Below, piece by piece: positions 1 to 64,000 of a DNA stretch of 64,000 nucleotides (its first letter is position 1; every line of letters begins with the position of its first letter). The notes beneath the pieces were generated by a model. That model had not been told where the DNA came from. It was given only the letters and a program-made list of their open reading frames with translations, and made no database searches. The stretch spans positions 496,001-560,000 of the forward strand of contig JAJSSI010000012.1 in assembly GCA_031841125.1 (NCBI GenBank). Reading direction: 5' to 3'. The position numbers and the translations under genes are program-made. Origin of the DNA: Acanthococcus lagerstroemiae. Lineage: Eukaryota; Arthropoda; Insecta; Hemiptera; Eriococcidae.

Positions 1-129
1 GCACATGCGCAGAAGACTCTTTTCAGTCCTAGGACTCGTAAAAGGACTGAAAAAAGATGACGTCACGTATTTTTCTTTCACAGATGTGTACAATGAGCTG
101 TTCGATGCATTTGTAATACAAAATATCTT

Positions 130-246
130 ACAATGCAAGGATTGAAGCGAGTTATCACGCCTCCGCACGACTAGCTTCACTCGCCTTCGGCTCGCTCCGC
201 TAACAGTGGCACTCGGCGTGATAAAGCTCGCTTTCAATCCTTACAG
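130..246. repeat. Short inverted repeat
   Basis: Two arms of about 25 bases, at about 137-160 and 216-243, read as imperfect inverted copies of each other. They enclose a GC-rich spacer of about 55 bases. The structure could be a small foldback element or a strong hairpin. No target duplication was identified and no gene lies nearby. Positions 247-559 show nothing recognisable. Confidence 0.5.
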
Positions 247-559
247 TGTTATATACTATTAATAGTAATCAGCCTTCACAATTGAGCATTATTGATGAGT
301 AAATGCTCACGAAATATAAAACTACTTATTTTTTAAAACTGAGTGTCTGAAAATATCACAATGTAAGAGATCAAACAATTCGTGAAACTAAATAATGTAT
401 AGTAATCTTCTAAACAATACAGTAATGAGTAACAGTCAACAACATCTGGAAGAAGGCATATAACCCCAAACCCATCATGACAAAACAATACGAAACTTTC
501 AACAACAAAAAATATAATATTGTGAACAATACTGGAAACTACATTTTTAAAATTGAAAT

Positions 560-897
560 TCAATCTTCAAAATATTGAAATATTTTATTACGAATTAACT
601 GCTGGAAATTTTTTTTTTTTCTTTTCTGAAGAAATGGTCTCTCCAACTTCTTTAACCAGGGTAAAAAAAAAGTACTTTCAAAATCAGTGTGTTTCACTTC
701 TTTTAAATGTGACAAAAGAGCTTCCAGAAATTTTTCAGCGGGTAGCACCAACATCGCATATTTCAAAAGAATGTCAGAGGACATCTGCACCTTCTTTTTC
801 TTCACCAAATGCTCAAAAATCTCATGTACTACTTTACACTTGTTTTCAGGAGTCAACATATTGTAATCAGCTCTTATGGTGTTGAACTCGTCAGCTT
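560..897 (-). CDS. Possible last coding exon, function unknown
   Basis: An open frame follows a good minus-strand acceptor (pyrimidine tract ending in AG just above 897) and stops at 560, giving about 112 residues. The peptide is helix-prone with many Lys, Glu and Leu residues and no motif I recognise. Candidate exons at 1634-1873 and 2020-2231 lie on the same strand, so it could be the end of a small host gene or of an old transposon gene. No function is assigned. Confidence 0.3.
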
Positions 898-1633
898 CTA
901 GAATCACAATAAAGAATACAAAATAAAAACTAATAAATGTACACAATGATTCAGTTCTTGACAGAATCATACATATAATGTACTGTCCATAACACGTTTA
1001 AGTAAATTGATCTGGCACTATACAGATTTATCACCCTTCAGAGACAGTATTGACATAAATATCTGAAATGTTTTATTTTTTTCTGAAGAAGATTAAGGTA
1101 AAGTGCCATTTCGTGACCACTTTTTTTTTTGACGAGCCGTTTTCTCTTCTGAGGTGTAATTCCAACTTAAACTTTGGTAGCACTACAAAATATCATCCAT
1201 TGCAAATAAATATCCAAAAAGGCCTTACCCTTTTGATATACAAGCGTTCAAAAAAGGTCCAAAATTACAACATTTGGCCTAGGGTATCAAATCTTGACCA
1301 CTCAAAATTTTGCAAATCTACCATACAGGTGTGGTAGCTGGTAGATAAAGACATACATGTTTGATTAAATGGCAAGACAGACGATCGAATTCCTAAAAAA
1401 ATGAAAAACACATTAAAGTCAACTTGAACTCAAGTTTGGAAGGAAGAGGAAAGTGTAACTTCTTACTGCAGCTTGCATTCCAGTTGTGTTATTAAGTTTA
1501 AGCTGATTAAGCGAGCCATCTTGATCATTCATATGAATTTTATTGAAGACAAATCGACGCCGAGCGACCTGAAACAATAATCGTCCCGGAATAAATTGAA
1601 TTTTGTTACTTAATCGAAGTAGTTTCTGTAATA
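898..1633. other. Unassigned AT-rich stretch
   Basis: No open frame with family resemblance, no terminal repeat and no RNA gene was recognised here. If the exons on either side belong to one minus-strand gene, this is intron. Confidence 0.4.
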
Positions 1634-1873
1634 TGAGTGCTAACTTATCTTCCCAGCTATAACCTTTTCTGTTCCCTTTGTTTCCATTTTCTTCCCTCGT
1701 TTTTTCACTTTATCAGCGTTGGAAATTTTGTCATTCCTTTTTTCTTCCTTCTCCTTCTTCTCAGCTGCCTTTTCCCCTCTAATCTTACATCGCTCCTCTT
1801 TCAGCCTTTTAGCTTCAATTGCTTCTTCCTTTGCAGCTCGTACTTTTTCAATATATTCCTTTGCCGTTCACAG
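1634..1873 (-). CDS. Possible Lys/Glu-rich coiled-coil exon
   Basis: The minus strand has an acceptor-like CAG at 1874-1876 followed by a frame very rich in Lys, Glu and Ala, typical of a charged coiled coil. In that frame a TGA lies next to the acceptor, so the reading phase does not join cleanly to the exon at 2020-2231. It may be a decayed exon or simple low-complexity sequence. Confidence 0.2.
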
Positions 1874-2019
1874 CTGAAATCAAATTATTTAAGAAAATAC
1901 TTACTACCTAAGTTATTTCAGTAATCAGTTTGAAAAAATGAAGGGGTGGGTTTCAAAACCTGCTAAATGCACAAATTTCTCATAGAACTGGAGGTACAGG
2001 AGAAAGAAGATTGACTTAC

Positions 2020-2231
2020 GCACAAAGAATTTGCTTCCCATTTGGATAAGTTTTACGGATATTCCACTTGCTATTTGTGAATCGTCCGAATTCAGTTACC
2101 CATTCATTAATATCATCCATTGAATTCAACGCACAACGTATTAACACTTCTGCTGATGATGAGTCGTTAGGACAAGAAGAAATAATTACGCTTTTAAAAT
2201 TACGGGGCAAAATATCTTCAGTAACTTCCAT
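2020..2231 (-). CDS. Possible first coding exon of an unknown gene
   Basis: An ATG at 2231 opens a frame of about 70 codons that ends at a consensus donor (GTAAGT, 2014-2019). The segment with the pattern WVTEF...IRKTYPNGK resembles the region ahead of the catalytic core in some insect Mutator-type or SWIM-domain proteins; this is pattern memory, not a search result. It lies about 390 bases from the left end of Harbinger A, so A may have landed in its promoter region. The identity of the gene is unknown. Confidence 0.3.
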
Positions 2232-2617
2232 TGTTACGAAAATATTATAACAGATAAATCAACATAGGAAATATAACCATATTAGCGCGTATGATAATAC
2301 GAACTCTGCGGCATAGATAATACATTATACATATACCTCTCGACCAATAGCGTACGGCGTTTGGCGTTGTTAGTCAGTTTGGTGTAAGGGGTGTAAGGAA
2401 TGGAAATACTTTGGAATAAAATCAGAGATCGAGGTAATTAATTAAGAAATTGTACGAGACCACCGTAACACGCGTATATTTCGTAGTTCGTATATACTTG
2501 ACAACATAAGAACCAAACAGAAAAACAGAAACGAAAACATTCAAGGTAATACAGGCTACTAGGTAGGCACAAACGAGTAGAGTGACGTCATCAGCTCACG
2601 AGATAAGACGAGTTGAC
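2232..2617. other. Unassigned AT-rich stretch left of the nest
   Basis: No gene or repeat border was recognised. If the exon at 2020-2231 is real, this is its upstream region. Confidence 0.35.
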
Positions 2618-2712
2618 CTGGAGAGCGTTCCTTGAAATTGGCGAGGATAGCAGCCATAGTCTAGCGAGTCTCGGCTATCGTTGCCATGAACGGCTACCTC
2701 GGCTACAGTTTT

Positions 2713-2930
2713 TGATGGAATAAAGATCCGTTTTAATAAAAGAAAGGAAAACTAATCGAACACGTTTTATACATCAACAATACAAAATTGAAAAGTACAA
2801 GAAAAACACAGAGTAAATAACAAGAGAAAAAATAGAATCTCCTTTCTGGAGCGTACTGCACTCTGCATTGAATATGGAAACTAGTTACGAGTTGATACTA
2901 CTAGGAAGTCTGCAGCTCCCAGCTCCAACA
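2713..2930 (-). repeat. Copia 1 3' LTR
   Basis: This copy is 218 bp and carries the termini TG and CA. It is preceded on the minus strand by a purine-rich tract (GAGGAGGGAG, complement of 2931-2940), the expected polypurine primer site. It matches the split 5' LTR except for two single-base differences near 2855 and 2877. Confidence 0.93.
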
Positions 2931-3023
2931 CTCCCTCCTCAACGAAGTAAACGGTTCCCTCTTTCAGTGATAACTCATGTATCGGTTTCCTGAAAAACAG
3001 ATGACATTCGAGAATTACAGCTA

Positions 3024-4562
3024 TTACTCACTGTTACTCAACAAGTTGTTTCTGAATTCTATGAATGATGATTTTGGTAACGCTTTAGTGAGAGTATCGG
3101 CTAACTGTAACTTAGTCGGTATCCACTCTAAATGGATTTGACGGTTTTGCACTGCTTGTCGTACAAAATGATACTTTAACTTGACCAAGTGTTTCAAGCT
3201 TTTTGCAACTTCTGATTTTGCGGCACAAATCGCTACCTTGTTGTCTTCGTACAAAATAGGTTTTAACTCTGTCTTCAACATCAGTTTAACTAGATTATTG
3301 TAATACATAGCCTCTTTGCACGTCTTTGAGAGAGCGATGTACTCCGCCTCCATGGATGACATAGCTACGACTTTTTGACGATTTGTACCCCATGCTATGG
3401 AATCTCCAAACAGTTTTAATGTATACCCAGTAGTCGATAGTGCATCTGGATCATTTTTCCCCAGAGACGCATCTGAGTATCCAACTAAATTCTGACCTTT
3501 ACCTGAAAACTCCAACTTTAGGTCCTTTGTCTTAATCAAGTACTTAATAACTCTCTCTACATTCAGCCAGTCATTCAAATCGTGGTTCGCTTGTTTTCTA
3601 CACAGCATATTTACGGAGAACGAAATATCTGGGCGCGTGCAATTTGCTAGGTATAACAAAGCACCTACAGCCTCTCGATAAGGAATTTTGTCTAATTTTA
3701 ACCTAGACTCAGGTTTCTGAGTTTTTGTGGATTTCTTCACTGCTTGTGTGGTTCTCATCGGTGTATTACATGATTTGGCGTTTTCCATGCCAAATTTTTG
3801 AACAACTGACCGAATAAACGTCTCTTGACTTAAACAAACTTTCCTTTCCCTTCTATCTCTCCTAATCTCTATACCAAGAAATTTTTTCGGTTCTCCTAAC
3901 AGTTTCATTTTAAAGATTCCACACAGTTTGTTTTTTGTTTCGTGAATCTTGTCTTTACAATTTCCAGTTACTAGGATATCATCTACATATAGAAGTACTA
4001 TTACTATTTTATCTCTCTTTCGCCAATAAAACAGACAAGCTTGATTATCATATACATTAAACCTCATTTGTAACATGACCTCTCTGAATTTTAAATACCA
4101 ACGTTTGGGACTAACTTTGAGACCATAGAGAGCTTTATGAATTAAGCATACTTTCTTTCTTTTCACCTCATCCGATACTACTAGTCCCTCTGGAATTTTC
4201 ATATACACCTCCTTTTCCAGTTTTCCATTTAGAAATGCCGTATCCACATCCATTTGTTCAATGTTCCAGTCAAGTTTATTTGCAATAACTAGCAAAGTTC
4301 TTACGTCACCGAGTGCTACTACTGGCGCGTACACTTCTGAATAATCATACTGATGATGATCCTTGAATCCCCTAACTACCAATCGAGCCTTATATCGGTA
4401 ACTACCATTTGCTTCGTTTTTCCGAACAAATACCCATCTTGAATCTATAATTTTTTTACCCACTGGTTTATCCACCAGTGTCCAAGTACAATTTACTCTT
4501 TGGGCATCCAATTCATTTTGGATTGCTCGTTTCCACTCTTTTCGTTCTGGTCCTGTCAACAC
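3024..4562 (-). pseudogene. pol: Copia 1 reverse transcriptase and RNase H
   Basis: About 512 residues cover the Copia-type reverse transcriptase and RNase H. Visible landmarks are the AFLNG block, the catalytic YVDD motif in LLYVDDILVTG, and RNase H with SMEAEYIAL and the terminal ADTLTKALP segment. The frame is open and full length but lies in a different frame from the integrase upstream. The change falls in a run of six A residues (T run 4573-4578 on the plus strand), so it cannot be translated with integrase without frameshifting. I read it as a mutation, because Copia polyproteins normally keep integrase and reverse transcriptase in one frame. Confidence 0.85.
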
Positions 4563-4563
4563 T

Positions 4564-5913
4564 TCACTTACATTTTTTGGGAGTATGATTCAAGTTGCAC
4601 ATTAGCACAAAATATTCCTGTTCAGTCTTCTTTGCAACGTGTGAGTCAACCTTTTCCAAACATTCCTTTCTTTCAGCGTTCGTCCATTCATTTTCTATGA
4701 CTTTTGAGAGTTCATCATCAACTTTAAATTTTTTGTTGTTAGTCATTTCTGTGGTAACACTACTACCGTTACTACGTTTATTTCTACAAGTTACCTCATT
4801 CCCACCCATTAGTGATTTTTGAATTTGGTCCTGGTTAACTACTCCCTCCATTTCATTTCTTTCAAAGTCTACTTCATAATCGTCACTAGGTGATGTTTCA
4901 AACTTTGGATAGCCATGTTTTTCAAAGAAGTCTGAAGAGTAAAGATCTCTGAACACTACAGATTCTGTAAATTCAATATCACTCGTTTGTACTATTTTCT
5001 TTAGCTCTGGGATCATGATTACCCACGAATTTGGTCTGCTCCCTAACACAATAACCTGCTGTCCCTCGGGTTCGAACTTTTTCGTGACTGCTTGAGCATT
5101 TGGTATTCTCCTATATGTGATACTCCCAAACCTCCTAATATATCGAATGTTTACTTTCCTTTTCTGGAACAACTCGTAAGGTGTTTTCATTCCTATTGTT
5201 TTGTGGGGTAACCTATTGTGAATATGTACTGCTTGACCAAGAGCATATTCCCAGAAGCCTAATGGGAGTCCACTATCTAGTAACATTGACTTAGCTTTAG
5301 TGACTAGCGATCGATTAACCCTCTCCGCAGTTCCATTCAACTGCGGCGTGTCTGGAGGGGTGGTTTCTACCCAGATTTTTTCGTCTTCTATCACCCTTTT
5401 CATTTCGTCAGTTAGATATTCTCTACCTCCATCAATTCGCAAGAAATTTACTTTTCTCTCTTTGCCGAGAATGGTTCTACTTAATTTTAGGAATTCCTTG
5501 AAGGCCTCAGTGACTTCCGTTTTATTTTTAATGTGGAATGCGAAAGTATATCTAGAATAATCATCTGTGAATGTGACTACATAACGACTGTTCTTAAATA
5601 TGCCTTCTGGTTTAACTGGACCCATCAAATCACTATGTACTAACCTTAAGGGCTCATCAAACCTATACCGAATAGATTTATGGGGATTTCTTGTAATTTT
5701 TGACATTCTGCAGATTTCACAGTCCATGAGTTCATCCTTGAACTCTACATTTTTCAAGACATCAATAACTTTGCTTGCCTCTCTCAGGTAACTTACTGAT
5801 GCATGACCGAGTCTAATATGATACAGCAGTCCTAACCTTTTCCTAAGACTGGGTACGTCTGTGCCCTTTAATTTCTGTAACTCTTCTACTGCTACGTCTG
5901 CACCCAAGTCTAA
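4564..5913 (-). pseudogene. pol: Copia 1 GAG-pre-integrase and integrase
   Basis: This segment begins just after an in-frame TAA (5914-5916). It carries the HHCC zinc-binding pre-integrase region (LLYHIRLGH, with the later CEICRM), then the integrase core with HSDLMGP, FTDDYSRY and the NGTAERVNR block holding the acidic residue. The end is a variable acidic linker closed by a stop at 4564. There is no ATG near its start, so expression would need readthrough from the upstream frame. Confidence 0.85.
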
Positions 5914-6990
5914 TTATTCTCTGAATTCCCCTTCACTCACTTCGTTTCGGTTTCCTCTCATTTTACTGAGATTGTGGTCAGTATTACAATAATCATGATT
6001 AAATATGGGAATTTCACCTTCCTCCTCAACAGGAATAAATTTGCTACAGTAGTTGTGATCTTGGTTTCCATTCTCTTTCGTTTCCATTGACCTAATCTGA
6101 CTTTTAAGAGAAGGTTTCAAATTTTCTTCCTTACCTCTTTGTTCATAAGCATACTTGTCTAATTCAAGAGAAACCCACCAAAAATCATTTCTGCGTTTAC
6201 CTTGCAAAATTAACTTATCATCTTCGTTACGATAAATGCTACAATATTTTGATGTCAACACTGCATAGTTTCCTTCATCCACTATTCTTTTTAAAGATAG
6301 AAGGTTATCTCCTAAGGCTTCAGTAAACAACACTTTATCAAGAATAATTTGTTTCCCTCTACAGCTCATTACAGCTACAGACCCCAATTTCTCAGCCATC
6401 ATGTCAGCTGAGTTGTCTTTATTTGCACAAGAAATAATTTTAGGTACCTTCAAGTTCTCAGATTTTAACAAATAATGGCAGTTGTTCACGAAGTGGTCTG
6501 ACGCACCACTGTCACCAATCAGTTCAATCACATTATCATTGTAGTTATTTGAATTACAACTATACGCACCTTTCAGCTTTGTAACTCGAGCTGAGGCAGA
6601 GGCTTCGCTCGACGAGTTACTGCGTCGGCTACTGCTGGAGTCACTGGACGAAGATGTTGATGACGAGTGGCTCCTCTTTGATACTCTTGCGTGACTCCTT
6701 TTCTGATGATGTCGTTTATCTTTTCCACTGTGTTTAGCCTTCCGTTTGTTACCTTTGTGTTTTACTTCCCTTTCCAGTCTTCTCATCTCCCGCACTTGGG
6801 AGTCTTCATTGGAACGACCGTGATAGGCTGATCAATCTCTTCTCATTCGACAGTCTTTCGCCAGGTGACCAGGTTTGTGACACACGTAGCATTCTCTTAC
6901 TGCATTTCCTGAAGCATTTTTAAATTTATTAGTCTTTTGATACCCTTTTGCGAACTTTGCAGATCCTCGTTCCAAGGTAAACATGGACTT
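5914..6990 (-). pseudogene. pol: Copia 1 zinc knuckle and protease region
   Basis: In the same frame as gag and integrase there is a CCHC zinc knuckle (CYVCHKPGHLAKDC, about 6850-6891), an in-frame TGA at 6832-6834, a basic Ser/Arg-rich stretch, and the retropepsin motif GDSGASDH near 6510-6530. The segment ends at an in-frame TAA (5914-5916). Together with the TGA at 6991-6993 this makes three nonsense codons in one continuous frame. Both TGA codons are consistent with CGA-to-TGA mutation, which is inference. Confidence 0.8.
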
Positions 6991-8198
6991 TCATGCATGA
7001 TACATTTTTTCCTCATATAGGACAATTCCCTTTAACTCCTCGTACATCAGTTTACCCCCAGACCGAGCAAACATATTTGAAATATTAGGAAATGGTTTCT
7101 CCATTATTCCCATCAGACTTTCTACCATTTTTTGTTCACTCCAGTTTTTATCGCATGCCAGTAATTTTCGGTTCACCTTTTCAAACTCACTCAACCACTC
7201 AACTAACTTATTTTGTTCCGGATGATACACCATACTACAAATTTGGACCATCCACACATACGACCTATCAGTTGATGGTTCATGATACGCCTTAATTTTA
7301 CGAAGGCAGGCAGTTGGACACTGTTCACCAAATATTAACTTTCGGTGATTCTCATCCAACCATTCTAAAAGAGCTCCCCGAGCCTCGGTCTGTAACTCGA
7401 CCTCATTCTCTGGGATTACTTCCGCATTTTCTAACTCAAATGCTTTGTAGAACCGAAAACGTCTAACAAATGTATGGAACGAGTCTAACCAAAGTCTGAA
7501 TTCCATTTCTGAAGTTAGTTTTATAGGAGTTAGTTTAATATTATGGAGTTGTTTACTTGACTTATCCCACAATGCAGTTGGGATCACGATTTGCTCTATA
7601 TGACGCTCTTTAACTGGAGCTTCCTCTGGCCTTGTAACTGGCGCTACATGCTGATTTACACTTTCAGCTATCTTCTCTATTGGTCGTACCGTCACTACTG
7701 TTGATACTGTTTCTTTATCTGGCGTAACGTCCACTTCCTGTGGAGCCTTTTTCATTGCTTCTGCGAGAAGGTCTTTAAGAATACTGATACATACTTTCGA
7801 GTCCGTCTTCATTAGACTCTCCACCGCTTCCCTCAAGCATTTTACCGCCGCTGTAATTGTTGCGTGCTTGACCATTATGTTGTCAATACACCTGAACTCC
7901 GACGGCTTGTCTATAATTTGTTTAATCGTGTTCGCTGCTCCACTCATACCCTTGGATCCTTGCATGCCGCGCGTCGAACTAGGGTCTCTATCCAGAGGAG
8001 TGGGTAGAATAGATGCACCCTGCGACTCCTAAACAACATAAACCAAATCAAGTACTTACATACAAAGGAGCCGACGTGGAAATAAATTAGGAGTCGACTT
8101 TTGTGTATAAACCAAATTCTCACGTGAGATACATTTTCTCCATTAATTTCGTTTGAGCCGTTTGCTCCTGGAGAACCATCATTTTCCACGTCTTCCAT
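6991..8198 (-). pseudogene. gag: Copia 1 gag with probable 5' intron
   Basis: The gag frame runs from about 8028 to a TGA at 6991-6993, just ahead of the zinc knuckle. It is Lys/Glu-rich and contains the Copia gag signature region LWLDSFHTFVRRF. No good ATG lies at its true start. An ATG at 8198 opens 25 codons (8124-8198) ending at a GTGAGA donor, and an acceptor lies at 8029-8030. Removing the 95-base interval 8029-8123 joins the two in phase. The intron is inferred from splice consensus and frame only. Confidence 0.7.
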
Positions 8199-8599
8199 TT
8201 CAGATTCTAGCGAACACCTTCAAGTGAAAGGACTCATTTAGTGAATTAATGCCACACTAGAGCAAGAAGAAGAAGCTAGTCATTCAGACATGCTAGTACT
8301 GCAACACATGTGACGAGTTGCCTCCACTATCACTCGTGTTTCCGGATATTACACAAGTTGATCAGTACGCACTTGTAACTTCTGTGTAGCTCTGCTATAA
8401 CTCAACTAATTTGCCGGTATAAACTAGGTTATCCGAGGTAACTTACTTGGCGTGGTCGATTATTAGCTTGCCTTTCGGCCTAGCCTGCTAGTAAGTCTGA
8501 CCGGCTAACAATTACGCTATTATTTTCAACTCAACTCGCGTCCGAGCTTATATTTTACCCGATCGATCGTACATCCGTGTTTATCTGATTTTAAACCGA

Positions 8600-8612
8600 A
8601 GTTCTGCTACCA
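8600..8612 (-). other. Copia 1 primer-binding site
   Basis: Directly inside the 5' LTR the minus strand reads TGGTAGCAGA, the complement expected for the 3' end of initiator methionine tRNA (…TCTGCTACCA). It begins at the first base after the LTR, which fixes the LTR border at 8613. Confidence 0.75.
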
Positions 8613-8815
8613 TGATGGAATAAAGATCCGTTTTAATAAAAGAAAGGAAAACTAATCGAACACGTTTTATACATCAACAATACAAAATTGAAAAGTACAA
8701 GAAAAACACAGAGTAAATAACAAGAGAAAAAATAGAATCTCCTTTCTGGAGCGTGCTGCACTCTGCATTGAATATGGGAACTAGTTACGAGTTGATACTA
8801 CTAGGAAGTCTGCAG
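8613..8815 (-). repeat. Copia 1 5' LTR, main part (split by MULE)
   Basis: This is 203 of the 218 LTR bases. The remaining 15 lie at 13308-13322 beyond the MULE and its duplicated TCTGCAG. Joined on paper the length equals that of the 3' LTR. Because the promoter-bearing LTR is the one interrupted, normal transcription of Copia 1 is probably lost. Confidence 0.92.
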
Positions 8816-8869
8816 CACTAGACGCTAGCCGGCGTACATTTATCGGGTGTGCAGGTGTTTGCTTTTTTT

Positions 8870-10224
8870 TGTTGTTGTACCGCGGTCTTTTATTTTGCAA
8901 GTTTTGGTGCTAGCCGAGTTAGAATTATTTTCACGTTTTTTACTTAGAAATATTCTTGCGTTTCCGACTTAGTGTTTTCCTCACGTTTTTGGACTTAGAA
9001 ATATTTTTAATTTCTACACCCATTGACTTTTTAAATTATGTTGTTTAGTATATGTCTGATGACTTGATGAATAGTGATTAGGGCTTTTATTTTTATTCAT
9101 TTTCTATCAATCCAAATCAGAAATGTTGAACATATCTTCTAAAATTCCCTGTAAAATGAGTCCTATTGAGTTGGGAATATTTTGGAATACGTATTCTTAT
9201 TAAAAAGTATATTTTAGCATACTTTTCTTTATTCAGAGTATTTTTGAGGATCTTTGCACAAATTTTCCCATTTTATGGGAATTTACTTAGAAAGCTTGGA
9301 AAATTGGGATAAATTAATCTTTAAGACTTGATAAGTGATGAACGGATGACCGATTGTGAAACAATATTATTTTTGAACATTTTGGCTTTCTAAATGGAAT
9401 TTTTTTGGCATATTTACAAAAAGAAGGGAATTTTTATGTGCATATTTTGCATTTGTTTGAAAATTAAAATAGAAGCTCTAATGGTGATACATTTTCTAGA
9501 GAATTTTGAAAATATGACATTTATTCTATAGATATTCATTATTGATATGTTGCAATATTTTCCACTACTGAAAAAAATTTCTAAAACTAATAATTACAAT
9601 CTGTAGAAAAAGAGTGGTTACTTCCTTTCATTATTTGATTGCTAATAGATAGCTGAATTTCACTTCATTTTTATTTTTTAAGGTACTCAGGTACTCTCTT
9701 GTCGATAAAATATTATAAGTATGTGCATCAAAAAATTTATTCCAACAAAATATTAGCATACTTATAGGTAACTACCTGCAAATGACTAACCCAAAAATTA
9801 TAAACTAGAAATTCAGTCAACACTTATAAATAATATTGGCAAATATATAAGTACAAATATATACGTACAGGTACTTATATCAAATCCTATAATGTTTTTT
9901 CTTAGTAACTAACATCAATCTTTGGGAAATAATTATATAAGTATAATGATTGGTAGTACTTAAAACTAAGTTGATGATGGTAGGTATAATAATATTCAAT
10001 GTAAGTAAAGAAAACTATGAAGTGAATATGTATGAAATTATATTTTTCCAATACATATTAGATAGGTTTAGGTATATGATTATAAAACATATTAGATATG
10101 TCAAAAATTGAATAATTGGTAATTATAAGCAAATTTAAGATGGAGTTCTATTAGATGGTGAATATATTTTTTTGTAAAATACAATCACTTTATCATAAAA
10201 TAATAGGTAAGTATATGTACTTAG
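8870..10224. other. AT-rich non-coding 3' part of the MULE
   Basis: About 1.35 kb between the left terminal repeat and the transposase stop codon, very AT-rich, with no long open frame and no recognised repeat. It is presumably the 3' untranslated and subterminal region of the MULE. Confidence 0.6.
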
Positions 10225-12502
10225 TTATTCCATTCTTAGACATCCAAGAAATACATCCTCACGCTCTCCTCTATCAGGGATAGGATTTTTGGGTATTTTA
10301 TTATTTTGGTTTGTTTTCTTTTTAGTAGAATATAATCGTTGTTTTTCAATCCTTTTCTTAGGATCTACGTGCAAAGAGTTCTGAGATTTTAGTGAAGGCA
10401 AAATTGAACTCCCTTCCAAAACAGATACACATTCCTTAGCTTGTAGTAGAAGTGACCAATATTTTTGACGACTTTTAGCAGATTTTAAAATTTTAAGGAT
10501 TTCTGTATGAAGTTCTGTTAGTTTATCATTTGTAGGGCCTTCTTGTATCGCTTCATGTAATACAAGTTGGTCCACAGTACATAATTTAGGTGATGACATA
10601 ACTTGGTTTGTTTCCAATAAATTTTCTTCAGTCACCGGGGGTTCATGGACTATATTATTTTCATATTTTATAATATGTTGACAAACTGAGTGTATATGTT
10701 TACACATGTTCCATTTAATAGCACTGTCAATACAAGTACAAATAAACAGATGTATGCAAGCATTACAATAATTACAAACCAATTTGCAATCACAATTGTC
10801 AATATTTCTAGTCACATAATACACCTTGTCATTCTGGGAAACAATACAATTTGTATCATTAACGGTTACGCTTATTTTATCACTTACTTTTTTATGACGT
10901 TTTCTCAATTCTCTCAACTTATAAGACACTTTGCCTTTGTTCTTCATAATGAAACGTTCAAATAACCGATCTCGCAAAAATTCAAAAAAGTAATGTAAGA
11001 ATTTATCTAGTCTGGTGCAACATTTAGCATCTAAATAGAAATATTTAATAGTTTTATGTATCCTCTCAAGACTCATATTGGTATTTATTTTACAATATGT
11101 TCGAAAACAATAAGCCCATAGTTTCATCTTTGGAACATAATACTCAGTAAAATATTCATAAAATGATTTTAGCTCATCATCATCAGCAAGATTTTTCAAA
11201 GTATTCTCAAGTAAGATATAAAATTTATTTTCATCCGTCTCCTCCAGTAGAGTCCGCAATTGTTTGTAGACATCATCACGCTTATCCTTATTATTCCTGA
11301 TTTTCTCCCTTAGATTATCTTTCCATTTTTCTACTACATGCCAAGTGCAAAACAGTCGTATAGTTGGAGGTCCATTAACAGCAACCCAAGCCTTATACAA
11401 TTCCTCTGCCATATCTGATATGAAAACATTTGGTGTAATTATTGTTTCAATCTTATTTTTAACAGTCATGAAAAAGAATGTTAATATTGTAGCATCCTTC
11501 CTGTCAGAAATCATAGAGGCTACAGGAAAACCCTGATGCATCTCATCTAAGATCATAATTGTGAATAAAGTAAAATCATATCCAGTACCGTGAGTTCCAT
11601 CAACACCAATAATATCACCACCAAATTCTTTCAGTATTTCAGCTTGAGCATTAGACATCAGGATTAGAGCAAAATTCTCCTTTTTTTAGAAATGATGTTT
11701 CAGAATCGATTGTATCCTGAGGTTTATAATATAAAACACTCGATTTATTCTCTTCAACTATTACATTTACACTCACTCCATCGTGTTTGTCTCTCTTATA
11801 GTCTTCTATCTTATAGAGACTCTGAATATTTGCGATATCTTTTAGGGTTATTAAATGGATACGACCTATATTGTCTCCAGTATACGAATCTCGAATATCA
11901 TTGAGTATGCTACGTTTTGGTATTTTTTGGGCCAACTTCCCTGCAATCTCTTTTTTCTTGGATGGAGAGATATTTATATGACAGAGTTCATTTTCATGCC
12001 CAACGTGAGTTTTTAGGAAACGAACTCGGATTTTATTTGCATCTGTTTCTTTATGAATATGGGTAGGACAAAATCCACCCATTTTTTTACTTCCCTGAGT
12101 TTTTAAGTTACGAATACCTTTACTCACTGTTTTAAATTCTCCAGATCGGTGACATACATACTTCATTGTCCTCCGCATAGACTGATGATGTTCGTTGACA
12201 TATTGACAAGTGGTAGCCTTTTCAATAGATTTCTTCCATTTTTTGAACGAATTCTCATCATCAAATTCCAAGTATTCATAACTGCGGAGGTCCCAAATTC
12301 CATGTTGATCAATATAATGGTCAATTATGGCTGGAGTGAGCACATCGATATGACATAGAGCACATTTTAACAGCACCTTCCTAGGATTAGTTATGGCATT
12401 TGGTAGATGGTGGTACTTCATCCAGTGATTTTGGAAATCACGTTTTCCAGAAAACAACTTCCCACAGTCATCACATACTATTTTTGGTCTGGTCAAAGAA
12501 TC
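10225..12502 (-). pseudogene. MULE transposase, main exon with frameshift
   Basis: An acceptor at 12503-12504 opens a long exon in phase with the finger exon upstream. The first part (to 11651) starts with a C2H2 finger (CDDCGKLFSGKRDFQNHW...H) followed by a FAR1/FLYWCH-like basic domain. The second part (11658 to 10225) has the MULE core with GVDGTHGTGY, FISDMAEE and WHVVEKW, then a SWIM-type finger (CTC...CKH). The two halves are in different frames, and the change maps to a run of seven T at 11681-11687 on the plus strand. This copy therefore probably cannot make a full transposase. Domain order and length otherwise fit a complete MULE. Confidence 0.85.
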
Positions 12503-12638
12503 CTACAATATAACAATATACCAAATATTTAAAACTGGTACCTATCAACACTATTTCAAGATAGGTGAGTAGAAGCAGGTTCTCTTAATGAATTTAATAA
12601 TATTTATTACAGATTAAAATATTTGCCTGAAATTTCAC

Positions 12639-12728
12639 CTTCTCATGATGCTGTCTCCAGTGTTCGAGGAATTTATGACGCCAAGTGAAACATTTATTAC
12701 ATTCACTACAAATTATTGACTCAACAGT
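12639..12728 (-). CDS. MULE zinc-finger exon 2
   Basis: A 90-base exon of 30 codons, phase 0 at both ends, with CAG acceptor (12729-12731) and GTGAAA donor. It encodes one C2H2 finger (CSECNKCFTWRHKFLEHW...H). Joined to the next exon at 12502 it keeps the frame, giving tandem fingers ahead of the catalytic domain. Confidence 0.7.
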
Positions 12729-12818
12729 CTGAAATGATAAAAGGTGAAATACTTAAGTAGAGAATACATTCTCTCACAGCTATTGAATCTGCTCATGATT
12801 CGAACTTACCTTTATCTA

Positions 12819-12946
12819 GCCACATCTGTTTGCGTGTCTCTTTAACGAGAATTTATTTGATAAACTTTTCTTGCAAATTGGGCATTCAAACATACTGATA
12901 GAAGAGCATGAAAATTCATGAAGTTTTCGGTCAACCCCTGGACCTA
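12819..12946 (-). pseudogene. MULE zinc-finger exon 1, with in-frame stop
   Basis: After an acceptor in a T-rich tract the frame encodes a C2HC finger (CPICKKSLSNKFSLKRHANRC). It then meets TAG at 12816-12818, shortly before a consensus GTAAGT donor. If the donor is used, the TAG interrupts the N-terminus, and the protein might start further in. I count this as a second probable lesion of the copy. Confidence 0.55.
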
Positions 12947-13300
12947 CATGAAAAAAAAAAAAAAAAGACATAGAACACGAACATCCAAAATTTAATGAGA
13001 TACAAATTACAATACTTACTTTCACTTGCACTCAGTTTCTTTTTTGGTACATTTGGAATGATTATTGGGAAACATTAATAGTTAAAAAAATTATTACAAT
13101 ATAGGTATTACTAACAAACAATCTGTGAATTACATTCTGCAACTTTATTCACTCAATTCAACACTAGACAAGTCACTGTAGTATACATCGCTTAAAGAAC
13201 GCATAGACTACACTATTGATAAGAGAAGATTGATAAGACTACTTAGAAAAAAAGCAAACACCTGCACACGCGGTAATTGTACGCCGGCTAGCGTCTAGTG

Positions 13301-13322
13301 TCTGCAGCTCCCAGCTCCAACA
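13301..13322 (-). repeat. MULE target duplication and the last 15 bases of the Copia 1 5' LTR
   Basis: TCTGCAG at 13301-13307 repeats 8809-8815 and marks the MULE duplication. 13308-13322 completes the 218-bp LTR, and GTTTT at 13323-13327 is the Copia duplication. Three insertion junctions thus fall within about 30 bases. Confidence 0.9.
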
Positions 13323-13554
13323 GTTTTAATGTTTCTTGAATGTACGGCTGTGACATGGCTATGATGACTAAAAGTGGTGATGTTGGGTGAATGTTAATGT
13401 ACAGCAAGGCCGCAGCTGCGTGGCTGTAGCGATTGCTTACGTTCTTATCACTCGGCACAGAATGTCAACAAGAGAAGCATTCCGTCAAGCACGAGGTAAA
13501 GTTACTTGGTGAGAATTTACAACTGTCGTTTATTAATTTTTAATATTTTTAATT

Positions 13555-16044
13555 ATGTCTGCAAAACCGAAATCAAAATCATCCAAGGAAATGGACCAAA
13601 GTGGTGTATTTACAGGGTAATTATTCAAAATATTATTAATTATGTTCAACATTATTTGAATACGCTTTTCGAGTGTCTATTCTTCATTTTGGTACTCTTT
13701 CTTGTTTCAGTTATGAGACTAGTCTAGTTTCAACAGATTCTATCAACGCAGCTGGTCTGCAATTGTAATATTCTGTCAACGCAGCTGGTCTGCAATTGTA
13801 ATATTCTGTCAACGCAGCTGGTCTGCAATTGTAATATTCTGTCAACGCAGCTGGCCTGCAGTTATAATTAATATTCTATCAACGCAGCTAGTCTGCAGTC
13901 GTATTATTTTTTCAATGTTACGCTGCAACAACGCAATTGTTATTTTCATGTTATTCTTCGTCATTATTCCTCAGATCCAAAGCTCAGCAACGGTCACTGA
14001 AATATAACGTTCAGCAAAAGCAGTACATGCTGCAGTTCCTCAAACATCACCCGCAGATGGTGTCAAAGAGGTTTTCTAGCACCTACACCCTGCAAGATGA
14101 GAAGAAACTGTGGCAGCAGCTAGCCAGTCAGCTGAACAAAATGGGACCGGAAAAGGCGGTCAAAGATTGGATTGAGGTGTGGTTTGTATTGTTTTATACA
14201 ATCAAAAGTGAACTCATATTAATTCATTTTCTATAATGCACATGATTTCTTATTTAGGCATGGAATGGTTATAAAAACAAAACACGTAAATTGGCCCGGG
14301 ATATAGTGCGTGAACACCGCAAAACTGGCGGTGGCGAAGCAGACGTCGATTATGGAAAGTTCACCCCTCAAAAGGAGCGGGTGATCCAGCTCCTTGGGGG
14401 CTGGAAAACAATCAAAGGAGAAGCTGTCAGAGAGTTGGAAGTCGCCTCACATCCGAAAGTAGAGGACCTTACCCATTTTATTACCGAAGAATTTGTCAAA
14501 GCAGACATTGATAACGATTTGCTAAATGTAGGCCTTGAAAATATTATTTCTATGATTTACTAATGAAATGTACATAAATTTATGTCAACTGAGAGGTAAT
14601 GAAACGATTATATTGTAGCTGGAAGAGTATTACGATCAAGGGTTACTTGCAAGAGAAGGAACGTCAACGCCCACGCAGTCTCTTAGTTTGTCAGTCAAAG
14701 AGACTCTTAGTTCGTCAGTCAAAAAGACCGTACCAGTGTCTCAATCACCTTCAGTTGAGCGCAGAGTGGATGACATGTCAACGCCACAGCAGTTATTTAG
14801 TAAATCGGTAAAACGAACAGCACTGCAGCATACAACTGCCAAATCTAGTATTGTCAAACGTAGAAAAATGACAATTGAAGTGGGTGAGATATAGACTAAT
14901 TTCCTTATTAAATCAATTCAATGCGGTCCCATGCGCATTTTACTTGTACTTCTTCACTCTTTATACAAATTGTGCGGCTTTCTTCGTAAAATGATTGTAA
15001 TTTGAGCTCGTCATTGATAATATTTTTATTGTGAAAGAAATACAATTCGAAGTGCGACTTTTTTACATGTGACCGTCTTGTATTACACTACACAACAGGT
15101 CCATTTGACTGCCCCCCCTTCATATTTCTGATCCAAAGTGGACTAGTTGAATTGAGCTCGTTTTGTGCTGAATTGTGTTACCATAATTACGTTTCGTGCT
15201 TAGTACCTTTCAAAATATTAACAAAACTCTTTAAAGAGCCAGCCCCTCCCCCAGGACAAATTTAAGGTTGAAATTCTTTGGAGATCATTGAATATTTTTC
15301 CACAATTTTTGAGAAACTTCTTCAAAAACCATCGTATTTTCACTTGTGTGAATCTTGAGGAAAAATCTCCCGTTATTCATAAAGAATAATTTTATTGAAA
15401 ATCTTCAGAGAAGGAACTCTGACAAGTTTCAAGGAATTGCATCGGAAATATTCGGGGAAAAGTAACGATGGTTTTTGAAGAAGTATCTCAAAATTTGTCA
15501 GGAAAAATATTCTATGATCTCAAGAGGATTTCAACCATAAATTTTGTCCTGGGGGAGGGCTGGCGCTTGAAGAGTTTTGTTAATATTTATTTTGAAATTT
15601 ATTTTTTTATAAGTAATTTGTCTGACTTATTTTAAATAATACATTTATATTATTTAGCCCATGAGGACCAAGGCCTCTCCTTACAATCGTAATTAAACAA
15701 AAATTTAAGAGGAATCAGGTTCAATGAAAAAGTAGAGACCAGACTTGAATTCAGCATTTAAAATACCTTTAGAATTGCATAGTCTCATCCCCGTGTTTTT
15801 CATGCTCTTATATAATATTACAGTTTCAAACTTTCCTAAAATGTAGGATATTTTTACAGTAAATCCACAGTTGCTCAGTATACAGGAGAATATGCTGATG
15901 GAACAAACGCGGCAAGCCGATGCGATGGTCAAGCAAGCCGAAGCAATGGTCAAGCAAGCCGATGCAATGGAAAGGATTGCATCTGCAGTCACATCAGTAG
16001 GTACAGCCCTAACGAAAATTGCCGAGAAGTGGGCAGAAGAATAA
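13555..16044 (+). CDS. Harbinger A MADF/Myb-like accessory protein
   Basis: Five exons fit with consistent phases: 13555-13616, 13975-14176, 14258-14527, 14619-14883 and 15860-16044, totalling 984 bases or 327 residues. Exons 2 and 3 encode a compact helical MADF/Myb-like DNA-binding region (…QYMLQFLKHHPQMVSKRF, then WNGYKNKTRKLARD). The tail carries repeated QADAMVK units and ends in a coiled coil. In Harbinger elements such proteins bind DNA and carry the transposase into the nucleus. The same exon plan occurs in element B and in the fragment at 62253-62851. The frame looks intact although the partner transposase is broken. Confidence 0.75.
13730..13908 (+). repeat. Tandem repeat with GCAGCTGGTCTGCA core (first intron)
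   Basis: About five copies of a 33-36-base unit, each with the core GCAGCTGGTCTGCA or a near variant, lie in the first intron of the accessory gene. Cores of the same type occur in the matching intron of Harbinger B (29714-29800), so they may be binding or splicing-control sites. Confidence 0.85.
15207..15600. repeat. Foldback element in the last intron of the A accessory gene
   Basis: Two arms of about 125 bases (from about 15210 inward and from about 15600 inward) are imperfect inverted copies. Both carry CAAAATATTAACAAAACTC-type ends and a C-rich CCTCCCCCAGG block. It resembles a non-autonomous foldback MITE. I could not define a target duplication. The intron around it still has usable splice sites. 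Confidence 0.7.
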
Positions 16045-16517
16045 ATCTCGAACTATTACGTGTTGAAGTGTACTGTTTTTATTAATTTTATTGTGTTTCG
16101 TTTTCATTCATTTTATTGTGTACAGTCCTAAAAATTGTAAGAGTCTATAATAGAAAATTATTAAAGACGTATTGGCGATTTTGCTCTCCTCGTTCAACCA
16201 TATTCTGATTCACAAACACTGGAGGTGCGAATTCTTGTAAAATTTCATCATCAGCTTCATTGTAATCATCATTATTTGGTAAATTGAGCAAAAGAATAAA
16301 TCTCGAACTATTACGTGTTGAAGTGTACTGTTTTTATTAATTTTATTGTGTACAGTCCTAAAAATTGTAACAGTTTATAACAGAAAATTATTAATGACAT
16401 ATTGGCGATTTTGCTCTCCTCGTTCAACCATATTCTGATTCACGAATACTGGAGGTGTGAATTCTTGTAAAATTTCATCATCAGCTTCATTGAAATCATC
16501 ATTATTTGGTAAATAAT
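16037..16517. repeat. Direct duplication of about 250 bp at the 3' ends of the two A genes
   Basis: The segment from 16037 recurs from 16292 with a shift of 255 bases. The first copy has about 25 extra bases, and scattered mismatches separate the two. It duplicates the end of the transposase (minus strand) next to the stop of the accessory gene (16042-16044). The first copy is thus a dead partial copy of the transposase C-terminus. Confidence 0.8.
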
Positions 16518-17807
16518 CGTCATTATCCATTCGTAGACAGATGTTGTGAAGCGCAGCGCAACAATTGATGATTTTCGTACACTTCAATGGCGCAAAATGA
16601 AGACCTCGTTCGCTCTTCAAGCACCGCCAGCGTGCCTTTAAAACACCTAAAAATAAGATAATTGTACAGTAATTGTCTTTCACTTACAATATTGTATGAA
16701 TCAGCGCACTTGAAAAACGTACCAATTACTTTCTCAATTATACTTTGAAGCTGTTTGTGACGTCTGTTAAATCGGATTTGCCCTATTCCTTCAAGGAGTC
16801 AGTAGCCATAGCTCCAAAGGGTACCCCACTGTCTCCAAGAAGCCACCACTGATTTCCTTCAAACCATTGCGATATGAAAGCGCGAATGTGACTAACAGCC
16901 CAAACAGCTGCATCGTGGGTGCTTCCCTGATGTCTCGCATTGATTGCCAGGATATTATATTAATCATCAGCGATCTACAAAGGAGAAATACATAATGTTA
17001 ACTTTTGATATATGAAAATATGGAGGCCAAAAAAGAACTCACAATTTGAGTGTTCAGCGAGTGCCTCTGCTTTCTATTGACATACTGAAACTCGATGGCA
17101 GTTGGTATCGCCTGTGTGACAATGTTGATGTGGGTTCCATCTATAAACCCGACAATTCGTGGAAAATTTTCATGTTCTTCGATTCAACATGTGAAACAGC
17201 AAGTAACATGAAAGTAACCCAAAACTGGAACACTGCAAGTTGGAATATTGACCAACATATCTTCTATACGTAACGATATTACTGACCTATTACTGATTAT
17301 ATTGATATCGTTGTTGGAACGTGGGAATTTTACGAATCGCGGACATAAGTGTTCATTCATTACATCGACGACTTCATTAATTATTCTCGATGTAGTCGAC
17401 TTTCCTACACCTAAATTTTTATCGTTTCCAACTGAACGTAGATAGGATCCTTGGGCGAAAAACCTCAGCGCAACAAGTAGCTATAAGCGCACAAATAATA
17501 TAAATGATCACAATAACTTGATAATAATTTATGTAAAGGACTTACAAGTATGTTTACTTACTTTCAGTCTTCTAGTAACAGCACCTCTTCGGGTCTCCAT
17601 CTTTAAATGTGGTTCAATGATTTCGAAAATCAATTCGAATATTTCTTTGTTTACCCGAAACAATTCCCGAAACCTACCATTCGATAACTGGAATGCTCGA
17701 TTTTCTTCCCTTATACGTATATTTAATTTCCTTTCTTCTCTGCGCCGCACTAAATTGTCGTTTTCATTCATAAATACATTTAAATTATTAAAATTAATCG
17801 CCCACAT
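16375..17807 (-). pseudogene. Harbinger A transposase (HARBI1-like), frameshifted
   Basis: Five exons are recognisable: 17562-17807, about 17260-17480 (helix-turn-helix region), about 17040-17265 (first Asp in FIDGTH), about 16720-16975 (GSTHDAAVW and second Asp in LLGDSG), and 16375 to about 16650 (VLKARWRCL and ALHNICL). The Glu lies in IEKVIG at the exon 4/5 junction. Right after LLGDSG the frame changes at a G run, and a second change is needed to reach the Glu region, so this copy has at least two indels. DDE nucleases of this family act with the accessory protein encoded on the other strand. Confidence 0.75.
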
Positions 17808-18413
17808 TTTATAAATAATGATTATGTAAAAAATTGATCTTATCACCACAACAAAATCAAACATTAGATAAAATGAAAGATAATTTTCATTACGACTTCC
17901 TAGCCGGGCTAACTACTAGTCGCAAGGTGTAGTTATGCTGACTATCCCGGCTATGCCAAGAAAAATAACAAGATGCTGCAGCCGCTATAGCCCGCAATAG
18001 CCAGCAGATAGCCGCTTTCGAGAACGCACATAATTTGATAGCTGACATAGCCGAGCGTTAGCTGTGATAGCCGATTTCAAGGAACGCTCTCCAGGACCAC
18101 TATTCTCGAAAAGTTGCTATGCGATGTTATGATAACAACGGTTGTTACTAGGGGTGCGTTCAAGAATTACACACGGTGCGAGTTTGTCACACTAAGACGT
18201 TCAGAAATAGCAGTGCGATGCACAGTGAGTGACGGAAAAACGTGAGTTCATCGTTCATAAATAAGCAGTGCGATCGCACCGTGCGAGAAAATTACACCCC
18301 ACTTCGGACTGCGGCGAGAATCGCACCCTGCCATTTGATTGGTTCTTCCTTTTGTTTACATTATTACTCAACACAATGATAGAAATATGTACTGCGAAGC
18401 CAAAGTCGAATAT

Positions 18414-18659
18414 CGATAGAAAAATGTTTGAAACTAGCCAGTAAAATTCTAGACGAAGACGAAACTTTCAGAAAAACTTTATTCAACTTATAAAAGTACA
18501 AAACATCAAAAACTTAAACAACGTTCGTAAGAATAATAATAACAACCTGCAACGAGGAACCGTGCTGAAGAGAATATGTAAACACCAGTCAGTGCAGCCA
18601 GTTGTACACGTACAAAATTGTACAACAAGCAGACATCGGTGCAGTTCATTTTTCCGACG
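18414..18659 (-). repeat. Copia 2 3' LTR
   Basis: 246 bp, identical by eye to 24422-24667. Read in element sense it begins CGTCGG and ends TATCG. The adjoining purine tract (complement of 18660-18669) supports the border. Confidence 0.92.
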
Positions 18660-19093
18660 CTCCCTTCTCGTTGGTAGATGCAAAACATATAACAATGATA
18701 CAAAATGAACTGAAACAAATCTGAAAAACTTACGAGGAAACTTTGAATAATAAATTTACATGATTTCAAAAACACATCTGTCACTATAAAGAAACAGTCA
18801 ACAATTTTTCTCAACTCCCTTCCACCAAAATATTGTAAACTTTAACTACAATAAACTCAGCTTACAACTTGTAGGTTTTCCAACAAAAAAAACTTTCCAA
18901 CATTATAAAACTACAAAAAAAAAACTTGAACACATAATTTCAGGAAAACTTAAATATAGACAGAAACTTAACACATTACTACAATAAGAATCCTTCAGTT
19001 TTCAGATACGAAACTTTTATTCAAGTCCTACCATTCTAGTGCTTCAGCGTCTGTAAACATAAATTACAGGATCGGGTGTTACTTGTGGTATGT

Positions 19094-21823
19094 TTATTTC
19101 AGCATCAAGTTTCTGAAATGTTCAAACTTTTCAGGTCCCAAGACTTTTGTAAACGCATCAGCAATTTGATCGTTCGAATTAATCCATTTTATTATTACAT
19201 TCTTATGGGCAACTTCTAATTTTATGAAGTGGTAACATAACTTGACAACATGTTTCAATGTTTGCGTTTCATCTGACTTGGCTATTTTAATCGCTGAGGT
19301 ATTATCTTCATAGATGATGGGGATTAATTGAATTTTAATCAATCTTTTACACTTTTCATTCAAACCCTTTACCTCCTTGACAGCCATTGACATAGCTATG
19401 TACTCTGCCTCTGCAGTTGACAGAGCTACATGACTTTGCTTTTTCGTCTTCCACTGTATGATATCCCCAAATAATTTAATTAATACACCGTTTGTTGATT
19501 TCCCCTTTTCATCGCTAACTCCTAGAGACGCATCTACATAACATTCCAACGTTTCACCCTTTCCTTCATAAACTAAACTCAAATTTACTGTTCCCTTCAA
19601 GTATCTGAAGATACGTTTTACTTTGAGCCAGTCATTAAAGTCAAAGTTCGATTGTTTTCTACTTAGGAGGTTTACGGCAAAAGTGATGTCTGGCCGAGTT
19701 GCATTAGCAAGATACAATAAACTTCCAATTGCTTGTCTATAGGGATATACTACGTCATTGTCAATTTTACAACTTTGGTTTTGAACAGTCTTTTTCTCAC
19801 TCTCAGATGTTACCATTGGTGTTCTTACAGTATTACATTCTTCCATGTTAAACTTCTTCAACAGTTTTAGAATGAATTCCTTTTGGCTTAAGATTAAAGT
19901 ATTATCTTTACTATTTCGAATAATCTGGATACCAAGAAATTTTTCCGGCTTGCCCAAATAAGAGATTTCGAACTCTTTGTTTAAAATGTCTTTCATATGA
20001 TTTATTTTACTTTCTGAATTTCCCACCATAAGAATATCATCAACATAGATGAGTAGAATTACAAATTTATTATCTTTTCTCCACATAAACAAACAAGGTT
20101 GAAATTCATAAGTGTTAAATTGGTATTTCTCCAGAGTTAGACGCAACTTTTCATACCATCGTTTTGGGCTCACTTTTAATCCGTATAGTGCTCTACTTAA
20201 TTCACAAACATATTTCCCTTTTAGTTCATTTCTACCTTCGAACCCATCCGGTATTTCCATATACACCTTCTTTTCCAACTCCCCGTTTAAGAATGCTGTT
20301 TTAACATCTAATTGATGTATTTGAAGCTTGAATTTGTTCGCAACTGCTAATAGAAAGCGCACATCAGTTAATCTCGCCACAGGAGCATAAGTTTCAGATA
20401 GATCGTATTTATTTTTATCTAAGAATCCTCGAATGACAAGCCTTGCTTTATACCGAACAAACGTTTGCTGATTTCTCAGTTCATTCTTCCTTTTGAAAAC
20501 CCATTTTGCATTCATGATTCTTTGATCTTTTGGTACATTTTCTCTAGTAATCAATTCCCATGTTCTATTTTTCCTTAAAGAGTCTAATTCCGATTTTATT
20601 GCATCGTGCCATTTCCCACTTTCTTCACCATTCAGTGCTTCATCAAAAGTTTCGGGTTCGTTATCGACTGAAGCATTAAAACAGAGTTCAAAATCGTCAT
20701 TATATACATCCGAATTATACTTGAAATAATTAAAACAGTCACAGTCTGAGTAGTGGTCACATAACATGCTCAATACTACGTCTTCATCATTTAGAGCTTC
20801 ATTATTTGTTGCAGAAATTAACCAACTACTAACGTTATCAATGGGTTTTTGTTCATTCAAAGTTGTTTTTCTTTTAGTTCCAAAACAATCTTTGTACGTT
20901 TTAGATTCAATAAACTTAATATTTTTAGATCGATACAGTTTCGAATTTTCAGGGTTAATTACATAATAGCTATCATCACCACATGCTACCAGAAAACATT
21001 CAGTACTTCTATCGTTGAACTTTGTTTTTACCATTGGATTTAAAACGTAGCAAACACTTCCAAAACGCCTGAAGTATTTTATTGAGCATGGTCTTTTGAA
21101 TAGTACTTCATATGGTATCTTTTTATTAATGGACCTTTTTGGAGTTCTATTATAGACTTTTACAGCAAATTGTAGAGCATATGACCAAAAAGTTATAGGG
21201 AAACCTGAATCAAATAATAAGCATCTTATCTTCTGTTGTAATTCTAAATTGAACCTTTCAGCAGTGCCGTTTAAATTTGGGGTATACGCAGGAACCGGTT
21301 GAAGCGTAATTTTCTCTTTTTCTATTAAGCTTTTCATTGATTCAGTCATATACTCGGTTCCATTATCCAATCTTAAAAACGTAATTTTTGCATTTTGTCC
21401 TAAAGCTTTTCTTATATCATCAAGTACATTTTGTAATGTTATATGCACCGTTGACTTATCTTCCATAGGATATGCCCATGCATACCTGGAAAAATCATCG
21501 ATAAAGGTTATTATATATTTATTACCATATTTATATGACCCGGGGTTTATTGGCCCCATTACATCAGTATGAATCAACTTCAAAGGTTCGTCATACTTGA
21601 ATCTGATAGTTTTACAAGGTTCCCTAACAATTTTAGCTCGTTTGCAAACTTCACATTCAGTTATTGCATTGTCAAATTTTACGTTTTTCAATTCAAGTAT
21701 ATGCTTCGCAGCTTCTTCTAAATACGTTTTTGACACATGCCCTAATCTATAATGCCAAAGTAAACCAATATTTTCTTTTAAGACTTTGAACTTTTCAGTA
21801 CTTAATTTTTCAAGATCTTCTTT
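19094..21823 (-). CDS. pol: Copia 2 integrase, reverse transcriptase and RNase H
   Basis: This is the pol part after the in-frame TGA at 21824-21826, about 909 codons to the stop at 19094. The order is HHCC pre-integrase region (LLWHYRLGH; CEVCKRAK), integrase (IHTDVMGP, FIDDFSRY, NGTAERFN), acidic linker, reverse transcriptase (LDVKTAFLNG, LIYVDDILMVG) and RNase H (STAEAEYIAMS; ADAFTKVLG). The first ATG lies at 21736, inside the pre-integrase region. Apart from the single TGA the frame is continuous with gag-protease, unlike the frame change seen in Copia 1. Confidence 0.9.
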   Translation of the reverse strand, partial: KEDLEKLSTEKFKVLKENIGLLWHYRLGHVSKTYLEEAAKHILELKNVKFDNAITECEVCKRAKIVREPCKTIRFKYDEPLKLIHTDVMGPINPGSYKYGNKYIITFIDDFSRYAWAYPMEDKSTVHITLQNVLDDIRKALGQNAKITFLRLDNGTEYMTESMKSLIEKEKITLQPVPAYTPNLNGTAERFNLELQQKIRCLLFDSGFPITFWSYALQFAVKVYNRTPKRSINKKIPYEVLFKRPCSIKYFRRFGSVCYVLNPMVKTKFNDRSTECFLVACGDDSYYVINPENSKLYRSKNIKFIESKTYKDCFGTKRKTTLNEQKPIDNVSSWLISATNNEALNDEDVVLSMLCDHYSDCDCFNYFKYNSDVYNDDFELCFNASVDNEPETFDEALNGEESGKWHDAIKSELDSLRKNRTWELITRENVPKDQRIMNAKWVFKRKNELRNQQTFVRYKARLVIRGFLDKNKYDLSETYAPVARLTDVRFLLAVANKFKLQIHQLDVKTAFLNGELEKKVYMEIPDGFEGRNELKGKYVCELSRALYGLKVSPKRWYEKLRLTLEKYQFNTYEFQPCLFMWRKDNKFVILLIYVDDILMVGNSESKINHMKDILNKEFEISYLGKPEKFLGIQIIRNSKDNTLILSQKEFILKLLKKFNMEECNTVRTPMVTSESEKKTVQNQSCKIDNDVVYPYRQAIGSLLYLANATRPDITFAVNLLSRKQSNFDFNDWLKVKRIFRYLKGTVNLSLVYEGKGETLECYVDASLGVSDEKGKSTNGVLIKLFGDIIQWKTKKQSHVALSTAEAEYIAMSMAVKEVKGLNEKCKRLIKIQLIPIIYEDNTSAIKIAKSDETQTLKHVVKLCYHFIKLEVAHKNVIIKWINSNDQIADAFTKVLGPEKFEHFRNLMLK

Positions 21824-23599
21824 TCACATTTCTGATATTGAATCTAGATATTCTTGTAAGGCGTTCTCATCATTCACATTATCATACGTTCGGTACTCTT
21901 TGCAGTAGTCGTGATCTGTAACTTGACCTAAAACAATGTTTTCACACCTCCCTTCGTTTTTAGACTGCATTTTATTTTTATTGGCAATTTGTACCAAATT
22001 GAAATCTAACCACCAAAATTTTCCATCATACTTTCCCGATTTTAACAATTCGTTATTTTTATTTCGTATAAAAATTCCATCTGCACATAATTCCACCTTG
22101 GCACCTTTATTTACAATTTTTCGTAATGAGAATAGGTTTCTGGTCAGATTTTGATTAAATAATACATCTTTTATTTTGAGCAATCTACCTTTTGTATCTT
22201 TCGTTTCAACAACTCCTTTCATTTTGATTTCTAAATCAGCTTCCGAATTTTTATTTGCACCCTTTATTTTTGTTAGCCTTTCCACCTTTTCTACTTCAGT
22301 TAAACTTTCACCTTCATTTGTTAGGTGTTCACTTGCCCCAGAATCCGCCAGAAATCTAATCTTACTTTTATCATAATTTGTACCAAACATACCTTCAACA
22401 CTGTGTACTTCCGTCACATCTTCAGCAAAGTGACTCTCGTTGGTCTCATCTATTGCGATATATGCGTAGGTCATTTTGTCTCCATTTTGGATTTTCACCC
22501 GTTTCAGCATATTGATCCCACGTCCGCGCCCAGCGTTCTGCCCGTAGTATCCACGTCCAGAGCCACCACCATATGGCCTCTTGCCACCTCTGATGCCACG
22601 ACCCGGCATTGCAACAAAACGTCCACCTCTTGCTCGGCCTCGCTTACTTCTGAAATTGTAACCCACTTTATTTGGGCCGGCCGCCGTTGGCTTGTAACAT
22701 GTAGCCGCAGTGTGATTCGGGTTTGTCGTCAGTTCCTTGCAATTATAACATATGAACGCCTTTGATGTGCAATCTTTGCTGTGATGGTTAGGTTTGCCGC
22801 ACCTAAAACACACTTTCGGCTTCTCCCCTGCGTGTTCAGGAGGACAGGGTCGCTTGACACCTTTCGGCTGCGTATCAGCATTCATTGCTTCAGGCTCGCC
22901 TTCGCCGCTGCGTTTCTTTGCCTCCGCTTCAGTCGCTTCTTCATTCAGCAAAATCATTTTTAAGTCATCGTAAGACAACGTTCCATTGGACGCATCAAAT
23001 CGTCGAATAACCTCAGGAACAGAACCCTTTATGGACATGAGAAGATTTTCTACAATATCAAGTTCGGGCAGTTCCGTAACTCGTTTCACTTGCCTCATCT
23101 TTTCTTCAAACCGTTTCAAGTATTCTTCGGCTGATTCTTTACCCTTCGAGTATATAAGGTTCAGCCACTGCCGCTTGATGTCAAATTTTAAGGAGGGCAA
23201 TTTTGGGTACTTTAATTCCTCTAGCTTTGTGATAATCTCCACCGGTGTTTTCACATCGCTCATGTACTGTCTGTACTCATCGCAGAGGCGAGTGAGTAAA
23301 TACGTTACAACATACCCTTTTTGTATCTCCTTCTGCTCATTTGTAGTCTCGACTGGTGGAAGTTCGTCCGCATTGATCAAATGAAGCAGATTCATGCTCT
23401 TTAATTCGTTGTCCACGATTTGACGCCACATTCCGTAGTTTGTGTCCTTTTCTAAGATCATCGGAGGGTGGGTTGACCGCAGTTTCATGGATGGTTCCGA
23501 TGTGGTTTTGACCCTATCTGTGAGTTGCTCGATTAATTTTTTCATGTTCTCTATTTCAGCCTTGAGTCCAACGGCCTCATTTTCGTTTGTCTCACTCAT
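21824..23599 (-). CDS. gag: Copia 2 gag and protease
   Basis: 591 residues from an ATG at 23599. An N-terminal coiled coil and Copia gag domain (about 45-230) are followed by a CCHC knuckle (CFRCGKPNHHSKDC, 264-277), a second Cys/His cluster, an Arg/Gly-rich stretch (about 315-360) and the retropepsin motif DSGASEH (about 419-425). It ends with TGA at 21824-21826, about 20 codons before the LLWHYRLGH block of the pre-integrase region. The ATG is the first in frame and follows a pyrimidine-rich leader. Confidence 0.9.
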   Translation of the reverse strand: MSETNENEAVGLKAEIENMKKLIEQLTDRVKTTSEPSMKLRSTHPPMILEKDTNYGMWRQIVDNELKSMNLLHLINADELPPVETTNEQKEIQKGYVVTYLLTRLCDEYRQYMSDVKTPVEIITKLEELKYPKLPSLKFDIKRQWLNLIYSKGKESAEEYLKRFEEKMRQVKRVTELPELDIVENLLMSIKGSVPEVIRRFDASNGTLSYDDLKMILLNEEATEAEAKKRSGEGEPEAMNADTQPKGVKRPCPPEHAGEKPKVCFRCGKPNHHSKDCTSKAFICYNCKELTTNPNHTAATCYKPTAAGPNKVGYNFRSKRGRARGGRFVAMPGRGIRGGKRPYGGGSGRGYYGQNAGRGRGINMLKRVKIQNGDKMTYAYIAIDETNESHFAEDVTEVHSVEGMFGTNYDKSKIRFLADSGASEHLTNEGESLTEVEKVERLTKIKGANKNSEADLEIKMKGVVETKDTKGRLLKIKDVLFNQNLTRNLFSLRKIVNKGAKVELCADGIFIRNKNNELLKSGKYDGKFWWLDFNLVQIANKNKMQSKNEGRCENIVLGQVTDHDYCKEYRTYDNVNDENALQEYLDSISEM

Positions 23600-24421
23600 T
23601 TCTGTAACATATAGTTTTCATTACCTTTTTTTTCCTTTTTTTTTTTTTTTTCACCTCTTGTCTGGTAGTATATCACCTTTAAGAGTACTCTTGCTCAAGT
23701 TTTAATTATGTGTAAGTCCCTCCGTTTCTTATTATTTCAGATTTTAGTTTTACGTTCCCCTTTATTACACCACGTAAGACATACACCAAACATCAGCTTT
23801 GACCTAAGACCACCGGTTTTGTTACAGTTGTACCTTCAAAGGTTTACAACTTTGCTTTATAGCTTTCATCAGTTATTTCTGATTCACCGTAATTCTTAGG
23901 TCCGCTCACGTATGATACTACCAGGCTACGTTTTCTTATTATTATTGTGTTTTTTTTTTTATTGTTGAGTATATTTTATTTTCAATGAACTGCAGTTTTG
24001 TTGAATAATTTCCGGATTTATTTTCGAAGTGCTAGCAATAATTTTTATTTTATTTTCCTTTATTTATTATTAGTTTTGTTTATTTATTTCTGTGCACAGT
24101 ACTTGCTAATGGATACCAAGCTCAAGTTTAATTTAGTTCAACTTTATTCAACTCGACTTCTTGTATTCGATTTGTAAATAGCTACTTGTCACTCTAGATA
24201 CTTTCTGAAGATCATTTCTTTTGCTACTTTTCGTACTAACGTGACAATTAATAATGTTACTTCTAGAAGTATTGGCATTTAAACGTTATTTCTATTTCGT
24301 TTGTTACATCGTCAGTTTAGGCCTATATACCACGAGATGGCATCCATAGTGTAAATGTAAACGCATGCTTTACTTACTGACTTTTGGAATACTATTTTTC
24401 CGTTACCCGGCGCCTCCACCA

Positions 24422-24667
24422 CGATAGAAAAATGTTTGAAACTAGCCAGTAAAATTCTAGACGAAGACGAAACTTTCAGAAAAACTTTATTCAACTTATA
24501 AAAGTACAAAACATCAAAAACTTAAACAACGTTCGTAAGAATAATAATAACAACCTGCAACGAGGAACCGTGCTGAAGAGAATATGTAAACACCAGTCAG
24601 TGCAGCCAGTTGTACACGTACAAAATTGTACAACAAGCAGACATCGGTGCAGTTCATTTTTCCGACG
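24422..24667 (-). repeat. Copia 2 5' LTR
   Basis: 246 bp, identical by eye to the 3' LTR, followed inside by the TGG-starting primer site (24409-24421). In this orientation it is the promoter LTR. Confidence 0.92.
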
Positions 24668-24672
24668 AATAT

Positions 24673-26210
24673 AACTCTATTATCTATGATACGTGTCGAA
24701 AATGTCGATTATTTTCGACTTTACCTCTGGATGAATGACGTCAGAGGTAAAGCTAGGTGGATGAGAGTAGGCAACAGTACCCGCAGACCGAGTCTGGTGA
24801 AGCCGATCGGCGAGGGGAAACTCTCCGCTGTTTGCGAGCTTTCACCCGCGAACGTACGAGAACCCGCGACCTACCCTTACGCGACTGGTTTCATCCCGGT
24901 CGCATCAGTCTCTTCGTTAACGTTTACGTCGTTTGTCTTCGGAGTACCGAATCATTTTCGACTGCGGTTTTGAACGAGTTCCTTATAAAATTTCCGATAG
25001 GTATATTCGTATTTCCACCTCTTATCGTTTTCAAGATTTAAGAAAAATGAATCCGGAAAATATCATTGCTGATTTGGTGAGTGAGAGAATGATTGAATAT
25101 TAATTTTCGTAATTTAATCGGTTCCTACTGCAAGGCTCGGCCTGGTTTTTGGACACCCCTTGTTCTTAGTTGCGAAGGGGATAGGTCAAGGGTTACGATT
25201 TTTTCAACATCTGGCTCTTCCCCTTAGTGTGGTGAGGTGGGCTGTCACTCCCCTCAATTTTCCTGGAGGAATCCGCAGAGTTTCCTCCCCCTATTATGGT
25301 GGACAAGTCCCCCCTCAGCTGGAGGGCGAGTGCGGACTAATTCCATTCAGGAAAACTTGGTCCATTGGATTGTAGATTAATGCCTCTTCTGATCGCCCCT
25401 CTTTGTTGACACTAGCGATGTCTAGGGGCTCGCCCCCCCCCTTGTGGACTTCATGAAGTCTAGGGGCAACGTCACTGTTCACCGAAGATCGACTCCACTG
25501 GTAATTCAGACAGCGTTCTTATTTTACATAATTATGTGCTAAGGAGCTCTCGCTCACATCTCTATTTGAGAGACTGACGGGTGACTTTCTATGTGCCCGT
25601 TAGATGCTGAACCCCAGAAAACGGTCGCGGAGTAATTCAAGCCGCGTACCCCTCGCTGTTGTAAATATTGTGTAAATAAGGACTAGTAGATTTAAGGTGT
25701 ACATACCAGAAGAACGGAAACGCCCGTACTTGACGCGAATGGTAAGCGGCAGTTATTATCTTTGATATTCTAATTCCTAGAGCTTCCACTGCGCCGTCTG
25801 TGAGTGCCTCCTCCCGTACCCCTGTGACGTAAATCCCTAACAGGTCTTCAGGAAGCCCAGCACGAACATAACAATCATACACACTTTTACGTCAATACGA
25901 ATGATGTTCATCGAATCCTTATTTCAAATTCCTGTCACTTTGGAAAAATAAATTTGTGTGAGTAGCCTGTTCTCTTCATTGCGTAATTACATCACTCAAC
26001 GTATGCATTACTACCAAGTTTTGTTTTCAGGTATTCTGGACAATTTGCTGAGGAATTCCACAAAGGATTGAGACATGTAAGAGTTGTAACACCAAAAGAA
26101 AGCTAGAAAGAATGATTAAAGCTATGTTGAAGTAGAACAATATGTAATCACATAATATTTAATTAGGTTGGTGTCACCTAACGTGCTCCGTTCTTTATCC
26201 TAGGGCTCGG
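24673..26210. other. 5' region of Harbinger C, mostly unassigned
   Basis: About 1.5 kb between Copia 2 and the first clear transposase exon, more GC-rich around 25100-25640 than its surroundings. A possible small first exon (ATG at 25048, ten codons, then GTGAGT) could belong to the C transposase, but its phase does not obviously match the exon at 26232. An 81-codon minus-strand frame (25637-25882) has balanced amino acid use but no recognised motif. Confidence 0.4.
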
Positions 26211-26231
26211 TGCATACTACCTGCCATCATC

Positions 26232-27440
26232 TTGCTCGACGAGTCATCGTCATCTGATGATGACATGTTGGAAGACATAGAGGTTATATTAGTGAAGAGG
26301 CAGCGGAAGAGACGGTGTGTCCCTCGGATCCCTTTCTTCATAGAACATATTGTTGCAAGATATAATGAAGTCCAGTTTCATCAGGATTTTCGAATTACAC
26401 GCACAAGTTTTGAACATATCTTACAAGCTGTGGCTCCGCTTTTGATGAAAGACAATCTATTTGGAAGAGGGAGACATACCATAAGACCAGAACAACAACT
26501 ATTGTCAGTGCTATGGCTGCTGAGCACGCCCGATAGCTACAGGTAAGACCCCTGTAACTACTCAGGTATATAAAAATGATTGAAAACCTATTATTCCTAT
26601 ATATCTCCCTATCTGTATTTCAGATCTGTCAGTGGGAGGTTTAACATGGGCAAATCGTCTCTGTCTGTCTGTTTCTTTCGCGTCGTGAAAGCATTGAATG
26701 AACTGGCTCCCAGGATCATAGAATGGCCCAATCAAGACAGAAGAATAGCGAACGTGAATGCGTTCTATCAACTTGGACAGATTGATGGTATAGTTGGGGT
26801 TGTCGATGGAACCTACATTCCAATAAAAGCCCCAACAGAGTCTCCTCATGTATACATTAATAGAAAATGTTACTATGGCATTACACTGCAAGCAATGTGT
26901 GATGCTGACCTAAAATTCATTGATTGCTTTGTTGGGTATCCCAGTTCTGTCTCAGACGCTAGAATTTTTCGACAATCAGATATATACAGAGGTATTATGA
27001 ATAATCGGGAAGCTTTTCTCACTGCTGACCAATTTATAGTTGGAGATAAAATATATCCGCACTTGCCGTGGTGTATCACGCCGTACCGTAACCTGCCTAA
27101 TACCACTGCGATGCAGCGTCATTTTAATAAGCAGCTCGCAAAATCCCGACAGGTGATAGAACGAGCATTTGCCCTGCTTTTTGGACGATTCCGCCGCTTA
27201 CGTTATGTCGACATGAATGTCTTCACTTTCATACCGGCTACAGTAATCGCTTGCTGTGTCTTGCATAATATATGTCTCCTAGAAGCGAATGAATTCTTAA
27301 CAGCCCTCGAACAGGATGGAAATAATTTTGTATACGGTGATGATGGCCATGGTATTCCATTTCAGGAACAAGTGCTCGTAGGTAATGTGAATCAATCGAG
27401 ACGTGACTCCATAGCGGAAGAGTTATTTATGCATGTTTGA
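26232..27440 (+). CDS. Harbinger C transposase (HARBI1-like)
   Basis: Two exons, 26232-26542 and 26624-27440, join in phase across an 81-base intron (GTAAGA…TTTCAG). The first has an acidic Ser/Asp stretch and the helix-turn-helix region. The second has the DDE core: VVDGTYIPI (first Asp), FIVGDKIYPH (second Asp) and SRQVIERAFALLFGRF (Glu), then the C-terminal LHNICLLE block. The stop is at 27438-27440. No ATG begins the visible frame; an acceptor-like CTAG before 26205 suggests an upstream exon. No internal break was seen. The accessory gene lies on the other strand, about 360 bases away and converging. Confidence 0.85.
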
Positions 27441-27800
27441 GTAATAATATTCTTATCATCAACGTCAAAAAACTTTATACCAAATGAAACATTACTCATT
27501 CAATTTGTTCTTCATTAATGTTTCCTCTTGTACCATCATAGTTATAATATTAAGTGGGTGATTATATCATTTGTACCAGACTTTTTTAATTCTTCGTGAA
27601 GCAGTCGCTGGGTATGTAATCATGTATAACATTATTTGCAATTAAATTATTTTCAATTTGTTATAAACGCTTTCTTTGGTGAGACAATGACAAAGTAATA
27701 TTGTTACAAACTACGGTACAAAAGTATTAAAATAAGAGGAAGACAGAGAGAAAAATTACAATAAATGGCACCAATTTTATCAGAACCATAGCTAGGTATC

Positions 27801-28811
27801 TTACTTCTCCAAAAACTTAGTAAATACATTTATCAATTTATCCTGCCTCTCCATTCGATCACGATGTCGCTGCTCTCGTGCCTCTTCTCGTTTGTTTTGC
27901 AAACCTTTCAGCATTTGTTCCAATGGCGATTGATATTTTCGTTTTGTTACTTTCTTCTTCTTCTCCGGGACTGCAGCAGATGGATCATCTACGTCGGAAT
28001 TTTCCAATTCTGGAGTTATTTCAACCAAACCCCTTGTGTTGTTCGCTCCTCAGATTGAAGAGGCAATTGCTGCGGGTCTCATATTGGGTTCCTTCCCAAA
28101 TATTTCATCCATCGCCTCAAAGTGTTTAAATTGCAACACTTTTTCTCCTGTCTTTCGAGAACTCATATTATCTACTTTCTCCGTGTACTTGCGTTTCAGG
28201 TATCTGAACTGATCCTTTATCTGAGTGAGTGTGTGTGAAGGTATCTCTTTCGCAATATCTGACCATACATTGTCGTTCTTCTCATTATTTGACTCGAATC
28301 TTCGTTTATTGTTTTTATACAACAAAATAAGCAGATTAACTTCAGTGGTCGTCCATGTAGAACGACACATATCAGCAGCCGGAGGATTCCTTGAAATATT
28401 CGCTTGATTCGCAGTCATCGAGTTGTTCGGTAAAATAACGGTAGCAGCTGGAGGATTCGATGAAATATTCGCTTGATTCGCAGTCATCGAGTCGTTCAGT
28501 GAAGTAACTGTAGCAGCTGGAGGATTTGATGAAATATTCCCTTGATTCGCAGTCATCGAGTCATTTGATGATGTACTACTACCAGCCGGAGGATTATTCT
28601 CATCCGACTGTACATCCGCATATATGTATTCGCCTGCTACAAATGAGAACACAAAGCACTTCAGAACAGGGCATCAAAGAAGCCATTCCTCCTCATGAAA
28701 AATTCTGACTCATGTTGACTTACTCGTTAAATTCTTCATGCACACTTGTCCCGCCTCATTTTGTATCCACTTTCCATTCTGATCCACACATATGGCGTAT
28801 TCCAATTCCAT
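27801..28811 (-). pseudogene. Harbinger C Myb/SANT-like accessory gene, interrupted by one stop
   Basis: Exon 1 (about 28724-28811, ATG at 28811) and exon 2 (from about 28637) join in phase. After a run of three 23-residue repeats comes a Myb/trihelix-like domain (TWTTTEVNLLILLYK…VWSDIAKEI…IKDQFRYLKRKY). A TGA at 28050-28052 interrupts the same frame, which continues to 27801 as a basic coiled coil (KREEAREQRHRDRMERQ). Either the protein ends early and lacks the coiled coil, or this copy is damaged. In this family the protein works with the transposase. Confidence 0.7.
28376..28595 (-). repeat. Three 69-base repeats within the C Myb-like gene
   Basis: The coding sequence holds three consecutive units of 23 residues built around NDSMTANQANIS and NPPAA, with a few differences between copies. 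They lie between the N-terminal exon and the Myb-like domain and probably form a flexible linker that has grown by tandem duplication. Confidence 0.85.
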
Positions 28812-29471
28812 AATTAATTCAAACGACAATTTGTTATAAGATGCAGAGATAATGTGTAATGAGCTACTTATATGTCTTGTACCAGAAATTTTTTTATTCT
28901 CGCGCGCAAAAACACTGATACTGCCATGCACCGTTCAGATAATAATAAGCATCCCACTCGCATCGCACACGGGTATTACGTCATACCATCCGTTCACCTC
29001 TCATGTTTTCTAGTGCGTAATTCCTGAACGCACCCCAGTTGTTATTGAACTACGTGAAATATAGGGTTGCTATCTGTGGTTATCGGAGTTATGAAATTGG
29101 AATTCTTGAAACACACATGTCCACCGTTGTTGTTGTTATCATTATTATTTGTTGATGTTCGAATATGTACTCGATCCTACTCGATCACGTTTTACGGTTT
29201 GTGGTGTAAGGTGATGAATTAATAAAGTTTAATATTTTTGCACGCGTTTATTTTCCTTCAAGGGAAAAGCTTCCCGATTCACGAACCTCCTGTGTAGCAG
29301 AAAACGTACACTAAAACGTTGTTGTCTTCAATATCACTCATTATCAGCGACGTAAATGTAAGGTGAATACTACAACATTCGCTCTCTGAAAACTTGTTTC
29401 CTTTTTGTTCATTAACTCTTCTTTGAATTACTTTGTGCTATAGTGATCTTGCTTTATCTCTAACATTGAAG

Positions 29472-32444
29472 ATGTCTGAAGCGGCAGTCCCAAAGAAGAC
29501 ATTTAAGTAAGTAACCTTTTCATCAGATTACAAAAATACTTATATCATACTTGTTTCACATGTAGTCAAAAAACGTACTTTTCCCCTTGTTAATCAGATT
29601 TGAAAAACATATCATTTGCTAGTCATTTTCCCTTTCATTCACACTTTGGCACTTTCATTTACTCCCAGATTCATAAACATCTATTATTTCTTGCCTACAT
29701 TTTTTTAAACTGCAGCAGGTAGTCTGCTATCCTTCTTTAAAGCAGCTGGTCTGCACGCCTTCAAATGCAGCTAGTCTGCATTCATTTACTAGCAGCTACC
29801 TACTCACCATCATCTGTTGCACCGTTACCATTCTGTGTTTCAAGTGAGTACTTTTACAAAAGTTCAACTTAATGCATTTACATTAAGTTAGTATTTACTT
29901 TTAATTTAATTGTTCATGGTTTGTATTCAGATCACGTCAAAAAAAAATAACGGAAGCTCAAAAGGACTTTCTCATCCAATATGTTGAGGAACACCCTAAT
30001 ATTCTGACTCAACACTTGTCACCTGAGTTCACCAAATCTGTTGAAAATGAGTTATGGAAAGAGTTAACTATGAAACTTAATGTCCTAGGTAGCGAAAGAA
30101 GCACTGAGTCCTGGAAAATGGTTAGTTATTTGTATACTGTGATGTTTAACAGCTTGCCATTACTGTTTCAATGCATACTTATTTTATTTTGTTACATACT
30201 GCAGACCCTGAAGGATTATAAGGCACGTGTGCGTACCCAAGGTCGCGAAATCTACAAGGAACAGAAACTGAAAACGGGAGGAGGTCCGGCAACAACTACA
30301 TATGATGCTTTGTCACCTCGCAAACAACGTTTGCTTGCAGTTATGGGTGGCAGTGAAGTCATAGAAGGTGAACAAGTGGTCGAGAGAGGGTTACCTGCAA
30401 AAGTCCGTAAAGAGCTGTTTTCTTCGCATATAACTGCCGATAAGTCATCCTGTCCTCCGGCTAGTTCTTCAAGTCGTCCGCACACTGTACAGCCGAATGT
30501 GAATAGTTATGACAGGAACTCACCACCATTGGAAATTATTGTGAGTTTATTTACATATTACCGGAGCTCGTGTGCATGGGGAAAATTTTGTACAAACATT
30601 TACTGAGGAAAGCCACAATTTGTTATCTTTAGGACAGGCAGGGGGCTTGAGAGTCAAAGGGCCTGGTTTGCTCCCCTCCAGCTAGTGGTGCAAAAGTATC
30701 AATACAGTATCGATATTATCGATACTAATTTTTAGTATTATTGTATCGATGTTTGTGCGTGGTGATCGTGGTGATGCTCTGATGTCTGATGCTCTACCTC
30801 ATTCAAACTACAAAGTGTGTCACTTTCAATTTTTTTTCTAATTTCCTGTATTTATTCTTTTCATGAGTATAGTAGATTTTTATACTTACAAGTACTGGAG
30901 GCAAGAGGGTAAAGGGCAAAATCTAAATTGAGAACAAGTGGCTGACAAACTAGTATGAAGCCGCAGTATCAAAACATTGAAGTTGTTGAGAATATAAGTT
31001 CCTAAGTAACTCTCATTTCTTTATTTGCGGCTATTTAGTCTCTTTTTTTATTTCGGGCAGGACAGGAACCAGAATGCAGAAATTACTCGCTTGTAGAAGT
31101 ATCGATACTTTTTGTAAAAATAGGTACCGATATTATCAATACCTATTTTCAGCGATACTTCGCACTGCTACCTTCAGCCTGCCCACCCCTACTTTCAGTA
31201 AAGTGCAAACCCCTGAAAATAATTTGGCTTCATCAACTGTGAGAGGCTGCGAGTTCTTGATTTCCGCCCAAACTTTAACTGAAGTAACCTGTCCTGTCCA
31301 GAAATAATCGAAATTAAGTTTTTTCAAGGTCAACTCTTGACAGTACGGAGTATTGCATTAATTTCTCCATCTGACTTTCAAAAACAGTGGAAATTTCAAA
31401 CCTGGCTACCTCACAAATTATGGACTTTCGGACTCGCCGCAAGCATAGCAACATATGTTTGGTTCTAGTACAACAATGTGTGCTGGCTATTGAAAATACA
31501 CAATAACTTGCAGGATCCATCACAATACATGGAAGAACATTACGAAGAGTGTTTTCCACAAGTGTATTCGTTGGGCAGTGTAGTGGAAGTCTCACAACAG
31601 ACATCGAATCTCTCCTGTGACCCACATATTACCAAAGAATGTACACCCAAGAATGTACATAAAAGAGTCAAAACTAAGAAGAAACTGATACCACCTTCTG
31701 CTAGTACGTGTTCCTTTAGTAGGTACTTAGAGCATGAGTTAGATAATTTTCTCTCTGCGCTAGATCCTACTCTGTTTTTTTTAATAACTCTGGAACTGTG
31801 CAGAACAAACGCCCATATTCTGGAACATATTAGAAGAAATGCGACACAAATGACCCTGAACATTTCAGCTCGAATTTTGAAAAAAAGGGGGGTACGCGTC
31901 ACCAGTGCTATCTTTCGTTTTCTTTCTAACTAGTTTTATAATGTTTAGATTTTCCTTTATTTTCCTTATCTTTTTTTTGATTGTTAAGTCATTTATCGTT
32001 GTACATCGAAATGCTCGCGTAGTTAAAAGCTGCGTTCATCATTTAAAATGCAATTATAAACCAAAACCTTCCTGCATTTTCTTTTTTTTTTTTATTTTAT
32101 TTTTATTTTATTTTTTTTTATTTATTTTTTTTTTTCAATTAGTTGGTACCAAAATCATTCCTTCTCGAGTTTCAAGAAAGTGTTGTTCGCGGCACATTAA
32201 CGGGGGGGGGGGGTGTAACGGACATCTCTGCGCTGGTGATATCTAAGTAACAATTCTTAACGATTATCTGTGTATTACAGTTAACTCAGAAGCTCTACTA
32301 ATACAAAAAGAAATGGTCGAACAACAGAAACTTCAAACACTTGCATGGCAGAAACTCGCAGATGCAGCAACAACTCAAGCAGATGCCCTGACCAAGTTAA
32401 TAGAGATTGCATCACGCATATCACAAAATATGGAGAAAAAATGA
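29472..32444 (+). CDS. Harbinger B MADF/Myb-like accessory protein
   Basis: Five exons fit with consistent phases: 29472-29506, 29931-30120, 30205-30540, 31514-31703 and 32281-32444, totalling 915 bases or 304 residues without internal stops. Exon 2 holds the helical DNA-binding region (AQKDFLIQYVEEHPN…SWKM), exon 3 the YKARVRTQGREIY…LSPRKQRLLAVMGG block shared with A and E, and the last exon a coiled coil. Exon phases match those of A. Intron 3 carries a hAT MITE (30683-31170) and intron 1 the GCAGCTGGTCTGCA-type cores. Likely role: DNA-binding partner of the B transposase. Confidence 0.8.
29714..29803 (+). promoter_or_regulatory. GCAGCTGGTCTGCA-type motif cluster in B intron 1
   Basis: Three to four spaced variants (GCAGCTGGTCTGCA, GCAGCTAGTCTGCA, GCAGCAGGTAGTCTGC and a weaker one) lie in the first intron of the accessory gene, just as in element A. 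The surrounding bases are not conserved, which suggests the core itself matters. Confidence 0.55.
30683..31170. mobile_element. hAT-like MITE with TATCGATAC-rich ends
   Basis: Imperfect terminal repeats (TAGTGGTGCAAAAGTATC at 30683 against TAGCAGTGCGAAGTATCG reading inward from 31170) are flanked by near-identical octamers CCTCCAGC (30675-30682) and CCTTCAGC (31171-31178). The interior has no gene and contains several TATCGATA motifs. It lies in intron 3 of the B accessory gene, so it was tolerated. The hAT assignment rests on the 8-bp duplication and the end sequence. Confidence 0.75.
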
Positions 32445-32928
32445 AGTGATCAAAATATGGACGCGGTCCTTTCAAGCGTCCACGTTCGATTGCTTTACTT
32501 TGTTACATATATTATTGTAAATAGTGAAATATAGATTTACACATGAGTATCAAATCAACTTCGCGGTTGGCGGAGGCCAGGCTTCTGACTGTAGCTACTT
32601 TTTTTTCTCATGGGAAAAGGGGGCTTGGTTTTTAATATACATAGAGATGATGTTTCTTTGAATTCAAGGAAAAGGAATTCGGGAGATTTTGGTATACTGT
32701 GTCACGAGTTGTTTTTTGAGGAGGAGGAGGTGGCTGAGAGCGGTAGTGTGGATGCTCAAATCACGTTTTTAATATGCAGAGAGGAATGAGATTCATCTGT
32801 TCTTTTTGCCTTCATCTTAGATGCTCAGCCGCCTCCCCTCGCAATCACCATCACTACCAAAAGTTTCCTCCCACAACTGTCTGCACATAACAAATGTTCC
32901 ATTACACGTCAGTGGAAAATGAAATCTT

Positions 32929-35875
32929 CTACACTAAATTATCTACAATATACTGCCTGTTCATGGTACCCATGTGAAACAAATTATGGTTACCATGTGC
33001 TGCAGGTAATACAATTTCATCTAGATCATCTATCTCCTCGTAATTCATGTAATCATTGAAGTCTAATTCTAAGCAAACGTTATGTAGTGCTGCACACACA
33101 TTCACGATGTTGGCGGCTTTTTGTGGTTTGTAGTGAAGGCCGCGCTCCATTTTGAGACAGCGCCATCTTCCCTTCAAGACTCCTATAAATATAGAAAAAT
33201 TATGAGTAATGTATAACATTCTGCAAATATGTAGGCCAGCTTGGCGGTCCGGGTGGCTGGCCAAGTCATGTTCAGGATGCAGCATCCCTTGCATCTCATT
33301 CATTTTCCGCACCCATACCAGTACCTGTGACAAGAGGAAGGACCAGAAAAGTTTCACAAATCTCTCCCAAGTTCTCGAGACAACCCTACAAATGTTGAAT
33401 TCAGGTTATGATGTTATCCAAACCACCAAAGCTGGCAAACTCGATAATAAAACCATTTTCCTTACCGATGCTTCTTTCTACCGTCGCACGAAGTGATTTG
33501 TGTTTATTATTATACATTTGTTGAGCAGGAGTATTTGGTCTTGGAAAAGGAACCATCAACCACGGCTCGAGGGGATACCCGCTGTCACCAAGCAACCACA
33601 AATACCTCCCATTGAACGCGCGGGATATGTACTCTCTTACTTCACTTAACCTCCAGACTGCGGCGTCATGAGTTGATCCTGCAAATTTGGCATTTATGCT
33701 CCGAATTTTGTAGGTGTCATCCACAATCTAAGATAAAAATGAAGACAGGTCACATGAATGAGGTAAAAATATGAAATATGTATTTTCAATGTCCTATACT
33801 TGTACTCACTATTTGGACATTCAAAGAATGGTGACCTTTTCTGTTGAGGAACCTGTGTTCCACTTCCTTTCTTATCGCTTGCTTTACGATAGGTATGTGA
33901 GTCCCATCGATGAAACCTACTACTCCAACTAATCCACTGACTTGCGCTGTCCTGATATGTACATGGATGAAAAAATGTATTACTACTACAACTACACATT
34001 AATTCCAACACTACAATATAAACATACCGGGTGAGTTTTAAAACCCACATGTTTTTTCTAGAATAATTGTCAGATCGCTCCCGGACAAATTGTGATCTTC
34101 CTGTCCTATGGTCTAGTTTCCTGCGGGCTCAGAATATTCTCTCCCCCATTTTTGGGAGGCTGAAACGCACCCCCAACTTAGGAATCTTATATGGGAAGGT
34201 GTTTTCATGCCTATTGTCGGAAAGGTCACTCCCTCCAAAGTACGGATCCGTGAAAAAATGACTAAATTCATCAATTTTAGAGGGCCAGGGGGCCTACAAT
34301 GAGGGAAAATCCACCCAGAATCGAAGTGGGATGACTATCAAACAAAATATCAAAAAGGGCGTTTGGGTCTAAATTTCGGATTTTGAAGCCCTAGAACTGG
34401 TTGAATCGGGTAGAACAATGTGAAATTTGGATCCAGCGGCCTCGAAAACCCCTTTTTTGATAGTTTGTATGCCAGAAGTGAACTTTCCAACAATAGGTAT
34501 AAAAACATACCTCTCCATTTAAGATTCCAAATTTGGTGGTACGTCCCAGGCCCCCCCCCCACAATGGCGAAGAAAATGTTCTGTGCTCGCACGAAACTAG
34601 ATCATAGTTCAGGCAAGATCATAGTGGACAAGAATTCTCAGAGGTCTTGGCATTCTCGATGGAGTGTGCGGTTTCTACGTTTCTAGTATGTATATGCAGA
34701 TAGGGAGATCCTTCTCTTCCTCCTTCAGTCCATCTGGCCACCAGCCTTATACCCCTCCTCCCTACTCATCTGCTGCCCCTCGTCCGTCTTCTTACACGTT
34801 CTTCTAGGAAGGGAGTGAGCACCAACGAAATGAATGTGCGATCTTCCCAGGCCGTCGGGCACTATTTCCCAAGGAAGGGAGAAGGGACGAAGCTCTGTTT
34901 TTGAATATACAGGGAGACGCAAACTCTCAGTTTCCTTTTCCTGTGTCAGATTTATGTCACTCTGTCCGGTCTACGAGGAGGTACTTTGGGAAGAAGTAAC
35001 AAAAGGTCAACTTGGTGAACTACAATGTTTCAGCAAAAGCAGGGGTGGTGGTAATGGGAACGTTGGAGCAGGCAGAGGCGTTTCTTAAGATAAAACTCAA
35101 TTTACTGTGGAGAAGCATGCTAGGAAGAGAGATTCGACTATTGAAAGTCCGCAGACTTCCTTCTTCAATACCTGAGTAATGGTGTGAACGCTTCTACATC
35201 CAATTTGGATTTTGAACTGTTACTATGCTATTTGCCCAATGTGGGGGAACAGCCGTCGCTTCCTCATTCGCATAATTTGGGGCAATATCACTAATCTGCA
35301 AATAATACCACTGAATTCCTTGAACCTAAGTGTTTACATTACCTATTGGTAATCATCTGTATTTCATCGTCATCGGTAGGGAAATGGATGTACTGGTCAC
35401 AGAAATGTTCATTGAGGAGCGGTATCACCTCGCCCAGAATTTTGCTGACGGTAGGTTGGGCGACACTTAGGTTCAAATCACTACCCACTGATAATTGATA
35501 TGAACCTTGTGCTAAAAATTTCAGCGTGATGAGAAGCTGTAACAGGTTCAAATTTTCAATTGTTTCAAAATAACTGAACTAGTGACCCTTTCCTAAAGTG
35601 CCTTGTAATCTTACCTTCAAGCGTGAACTTATTGAACCTGCCCTCCATCCTTCTCGTAGAAACGGTGCAATTGTTTCAAAAATTAAATTAAAAATTGCCT
35701 TCGTCACACGGAAGTGATAGCGGAAAATGGTGTCGGGGTAGTTCATTACATCGCTCTCCATTCGTACTTGGGCTCTTCTTCTCCGGACACGCTGTCGGTT
35801 TACAATATTTTCATTCAATTCCATAACATTATTAAGGACATTAACATTAAAAAGCGCAAGTGGTGGAGCAGCCAT
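32929..35875 (-). CDS. Harbinger B transposase (HARBI1-like), intact
   Basis: Five exons fit in phase: 35615-35875, 35343-35536, 33810-33951, 33466-33727 and 32929-33182, totalling 1113 bases or 370 residues, the usual HARBI1 size. The N-terminus and exon 2 carry the helix-turn-helix region. Exon 3 has the first Asp ([12 protein letters not shown]), exon 4 GSTHDAAVW and the second Asp ([13 protein letters not shown]), and the Glu is in ATVERSIG at the exon 4/5 junction followed by VLKGRWRCL. The stop is at 32929. The 1.4-kb second intron contains a foldback insertion. No lesion was seen. Confidence 0.85.
34026..34640. repeat. Imperfect foldback in intron 2 of the B transposase
   Basis: The segment at about 34100-34230 reappears inverted at about 34470-34600, sharing GGTCTAGTTTC-like starts, a G/C-rich run and a GGAATCTTA core, with many mismatches. 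It is probably an old non-autonomous foldback element. The rest of the intron (34641-35342) has no recognised feature. Confidence 0.6.
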
Positions 35876-37194
35876 ATTTCCATTTGAAAGAAGGCAAATT
35901 CTACATTTGTTATCACTTTATCAATAAACAAACAACACTCCATCAGTATAAAAAAAAAACACCTGCCATCTTCTTTACATCGTTTACATCTCATAACCAC
36001 CGTTAACAACTAGTCCCGAGGAGGTGTTACGGAAGGTTATTATAACAACCCATAACTCGCGTCAACAACCCATAACAACTAATAGCATCTTTCCAGAATA
36101 AAGATCTGATTTTTCATAACAAGTCATAACAACGGTTGTTATCATAACATCGCATAACAACTTTTCGAGAATAGTGGTCCAGGTGTTCTTCCAATAGACC
36201 AGGTAAGTCGCCGTTCAAGATGAAGATGCAACCCGCACACTGGTTCTTTCGAAATGTAAACAAAAGAAATTAACATGTAAATTCCCATAAGAGAGAAGAG
36301 CGGTATCCATATTAGGTAAGAATATTCAAAATTTGTAATATTTAAGAAGTTAAAAGTTAATTTTTGCGTTTAGAAGAGTATAAGCTACAATTCGAAGTAT
36401 TGATCATAGTGATTTGCGCTGAAGGAAGTTTTTGAAAGCTTGGGAAGTTAGTTGTTGTCATTTCTCCTTATCAGTTATCATTATTATTTCAGTAATATAG
36501 CTCGAAGAAGGAAATATTATGTCCAGCCTCATCTATGTGCAATAATTTATCGTTTTTCTGCAATCTTTTCACGAAAGAATCAAAGAATAGACCAGGTAAG
36601 TAACCGTTACCAATGTGAATGCAAGGGGCACACAGGTTCTTTCCCGAATATAAACAAACCATTTTGAAAAGAAGGCCACTTCTGAAACTGAGGATGAATA
36701 AAAAAGAGTTCGAAAGCGATATTTCGAGTTATTTGGCAGAATAATTTCATATCTATCTAGTTCAGGTAAGATTTATTGGTAAACATCGTTTGGAAGCCGT
36801 ATTGTAGTAGTATTAATAGCACTAATCTGGATTCCTTTATGAGCTCACTTAAAAACCTAAAAAATGGAAACGTGTTTGACATGTCACATGGAAAGTATAT
36901 AAATATTTCCAAAGCCTCACCTATCTTTTGAGCTATTGTATGCTTCTCTGCGTGACTTACAGCCGTTGTAAAATGCTTATTAGTATTAGTATGTACATCC
37001 CACAGAACCTGTTCTTATTTAGCAGCCAGAACAGATGCGCAGTGCCTTATATCGACTGAAACTAAATTGTACATGTAATATAGTTTTACAGTGTGATGAA
37101 TAATTTTATGGATAAACCTATCTTGGCATCCATGAACTGTCAAAGAAATTGTTTGTACTAATTCAAAGATTTGTCTATTCATTTTCTTTTCAGT

Positions 37195-37307
37195 ATGACG
37201 TTGTGCTTTGCAGCCGATTGCGATCACTACTCGCAGAAACAGCGCTGTTCATTTTATAGGTTTCCGGTTGACCCCCGTCTTAGAAAGAAATGAATTCGCA
37301 ATATTGG
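37195..37307 (+). pseudogene. THAP-domain exon with nonsense codon
   Basis: After a TTTTCAG acceptor an ATG opens a THAP zinc finger: CFAADCDHYSQKQRCSFYRF followed by PVDPRL. This matches the Cys-X3-Cys…FxRFP start of THAP domains, the DNA-binding module of classical P transposases. The position of the invariant Trp is a TGA (in RKK-stop-IRNIG). A possible second THAP exon lies at about 37440. No transposase body follows, so this is a relic. Confidence 0.7.
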
Positions 37308-37532
37308 GTATGTCCCATTTCATTTCTCATTCTCTATTTCAAATACACATGTTCATTTGGTTGTGTATCAACTTTGATAACATCGATCTCCAATAAAATT
37401 TTAAATGACACTAATCTTGTTTGCAACTATTTCCCCCTCAGACGAGAAGGACTTAATTCCGTCGAAAGTTAATGACGAGTCACTGTTGTAAAATATAGCA
37501 GTTTAAGTCAGTTTATCAGCATTAGCCTCAAG

Positions 37533-38031
37533 CAGGGATGTGAAAGAAGCTGGAAGCAGAAGCCGGAAGCCGGAAGTTTTTATGTATCCTGACTCAAATC
37601 GAGAAGCCGGTAGCCGGAAGCCAATTCCAGTTGGAAGCCAGAAGCTGGAAGAGAAGTCTTTTGTTTATCGGCTTCTTTTTGCTTCCAAGTTCCAATTCAG
37701 AGTCAGCATTTGGCCTAATTTGTCAGTCATTGTTTATAAGAAAAGAGCTCTTAAACTCGTTGCTTCAAAGTCTAAATATATTATTTCATTTGAACTTGTT
37801 TTGTGCTTCTTATTATTTTGGAAGAGGGGGGAGGGAGGCTTAAAAGATGCTAGAGGTGAAATAAAGTGAAATTTCGGGAGCTAGAAGTCGGAAGCTGGAA
37901 GTTTTTTGAAATAACAGAAGCCGGAAGTTTTTAAATTACAAAATTGAAAGAAGTCGGAAGCTGGAAGCTTTTTAAAATTATGGAAGCCAGAAGGCGGAAG
38001 AGAAGTTTTTTCAATAAGCTTCTCATCTCTG
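37533..38031. mobile_element. hAT MITE with GAAGCCGGAAG repeats
   Basis: A perfect 8-bp duplication GCCTCAAG flanks 499 bases (37525-37532 and 38032-38039). The ends CAGGGATG and CATCTCTG are imperfect inverted copies typical of hAT elements. Both halves contain many copies of GAAGCYGGAAG, all in the same orientation, probable subterminal transposase-binding motifs. No coding capacity. It sits inside the THAP remnant. Confidence 0.85.
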
Positions 38032-38862
38032 GCCTCAAGGAGGTTGTAAACAATGTGTTCAAGAGAATACTGCACGGCCCAGGTAGTATTTGTTACAAAA
38101 ACGTATTGTAACTCAGAAGATGCCTAGAACAGGACATATCATAAAAATAGGATTCTACCTCTTAAATTTCAATAACCTTCCGTTTCAGCACTTTTAAATG
38201 ACTAACCTCGGCTGCCAGGAAAGTGTGTTTGCAATACACAAACCAAATAGAACAGTAAATCCAAAATTCAGTAAATTATTTATCTGAAAATAATACGAAA
38301 ACTCTTCATTCTACTATACTGTTGATAAGGCACATTACCTACAAGCTCCATTGTGTCATATTGATTCCTTCGTAGCTCCTAATATATTAATGTAATTGGG
38401 TTCATTTATATCTCAAAATAAAGCTACAAGTATCTAGATTAACGCTATTTTATTCATATCTCTTAAATATTCCTAGATTCCGAATTAGGAACCAATTTTG
38501 GAAACTATCTTTTCTCTTATGGAAATTTACATGCAATTTACTTTGTTTACATTTTGAAAAGAACCATGACGCTCACGCCAATCACGCATCACGCCGTCAC
38601 TTACCTGGTCTATGAAATACGCTACTTTCAAATCCATCGAGCTTTGACTATACATACATGGACACCGAACAACGCGATTTAGGGTGAAGCCAACATTGCC
38701 CTTTATATCACTATTTTTATCAGTTATAATCCATCTTCATATCATTATGCGGTCTAATCCTAAATGGAAAATTTCTTACTTTTCATTATTAAAAAAAAAA
38801 AAACGTTCTGAATTATTTGGATTCGATTTCTCTTTCTTTTAATACAAGATATGTGAATGATA

Positions 38863-39019
38863 ATTGGATGGCTGGGTGGAAAACGGGCAAATGTCAAAAA
38901 TCGCCCTCGTTCCAATTATTGTCTGATTGGATTCTATGGTCCTTGTAGAATCAAATTCAGACAACAATCGGAAAAAGGGCGATTTTGAAAATCGCCCTTT
39001 TTCCACCCAGCCATTCAAT
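38863..39019. mobile_element. Palindromic MITE with TA duplication
   Basis: A 157-base near-palindrome with arms ATTGGATGGCTGGGTGGAAA and the inverted counterpart, flanked by TA (38861-38862 and 39020-39021). The arms continue nearly to the centre, so the whole element could fold into one hairpin. It lies inside the short P element and probably belongs to a TA-targeting DNA transposon group. Confidence 0.75.
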
Positions 39020-39223
39020 TATGTACCTGTTGTACATAATATACTCATAATTTGGTAATAATTACAATTATGTAAACTTACTCTGTTGCTGGCATGTACC
39101 TAATCAATCAATTTATTACCAAACTTCGCTGTAGCCTACTACTTTCATCATATGCATAACTGCATTACTGCATACAATAATACCAGAATAAGTAAGATAG
39201 AACAATTGCAAAAATAAATTTAT

Positions 39224-39553
39224 TTACTGACCCTTGTACAATATTACTTTGGTTCGCGTACGTCGAATGTACTGTTCAACCTTAATAAACAGCTTGGATT
39301 CGTGGTTTAAACGTACTTTTAAAAATTTTTTACAGATACTGCTGAAAAGCTTATGGATGTTACAGTCTACAAACTTACAATTACTTAGGGCAATGCTTGT
39401 CATTAAATGTACAAGACTATTTTGAAATAATTTTGTTGCATTTTTTCGCATTAATTTTTCCAAGAAGATGCATACATCACGAACTTCTGTTGAGCTGGGC
39501 ACGGCAAGGCCACCTCTATTTTTCACTTGAATAAACGTTAACATATCATGCAC
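39224..39553 (-). pseudogene. P-type transposase C-terminal fragment
   Basis: About 109 residues with KNRGGLAVPSSTEVRDVC, the RGGL(x)PS block found near the C-terminus of P/THAP9 transposases, followed by a helical region ending at 39224. The catalytic part is missing from this 1.1-kb element, so it would depend on a transposase from elsewhere. Confidence 0.7.
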
Positions 39554-40184
39554 GAGTCATTATTATTCGTAATTTTACTCATGTTGGTGTATAATATGTA
39601 CACTAATTAAATAATAAATCGCAAAATAAACTATAACAAAATTAATTCCAGCACGTCTTTGATTCCGGCAAACTTGCCCTTTATATCTCTATTTTTAAAA
39701 TTTTATTTGGCTTCTGGGCTCTGTTCCGGCTTCACAAAAACCACTGATAAGAGGCGTTGTTCGGTGTCCATGTATGTATAGTCAAAGCCATCGAGGGATC
39801 ACGTACCACACGTGGTCCTGTGAATCAAAGCAGCGCAGCTGTGGCAAACTTTAATGAGCTAACAATAAGAAACTATAAAACCGTATATTCCAGGGCATTC
39901 TAAAGGCGCGTCCACACTATGCCGATCGGCTTTCAGCGGCATAAATCGGCAAAGCCGATCGGCTTTTGCTGATCAAGTGTGGACGGTGTGAATCATGATG
40001 CCGCGCGGGTGCAACAAGCCGATCAGCATGACGAATTCGCTCGGCAAATTGTCGGTCACATGAAAGGATTACCAAGTTGTACCAAGTGTGAATCATAAAT
40101 GTGGACGGGATTTCTGTTTCATCATTCAGTTTCGCGCGTTCTTTTATTGATTCCGGTTGGATTTTTTGTTGTGTTCTCGTAAAA

Positions 40185-42229
40185 ATGGAGTGGTCAAATT
40201 CAGATGTTTTAAAGCTTATAAGTCTATACGAAGCAAGACCGGTACTATGGAACCAACTATTAGCCGATTACAAGGACCGGAACAAAAGACACGACGCATT
40301 TCAAGAAATTGCCGCCCATTTCTCAGTGGACAAATCGGAAATAGAAAAAAAAATACGGTATCTTTTAAGTCATTTTAGTCGAGAGTTGAAGAAAGAAGGC
40401 CAGAAAAAGAGTGGAACTGCCGCAGATGAGGTCTATTCATCGAAATGGTTTTGTTTCAAGGCGCTGCTATTTCTACGCGATAGAAACACACCGAAAAATG
40501 TCATAAGTACTGAGGTATGTTCATTATAATATTATTTTTATAATTTGCGAGTATAATGATTATATTAATATTACTTTTACAATTCGTGAAGAGTCCAAAG
40601 AAAATCTAAACCACAATTTTACCTATCCCACTGAAAGTCAACTTGACCCTCGGGAGAAATAAAGTATTCAGCGAACTCATTTCGAACCTCCTCTGCATCA
40701 GTTTTACTTCTTCGGGGTATTCTCCTGAAGGCGGTCATTCCATTGAAATCTGAATTATCTCTTCTCCATACGCCATCTGATGTAACAACTCCAGTATCTG
40801 GACATTCCACATCAAACGTTCCCGGTAGATTATAAATCCTTTGTGACGAACTTCGTCGAAGATAATTATGTAGATGAATAATGGCTAGTACAATCTTTGT
40901 AGCTGTATGAGGTTCCAAGAGCATGGGCTTGCGAAGTATTCGAAAGACAGATGCGATTATTCCAAATACATTTTCTGATACCCTACGAGCTCGGGACGCT
41001 CTATAATTGAAAATTCTCTCTTTGCTTCCCTTATCATATGATCCAGGAAATGGTTTTGTGACATTCACTGATAAGGGAAATGCGTCATCTCCTATGAATA
41101 CGAAGGGGGTCGCATCAGTTCTGCCTGGAAGAATGTCTGGTGGAGGAAGATGCATAGTCTTGTCATCCAAACATCGTTTGAGGACATCTCCGTTGAATAC
41201 TCCTCCATCCGAAATTCGACCCTGACATCCTACACTCGCATATGTAAAATTGTAATTTCCATCAACCACAGCGAATAGAACAATGCTGAAAAATTGTTTG
41301 TAATTGAAATATTCCGATCCGCTGTTTATTGGTGCCTGTATGTGAATATGCTTTCCATCCATTACTCCAACGCATTGAGGAAAATCCCATCTGTTGAAAG
41401 TTTTTGCTACTTCCCTCCAACCATGCTCATCTTGCGGCATCTGCACAAAAAGAAATGGAAAGGTAGTGTAGTAAAGATCATTTTAAATTTTCTTGAAACC
41501 CAAATACAAATTTTATTTTTGAAGGCCGACTATGAAGAAGGTAATGAAGAGGAAGTAGATGATCCCCCAGTCCATGATGAAGATCAACCAAATGAAGCTG
41601 GAGTTGGAGAGGTTCAAAATAAATCACCCACTAATAGCTCTGTCACACAGTCTCCTGCTAAATCATCCACTGGTAAACGCCTCTTCAAATCGCCGCAGAA
41701 AACCTTCGTCACAAAGCGAGTGAGAAGTTCTGATTTGCCAGTTCAACAAACAGTGAACATGGCTACAGAAGCACTATCAACAATGAAGAATATGTTGGAC
41801 ACCAAGCATGGACGAGATGCATTCACTGTCTTTGGAGAACAAGTGTGTTTGACACTACGCAACTTATCATCAAGTAAAGCCAAGATCATAGCGCAGCACA
41901 AAATTAATCACATTCTCTTTGAAGCACAAATGGGGAAGTATGATCATAGTGATCCTGCAGAAAACTATCCTCTTTATTCTCCACATCTATACAGATCGTC
42001 ATTGTATATGCCAAGTCCTACATATTCTTCTGATCAGTCCACTACCTCAGCACCTTTTCGTGATCCTTATTCTCCACACCTTTATTCACCTTCAGTTTCT
42101 AACCCATCGTCTCCTTTACTTCCTGAACCGAATCTCTCTTCCTCAAACCAGCATACTTCTCAATCCTCTCCTGCGTACGGTGCATCTGGATTTGATAATA
42201 TGTTACTTCAATTAAACCTACCGTCTTAA
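40185..42229 (+). CDS. Harbinger D MADF-domain protein
   Basis: Two exons, 40185-40514 and 41525-42229, join in phase (GTATGT donor, GAAG acceptor) to give 344 residues. Residues 1 to about 100 form a MADF domain (DVLKLISLYEARPVLWN…YKDRNKRHDAFQEIA). The rest is an acidic then Ser/Pro/Tyr-rich tail. MADF proteins of Harbinger elements bind the element ends and assist nuclear import of transposase. The ATG at 40185 is chosen because the domain starts right after it. The ATG-like codon at 40101 would only add an unlikely leader. Confidence 0.85.
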
Positions 42230-43099
42230 AAATTGTATAAGCGTGAAAAATAACGTGCTTTTTATTTATATGACCATTTTCTTTTTCTATAATTCTTTTC
42301 ACCGTACACAGTACTGTTCCTTTTCTAAATATTTTTCCCCTACAATTAGTTATACGATACTGTTTTTTTCCCTGCTATACTGTATTATTTTTCAACTATG
42401 CAATACCGTTTTTTTTTCCTACTACTAATTTTATACAAAACGTCTTTTCTTTTTCGTTATTATCCTTTGACTGTGTACTATCTCTCTTTTTTTCCTTCCT
42501 AGAAATATAATATTTTTAGATGTACTCACCTTGATATAACCTTTCATTGATTGTACCAGTGCTTCACATACTTCCGGAACAGCTTGTGAAATTACTTGTT
42601 TGGAAATTTTGAAGGTGTACTGCAGAGAATGGTAGGAGTCACTACTGGCCAGGAATCGCAAAGTGACAGCTAGGCGTTCGTGAGCAGGGATAGCTTCTCG
42701 TAAATGCGTATCACGTCTGCTGATTTTTGTACCAATCATGTTGAGAATAGTTTCGAAGGTGGAGGCAGATATGCGAAAGAAATTTTTGAATCCTGCACCT
42801 GATCGGTACTCCAAATTAAGGGCATCTTCGTCGTCCAGTATGAGGTCCTTCATTAAATCAGTTGCACTGTATCGTCGTCTGGCCAAAAGACTAGGACGAA
42901 CCCAAAATCTTCTCGGCCTATGTTGACGCCGTAGCACGAGCGCAAGGCTTAAAAACACAATTGTAGCTGCTGAGAAAGCTGCAAATATGTCTTCTTCATC
43001 CAACATTTCGGCGTGCAATAACAAAACTGCATCAAACCATTCACAAAACACGGTACTTCTATTTACGACGCTCGCGACTAAACTAAAATTATTCTGCAT
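40619..43099 (-). CDS. Harbinger D transposase (HARBI1-like)
   Basis: Exon 1 (42530 to 43099, or from the internal ATG at 43006) and exon 2 (40619-41440) join in phase over a 1.09-kb intron (GTGAGT…GCAG). The total is up to 463 residues, or 432 from the second ATG. The helix-turn-helix region is in exon 1 (RLAVTLRFLASSDSYHSLQ). Exon 2 has the DDE triad: VMDGKHIHI (Asp), FIGDDAFPL (Asp) and ARRVSENVFGIIASVF (Glu). It looks intact. Subfamily differs from A, B and C by sequence. Confidence 0.88.
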
Positions 43100-43554
43100 C
43101 CTGGCAAAAAAGTAGAAGTATCATGATTCGCACGCTAAATTAGCCGCATAGTGTAGACGCTACAAGCCGATCGGCAAAAGCTGCACGGCAAAGCCGATCG
43201 GCATTACCAATTAAGCCGATCAGCATAGTGTGGACGCGCCTTAAGGGACTTTTTCACGCGCCTAATCACATGTTTTTCCTACTTCAAACCATATGTGACG
43301 AATTACATGAAAACGGTCTTAATGTATACCTAGCACTATGACCCTTTTCTTGTGACATGTTACCTATAGCTGTGTACAAAAATAGTTGTCACCAGTGAGC
43401 ATCGATGAAGTGAAGTGTTGGAATTTTCTAACCTCTTGTCACCTGTTGATCTTTCCATCTTTCATTTCTCAAGTTGTCGCCTCAGAGATAATGTATTATA
43501 TTACTTGTTGCCCATTGTTGCCGCTGTTGTGTTTCTTGTTGTCCGTTGCCCGTC

Positions 43555-44230
43555 TTACTGCGTGTTATTTTTGGTGATCACGCGATATGGGCCTCTCGCC
43601 TTTGGACATAACTTGGCCGATATATTGCGGATCCTCGAAGATATCGGATGGGTCAGGACATAGACTATGTCGTCCTTTTGCAGCGTTTGCCCACGGCTGT
43701 TGAGACGTTGGTCCCTGAGATTAGCATGGTGTTGGCGTTGCTGGTTGACCTGTTGATAGGTTTCCTTGGGATGGATCCGCGGCTTGGCGATGCCTAAGCG
43801 GTCGGATAACGGCTCCATTACGGTTGGAAAAATCAGGAACGCAGGTATGTGATTACTGTTGATACCTGCAATGAATGTAATCAGAATACCTATTTCGGCT
43901 GATGTAACTGCACCAATTTGTTTCTTGCCTAACGGAGCCATAACCTTTTGCGGCGTTTGTACAGTTGTTAACGCCGTCTCATCAACGTTGTAAATATTCA
44001 TTGGTTCAAATGGGCCATATCGATTATGAGCATTGTTCAAATTTTCAACAAAAAAAGAAGAAGAGAAATGTTTGTACGGTTAAAACTAGTTGAGCGGCTA
44101 AGACTAGTTGCTTCGGCCTCACGAAGCGATAATTCTTTGGAATAACGTTGCATGAAGTCCCTCATCCATCGCTCACCAGCAATAGAATTTTTAATCCATT
44201 CCGGAGGAACCTTTTGTTGTTACTTTGAGC
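43555..44230 (-). pseudogene. pogo-like transposase fragment fused to Gypsy integrase tail
   Basis: From 44230 the minus strand encodes a decayed CENP-B/pogo-type segment (GERWMRDFMQRYSKELSLRE, EATSLSRSTSFN). After a frame change come NVDETALTTV and MAPLGKKQIGAVTSAE, the first catalytic block of pogo/Tigger DDE domains. At about 43815 it switches, still in an open frame, to a Gypsy integrase C-terminal region (KDDIVYVLTHPIS…AKLCPKARGPYRVI). The 161-codon frame is an accidental fusion of two element relics and is unlikely to be functional. Confidence 0.7.
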
Positions 44231-44302
44231 AAATTTAAAGGCCAATATTCTGAAACTTTTTTTTTGTCAATCTGTACTGCATTCGCGCGACAGTAATAAC
44301 GT

Positions 44303-44505
44303 ATGAAACTAAGGCGCGTTCTTCTTCTTCAGTGGATATGTGGCGGTGGGTTGTACAGCGCGAGTAATAAATTGAAGAGTCATTGTTACGTGCCAAACGA
44401 TAAACTGTTTATTGTTACTTTCTGCTGCTTGTTCGTCTGCCTGTTTTCTCCTCTCTCGCCTGGCACCTCTCACAACCCTCTCACGCCACAATACTCCCCC
44501 TCTTA
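44303..44505 (-). repeat. Possible decayed LTR
   Basis: On the minus strand a purine tract (AAGAGGGGGAG) precedes about 200 bases containing AATAAA, the layout of a retroelement 3' end. There is no partner LTR or adjoining pol frame, so this is tentative. Positions 44506-44934 show nothing recognisable. Confidence 0.3.
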
Positions 44506-45040
44506 AGAGTGGAACTCGCACATTTTACAATACAAAATCGAAAATACAAAAAAACTTTTGAACAAGATAATTGGTTTTACATATTTGATATACTTAAAAA
44601 TTAATGGTAACTATAATTTACTAGATTTGTAACATCATTTAGGCTTTAATCACGTCGACAAGTATTACTACAAAACGCGATGCGTTACATATACGAGATA
44701 GTGGCAAGTCAATAGGAAAATACACATGGAAAAATGATCGCATGTGACGAAAAAAATAACTACGAATAAATGATATTACATACAAGGTAGGAGAACGAGG
44801 TACATAATCAGTTAGCAGACGGAAAAATGCACTCGGCGAAATTATAAATACCACAAGAGAAATAACATTTACAACAAAACTTATTCATTGCGTCGTCAAA
44901 TGAAGATTGGATACATAAAAGTTTAAACTAATACTACAGGGTAGCCCAAAAGTCAGTTGACGTTTTTGCACATAGTGAAAAAGTGCGGTTTACTGATTTG
45001 CATGCATGCGAAATAAAAGAAACGTGATTACAAAATCGCT

Positions 45041-46112
45041 TTAATTTTTAAAATGTTCAAAATAATGGCCATTGTTGGCAAGGCACAAGTTTACACGTTC
45101 TGTAACATGATTTGTGATCCGTTTGATCAACTCCTGGTCTTCATTCAGCTCCTCAAAAGCCCCCTCAATGAGCCCCCCTAACTGCGCTAATGATTTAGGC
45201 TTCGTAGCGTATACCTTTTCTTTAATGATTCCCCAAATTGCAAAATCCATGGGTGTCAAATCGCAGGACCGGGCTGGCCACTCCCAAGTGCCACGACGAC
45301 CTAACCACTCCTCAAAGTGCTCCCCTAACCGAGCGCGAACAGAGAGAGCGTAATGAGGAGGTGCTCCATCTTGCATCCAGATGATGTCCTCATATGGTTG
45401 GTACACATCAGAATTCTGTAATTCTGGTATGACGGCCTCCGTGAGCATGTTTTCGTACATAACACCAGTCACAGTACCATGAAAAAAATATGGGCCAATG
45501 ATGCCATGGGAGGAGATGCCGGCCCACACATTGTGCCCAGGCGCATTCAGTTCCTGTTGGACAATAAGGTGCGGATTGGTATCTAACCAGTAAACAGAAT
45601 TGTGCCGGTTGACTAGCCCGTTCATTTTGAAAGATGCTTCGTCGGTCCACAGAATCTGGTCTGGCAGTGTCGGATTGGCTGCCAAACGCACAAGGAACTC
45701 TTCGTCGGTCAAAATCATCTTCATTTAGCGCATGCAGAAGCCGAGGCCGATACGCTTTGAACTTCAGGGTTTTCATTAGACGTTGTAACGAACTTTGTGG
45801 GATATGAAGCTGTAATGCCGCACGTCGTTACGAAGTTGATGGAGCTTCAACGAAATGTTCGGCTACCCTCTGCAAGTTCTCTGGTAACACACTGGTGCGT
45901 GGTCGTCCTGCTCGAACACGGTCTGCCACCAAACTGGTTTTGTGGAATCTGGTGAACAGTTTCCAACAATTTTGACGTGTTGGTAATTGGGTATTCGGAA
46001 ACTTTTGCACGAATTCTTGACATACCAACTGATGATTGTGATCGAACTTAATCCAATTCTCAACAATGAACGTACGCTGGGAAGTCGTAAACTTTGCCAT
46101 TGCGGTTAACAA
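45041..46112 (-). pseudogene. mariner-type transposase, broken
   Basis: The N-terminus (from 46112, ATG at 46097 or upstream) carries the helix-turn-helix region (FTTSQRTFIVENWIKF… then NCWKLFTRF). The frame meets TAA at 45828-45830 and changes frame near 45695. The catalytic part follows: ILWTDEASF (first Asp), WMQDGAPPHYA (second Asp) and CDLTPMDFAIWG (third Asp). By my count 40 residues separate the second Asp from the last Asp of CDLTPMD, so assignment to the classic DD34D group is unsafe. One stop plus one frameshift make this copy inactive. Confidence 0.88.
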
Positions 46113-46132
46113 GTCACAAAATGCTAAGTTTC

Positions 46133-46288
46133 ACTTTGACACTTTCAAACTTTGAATTCGAACGAAACTGATAATGCAACTGAACCAAAAACTGATAACA
46201 TTGTAAACAGACTTTGACACTTTCAAACTTTGAATTCGAACGAAACTGATAATGCAACTGAACCAAAAACTGATAACAATGTAAACAG
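46133..46288. repeat. 78-bp tandem duplication in mariner 5' region
   Basis: 46133-46210 and 46211-46288 are near-identical direct copies. They lie between the transposase start and the right terminal repeat, where the promoter would be. Confidence 0.9.
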
Positions 46289-46453
46289 ACTTTCAAGTGA
46301 TTACACACGGGCTCCAAACCGCTCCGGAGTTCGTGCATTCGCTCCAGGGTTTGTAATTAGAGTTGTAACACCACGAGCGCTAATGTTGGTAAGCATCAAC
46401 TGACTTTTTGGGCCACCTTGGACAGCGTCAACTGACTTTTGGGCCACCCTGTA

Positions 46454-47563
46454 CACCACTGAACTACAATAACATACACTGGAACGCGTACGCTGCGATG
46501 TTACCCGAGCGAGTGTGTGAAACAGAGACACAACAATCGTACAATATTTTCTTCTTTATCTTACACGTTGAGCGATATGTCGGTACTCGGTACAGTGTAT
46601 AATTGTGTATATTCTGCAAATATTAGATATTTTTTCAAAAATTTTCTTGAATAAATTGCTGTTCGGAATACTGAGCATTATTTTTAAAAGTGCGTCGAAT
46701 TGTAGAAAGATTTTCTGTCCAATTTATGCGCCTGAAAATGATTCCTCCAACAAATACAGTACATATGTATATAGATGTAGTCATTTTTTTACCAACCACT
46801 TTTTTCGTTTTATTTTTTTACAGATAAGAATAATTAAAACTGTATAATGTGTAAAATAGTTCAGAGGTGATTTTTATACATTAAGAAGTTGGAGAAAGAA
46901 TTCAAGGTAATAATTTCCCAGTATGCACATGCACAAATATAAAGAAATACCAAAAAAAATTTAAAGATGGTAACTAATGATTATCCGTCAAGGAATACCT
47001 AATGAACAAATGAATAAATTACTTATAAATTTGAGGAAAAGGTTTGGAATAGAGGAGAGAGAATGAAAGATTTTATAAATTATTAAATAATAAACGTGAA
47101 TCAATTCAGTGTTGAGAGGAAAGTGTCAGCAGGGGAAGAGACAATAAAAGACTAGTGTTCAGTGAATATTAATGTTGTCGCTTCTTATCAGCAGTTGAGT
47201 CTTAGAGACATTGGCATGGAATGGTAATTCGAATGCAAATGCTTCATGAACCTCTTACTGTAAATAAATAATGCTCCTCTTATGGCTTGTAACCGCATAG
47301 TGGGCATATTGTCTTTAAGAACTGAAACACATGATGTGAAAATCAACTCGTCAATTCCTTCCATGAAAAAAAATCTTATTAACATACAGAATAAAGAAGA
47401 ATATCGTTATCGAAAAAAAATCTACATGAAAAAGTAAAAATAGAAATTGGAAAATATATATTGTAATAATATGACAAAAATGTTGCCTTAATGTACAAAA
47501 CATATAGAATATAAGTCCGATTTAAAAAAAAAAAAAAAAAAAACTACAGGGAAAATAAAAATA
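46454..47563. other. Unassigned stretch
   Basis: AT-rich DNA with an A run at 47526-47542 and no gene, terminal repeat or RNA recognised. The lower part may be the degraded 3' region of the P pseudogene that follows. Confidence 0.4.
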
Positions 47564-48610
47564 TTAGGTATTGGAAAATAATGTTACGTGACGAAGATGT
47601 TGCCGCAAGTGTGACTGGAAACCTAGGAAATCCTGCGTGGCTTTCTTGCACTGCGTATATATTCGAAGTAGTAGATAATTTAACGCTATAAAATTCAGCA
47701 TTCTCATTTCATGGGACTCACCATTTGAGGTATCAAAAACGGGATGATTTAATTTCTGCAGTGTATTGGACATTATGAAATGTCGTCGAACATTTGCAAT
47801 TACACTTCGCCTAATATTTCTGGCCATGTTGGTACCTACTGACCGCTGATATAACTTCTCTGTTTCGGTTACAACATCCATAGCCAAGTTTGACACGAAT
47901 AGGAGCCCACCACGATTTTTGAGGTAAGTGAAAGCACTTACATCATATTTGCCAGTATATGTGTAGTCAAGTTGCAGATTATTGTTAAGTAAACAAGCTT
48001 CACATTCTGAGCACAAATATTTCTCGAAGTACTTCTTCACAATACTTCCTGCTACAAAATAGAGTGCATTATCTCGAAAATGAATCAAACTGATATTACC
48101 CTCATATGCAGATAAAAGTCCAATTTCTTTAGCATATATGTCGTCAATTCTCTCTTCCTCCGCAATACCCTTCTCATTATGAACATTGTTTTCATGAAGG
48201 CTGTTCACTCGTCCATTCTTATCACGCTGACAAGAAGTGCCAAAAGAAAATATTCCAAAATAATGCTCGCTTTCTTTATCATTCGCACAGTTCGAATTTT
48301 TAGTGGGTGTAATCGAATTCCGAAATAACATTTTTCTCAAAATCCAGGAGAGCTGCAAGGCGTGTGGATTGTTATTCTGTCCAGTACGACTACGGATACA
48401 TGAAAAGGTTAACTCTCCATGATCTTATGAAGTCTTGTACGCTAGAAAATACTCCAAAGGATGTTCCTTTTGTAATAGATCCAGTGCTAAGAGAGTAAAA
48501 CTGAATGTATTCAAATAAAATCCCAACGCGAAGGTTTTCCTTCTATGACTAAGCAACGGTATACCATCGCATTGCAAAGTTTTTATATAAGTGCGAACGT
48601 CTGAAAAAAA
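47564..48610 (-). pseudogene. P-element transposase C-terminal pseudogene
   Basis: From about 48610 the minus strand shows the catalytic C-terminal half of a P/THAP9-type transposase. Landmarks are RRKTFALGFYLN, then DHGELTFSCIRSRTGQNNNP, the known QDHLE(x)FS..RxRGGxNNNP block. An in-frame TAA stands where Gln is expected (about 48427). The frame then stays open to 47564 with FRDNALYFVAGSIVKKY, a Cys pair (CSECEACLL) and FTYLKNRGGLLFVS. No terminal repeats were identified. Confidence 0.8.
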
Positions 48611-48644
48611 AGCTATCCATGTTTGACGGTTATTTAAACGTATA

Positions 48645-49125
48645 GTTCGTAAGCAGGTTTCAGTCGGTCAATCAAAATAGTGTCTTCCCTGTCTTGAAAC
48701 TGTAACTTGTAAAATTTTGGGAAACGCTGAAACACATGGAATGGGCCTTTGTACGGCGGCTCGAGAGGCTTTCTAACCCTGTCAACACGAACAAAAACTT
48801 TATCTACACTCTCTCAGTCTTTATGAACAAAAATCTTACCTTTTTCCTTACTGATATGCAACTGAGGACGAAGTCTTCTGAAAGCATTTTGTAGTTGACG
48901 CACATAGAGATATGCATCTTGAACTTCTCCATTTCTATAAAATTCGCCCGGCAACCTGATTGTTGCTCTCATTAACATCTCGGCGCATGATACCGCAGAA
49001 TCGTCTTGCGGCGCTGCTTACAACTCAAGTAAAACGACCAGTAAATCGATTGTCCAACGGTTTCCTCTGCACTTTAGAGCTGCCTTCAATCTGCGATGAA
49101 CATTTTCGATGGCTCCATTACTCAG
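48645..49125 (-). pseudogene. pol: Ty3/Gypsy integrase C-terminal fragment
   Basis: The minus strand encodes SNGAIENVHRRLKAALKC (end of the integrase core with its Glu), then CAEMLMRATIRLPGEFYRNG, and finally PYKGPFHVFQRFPKFYKLQF with IDRLKPAYEL, the typical Gypsy integrase tail. At least two in-frame stops interrupt it (about 49018 and near 48810). No LTR or other pol domain is attached. The low-complexity A-rich stretch at 49200-49255 follows upstream. Confidence 0.8.
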
Positions 49126-50272
49126 GATGTGTACTAGAAGAATGAAATGAAAAAGGATGCCATTTACTTGCCATGGACTTGCCATTTTCCCCATTTGACA
49201 AGGAAAAAAAAAAACAAAAAAAAAAAACAAAAAAACACAAAAAAAAACAACCACACCCAGTTTGTTGTTTCCCAGATATGTACGGTGTAATTTTTCCAGT
49301 TTCGCTCAGGACTACATTTCAATAATAGAATACATAACACGGCCTCATCAATCAGCAAATTCATTATTATAATATGAGATAATGCTTATACAAACAACTT
49401 AGGTATGACAGTAACTTTCTTCAAGAGTCGAACTCTGTACTGAACTAGATTTCAATAATAGGCAGTGTTACCAGATTACAAATGTCAGTAGGAGCTAGAT
49501 TTCTCATTCGAAAGAGCTAAAAAGGGCTGAATTTCTTTCTGGAAAGAGCTAGAAAAGTGCTAGATATTTTCCCTAAAAAGAGCTAGAAAGAGCTAAAATT
49601 TCCTGAAAAGAGCCAGAAAAGAGCTACATTTTTTCTTGGAAGGGATACAAAACACTAAAAATACTTTTTTCAAAAATTTAATTGCAGAAAAGAGCAAAAT
49701 AACTAATAACAGCAAAGTAGTTGTGAATGAATAAGTACCTAACAAAAACGACATAAGATATAAGTAATAAGAAACCTAAAGATAAGTGTAACTCACAAAT
49801 ATCACCAGTTATTATGCTGAATACTTATAAGTAATGAAATAATGATGGAAATTCAAACAGAACTTCATCAAAAACTAGAGAATCACAGCAAATTATTTGA
49901 AGATATAAGTATACAGTATAAACAGTAGTTACTTATAATGAAATGATTGAATTTTCTAAAAATTAAATTCATCAATAACTAGAAACTCACAGCAAAATAT
50001 TTAAAGGTACATATTATTTTATGCACATTATTAGAGATCATTTTATGACTTAATAATAGTAATAATATTAGAATAATTGGACATACCTATCACCTAGGTA
50101 CTTATTATGAATTATTAGAAAAAGTCATCTGCATCATCTTCATTTTCGCAGTCAAAATTTAAAGTAATAGTATTATTTTTATCATCACATTCAAAATGTA
50201 AAGTAATATTATTATTATTTAAATTGTTCGCTCCTTCATTTTTCACAATGTATTTCTCACTTGTACTTATCT

Positions 50273-52498
50273 TTAGAAGAACATGTTCGGGAAGATCATA
50301 ATTGTAACAGTTTTTTTTTTCAAACGCAAACCATACTTTACTAGTAACATCCCCTTCATAAGTGGTAATTTCATTCGGTTTCGCTTTTTAGTTTTAACCA
50401 CATTCATTTGGCTAAAAACTCGTTCAACGTCAGCGTTGCTCAATGGGAGGGACAACAGAGTGAACACGAAATCGGCTAACTCACAATAGGGGTGCGAACT
50501 GGCTGAATCAGCAAAATCATATACTTCGAACCAGAATCCCAAACTATCATCCTTCTCAATCCATTGTACGTTTGTCAAATTCGTCCATTGTGTTTCGATC
50601 TTACTCGCAGTAGATGGTTTGAGATTGAATGCCGTCATAATTTCCTCATTCATGATGGCAGGCTTGATAACGCGTAACGCATTTTTGACGGTACATTCTT
50701 TCAAAATGTTTAAAATCCACTGACTTTTTGGTAATCTTCTTCTGAGTTCTTCGATAAGTTTGAAGAGAAATGCCATACACCTATTTCGGACATCTTCAGC
50801 ATCACCAGTACCAAGTTTCTGCAATTCCGTTTCAAATAGAAAGCCAAAATGAGGATTTGGATCTCTGAACGACTGCAAGTCCGGCTCCGTTAAAATATCA
50901 CATCGGGCGCTTCTGTTAATTGCTAAGTTAGTGACAGGCTGAATGATTCAAGTAAGATCGTCGAGTAGCAGAAATGAATCATTATTCGATTCAAATGCTT
51001 TGTTAGTTGCATAAATGGGTTCTAATACTTTTTTTTAAAATAACAAATAACAGTAAATGTTTTTGTCGGTAAACATAGCATGCAATTGATTGGCAGTGTA
51101 GCATTTCTTGGAAGTTTTCACTAACAGAAAATGTTTTTGCAGCGTGTAGAATTGATCAAGAATTCGGTCGATCGCGACGTATATGGACAGCCAGCGGACA
51201 TTACATACCTGCGTTATCTTTAGAGGCTCTTTGGCATTTAATGACGCGTACAACTCCTTGTAAGTGAGTTACCGGATCGACGAGTGACAAAACCAATTAT
51301 AGGTTTCCCGAACCAAAAATTCTAACGACGACGGCATCTCTTGACATGCAGCACTAACTGACAGTTGTACCCCATGGCAGGGACAGGGGATCAAGATCAG
51401 CTTTTTATTCCATTTCTTTTCCAACAACACGTGAACTCCTCCTTCTCTGCCAACCATGACCGATGCGTTGTCTGTTCCTATTCCCACGCAGTTATTCGGA
51501 TCCAGTTTTACTTGACAGATGTGTAAGTCAATCACATCAACAATAGTCTGGGCCTTTCCATCTCTCAACTGAACCAATCCCAAAAATGTTGAGATGATTC
51601 TCCTCTCTTTGCGTGATACATAACGTACGACCAGGCCAAGCATTTTCAGAACAGCAACATCAGTACTTTCATCTATTATTATACTAAATGGGAAATTTCC
51701 GATATCTTCAACTAATTGTTTCAGAAAATGAGGAGCTAAAACATTAATAATTATTGCAGCACATTTCCTGCGTTTTAAACGAAGAGCGGAACCTGTACTA
51801 TCCAGGAACCTGTTCTGTATCAACTGGGTAAGATGGTCAATCGTGAGTACCAAACAATGCTCTGCTATGAAAAGCGAAAGACTTCCCTCCGCTTTGGAAA
51901 CAGCCTATTTAAATTGTTTTTTCTTAGCAATCGCAATTGAATCCTGTATGAATGACAAAACTCAGTGTTAGTAATGATTGTGTAAATTAATGAAAATTTA
52001 TAGGGTTGGAGCATTCAGTTTGACAAACCTGTATTGAAAGTTGTGCTCGAGATACCAGGTCGAAATCTTTTCTATATTCATCGTGCATTCTATTCTTTAA
52101 ATGTCGTTCCAAATTACATCTCTTAGAAATCAGCTCCCTCTTGCACCACTTGCAATACGCTTTCTTCGGATCTTTGAGAACAGGAGCGAGCCACTGCCTG
52201 AATGCTGGGATTTGCTCCCATTGGCGGCAGTAAGTCTGCGAGTACACTACTTTTGGTTTCGAGAGACGACATGTATTCGTAGTCATAGTTTTCTTTTTCC
52301 CTTCCTCAGTGTCATACTTATCGTTATCTTCATCACTGGGATTATTGCTGTCACTGTCGCTTTCTCCAGAGCTGGACTCAACTGAAATGTATTAATGTAT
52401 ATCTATATCAGTACCTATTCAGCATTCATGCGACTCATCGAATCGAGTTACAACGCGAATAAAACATTAAACATACCTGCTTTTCTTTTTGAAGCCAT
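50273..52498 (-). pseudogene. hAT transposase with BED finger, multiple stops
   Basis: Three exons fit: 52477-52498, 52029-52381 and 51943 to about 50273. Exon 2 carries an acidic Ser-rich start and a BED zinc finger (CKWCKRELISKRCNLERHLK..H). Exon 3 has the hAT RNase-H-like core (FPFSIIIDESTD, GIGTDNASVM, CPCHGVQLS) and the C-terminal dimerisation block (ADFVFTLLSLPLSNADVERVFSQ). All of exon 3 stays in one frame but has at least four stops (near 51906, 51269, 51035 and 50948). This is the pattern of a dead copy accumulating point mutations. Confidence 0.85.
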
Positions 52499-52745
52499 CA
52501 AACCATGGGTTATTCCGTTATTCGTGGCTTTGTTTCCGAAGAAAATCCGAAAATGATAGTGAATTGATAACTGGATTATCAGAATAAATATTAAATTATT
52601 AATAAAACTTTTCAATTTCCTCTTCCCTCAACAATTTCAACATGCTATCAGAATTCAGAACCCATATTCTTTCTTCCTGATTCGTGATAACGTGATATCA
52701 TGAATTGAAATAATCGATTTTGAGTGACGTCACATTAGTGAGTTA

Positions 52746-53028
52746 CTGTTAGCAAAAGTACCGGTCTAGTTTCGTACGAGCACATTGACTTCTGTAAGAA
52801 AAACACACGGAGCGAAGATCATTATGTTACTACCTGAGAATAAGAAATTTGTTAAAAACCAAAAGTATATATTTTTAATCCAGAAGGTTCTTAGCATTCG
52901 CTAATAAACTTCTGTTTTTTAACAAATTTCTTATTCTCAGGTAGTAACCTAATGATCTTGGCTCCGTGTGTTTTTCTTATGGGAGTCAATACGCACGTAC
53001 GAAACAAAACGGGTATTTTTGCTAACAG
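52746..53028. mobile_element. 283-bp palindromic MITE with TA duplication
   Basis: Arms of about 112 bases, starting CTGTTAGCAAAAGTACCGG and its diverged inverted partner, flank a short centre. TA lies at both sides (52744-52745 and 53029-53030). It has no coding capacity. It ends 17 bases before the P element, so both lie in the former 5' end of the hAT element. Confidence 0.85.
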
Positions 53029-53045
53029 TAACCGAGTACTGTAAC

Positions 53046-53077
53046 CTTCGACCATACATATTACATGGACTGCTAAT
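53046..53077. repeat. Left terminal inverted repeat of the P element
   Basis: Thirty-two bases matching the reverse complement of 58511-58542. The first fifteen differ from the short P element tip (38642) at only two positions (CTTCGACCATACATA against CTTTGACTATACATA), so the families are related. Confidence 0.92.
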
Positions 53078-53161
53078 ACTGATAAGAATTTGAAGCCAAA
53101 CATTGCAGTCGGCCACTTGTGAAAAAGCGTACCTTCATTTGGTATCTTTGATTTACGTTGG

Positions 53162-53185
53162 AACCTTCGACCATGGTCGAAGGTT
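53162..53185. promoter_or_regulatory. 24-bp perfect palindrome built from the TIR tip
   Basis: The sequence is a perfect palindrome centred on ACCATGGT whose halves contain CTTCGACCAT, the first ten bases of the element. It lies about 117 bases inside the left end, downstream of the gene. It may be a binding site for the element's DNA-binding domain or a relic of an aberrant self-insertion. Confidence 0.6.
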
Positions 53186-53836
53186 GGAACTGGGAAGAAA
53201 TTTTTAATTTTAAGTGAAGGTGAAAATTAATAACATTCTTAAAATAATTGCAATCGAATTTCGTCCGTTTTGTACTACATTAATAATTTATCCTTCATCT
53301 GAATTATAAGTACTCCTAATGTAGATTCTTGTGAAAATGTATTTTCCTCACTCAATGGGGACAAAGATGAATATTGATACTGGCAAGTACAAGATTCTTG
53401 AAGTAGCTGAGATTAATGAAGTACGACTGCACTGTAAGATTACAATACCTAAGTTATTACTGTATGAAGGACTGAAGGTAATATTACGTACTAATCAAGT
53501 TCCTTTCCGTTTCTCTGTAGGTTGAAGTTATCATCATCAATACTCTTAAGAGGAAAATACGCTACGTCTCTCAAGAATTTTCAGCATTATGGGTTTGCCT
53601 CGATATGAAGTACGTGCTATCTTAGTATGGCCGGTCAATCTATTAATGTACAATAGACCTACGTGTTGAAGTGATCTTGAATAATATAGGCAAGCTATTT
53701 TTCAAAGAGTTGTATTAGATACTTTTGTAGTTTCAGTTATTTTGCCTGCCTTCAAAGAATAGATATGTAAGTCGAAAGATGTATTTGTATTTCACACACA
53801 CTAAAAGAAAACAATAAGTACCGACATTAATTCGTT

Positions 53837-56800
53837 TTATTGGTGTAGAAAAATTGGTTGCTTCTTTGAAGAGTGTCTAATATCTTTCTCAACGGTCGAG
53901 ATTCTCTTGCAAGCATATCTGATTTTTAGTCGAATGTATAGCTGCATTATCAGGGTAACGGTGTGGGTATCCAATCGATGTGTAAAACCGCAATCTTCCA
54001 AGTGTTCGAGTATTTCCCATTCGACTTGCTCCATGTTCCTCGTGTTTGGGTGAAGAAGCTTTTCTTCGTTCATCCTGAATTGCTTCTCCACCTCAGAGCA
54101 CATTTCCACGATTATTTTCGCCGGGATCGTCAACTTTCCCCGATTCTTCAAATCAATCAGATCAGACGTATTTGTAGGATCTTTCAGTTTCATGATCTTT
54201 TCCAAAATAGCCATTTTTTTATCTTGAAGTTTCCTGACCAAGAACCCTGCCAAGTACGCGACGACATCCGCATCGTACTCCTCGTTTTTACTGAGGACTA
54301 TATTGTCAGAATTACCAATCTCGTCAAAGTCTCCATCAAAATCTTCGACGCGGACTGCGTCCAGTACGTCGTCACTGACAACTTCCGTGAATAGGCTACC
54401 GGCGCCACTCTTTCTTTTATTAATTGTTGAGGATACTGTAAGGATTTTGGTATCATCACTACTACAGTTGGAACCTGTAGATGTCCTTAATTCATGATGA
54501 ACAAGTAATCGCTTGAATGTTGATTTAAATTGTTCTGTGTTTGGGTTATTATTACAACCACCACGAGACCTTGCAGCCGAGAACCATGTCTCCAGATGGT
54601 CTTGACATAACTTATACGGCAGAAGGTATTTCAAACCGTAAGCTTGTAAGGACAGAAATAATGGAATTAAATTAGTCAACGAAACAATAAAGCCAAGGAA
54701 CCCGGTTTTCCTTCTGTGCTCAAGAGCCATTTTTCTTTCTCGCTTTTCCCAATGCAGGAATTTTCGTTCTTCGATATTGTCCTCCTTGATCTCCTCACCA
54801 TCATTTGCATCTGGCTCACCTCCGGTTTTCTTCTTGGCACGTTCCTTGGGAGGATTTTCAACTATTTTTAATCCGCGGATGTATTCCATCGCTTCGTCGC
54901 ACCATGCTTTACATTTAGGTAGGTTCTTCGAGCTGACTGGAACGTCATAAGCCACTTTTTTGGAAAATACACTTCGACAATTCAAGATGTCAAACATGTG
55001 ATCAAACTGAATACAATATTCGGCTGTGCCCTCACATGAAGCGAATTTTTCAAACCCTTTTTTCTTGGCATGTAGGAGGGCTGCTGCTACCGATGAACTG
55101 AGGGTTTGAGCTGCGAGTCTAACTCTCATTTTATTTTCTCGCCACTGTATGTGGCGCTTCGTCAGCCGAGGAGCACTATACAGTTCTCTTGTTTGATTCA
55201 AGTAGAACAATTCTTTGATATCTACAAATTTGATTCCTCTATTTTCCTTATCGACTAGAACATAATCACCGAGTGTATTCCGCACTAGTTTGAGGGCATG
55301 AGGTGGATCCAGGAAGAGGAACACTTTCTCGTCTTTATGACACGGACGCGGAAACCAAGGTCGGAAGTCGGGACCAAGTTCCAAATTCGCACCAAGTAGT
55401 TTGAAGCATGCTAAATTGGTAGATAAACCGTCGAATGTAACTGACCTAACAACTATATCCGCATCGTCTACAAGCTGTAGAGCCGTTTCCACTAAACGAC
55501 TCAGATTGTCTGCTTCTAAACTGTTCACCAGGAAGTAAGCAATTGGAAGCTTCCATTTGCCATTCAGGCAGACTAACATAAAGACCATCGCCTTTTTGGT
55601 AAGAGGTATTCTGTCAGAGTCGGAGTAACCAAAACCTAAATCTTCATAACCGTGATATTGTCCGTTTCGGTATGTTATTTCACTCCGAATGTCGATTTCG
55701 TCCATCATGAAACCGGCGATAATTCTAGTAGGAGAGTCCTTAGCTTTTGCCTTCAGTGCTGACAGCGCTTCCTGGCAAAATCCTGGTTCCCCATCAATTC
55801 GTGCATACCAGTTTCTAATAGTTGATGTGTGCGGCAACAGATACTGAAACTCCTCTCGAACATAATTATAGGATCGAGGGGAGTAAAAATGGAGCGTCAG
55901 CGCGAATTTCCGTAGTTCCTTACTGTATTTGGCCTTGGCAACCATTTTTTTGCGTATCACAAGTTGAAGTAATGTTTCTGGTAAATCATCCTGTGAAACA
56001 TGGAAATAAATCAATAGGATTCCGATAAATAAATCACCTTTTATTACATGATAAACTTCACAATTTCAGTGAACTTGAATATTCACCCACAGGGTGAGCA
56101 CAGATATTTCACCTTTTATAGGCTTCTTTGTAGGTAAGAAGGTGATTTTATTGGAGCTTATACTTGACATTTTGAAATATTAAAAAAAATTTAAATTATA
56201 GGTCACAGTTTGTCCCCACTCCACTTAAATATATACCCATCTAGGGTGAGCACAATACACCAGGTAGGTAGATTAAAACTTAGATTTAAGAGATATTTCA
56301 CTATTTGCAGGCTTCTTTGTAGGGAAGAAAGGGATTTTGTAGGCACGTATACTTGACATTTGAAATATTTATGAAAATCAAAATTGGAGAGAGGTACGTA
56401 CATGAAAACACAGATACTTTCGAGGATAAGTTTCAGGAACTCACGTTTAATGTACGAGCCACACCATCTGGAATCCGATATTCTTCCGGGCACTTCGAAC
56501 GCAAATGTTCAATCAGTTCTTTCATTGTTAGAACCTTCTCCCGCAGTCGACGATTGTCCTGTTGCAAACACCGAATCTTACGGACGCACTCGGCAACAGT
56601 TTCTTGACCGTATTTCAAGTTCAATCGAGCTCGGCGAGGAGACGCCATGTCAGGAGTACGTAATTTCATAAATGATGGTCGATCCCGGAGGTATGCTTTT
56701 AAAGATGGAGAACACGTCGAATCTGCATCTATACAAAGAATTTTACAATATTACTGTACACATCGCGCGCTAAACAGGCAAACGCAAATGAACAAAGTCA

Positions 56801-58315
56801 TTTCAAACATTTCGTATTCCTATATGAGAATTTATAACTTTGGAAACATTTCATGATCATCTTACACGATTGTGTTTTATCTTTTCTTTTATCTTGCCTT
56901 CCAATGCAGAACTCGTAAGCCGTTGACGGGGTTTCTGTTCCATTTTCTACTTCAGGAGATACTGTGCGCTGTAGCGTTGGCGTGGCCGGTAATAAATATT
57001 CGGGCTCATCTTGAGCATGCACTGTAGTAGGAACATGCCGTTCAACATCTAAGTTACAATGAAAGGAATACATTTTAACGACAGTTCTTTCAACTGAAGG
57101 TTTCCCAAGCCTTGCATGAAAAACTTCTCACTTTCTGAAGGAACATTCTGCTCCAAACGTTGTTTGCAAACAGTTTCATGTTTCTTACGATTCACTTTCC
57201 TTGTAAACTTTTTATCGCAATAAACGCAACCCTACAAGAGGAAGACAGAATACACCTCTGTTACACGAAAGCAATGAAAGTAATGGGTACAGCTATGGAC
57301 TGAGACTGAAATCTGCATACGTACAAATATTTGTTGATGTTGGGCATTAGCTGTTTTGTTTGTTACATGAGTTGCCATCTCGTTTTCGTGCATTTTCCAC
57401 TTATGTTTTCGACATCCTTCCTTAGAAACAAACGTTCTCGAGCAATGAGGACACTGAAACTTTGTATTCTGCTCTCCACGGAAAGAAAAATAGATAATTA
57501 TTATTTATGAAATACTGAGAAAGTATGTTACATTTAAATACAGTACGACACTTGGAGGCTCACTAGTCACCTTAATCACTACAAAGGAATGTTTTCTTCT
57601 TTTATGTCGCAGCAGGCCGGAAGCAACCGTAAATTTCCTTGAACATTTTTCGCACTTATGTACTTTCTGAAAAAGTTAGATAAAGTTAGTGTATGAATAT
57701 ATGCGGCTACACATTTCCGTAATATCCGGTATATCCCACAAATAAATTCGAATTCTTGAAAATCGATAGTGCAACTTCGACGTAGTGTAAAGTGTACATA
57801 GTAGGCATAAATACAACATAATTATTAGGTATTTAAGTTATTTATAAAAATAAAGAAATCGCATTTATGACTGAATAGGATACCGTTCACCATCTTCCTC
57901 AGTAGTCAGTAACCCTCCTCTTTTCAGTGAAGTTGACGTTCACTTGCCTCACAATGCAGGTTTCCGAGATTCAAAGTAGGATGGAAGTATGATTCAAGGA
58001 AAAATGATGAATCGGTTTTCAAAACTGTGAATTGTATCGTATTCAGCCTTCAAAATACTTCCATGTACCGTATTAACTTTTTTCTTATAACTGTACGAAC
58101 CTTAGGATTGCTTCCCACAAACTTGCAGCATTTCAGGTGTTGAATTAAGCGTTTTCTCGATTTCATTTGCTTAGCGCAAGAGGAACATTCCTGAATGAAT
58201 GAGAAAGGATGGAAAAGTATGAATAATTGAGTTCATTAATACTGTTACGGATAAGTCATATTATCACGTACGATCAAGTTTTAATACTTACAAATAATTC
58301 TTCAACAGCTTCCAT
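53837..58315 (-). CDS. P-type transposase with four N-terminal zinc fingers
   Basis: Eight exons fit, all phases consistent: 58292-58315, 58101-58190, 57571-57666, 57325-57468, 57132-57231, 56866-57048, 56445-56728 and 53837-55990; total about 1024 codons. Exons 2-5 each encode one finger: ECSSC…H..CC (C2HC), CEKC…H…H, CPHC…H…H and CVYC…H…C. Exon 6 is acidic. Exon 7 is a basic coiled coil (LQQDNRRLREKV). Exon 8 is the P/THAP9 catalytic body: GFMMDEIDIRSE (Asp about 404), LFLDPPHALKLVRN (Asp about 535), QDHLETWFSAARSRGGCNNNP (Glu about 774). No THAP domain is present and only 227 bases separate the ATG from the element end. Splicing is inferred. Confidence 0.88.
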
Positions 58316-58510
58316 TTATCCGAAGATTCACTATCCTGATATTAGAATTCCTTCTCGAATATACGAATAATCATACGATTTAATAATTATAATATTTCTA
58401 TTAATAATTATTCCCTTTGTAATAAATCAGAATAAATCCCGCTTTTATTCTTAATTCTTATCAGTGACATGAGAGGCAAGGTACGCTTTTTCACAAGTTG
58501 CCTCCTGACA

Positions 58511-58542
58511 ATTAGCAGTCCATGTAATATGTATGGTCGAAG
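58511..58542. repeat. Right terminal inverted repeat of the P element
   Basis: Thirty-two bases, inverted copy of 53046-53077, followed by the duplication ACTGTAAC. In gene sense this is the 5' end. The region 58316-58510 must hold the promoter. Confidence 0.92.
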
Positions 58543-58561
58543 ACTGTAACACGCTGTGTGA

Positions 58562-58650
58562 CATCACTGCAAGTATCGATACGTATCGATACTTGAGGTA
58601 TTGAAATGTATCGATATTTTTTTTAAGTATTGAAATTGTATCGATACTCA
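58562..58650. repeat. TATCGATAC-rich stretch
   Basis: Several TATCGATA motifs, some arranged as small palindromes, lie between the P element and the hAT subterminal cluster. They resemble the interior of the MITE at 30683 and may be a fragment of a related element. Confidence 0.5.
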
Positions 58651-58840
58651 GGAAACTCTATAAGTGAAAAAGAGCTAAAAGTGTTGTTGAAGGAGAATAA
58701 AGAGCTAGTTTTTTTTTTGGAGCTGTTTTTAACTGGAAATAGAGCTAGTTCGGCGCTAGGATCTAGACGCCAAATTTTTGGCGCTAGATGGGTTGAAATA
58801 GTGCCAATTTAGCACCGAAAGAGCTAAAATGGTAACACTG

Positions 58841-59114
58841 CTTAGCGTAATGCCAGTTAGCTGACTTGTCAGAACACGTTAACTTAGGAACGCATAAAAG
58901 AAAACGTAAGAACGCCGCAGTACATAGGAGTACAATTCCCCTACCACGCAACGAGATACCTCCGACTTCACCTAAGCACATTATGTTCAGACATCCCTTC
59001 TCTTTCGATTTTTGTTTAAACGAGTTTGATATTGCGTGTATTGCTCGCTCCGCGTTGGTTACTGTAGCAAAAGGAAAACGTCTTGGTGGCCGAAGTTACC
59101 CGACATGGCCGAAA
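58841..59114. other. Unassigned stretch
   Basis: A plus-strand open frame from 58866 has no recognised motif. Nothing else is visible. Confidence 0.3.
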
Positions 59115-60631
59115 TTACCCGATTTTACGGTACTCTCGTTTTATTCTGTGAGAAGCCGATGGTTCCAAGACTGAATTTTCAACCAAATCCTGTAAAAGCA
59201 AGTTAATACAACTTTTCCGTACTGATTCCTTCTGTATCATTACTGTTGGATCTAAAGCTGATGCCCCCTTCACTATACGATACAACACTTGACTTTTTTC
59301 CAACAATTTGACAAACATGCATTGAAGAAAAGTTTTACAATCTTCCTTAAATTGTAGAATAACAGAGATTTTCTTCATTTTTTGAACGATTAATTTTGCT
59401 CCAAACCCAATGTCTACCTCTGAACTATCTTCCAAAAGTTATCCTTGGATATTTTTACATCAAAAATAACATTTAAAAAAAAATGTCTGACCAATAATTG
59501 TTATTAATTTATGCAAGTCTGTATATAAAAATGGAAAAATCGGATCATTCGATTGGAAAAACGTCAAAAATTGATTTAATTCTTCTGATGTAGAGATGAT
59601 GAACTCAAGTTTTGCTTCTAATAACTTATCCATCAACATCTCTTTAATCAAATTATAAATTTCGGACTTTGGAGGATTTTAGACGCAACTGCACCAATAT
59701 ATTTTTGAAGCGGGACTAATGTTTTCAACGCACGCTTCAATACAGGAGTATTTTCTAATTAACAAATAGCGCAAAATTTTAATGGTAATTGGTCGGATTT
59801 TCCATGCAGTACATAATCACTATGCCGAGAAGGAAAATCTTTCAAAAGGTAATAAGACGACCTCAAAAATTTCATTACTGTCCATCCTATTTTTACAGTG
59901 GCAGTTTTAAATGATCCATGAACTACATGTACACTGCATGTGCCCACATCACATAATTTTGAAGGGCTAGGATCATTTTTATCACCTAATATGTACTCAC
60001 GTAATAGTTTGCCCAATTTGATGTTCACATTTGGGCCATCGGTAGCCAACTGTAGAAGTTTTGAAGGATCTAAATCAAAAGCTTTCATCATTTCAATCAA
60101 ATCATTCAGAAGAGTAACAGCATCACATTTTTTAGGAAATAGAGATGTGAAATATCGAGTGACCAATTTGTCTTCGACTACATCCCAAAATCGTATTATT
60201 ACATCCAACTGAGCCTTACAGCTTACTTTATTGAGACTCTCATCAATTGAAAGTGAGTAACATGTCATCTTTGAATTTGATAATTTTTGAGCCAGGTGAC
60301 TACGATAAAAGTCAGCTATTCCATATGTAATGGCATAAGCACATTTATCTTTTTTCATTGCAAAATTAGTAGCTATAGAGCTGTCATGAAACATAAGTGG
60401 AAATAAATCAGCTTGATACTCTGAACTCCTAGAAGAATTATGACAAATAACCCTACTAATAGCCCACAAAATTTCTGCTTTAATTACATCTGATGTGATA
60501 CGGGATATCAGTACTGGATTCGTAATTTTAGAAGTAGAAGCTGAGCCCGAATTCTTTTCAATGACCGGATTACTCGCTTCTGATTGAGCAACTGAATGCG
60601 ATTCTGACGTAACGTTTGACCATTCCGCCAT
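59115..60631 (-). pseudogene. hAT-type transposase remnant 2
   Basis: The first 290 codons (60631 to 59759) read like the core of another hAT branch: ILWAISRVICHNS, SLSIDESLN, QLDVIIRFWD, LATDGPNVN and the CSVHVVHGSFKT block. A decayed middle at 59436-59758 has stops. The C-terminal part (59435 to 59115) has VDIGFGAK and DCKTFLQCMFVKLLEKSQ. It shares no close sequence with hAT element 1. No terminal repeats were found, and it overlaps the gag-like fragment upstream. Confidence 0.65.
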
Positions 60632-60890
60632 AAAATAACAGTTTTGATACCTTCTTCATAGGATCGGTTATATCCTCGGCCAAAAAATACAAATTGATCG
60701 ACCGCTTCCATTTTCCCCAGTTAGTAGCTAGCGCAGATGGGTCTGAAGTTACACAAGTGAACTCACGGATTGGAATGCGTTCCATGATGATCGGCGATAA
60801 CTTAAACTTGCTCGAGCAATCAAAAGAACAAATAGGATATGGAACAACGACGTCATTTATACGATTCACACCTTGTCGCCATTGTAACAT
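60600..60890 (-). pseudogene. gag: gag-like retroelement fragment
   Basis: About 90 residues contain LATNWGKWKRSINLYFLAED, the NWxKWxxxxxxYxxA pattern of the N-terminal gag domain of insect Gypsy-type elements. It runs into the hAT remnant in an overlapping frame near 60620, so the junction is a breakpoint. No LTR, nucleocapsid or protease is attached. Confidence 0.45.
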
Positions 60891-61375
60891 TTGTAGTGTT
60901 CATAAAACGAGTCAATTCATTAAACAGTACGAATTGCAACTCGTTTTAATAGCAATAAAATTCACTTTACATTTTCCAGTTAAGCCACAAGATAAAGGAA
61001 AACCACTCAAGTATACATCACAACAGTGTAGCCATTTAGCGTATTCTACAACACGCAAAGAAATTTACATGAATGGTTACATAGAAATATGGTAACCATT
61101 CCCCGAAAATACAAGAAAAAAGTGACAAGTGCAAAATATAGTAAAGATTCCTATTAGTTAAGGAACTAATGTATTTTCATGTCAGAGAACCATTACTAAT
61201 TCGATAGGGAATGATTGCCTAAATGAGTTAAAACCATTCTTCATCAGTACAAAAATCATTTCCATACTGAGAAAACAAAGATTCATATTTTTAAGGTAAC
61301 TATTCACTGACAGAAATTAAACATTCCAAAACTGGAATAATAAACTATTCTCAAAAATAATTCGATGTTTCCAAA
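60891..61375. other. Unassigned stretch
   Basis: AT-rich sequence with no recognised gene or repeat border. Confidence 0.4.
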
Positions 61376-61383
61376 TTCCAAAT

Positions 61384-61756
61384 CAGCCCCGTAGCCAGAG
61401 TTTACGTGTGGGTGGGCTCTATGAGCCTTTTGGAGGGCCGAGGCCGATATTTTTTTGCAAGGGAAGAGAAAAGTGTACATGGGTCTAATGTTTTATTTCA
61501 ATAGGTGTCTCGGCTCGTTGTCTATTTAACGAGAGTGTACTGGGGCCATTACATACAAATCCCATTCCCAATCTAAGAGTTCCAAATTAGTTAACTAAGT
61601 TTTTGTTGTAAATGTTAAAATGTTTCTGTGATATTAATTCTCTTCATCCCTTGTCTTTGTCGTTCAGCGTAATGATGATTTTTTAAATGTTGGTATCTTT
61701 GCCTTGGGGGGGGGGGGGGGCTCAGCCTCAGCTTGCCCCCCATAGCTACGGGACTG
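61384..61756. mobile_element. hAT MITE, 373 bp
   Basis: The perfect 8-bp duplication TTCCAAAT (61376-61383 and 61757-61764) flanks ends CAGCCCCGTAGC and GCTACGGGACTG, imperfect inverted repeats starting CAG. The interior includes a G run of about 14 near 61707 and no gene. It inserted beside the LINE remnant. Confidence 0.88.
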
Positions 61757-61764
61757 TTCCAAAT

Positions 61765-61990
61765 GTCTATTTTACCTGCTAGTCTGTTAAATATTGCTAC
61801 TTTATGCGTCCATTTGATATTAAGTATCCGCCTATAGCATCACATTTCAAAAGCTTCGATCCTTCTCTTCTCTCGTTTTCCTATGGTCCAAATTTCACAT
61901 CCATACAACGCTACACCCAAAACATGGGTTTTCAAAAATCATTTTTGATTTACAGATTTGTTTTTGATTCGTATAAATTACTTTTCTGAT
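61765..61990 (-). pseudogene. Non-LTR retrotransposon (LINE) reverse transcriptase tail fragment
   Basis: The minus strand encodes VLGVALYGCEIWTIGKREK followed by RRIEAFEM-stop-CYRRILNIKW, the conserved region just after the reverse transcriptase core in Jockey/RTE-like insect LINEs. The Trp of the EMW pattern is TGA. Other in-frame stops occur upstream (about 61975). Only a scrap remains. Confidence 0.7.
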
Positions 61991-62252
61991 AAAATTCTAA
62001 TGTAGCTTGGGCTATTATACTACTAATATCCCTTTTATACTTTCCACCTTTTGTTATTTTACTCCTGATGTGGGGAAGGGGGATGGTTCAAAATTTGGTG
62101 GTTCGGCATTCCAGTCCGTGTTGTCTTGTTTTCCGCCTTTTTTCTTCTAATTGTGGGTGGGGAGACATGTCGAGCAGAAGAATCAGTGGGGAGATGCAAT
62201 CAATATTTGGGGTATGGAGTTAGAATATTGATTAACATTTTGAATTACTCAC

Positions 62253-62851
62253 ATGTTCCCGGTGTTTCAGAAATTTTTGCCTTTTTACGCCTGCTTGGAG
62301 TAGTATGTGACTTCCTTTCATCACGGGAAACTCCAGTTGAACGCACTTTGTCAATCAGCAGAGATATACTGGCTGATAATTGTTCAGAGACGATGTCATC
62401 CGTAAATTCTTCCGCAATAAATTGATCAAAATACTACAAACAGCAAAAATGTTTCACTATTTCTTCATGCTCTCAAGAAATTATATCATATCACATAGCA
62501 CAAAGAATGGGTTACCTCAAAATTATCCGAATTTGAAGTACTTGAAGAACCTTTGGTTTTGGATAACATTGGTGCCTTGATTTCTGGACTTTCCTTTGAA
62601 ACAGAAGTCATCTCTGCATTCGCCAAACTTTTACTGGGGAAAAGTGCCTTACAGATGCTCCCACCAACACCCAGTTCGGGTGCCTTTTCCCCCTGAATGG
62701 ATTTCGCCCCACCAATGAGCTGGAGTACCTTCTGCTTCCTAGGTGTAAGCTCGTTAAATGTAATGTCCGCCTCTCCTGCTCCTGTTTTTTTCTGACTAAC
62801 CATCAGCTCACGAGCTTTGTCTCTAGTCTTCTGCACATAGCCTTTCCAGCA
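62253..62851 (-). pseudogene. Harbinger accessory-gene fragment E (MADF/Myb-like)
   Basis: Two internal exons are recognisable: 62516-62851 (336 bases, the same length as exon 3 of B) and 62253-62433, with phases 0 and 1 as in A and B. The first has WKGYVQKTRDKARELM and LTPRKQKVLQLIGG, matching the blocks of A (FTPQKERVIQLLGG) and B (LSPRKQRLLAVMGG). The first two exons and the last exon were not found, and no transposase lies in the window. It may be truncated or may continue beyond 64000. Confidence 0.65.
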
Positions 62852-63880
62852 CTAGTATACAACAAATTAGATATACAACAGGATAGTGAAAATAGGTCGA
62901 AAGAACTATCAGTTCCTAGCTTAAGGAAAATTTGTAACAGTATATAACAGACACAACAGTCTGCACAAATGGTCTCTATCAAAAGATGTAAAACTGTGGG
63001 GAAAATGAAGCAATTGACAGTTGAGATGGGGTATATTCTTTGAAAGAGAAAGACATGGTGAACCACCTGATAGAGTGAACTGACAGATCACATGAAAAAG
63101 AAAGAGCAGAGCCAATAAAATTGCATTTACTGAAACCTAAACTAACGCTTACTTGCACGGCGATGCTCTTGAAGTCAGTTCTTCACCACTGATTACAGAC
63201 CTAGGCAAGCTAACCAAATGAAGTGACAGATGTTATACCAACATCTATAGTCCCAATGTAAAGTGCTCTTTTTAATCTCTAGTGAACAACACGGGTATCG
63301 CTATTCTCACAACAGGCCGTGAGTAGTTCACAAATGAATCACCACCAAGTCAAACCGTTTGACGCGTCCTACTTGTACGCAAGAACGCTTCGACGTAGTG
63401 TTCTTCAACAGGATGATTTTTGTAAATAATTTTGAACTTCAAAAGCAGGTTCTTCTTCTTCTTTTTTTTTGTCATCTCGCTAAAAAGCGTTAGACAGTTC
63501 CGACCTACTTTTCTTGAAACGAAATAATGAAAAATGTTTAAATTACGGGAATTTCTTGAGGTGTTTTTTTTTTTTTTTTTTTTTTTTTAAGGAAAATTTC
63601 TGACTTTGTTTTTCTGCCAACAAAATTGCGAAAAATATTTCAAGTAGGTACGGAGATTTTGTCAATATTTTTTATTTATTTTTTCCCCCAAAAAAAAGAA
63701 AATAATAGAATTATTATTCCACGCTTGGCAGAAAGTAGTTTTCGATTGCAGTTTTACCGACTTTTCTACAGAAAAGTCAGGTATTATACCCGTCACAGCT
63801 GTCGATATGGGGGTGGGGGCAATGTTTTTTTTACGTTTCAGAGTGTGTAGAATGCAACTGTAATGGTGGCTGAATTTCAG
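62852..63880. other. Unassigned stretch with homopolymer runs
   Basis: No gene or terminal repeat recognised. A T run of about 25 lies near 63565-63590 and T/A-rich runs occur around 63450 and 63670. Confidence 0.4.
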
Positions 63881-63886
63881 GTTTCC

Positions 63887-63887
63887 T

Positions 63888-63918
<31 letters not shown>

Positions 63919-63951
63919 GTATGTATATATATATATGTATGTATATATATA
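63887..63951. repeat. TA/GTAT microsatellite
   Basis: A compound simple repeat of TA and GTAT units, about 65 bases long. Confidence 0.95.
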
Positions 63952-64000
63952 AGACGAACTGTTTCGAAAGCTTTTTATTCGTAGAAGATGCGTTTTACAA

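Follow-up and report, generated by a model that had tools for sequence, protein, structure and literature searches.

The closest described relatives of the element analysed here, the Drosophila P transposase (PDB 6p5a/6pe2) and THAP9, are characterized by a coiled coil ahead of the catalytic body, by an HTH, a split RNase H domain with a GTP-binding insertion and a D-D-E site, and by short TIRs, an 8-bp TSD and subterminal repeats that lie farther from one end than from the other. All of this recurs in an element of Acanthococcus lagerstroemiae, located in a window of 64,000 nucleotides (i.e. the whole stretch of DNA that was analysed), with a difference at the N-terminus: this element has no THAP domain but carries four zinc-finger exons instead. 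Since transposases of other superfamilies differ in their zinc-binding N-terminal domains, the swapping of such a module is not unheard of as a kind of event; in P elements, it appears to be undescribed within the literature searched.

An N-terminal THAP domain is named as a characteristic of the P superfamily, as part of a list of three features, in a passage of PMC1562414. The Anopheles P subfamilies treated in that source resemble our element in belonging to the P superfamily, in TIRs of 27-31 bp and in 8-bp TSDs, but are reported there to have THAP. Galileo, according to a passage of PMC3688188 that also quotes P element TIRs as 30-50 bp, shares the coiled coil and the P-type body but differs by a reported THAP domain and by long TIRs. 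THAP as well as other fingers are mentioned at the N-terminus of DUF4371 proteins (in a part of PMC3985635). Within titles, abstract openings and passages of open-access papers, no description of a P transposase with C2H2 fingers replacing THAP was recognised.

The element and its gene

A complete element of 5,497 bp occupies positions 53046-58542 of the window. Its TIRs are complementary at 32 of 32 bases and it is flanked on both sides by ACTGTAAC, just as the original prediction had stated in claiming 32-bp TIRs and a perfect 8-bp duplication. The interval 53837-58315, to which that prediction had assigned the element, turned out to be the span of the gene, from exon 8 to exon 1, with TIRs and TSDs lying beyond it. 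The features are as follows.

53038..53045, no strand: TSD, left copy, ACTGTAAC
53046..53077, plus strand: 32-bp TIR at the 3' end of the gene (end-to-end complementarity and genome TIR search)
53837..55990, minus strand: exon 8, body of the P transposase with its HTH, both halves of RNase H, the GTP-binding insertion and a C-terminal part, followed by the stop (Pfam, structure matches)
56445..56728, minus strand: exon 7, coiled-coil (dimerisation) region (splice model, alignment with P proteins)
56866..57048, minus strand: exon 6, linker (splice model)
57132..57231, minus strand: exon 5, finger 4, C2HC (Pfam, splice model, ligand comparison)
57325..57468, minus strand: exon 4, finger 3, C2H2 (Pfam, splice model, ligand comparison)
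57571..57666, minus strand: exon 3, finger 2, C2H2 (Pfam, splice model, ligand comparison)
58101..58190, minus strand: exon 2, finger 1, C2HC (splice model, ligand comparison)
58292..58315, minus strand: exon 1, 8 aa, MEAVEELF (splice model)
58511..58542, minus strand: 32-bp TIR at the 5' end of the gene (end-to-end complementarity and genome TIR search)
58543..58550, no strand: TSD, right copy, ACTGTAAC

The eight exons, all on the minus strand and all in phase, join into a frame of 1,024 aa, in agreement with the predicted gene without visible lesion. With a simple weight matrix of a general kind, not trained on this organism, six of the seven splice donors are found in the top 31 of the 311 GT sites of the element and the donor of exon 4 takes rank 77. 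The stop codon TAA of exon 8 sits within an AATAAA string.

The N-terminal part of the protein contains four finger motifs. Fingers 1 and 4 read C-x2-C-x12-H-x3-C and fingers 2 and 3 read C-x2-C-x12-H-x4-H, so the array is a mixed C2HC/C2H2 one; the four exon-encoded fingers of the original prediction are thus present, but its designation C2H2 holds for fingers 2 and 3 only. Such C-x2-C-x12-H-x3,4-H/C repeats, which are under constraint (see below), place the protein among the C2H2/C2HC zinc-finger proteins. The search of the spliced protein proposed in that prediction matched zf-C2H2_4 (score 30.3 versus a Pfam cut-off of 27), zf-C2H2 (26.2 versus 25.2) and PF12017 of the P body, and most single finger exons taken alone stay below the Pfam cut-off. 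By contrast, a scan of the complete element in its three minus-strand frames with the THAP profile yielded nothing at E<=1. A hidden THAP exon is rejected on this ground and by the only 227 bp between the ATG and the element end, a distance that agrees with the earlier claim.

The finger array is followed by the linker and the coiled coil. The latter was assigned by alignment of exon 7 with the region preceding the body in THAP-bearing P proteins, i.e. it lies where a coiled coil ahead of the catalytic body had been claimed, between the N-terminal domain and the HTH. Most of the listed matches to other P proteins start at about residue 230-263, within this coiled coil or slightly ahead of it; one of those listed, to P0004, extends from residue 177 at 27% identity.

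The claim of a full P/THAP9 catalytic body is borne out by several lines of evidence. Four Pfam profiles (PF12017, PF21787, PF21788 and PF21789) match above cut-off, with E-values of 2.3e-40 for TNP-like_RNaseH_N, 1.9e-37 for TNP-like_GBD, 5.6e-20 for Tnp_P_element and 4.7e-14 for TNP-like_RNaseH_C, and thus a P-type body of HTH, split RNase H and GTP-binding insertion is present. In a sequence search of solved structures, the Drosophila P transposase was matched with an E-value of 1.8e-22, the other two structures listed reaching 0.077 and 0.26. A structure model of the body built from 33 sequences (mean pLDDT 78.0) matched 6p5a with an E-value of 1.1e-20 and a TM-score of 0.82 (by target length) at 20% identity in the structural alignment. 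In a hand-read alignment, D230, D303 and E531, which we take to be the catalytic triad in the numbering of the Drosophila P transposase, are aligned with identical residues, i.e. D, D and E. Likewise read by hand, six of the eight GTP-contact residues listed for P transposase in a passage of PMC7776569 are identical (D528, V401, S409, F443, D444 and N447), with K385 and K400 changed to R; GTP-dependent transposition is a trait of the P superfamily.

Copies of the element and a second finger family

Genome searches covered the assembly of 658,055,089 bases in 438 contigs. A search for the P HTH domain yielded 81 matches from 112 scored candidates, and six of these form the family of the window element (the window copy, two on C2 and one each on C9, C10 and C6). 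At up to two mismatches, the TIR occurs at 11 sites genome-wide, all inside these six copies, with the C9 copy having lost the end of one TIR; at the same threshold, no short non-autonomous derivatives (MITEs) were found outside of the six copies. Matching 8-bp TSDs flank five of the six copies, all but the one on C9, and are mutually different, splice dinucleotides are intact in all six and the whole protein is encoded in five, the C10 copy having one stop. Between the TIRs, two copies (L041 and L042) show zero differences and the window copy departs from the majority at nine sites and, by 8 bp, in length. Judged by their sequences, the copies are young and stem from recent multiplication, and their near-identity suggests that the element has been mobile recently.

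A THAP exon upstream of other full-length copies, singled out in the original prediction as an observation that would tell against it, was not found: in alignment, the five others differ little from the window copy, and among the THAP matches listed none is situated on the same strand in the 6 kb upstream of any of the six. The TIRs, TSDs and six copies also rule out a domesticated host gene, i.e. a THAP9-like gene without TIRs or mobile copies.

Two further loci, C217:18616 and C8:58803757, represent a second family with a related body (54% identity over 660 aligned residues), upstream of which are five finger exons, a linker and a coiled-coil exon. The C217 copy encodes an open protein of 944 aa, a length that is provisional because one further linker-like stretch was left out, and has one finger exon more than the window family. 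This gene model was assembled manually from pattern matches, and the reading of the C8 copy omits 58803901-58805199. Common to both families are phase 0 between finger exons, phase 1 around the linker and phase 0 before the body. The ends of the second family, CTTCGACCATACACTACATAGACTGCTAGAAC, are related to the TIRs of the window family, and its TSDs, taken from the printed flanks, are GATATACC (C217) and CGAAATAT (C8). At C2:18049542 and C3:72890431, the HTH score equals that of the C8 copy.

The two families agree in every one of the 16 zinc ligands, as against 23 of 70 other finger residues. Across exons 1-5, the proportion of changed sites is 0.44 at non-synonymous and 0.83 at synonymous positions, which indicates constraint, but not as a ratio because the synonymous sites are saturated. 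Within the window family, the 46 variants among the six copies (22 non-coding, 8 synonymous, 15 non-synonymous and 1 stop, gapped columns being left out) include no excess of silent changes, so that constraint becomes visible only between families. Since finger order, phases and all 16 ligands are kept in the second family, fingers arising by chance are ruled out. An assembly artefact or a chance juxtaposition of a zinc-finger gene and a P element could be suspected because C12, the contig of the window, is small (722,615 bp), but is already contradicted by the further copies on C2 (two), C6, C9 and C10 with their different target sites, three of these contigs (C2, C6 and C9) being of about 60-75 Mb, and by the same order in the second family; we consider its probability negligible.

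Probable descent from THAP-bearing P elements

A tree of 97 bodies and 468 columns was calculated from 26 of the first 40 loci and 79 proteins, omitting rows with fewer than 200 aligned residues and the divergent P0075-P0079; it is based on a quick search, with SH-aLRT support only and a midpoint root. The two finger families form one clade with the proteins P0001 and P0002 and the locus L040 (SH-aLRT 100), and this clade is nested in a clade of 20 rows (SH-aLRT 100) that includes five THAP-bearing rows from the same genome. In total, 22 THAP-bearing rows are scattered over the tree, THAP labels of loci denoting a listed THAP match upstream. Genome-wide, a THAP match is listed on the same strand, no more than 6 kb upstream, for at least 29 of the 81 HTH matches; the true number may be higher, as scores were obtained for 150 of 366 THAP candidates. 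P0001 and P0002 (67% and 63% identity) have sequences that start inside the body exon. L040 (C4:28804371) contains a stop in the body and, upstream, other coding-like DNA with one weak finger match. The named protein relatives include beetle and moth proteins.

Particularly informative is a THAP-bearing sibling, the complete element G000:C2:56346844-56351376, with an 8-bp TSD (TGACGAAA), the TIR tip CTTAGACCATACAGTAA and a body that is 36% identical to that of the window element. Read at the level of open frames, it displays two THAP frames (THAP matches of 1.7e-13 and 1.1e-6), a homologous coiled-coil frame with a shared RTP..A.PR motif, and the body. The THAP open frames thus occupy the slot held by the fingers in the window element, and this sibling slot is the best sequence evidence for the replacement of a module at an exon boundary. 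With the finger clade nested among THAP-bearing P elements and the sibling's THAP frames in the same slot, it is most likely that a P lineage replaced its N-terminal DNA-binding module, as had been proposed and as is in line with the six copies and the collinear second family.

The opposite history, with an old finger form and THAP gained elsewhere rather than replaced here, could be accommodated by trees that are midpoint-rooted and by most tree rows being without a readable N-terminus to score, because open-frame proteins start near the body exon. In a previous tree, which had 80 rows and included no loci, the window body groups with P0001 and P0002 in a nine-row group nearest to it that has no annotated THAP, but this says little because most proteins there start near the body. 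The spread of the 22 THAP-bearing rows around a single nested finger group and the presence of THAP in all P transposases then known, according to a passage of PMC1562414, make this history improbable.

From phase, profile continuity and conservation, we infer that the finger exons are joined to the body in one spliced mRNA. Alternatively, these exons could yield a separate or alternative product, e.g. a repressor, and the transposase could start at exon 7 or 8 without an N-terminal DNA-binding domain; truncated repressor proteins are produced by Drosophila P elements (stated in a passage of PMC7776569), and exon 4 ends in a weak donor. Yet, phases are consistent over all introns in two families, the PF12017 match in the spliced protein (residues 299-368) crosses the exon 7/8 junction and the finger slot is that of the sibling's THAP frames, which renders such a split unlikely.

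By descent and body, short TIRs of 32 bp and 8-bp TSDs matching in five of six copies, the element belongs to the P superfamily. As no THAP was detected in its three minus-strand frames and the three-feature list of PMC1562414 is thus incomplete here, it is best classed as a variant, non-canonical P element. No annotated protein among 1,105 candidates shares the finger N-terminus at 1e-6, and viral contigs that were searched gave no match. A search with the coiled-coil exon retrieved two short proteins, P0080 and P0081, and the finger lineage is therefore probably present elsewhere too.

Subterminal repeats and the proposed recognition of ends

Beyond the TIRs, the ends have two blocks in common, block A of 13 bp and block B of 21 bp, whose order is reversed from one end to the other.

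53078..53090, plus strand: subterminal block A, ACTGATAAGAATT, with a core, TGATAAGAA, common with the THAP sibling
53115..53135, plus strand: subterminal block B, ACTTGTGAAAAAGCGTACCTT, candidate finger-binding site, starting at base 70 from this end
58453..58465, minus strand: subterminal block A, other end, A/B order reversed versus the left end
58478..58498, minus strand: subterminal block B, other end, starting at base 45 from this end

The longest subterminal match between the two ends is 21 bases, and no match as long as 13 bases arose in 2,000 base shuffles. All six copies carry A and B at each of their two ends. The window family and the THAP sibling have the TIR tip (CTTNGACCATACA) in common at 12 of 13 bases as well as the block A core, but the large subterminal repeat of the sibling is different, and the second finger family has two other subterminal repeats. 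As the TIR tip is shared and the subterminal repeat differs most, the 'new TIR recognition mode' of the original prediction, though plausible, is better described as a possible new subterminal recognition. In Drosophila, according to a passage of PMC7776569, the active site lies in the body, and the THAP domain binds internal sites adjoining the TIRs. By analogy, the fingers may bind the lineage-specific subterminal repeats, with the body reading the conserved tip.

Overall, at the level of sequence, our data establish the boundaries of the element, its in-phase gene, the order of fingers, coiled coil, HTH and RNase H/GBD, its recent multiplication and its nesting among THAP-bearing P elements. 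It is thus very probably an autonomous, recently mobile cut-and-paste transposon of P descent that has lost the THAP module and has an array of single-finger exons instead, i.e. four here and five in the sister family. In such a transposon, the fingers would anchor the transposase at subterminal repeats (block B for the window family, different blocks for the second family), the coiled coil would pair transposase subunits, and the conserved body would recognise the conserved TIR tip and use GTP and the D-D-E site to cut both ends, which would then be joined to the target with an 8-bp stagger.

A more general proposal, to which we would give even chances, is that P transposases have a modular architecture at one of their exon boundaries, with THAP swapped once for fingers, the families then diverging in finger number and subterminal sites, and the TIR tip remaining under the control of the conserved body. 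If so, the finger array would serve as an evolvable specificity cassette, and the sibling with its tandem THAP frames would illustrate that the same slot accommodates other cassettes. Finger arrays are a better understood DNA-reading module than THAP. A P lineage that lacks THAP, is present in near-identical copies and shares its genome with THAP-bearing siblings makes it possible to test which part of the transposase determines end recognition and whether the N-terminal module is exchangeable.

Target sites of the zinc-finger P element

The six genomic copies of the zinc-finger P element (the copy in the window and loci L041 to L045) share a feature of their target sites: read in gene orientation, all six begin with GT.

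Target-site duplications of the six copies, in gene orientation
GTTACAGT
GTCTCTAC
GTTACGCT
GTGCGAGC (read from one flank only)
GTTTGGGT
GTTATCAG
Window copy: duplication at 53038-53045 and 58543-58550

The probability of such a shared GT arising by chance is about 3e-6, calculated as the GT frequency to the sixth power, multiplied by 7 positions and 16 dinucleotides, for a pattern that was spotted post hoc. Neither of the two target sites read for the second zinc-finger P family (loci C217 and C8) starts with GT.

Repeats inside the element

Within the element, two copies of the TIR tip stand head to head as a palindrome, ACCTTCGACCATGGTCGAAGGT (53163-53184), which is exact in five of the six copies. 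This palindrome may be an additional site, or a scar that a nested event left behind. The intron that separates exon 7 from exon 8 contains a direct repeat of 87 bp (56102-56188 and 56291-56377; 78% identical).

Other transposase-like sequences in the window and the genome

Two further regions of the window carry transposase-like sequence:
47564-48424, minus strand: C-terminal piece of a second P-like transposase (PF21789 at 2.5e-6)
10225-12502, minus strand: open frames 486 and 283 aa long

Among the loci fetched from the same assembly, the P-like fragment is nearest to L025 (45%) and L022 (43%), and therefore belongs to a P lineage other than that of the window element. By eye, the frames at 10225-12502 resemble a MULE-type transposase with C2H2-like fingers ahead of it, and a similar finger frame occurs at L047:1994-2455, another locus of this assembly.

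In the THAP-bearing sibling P element of the same genome (L063, on G000:C2), two THAP matches lie in successive open frames (L063:1155-1923; 1.7e-13 and 1.1e-6), followed by a coiled coil and the transposase body. Such a tandem THAP arrangement within a P transposase may be unusual in itself.
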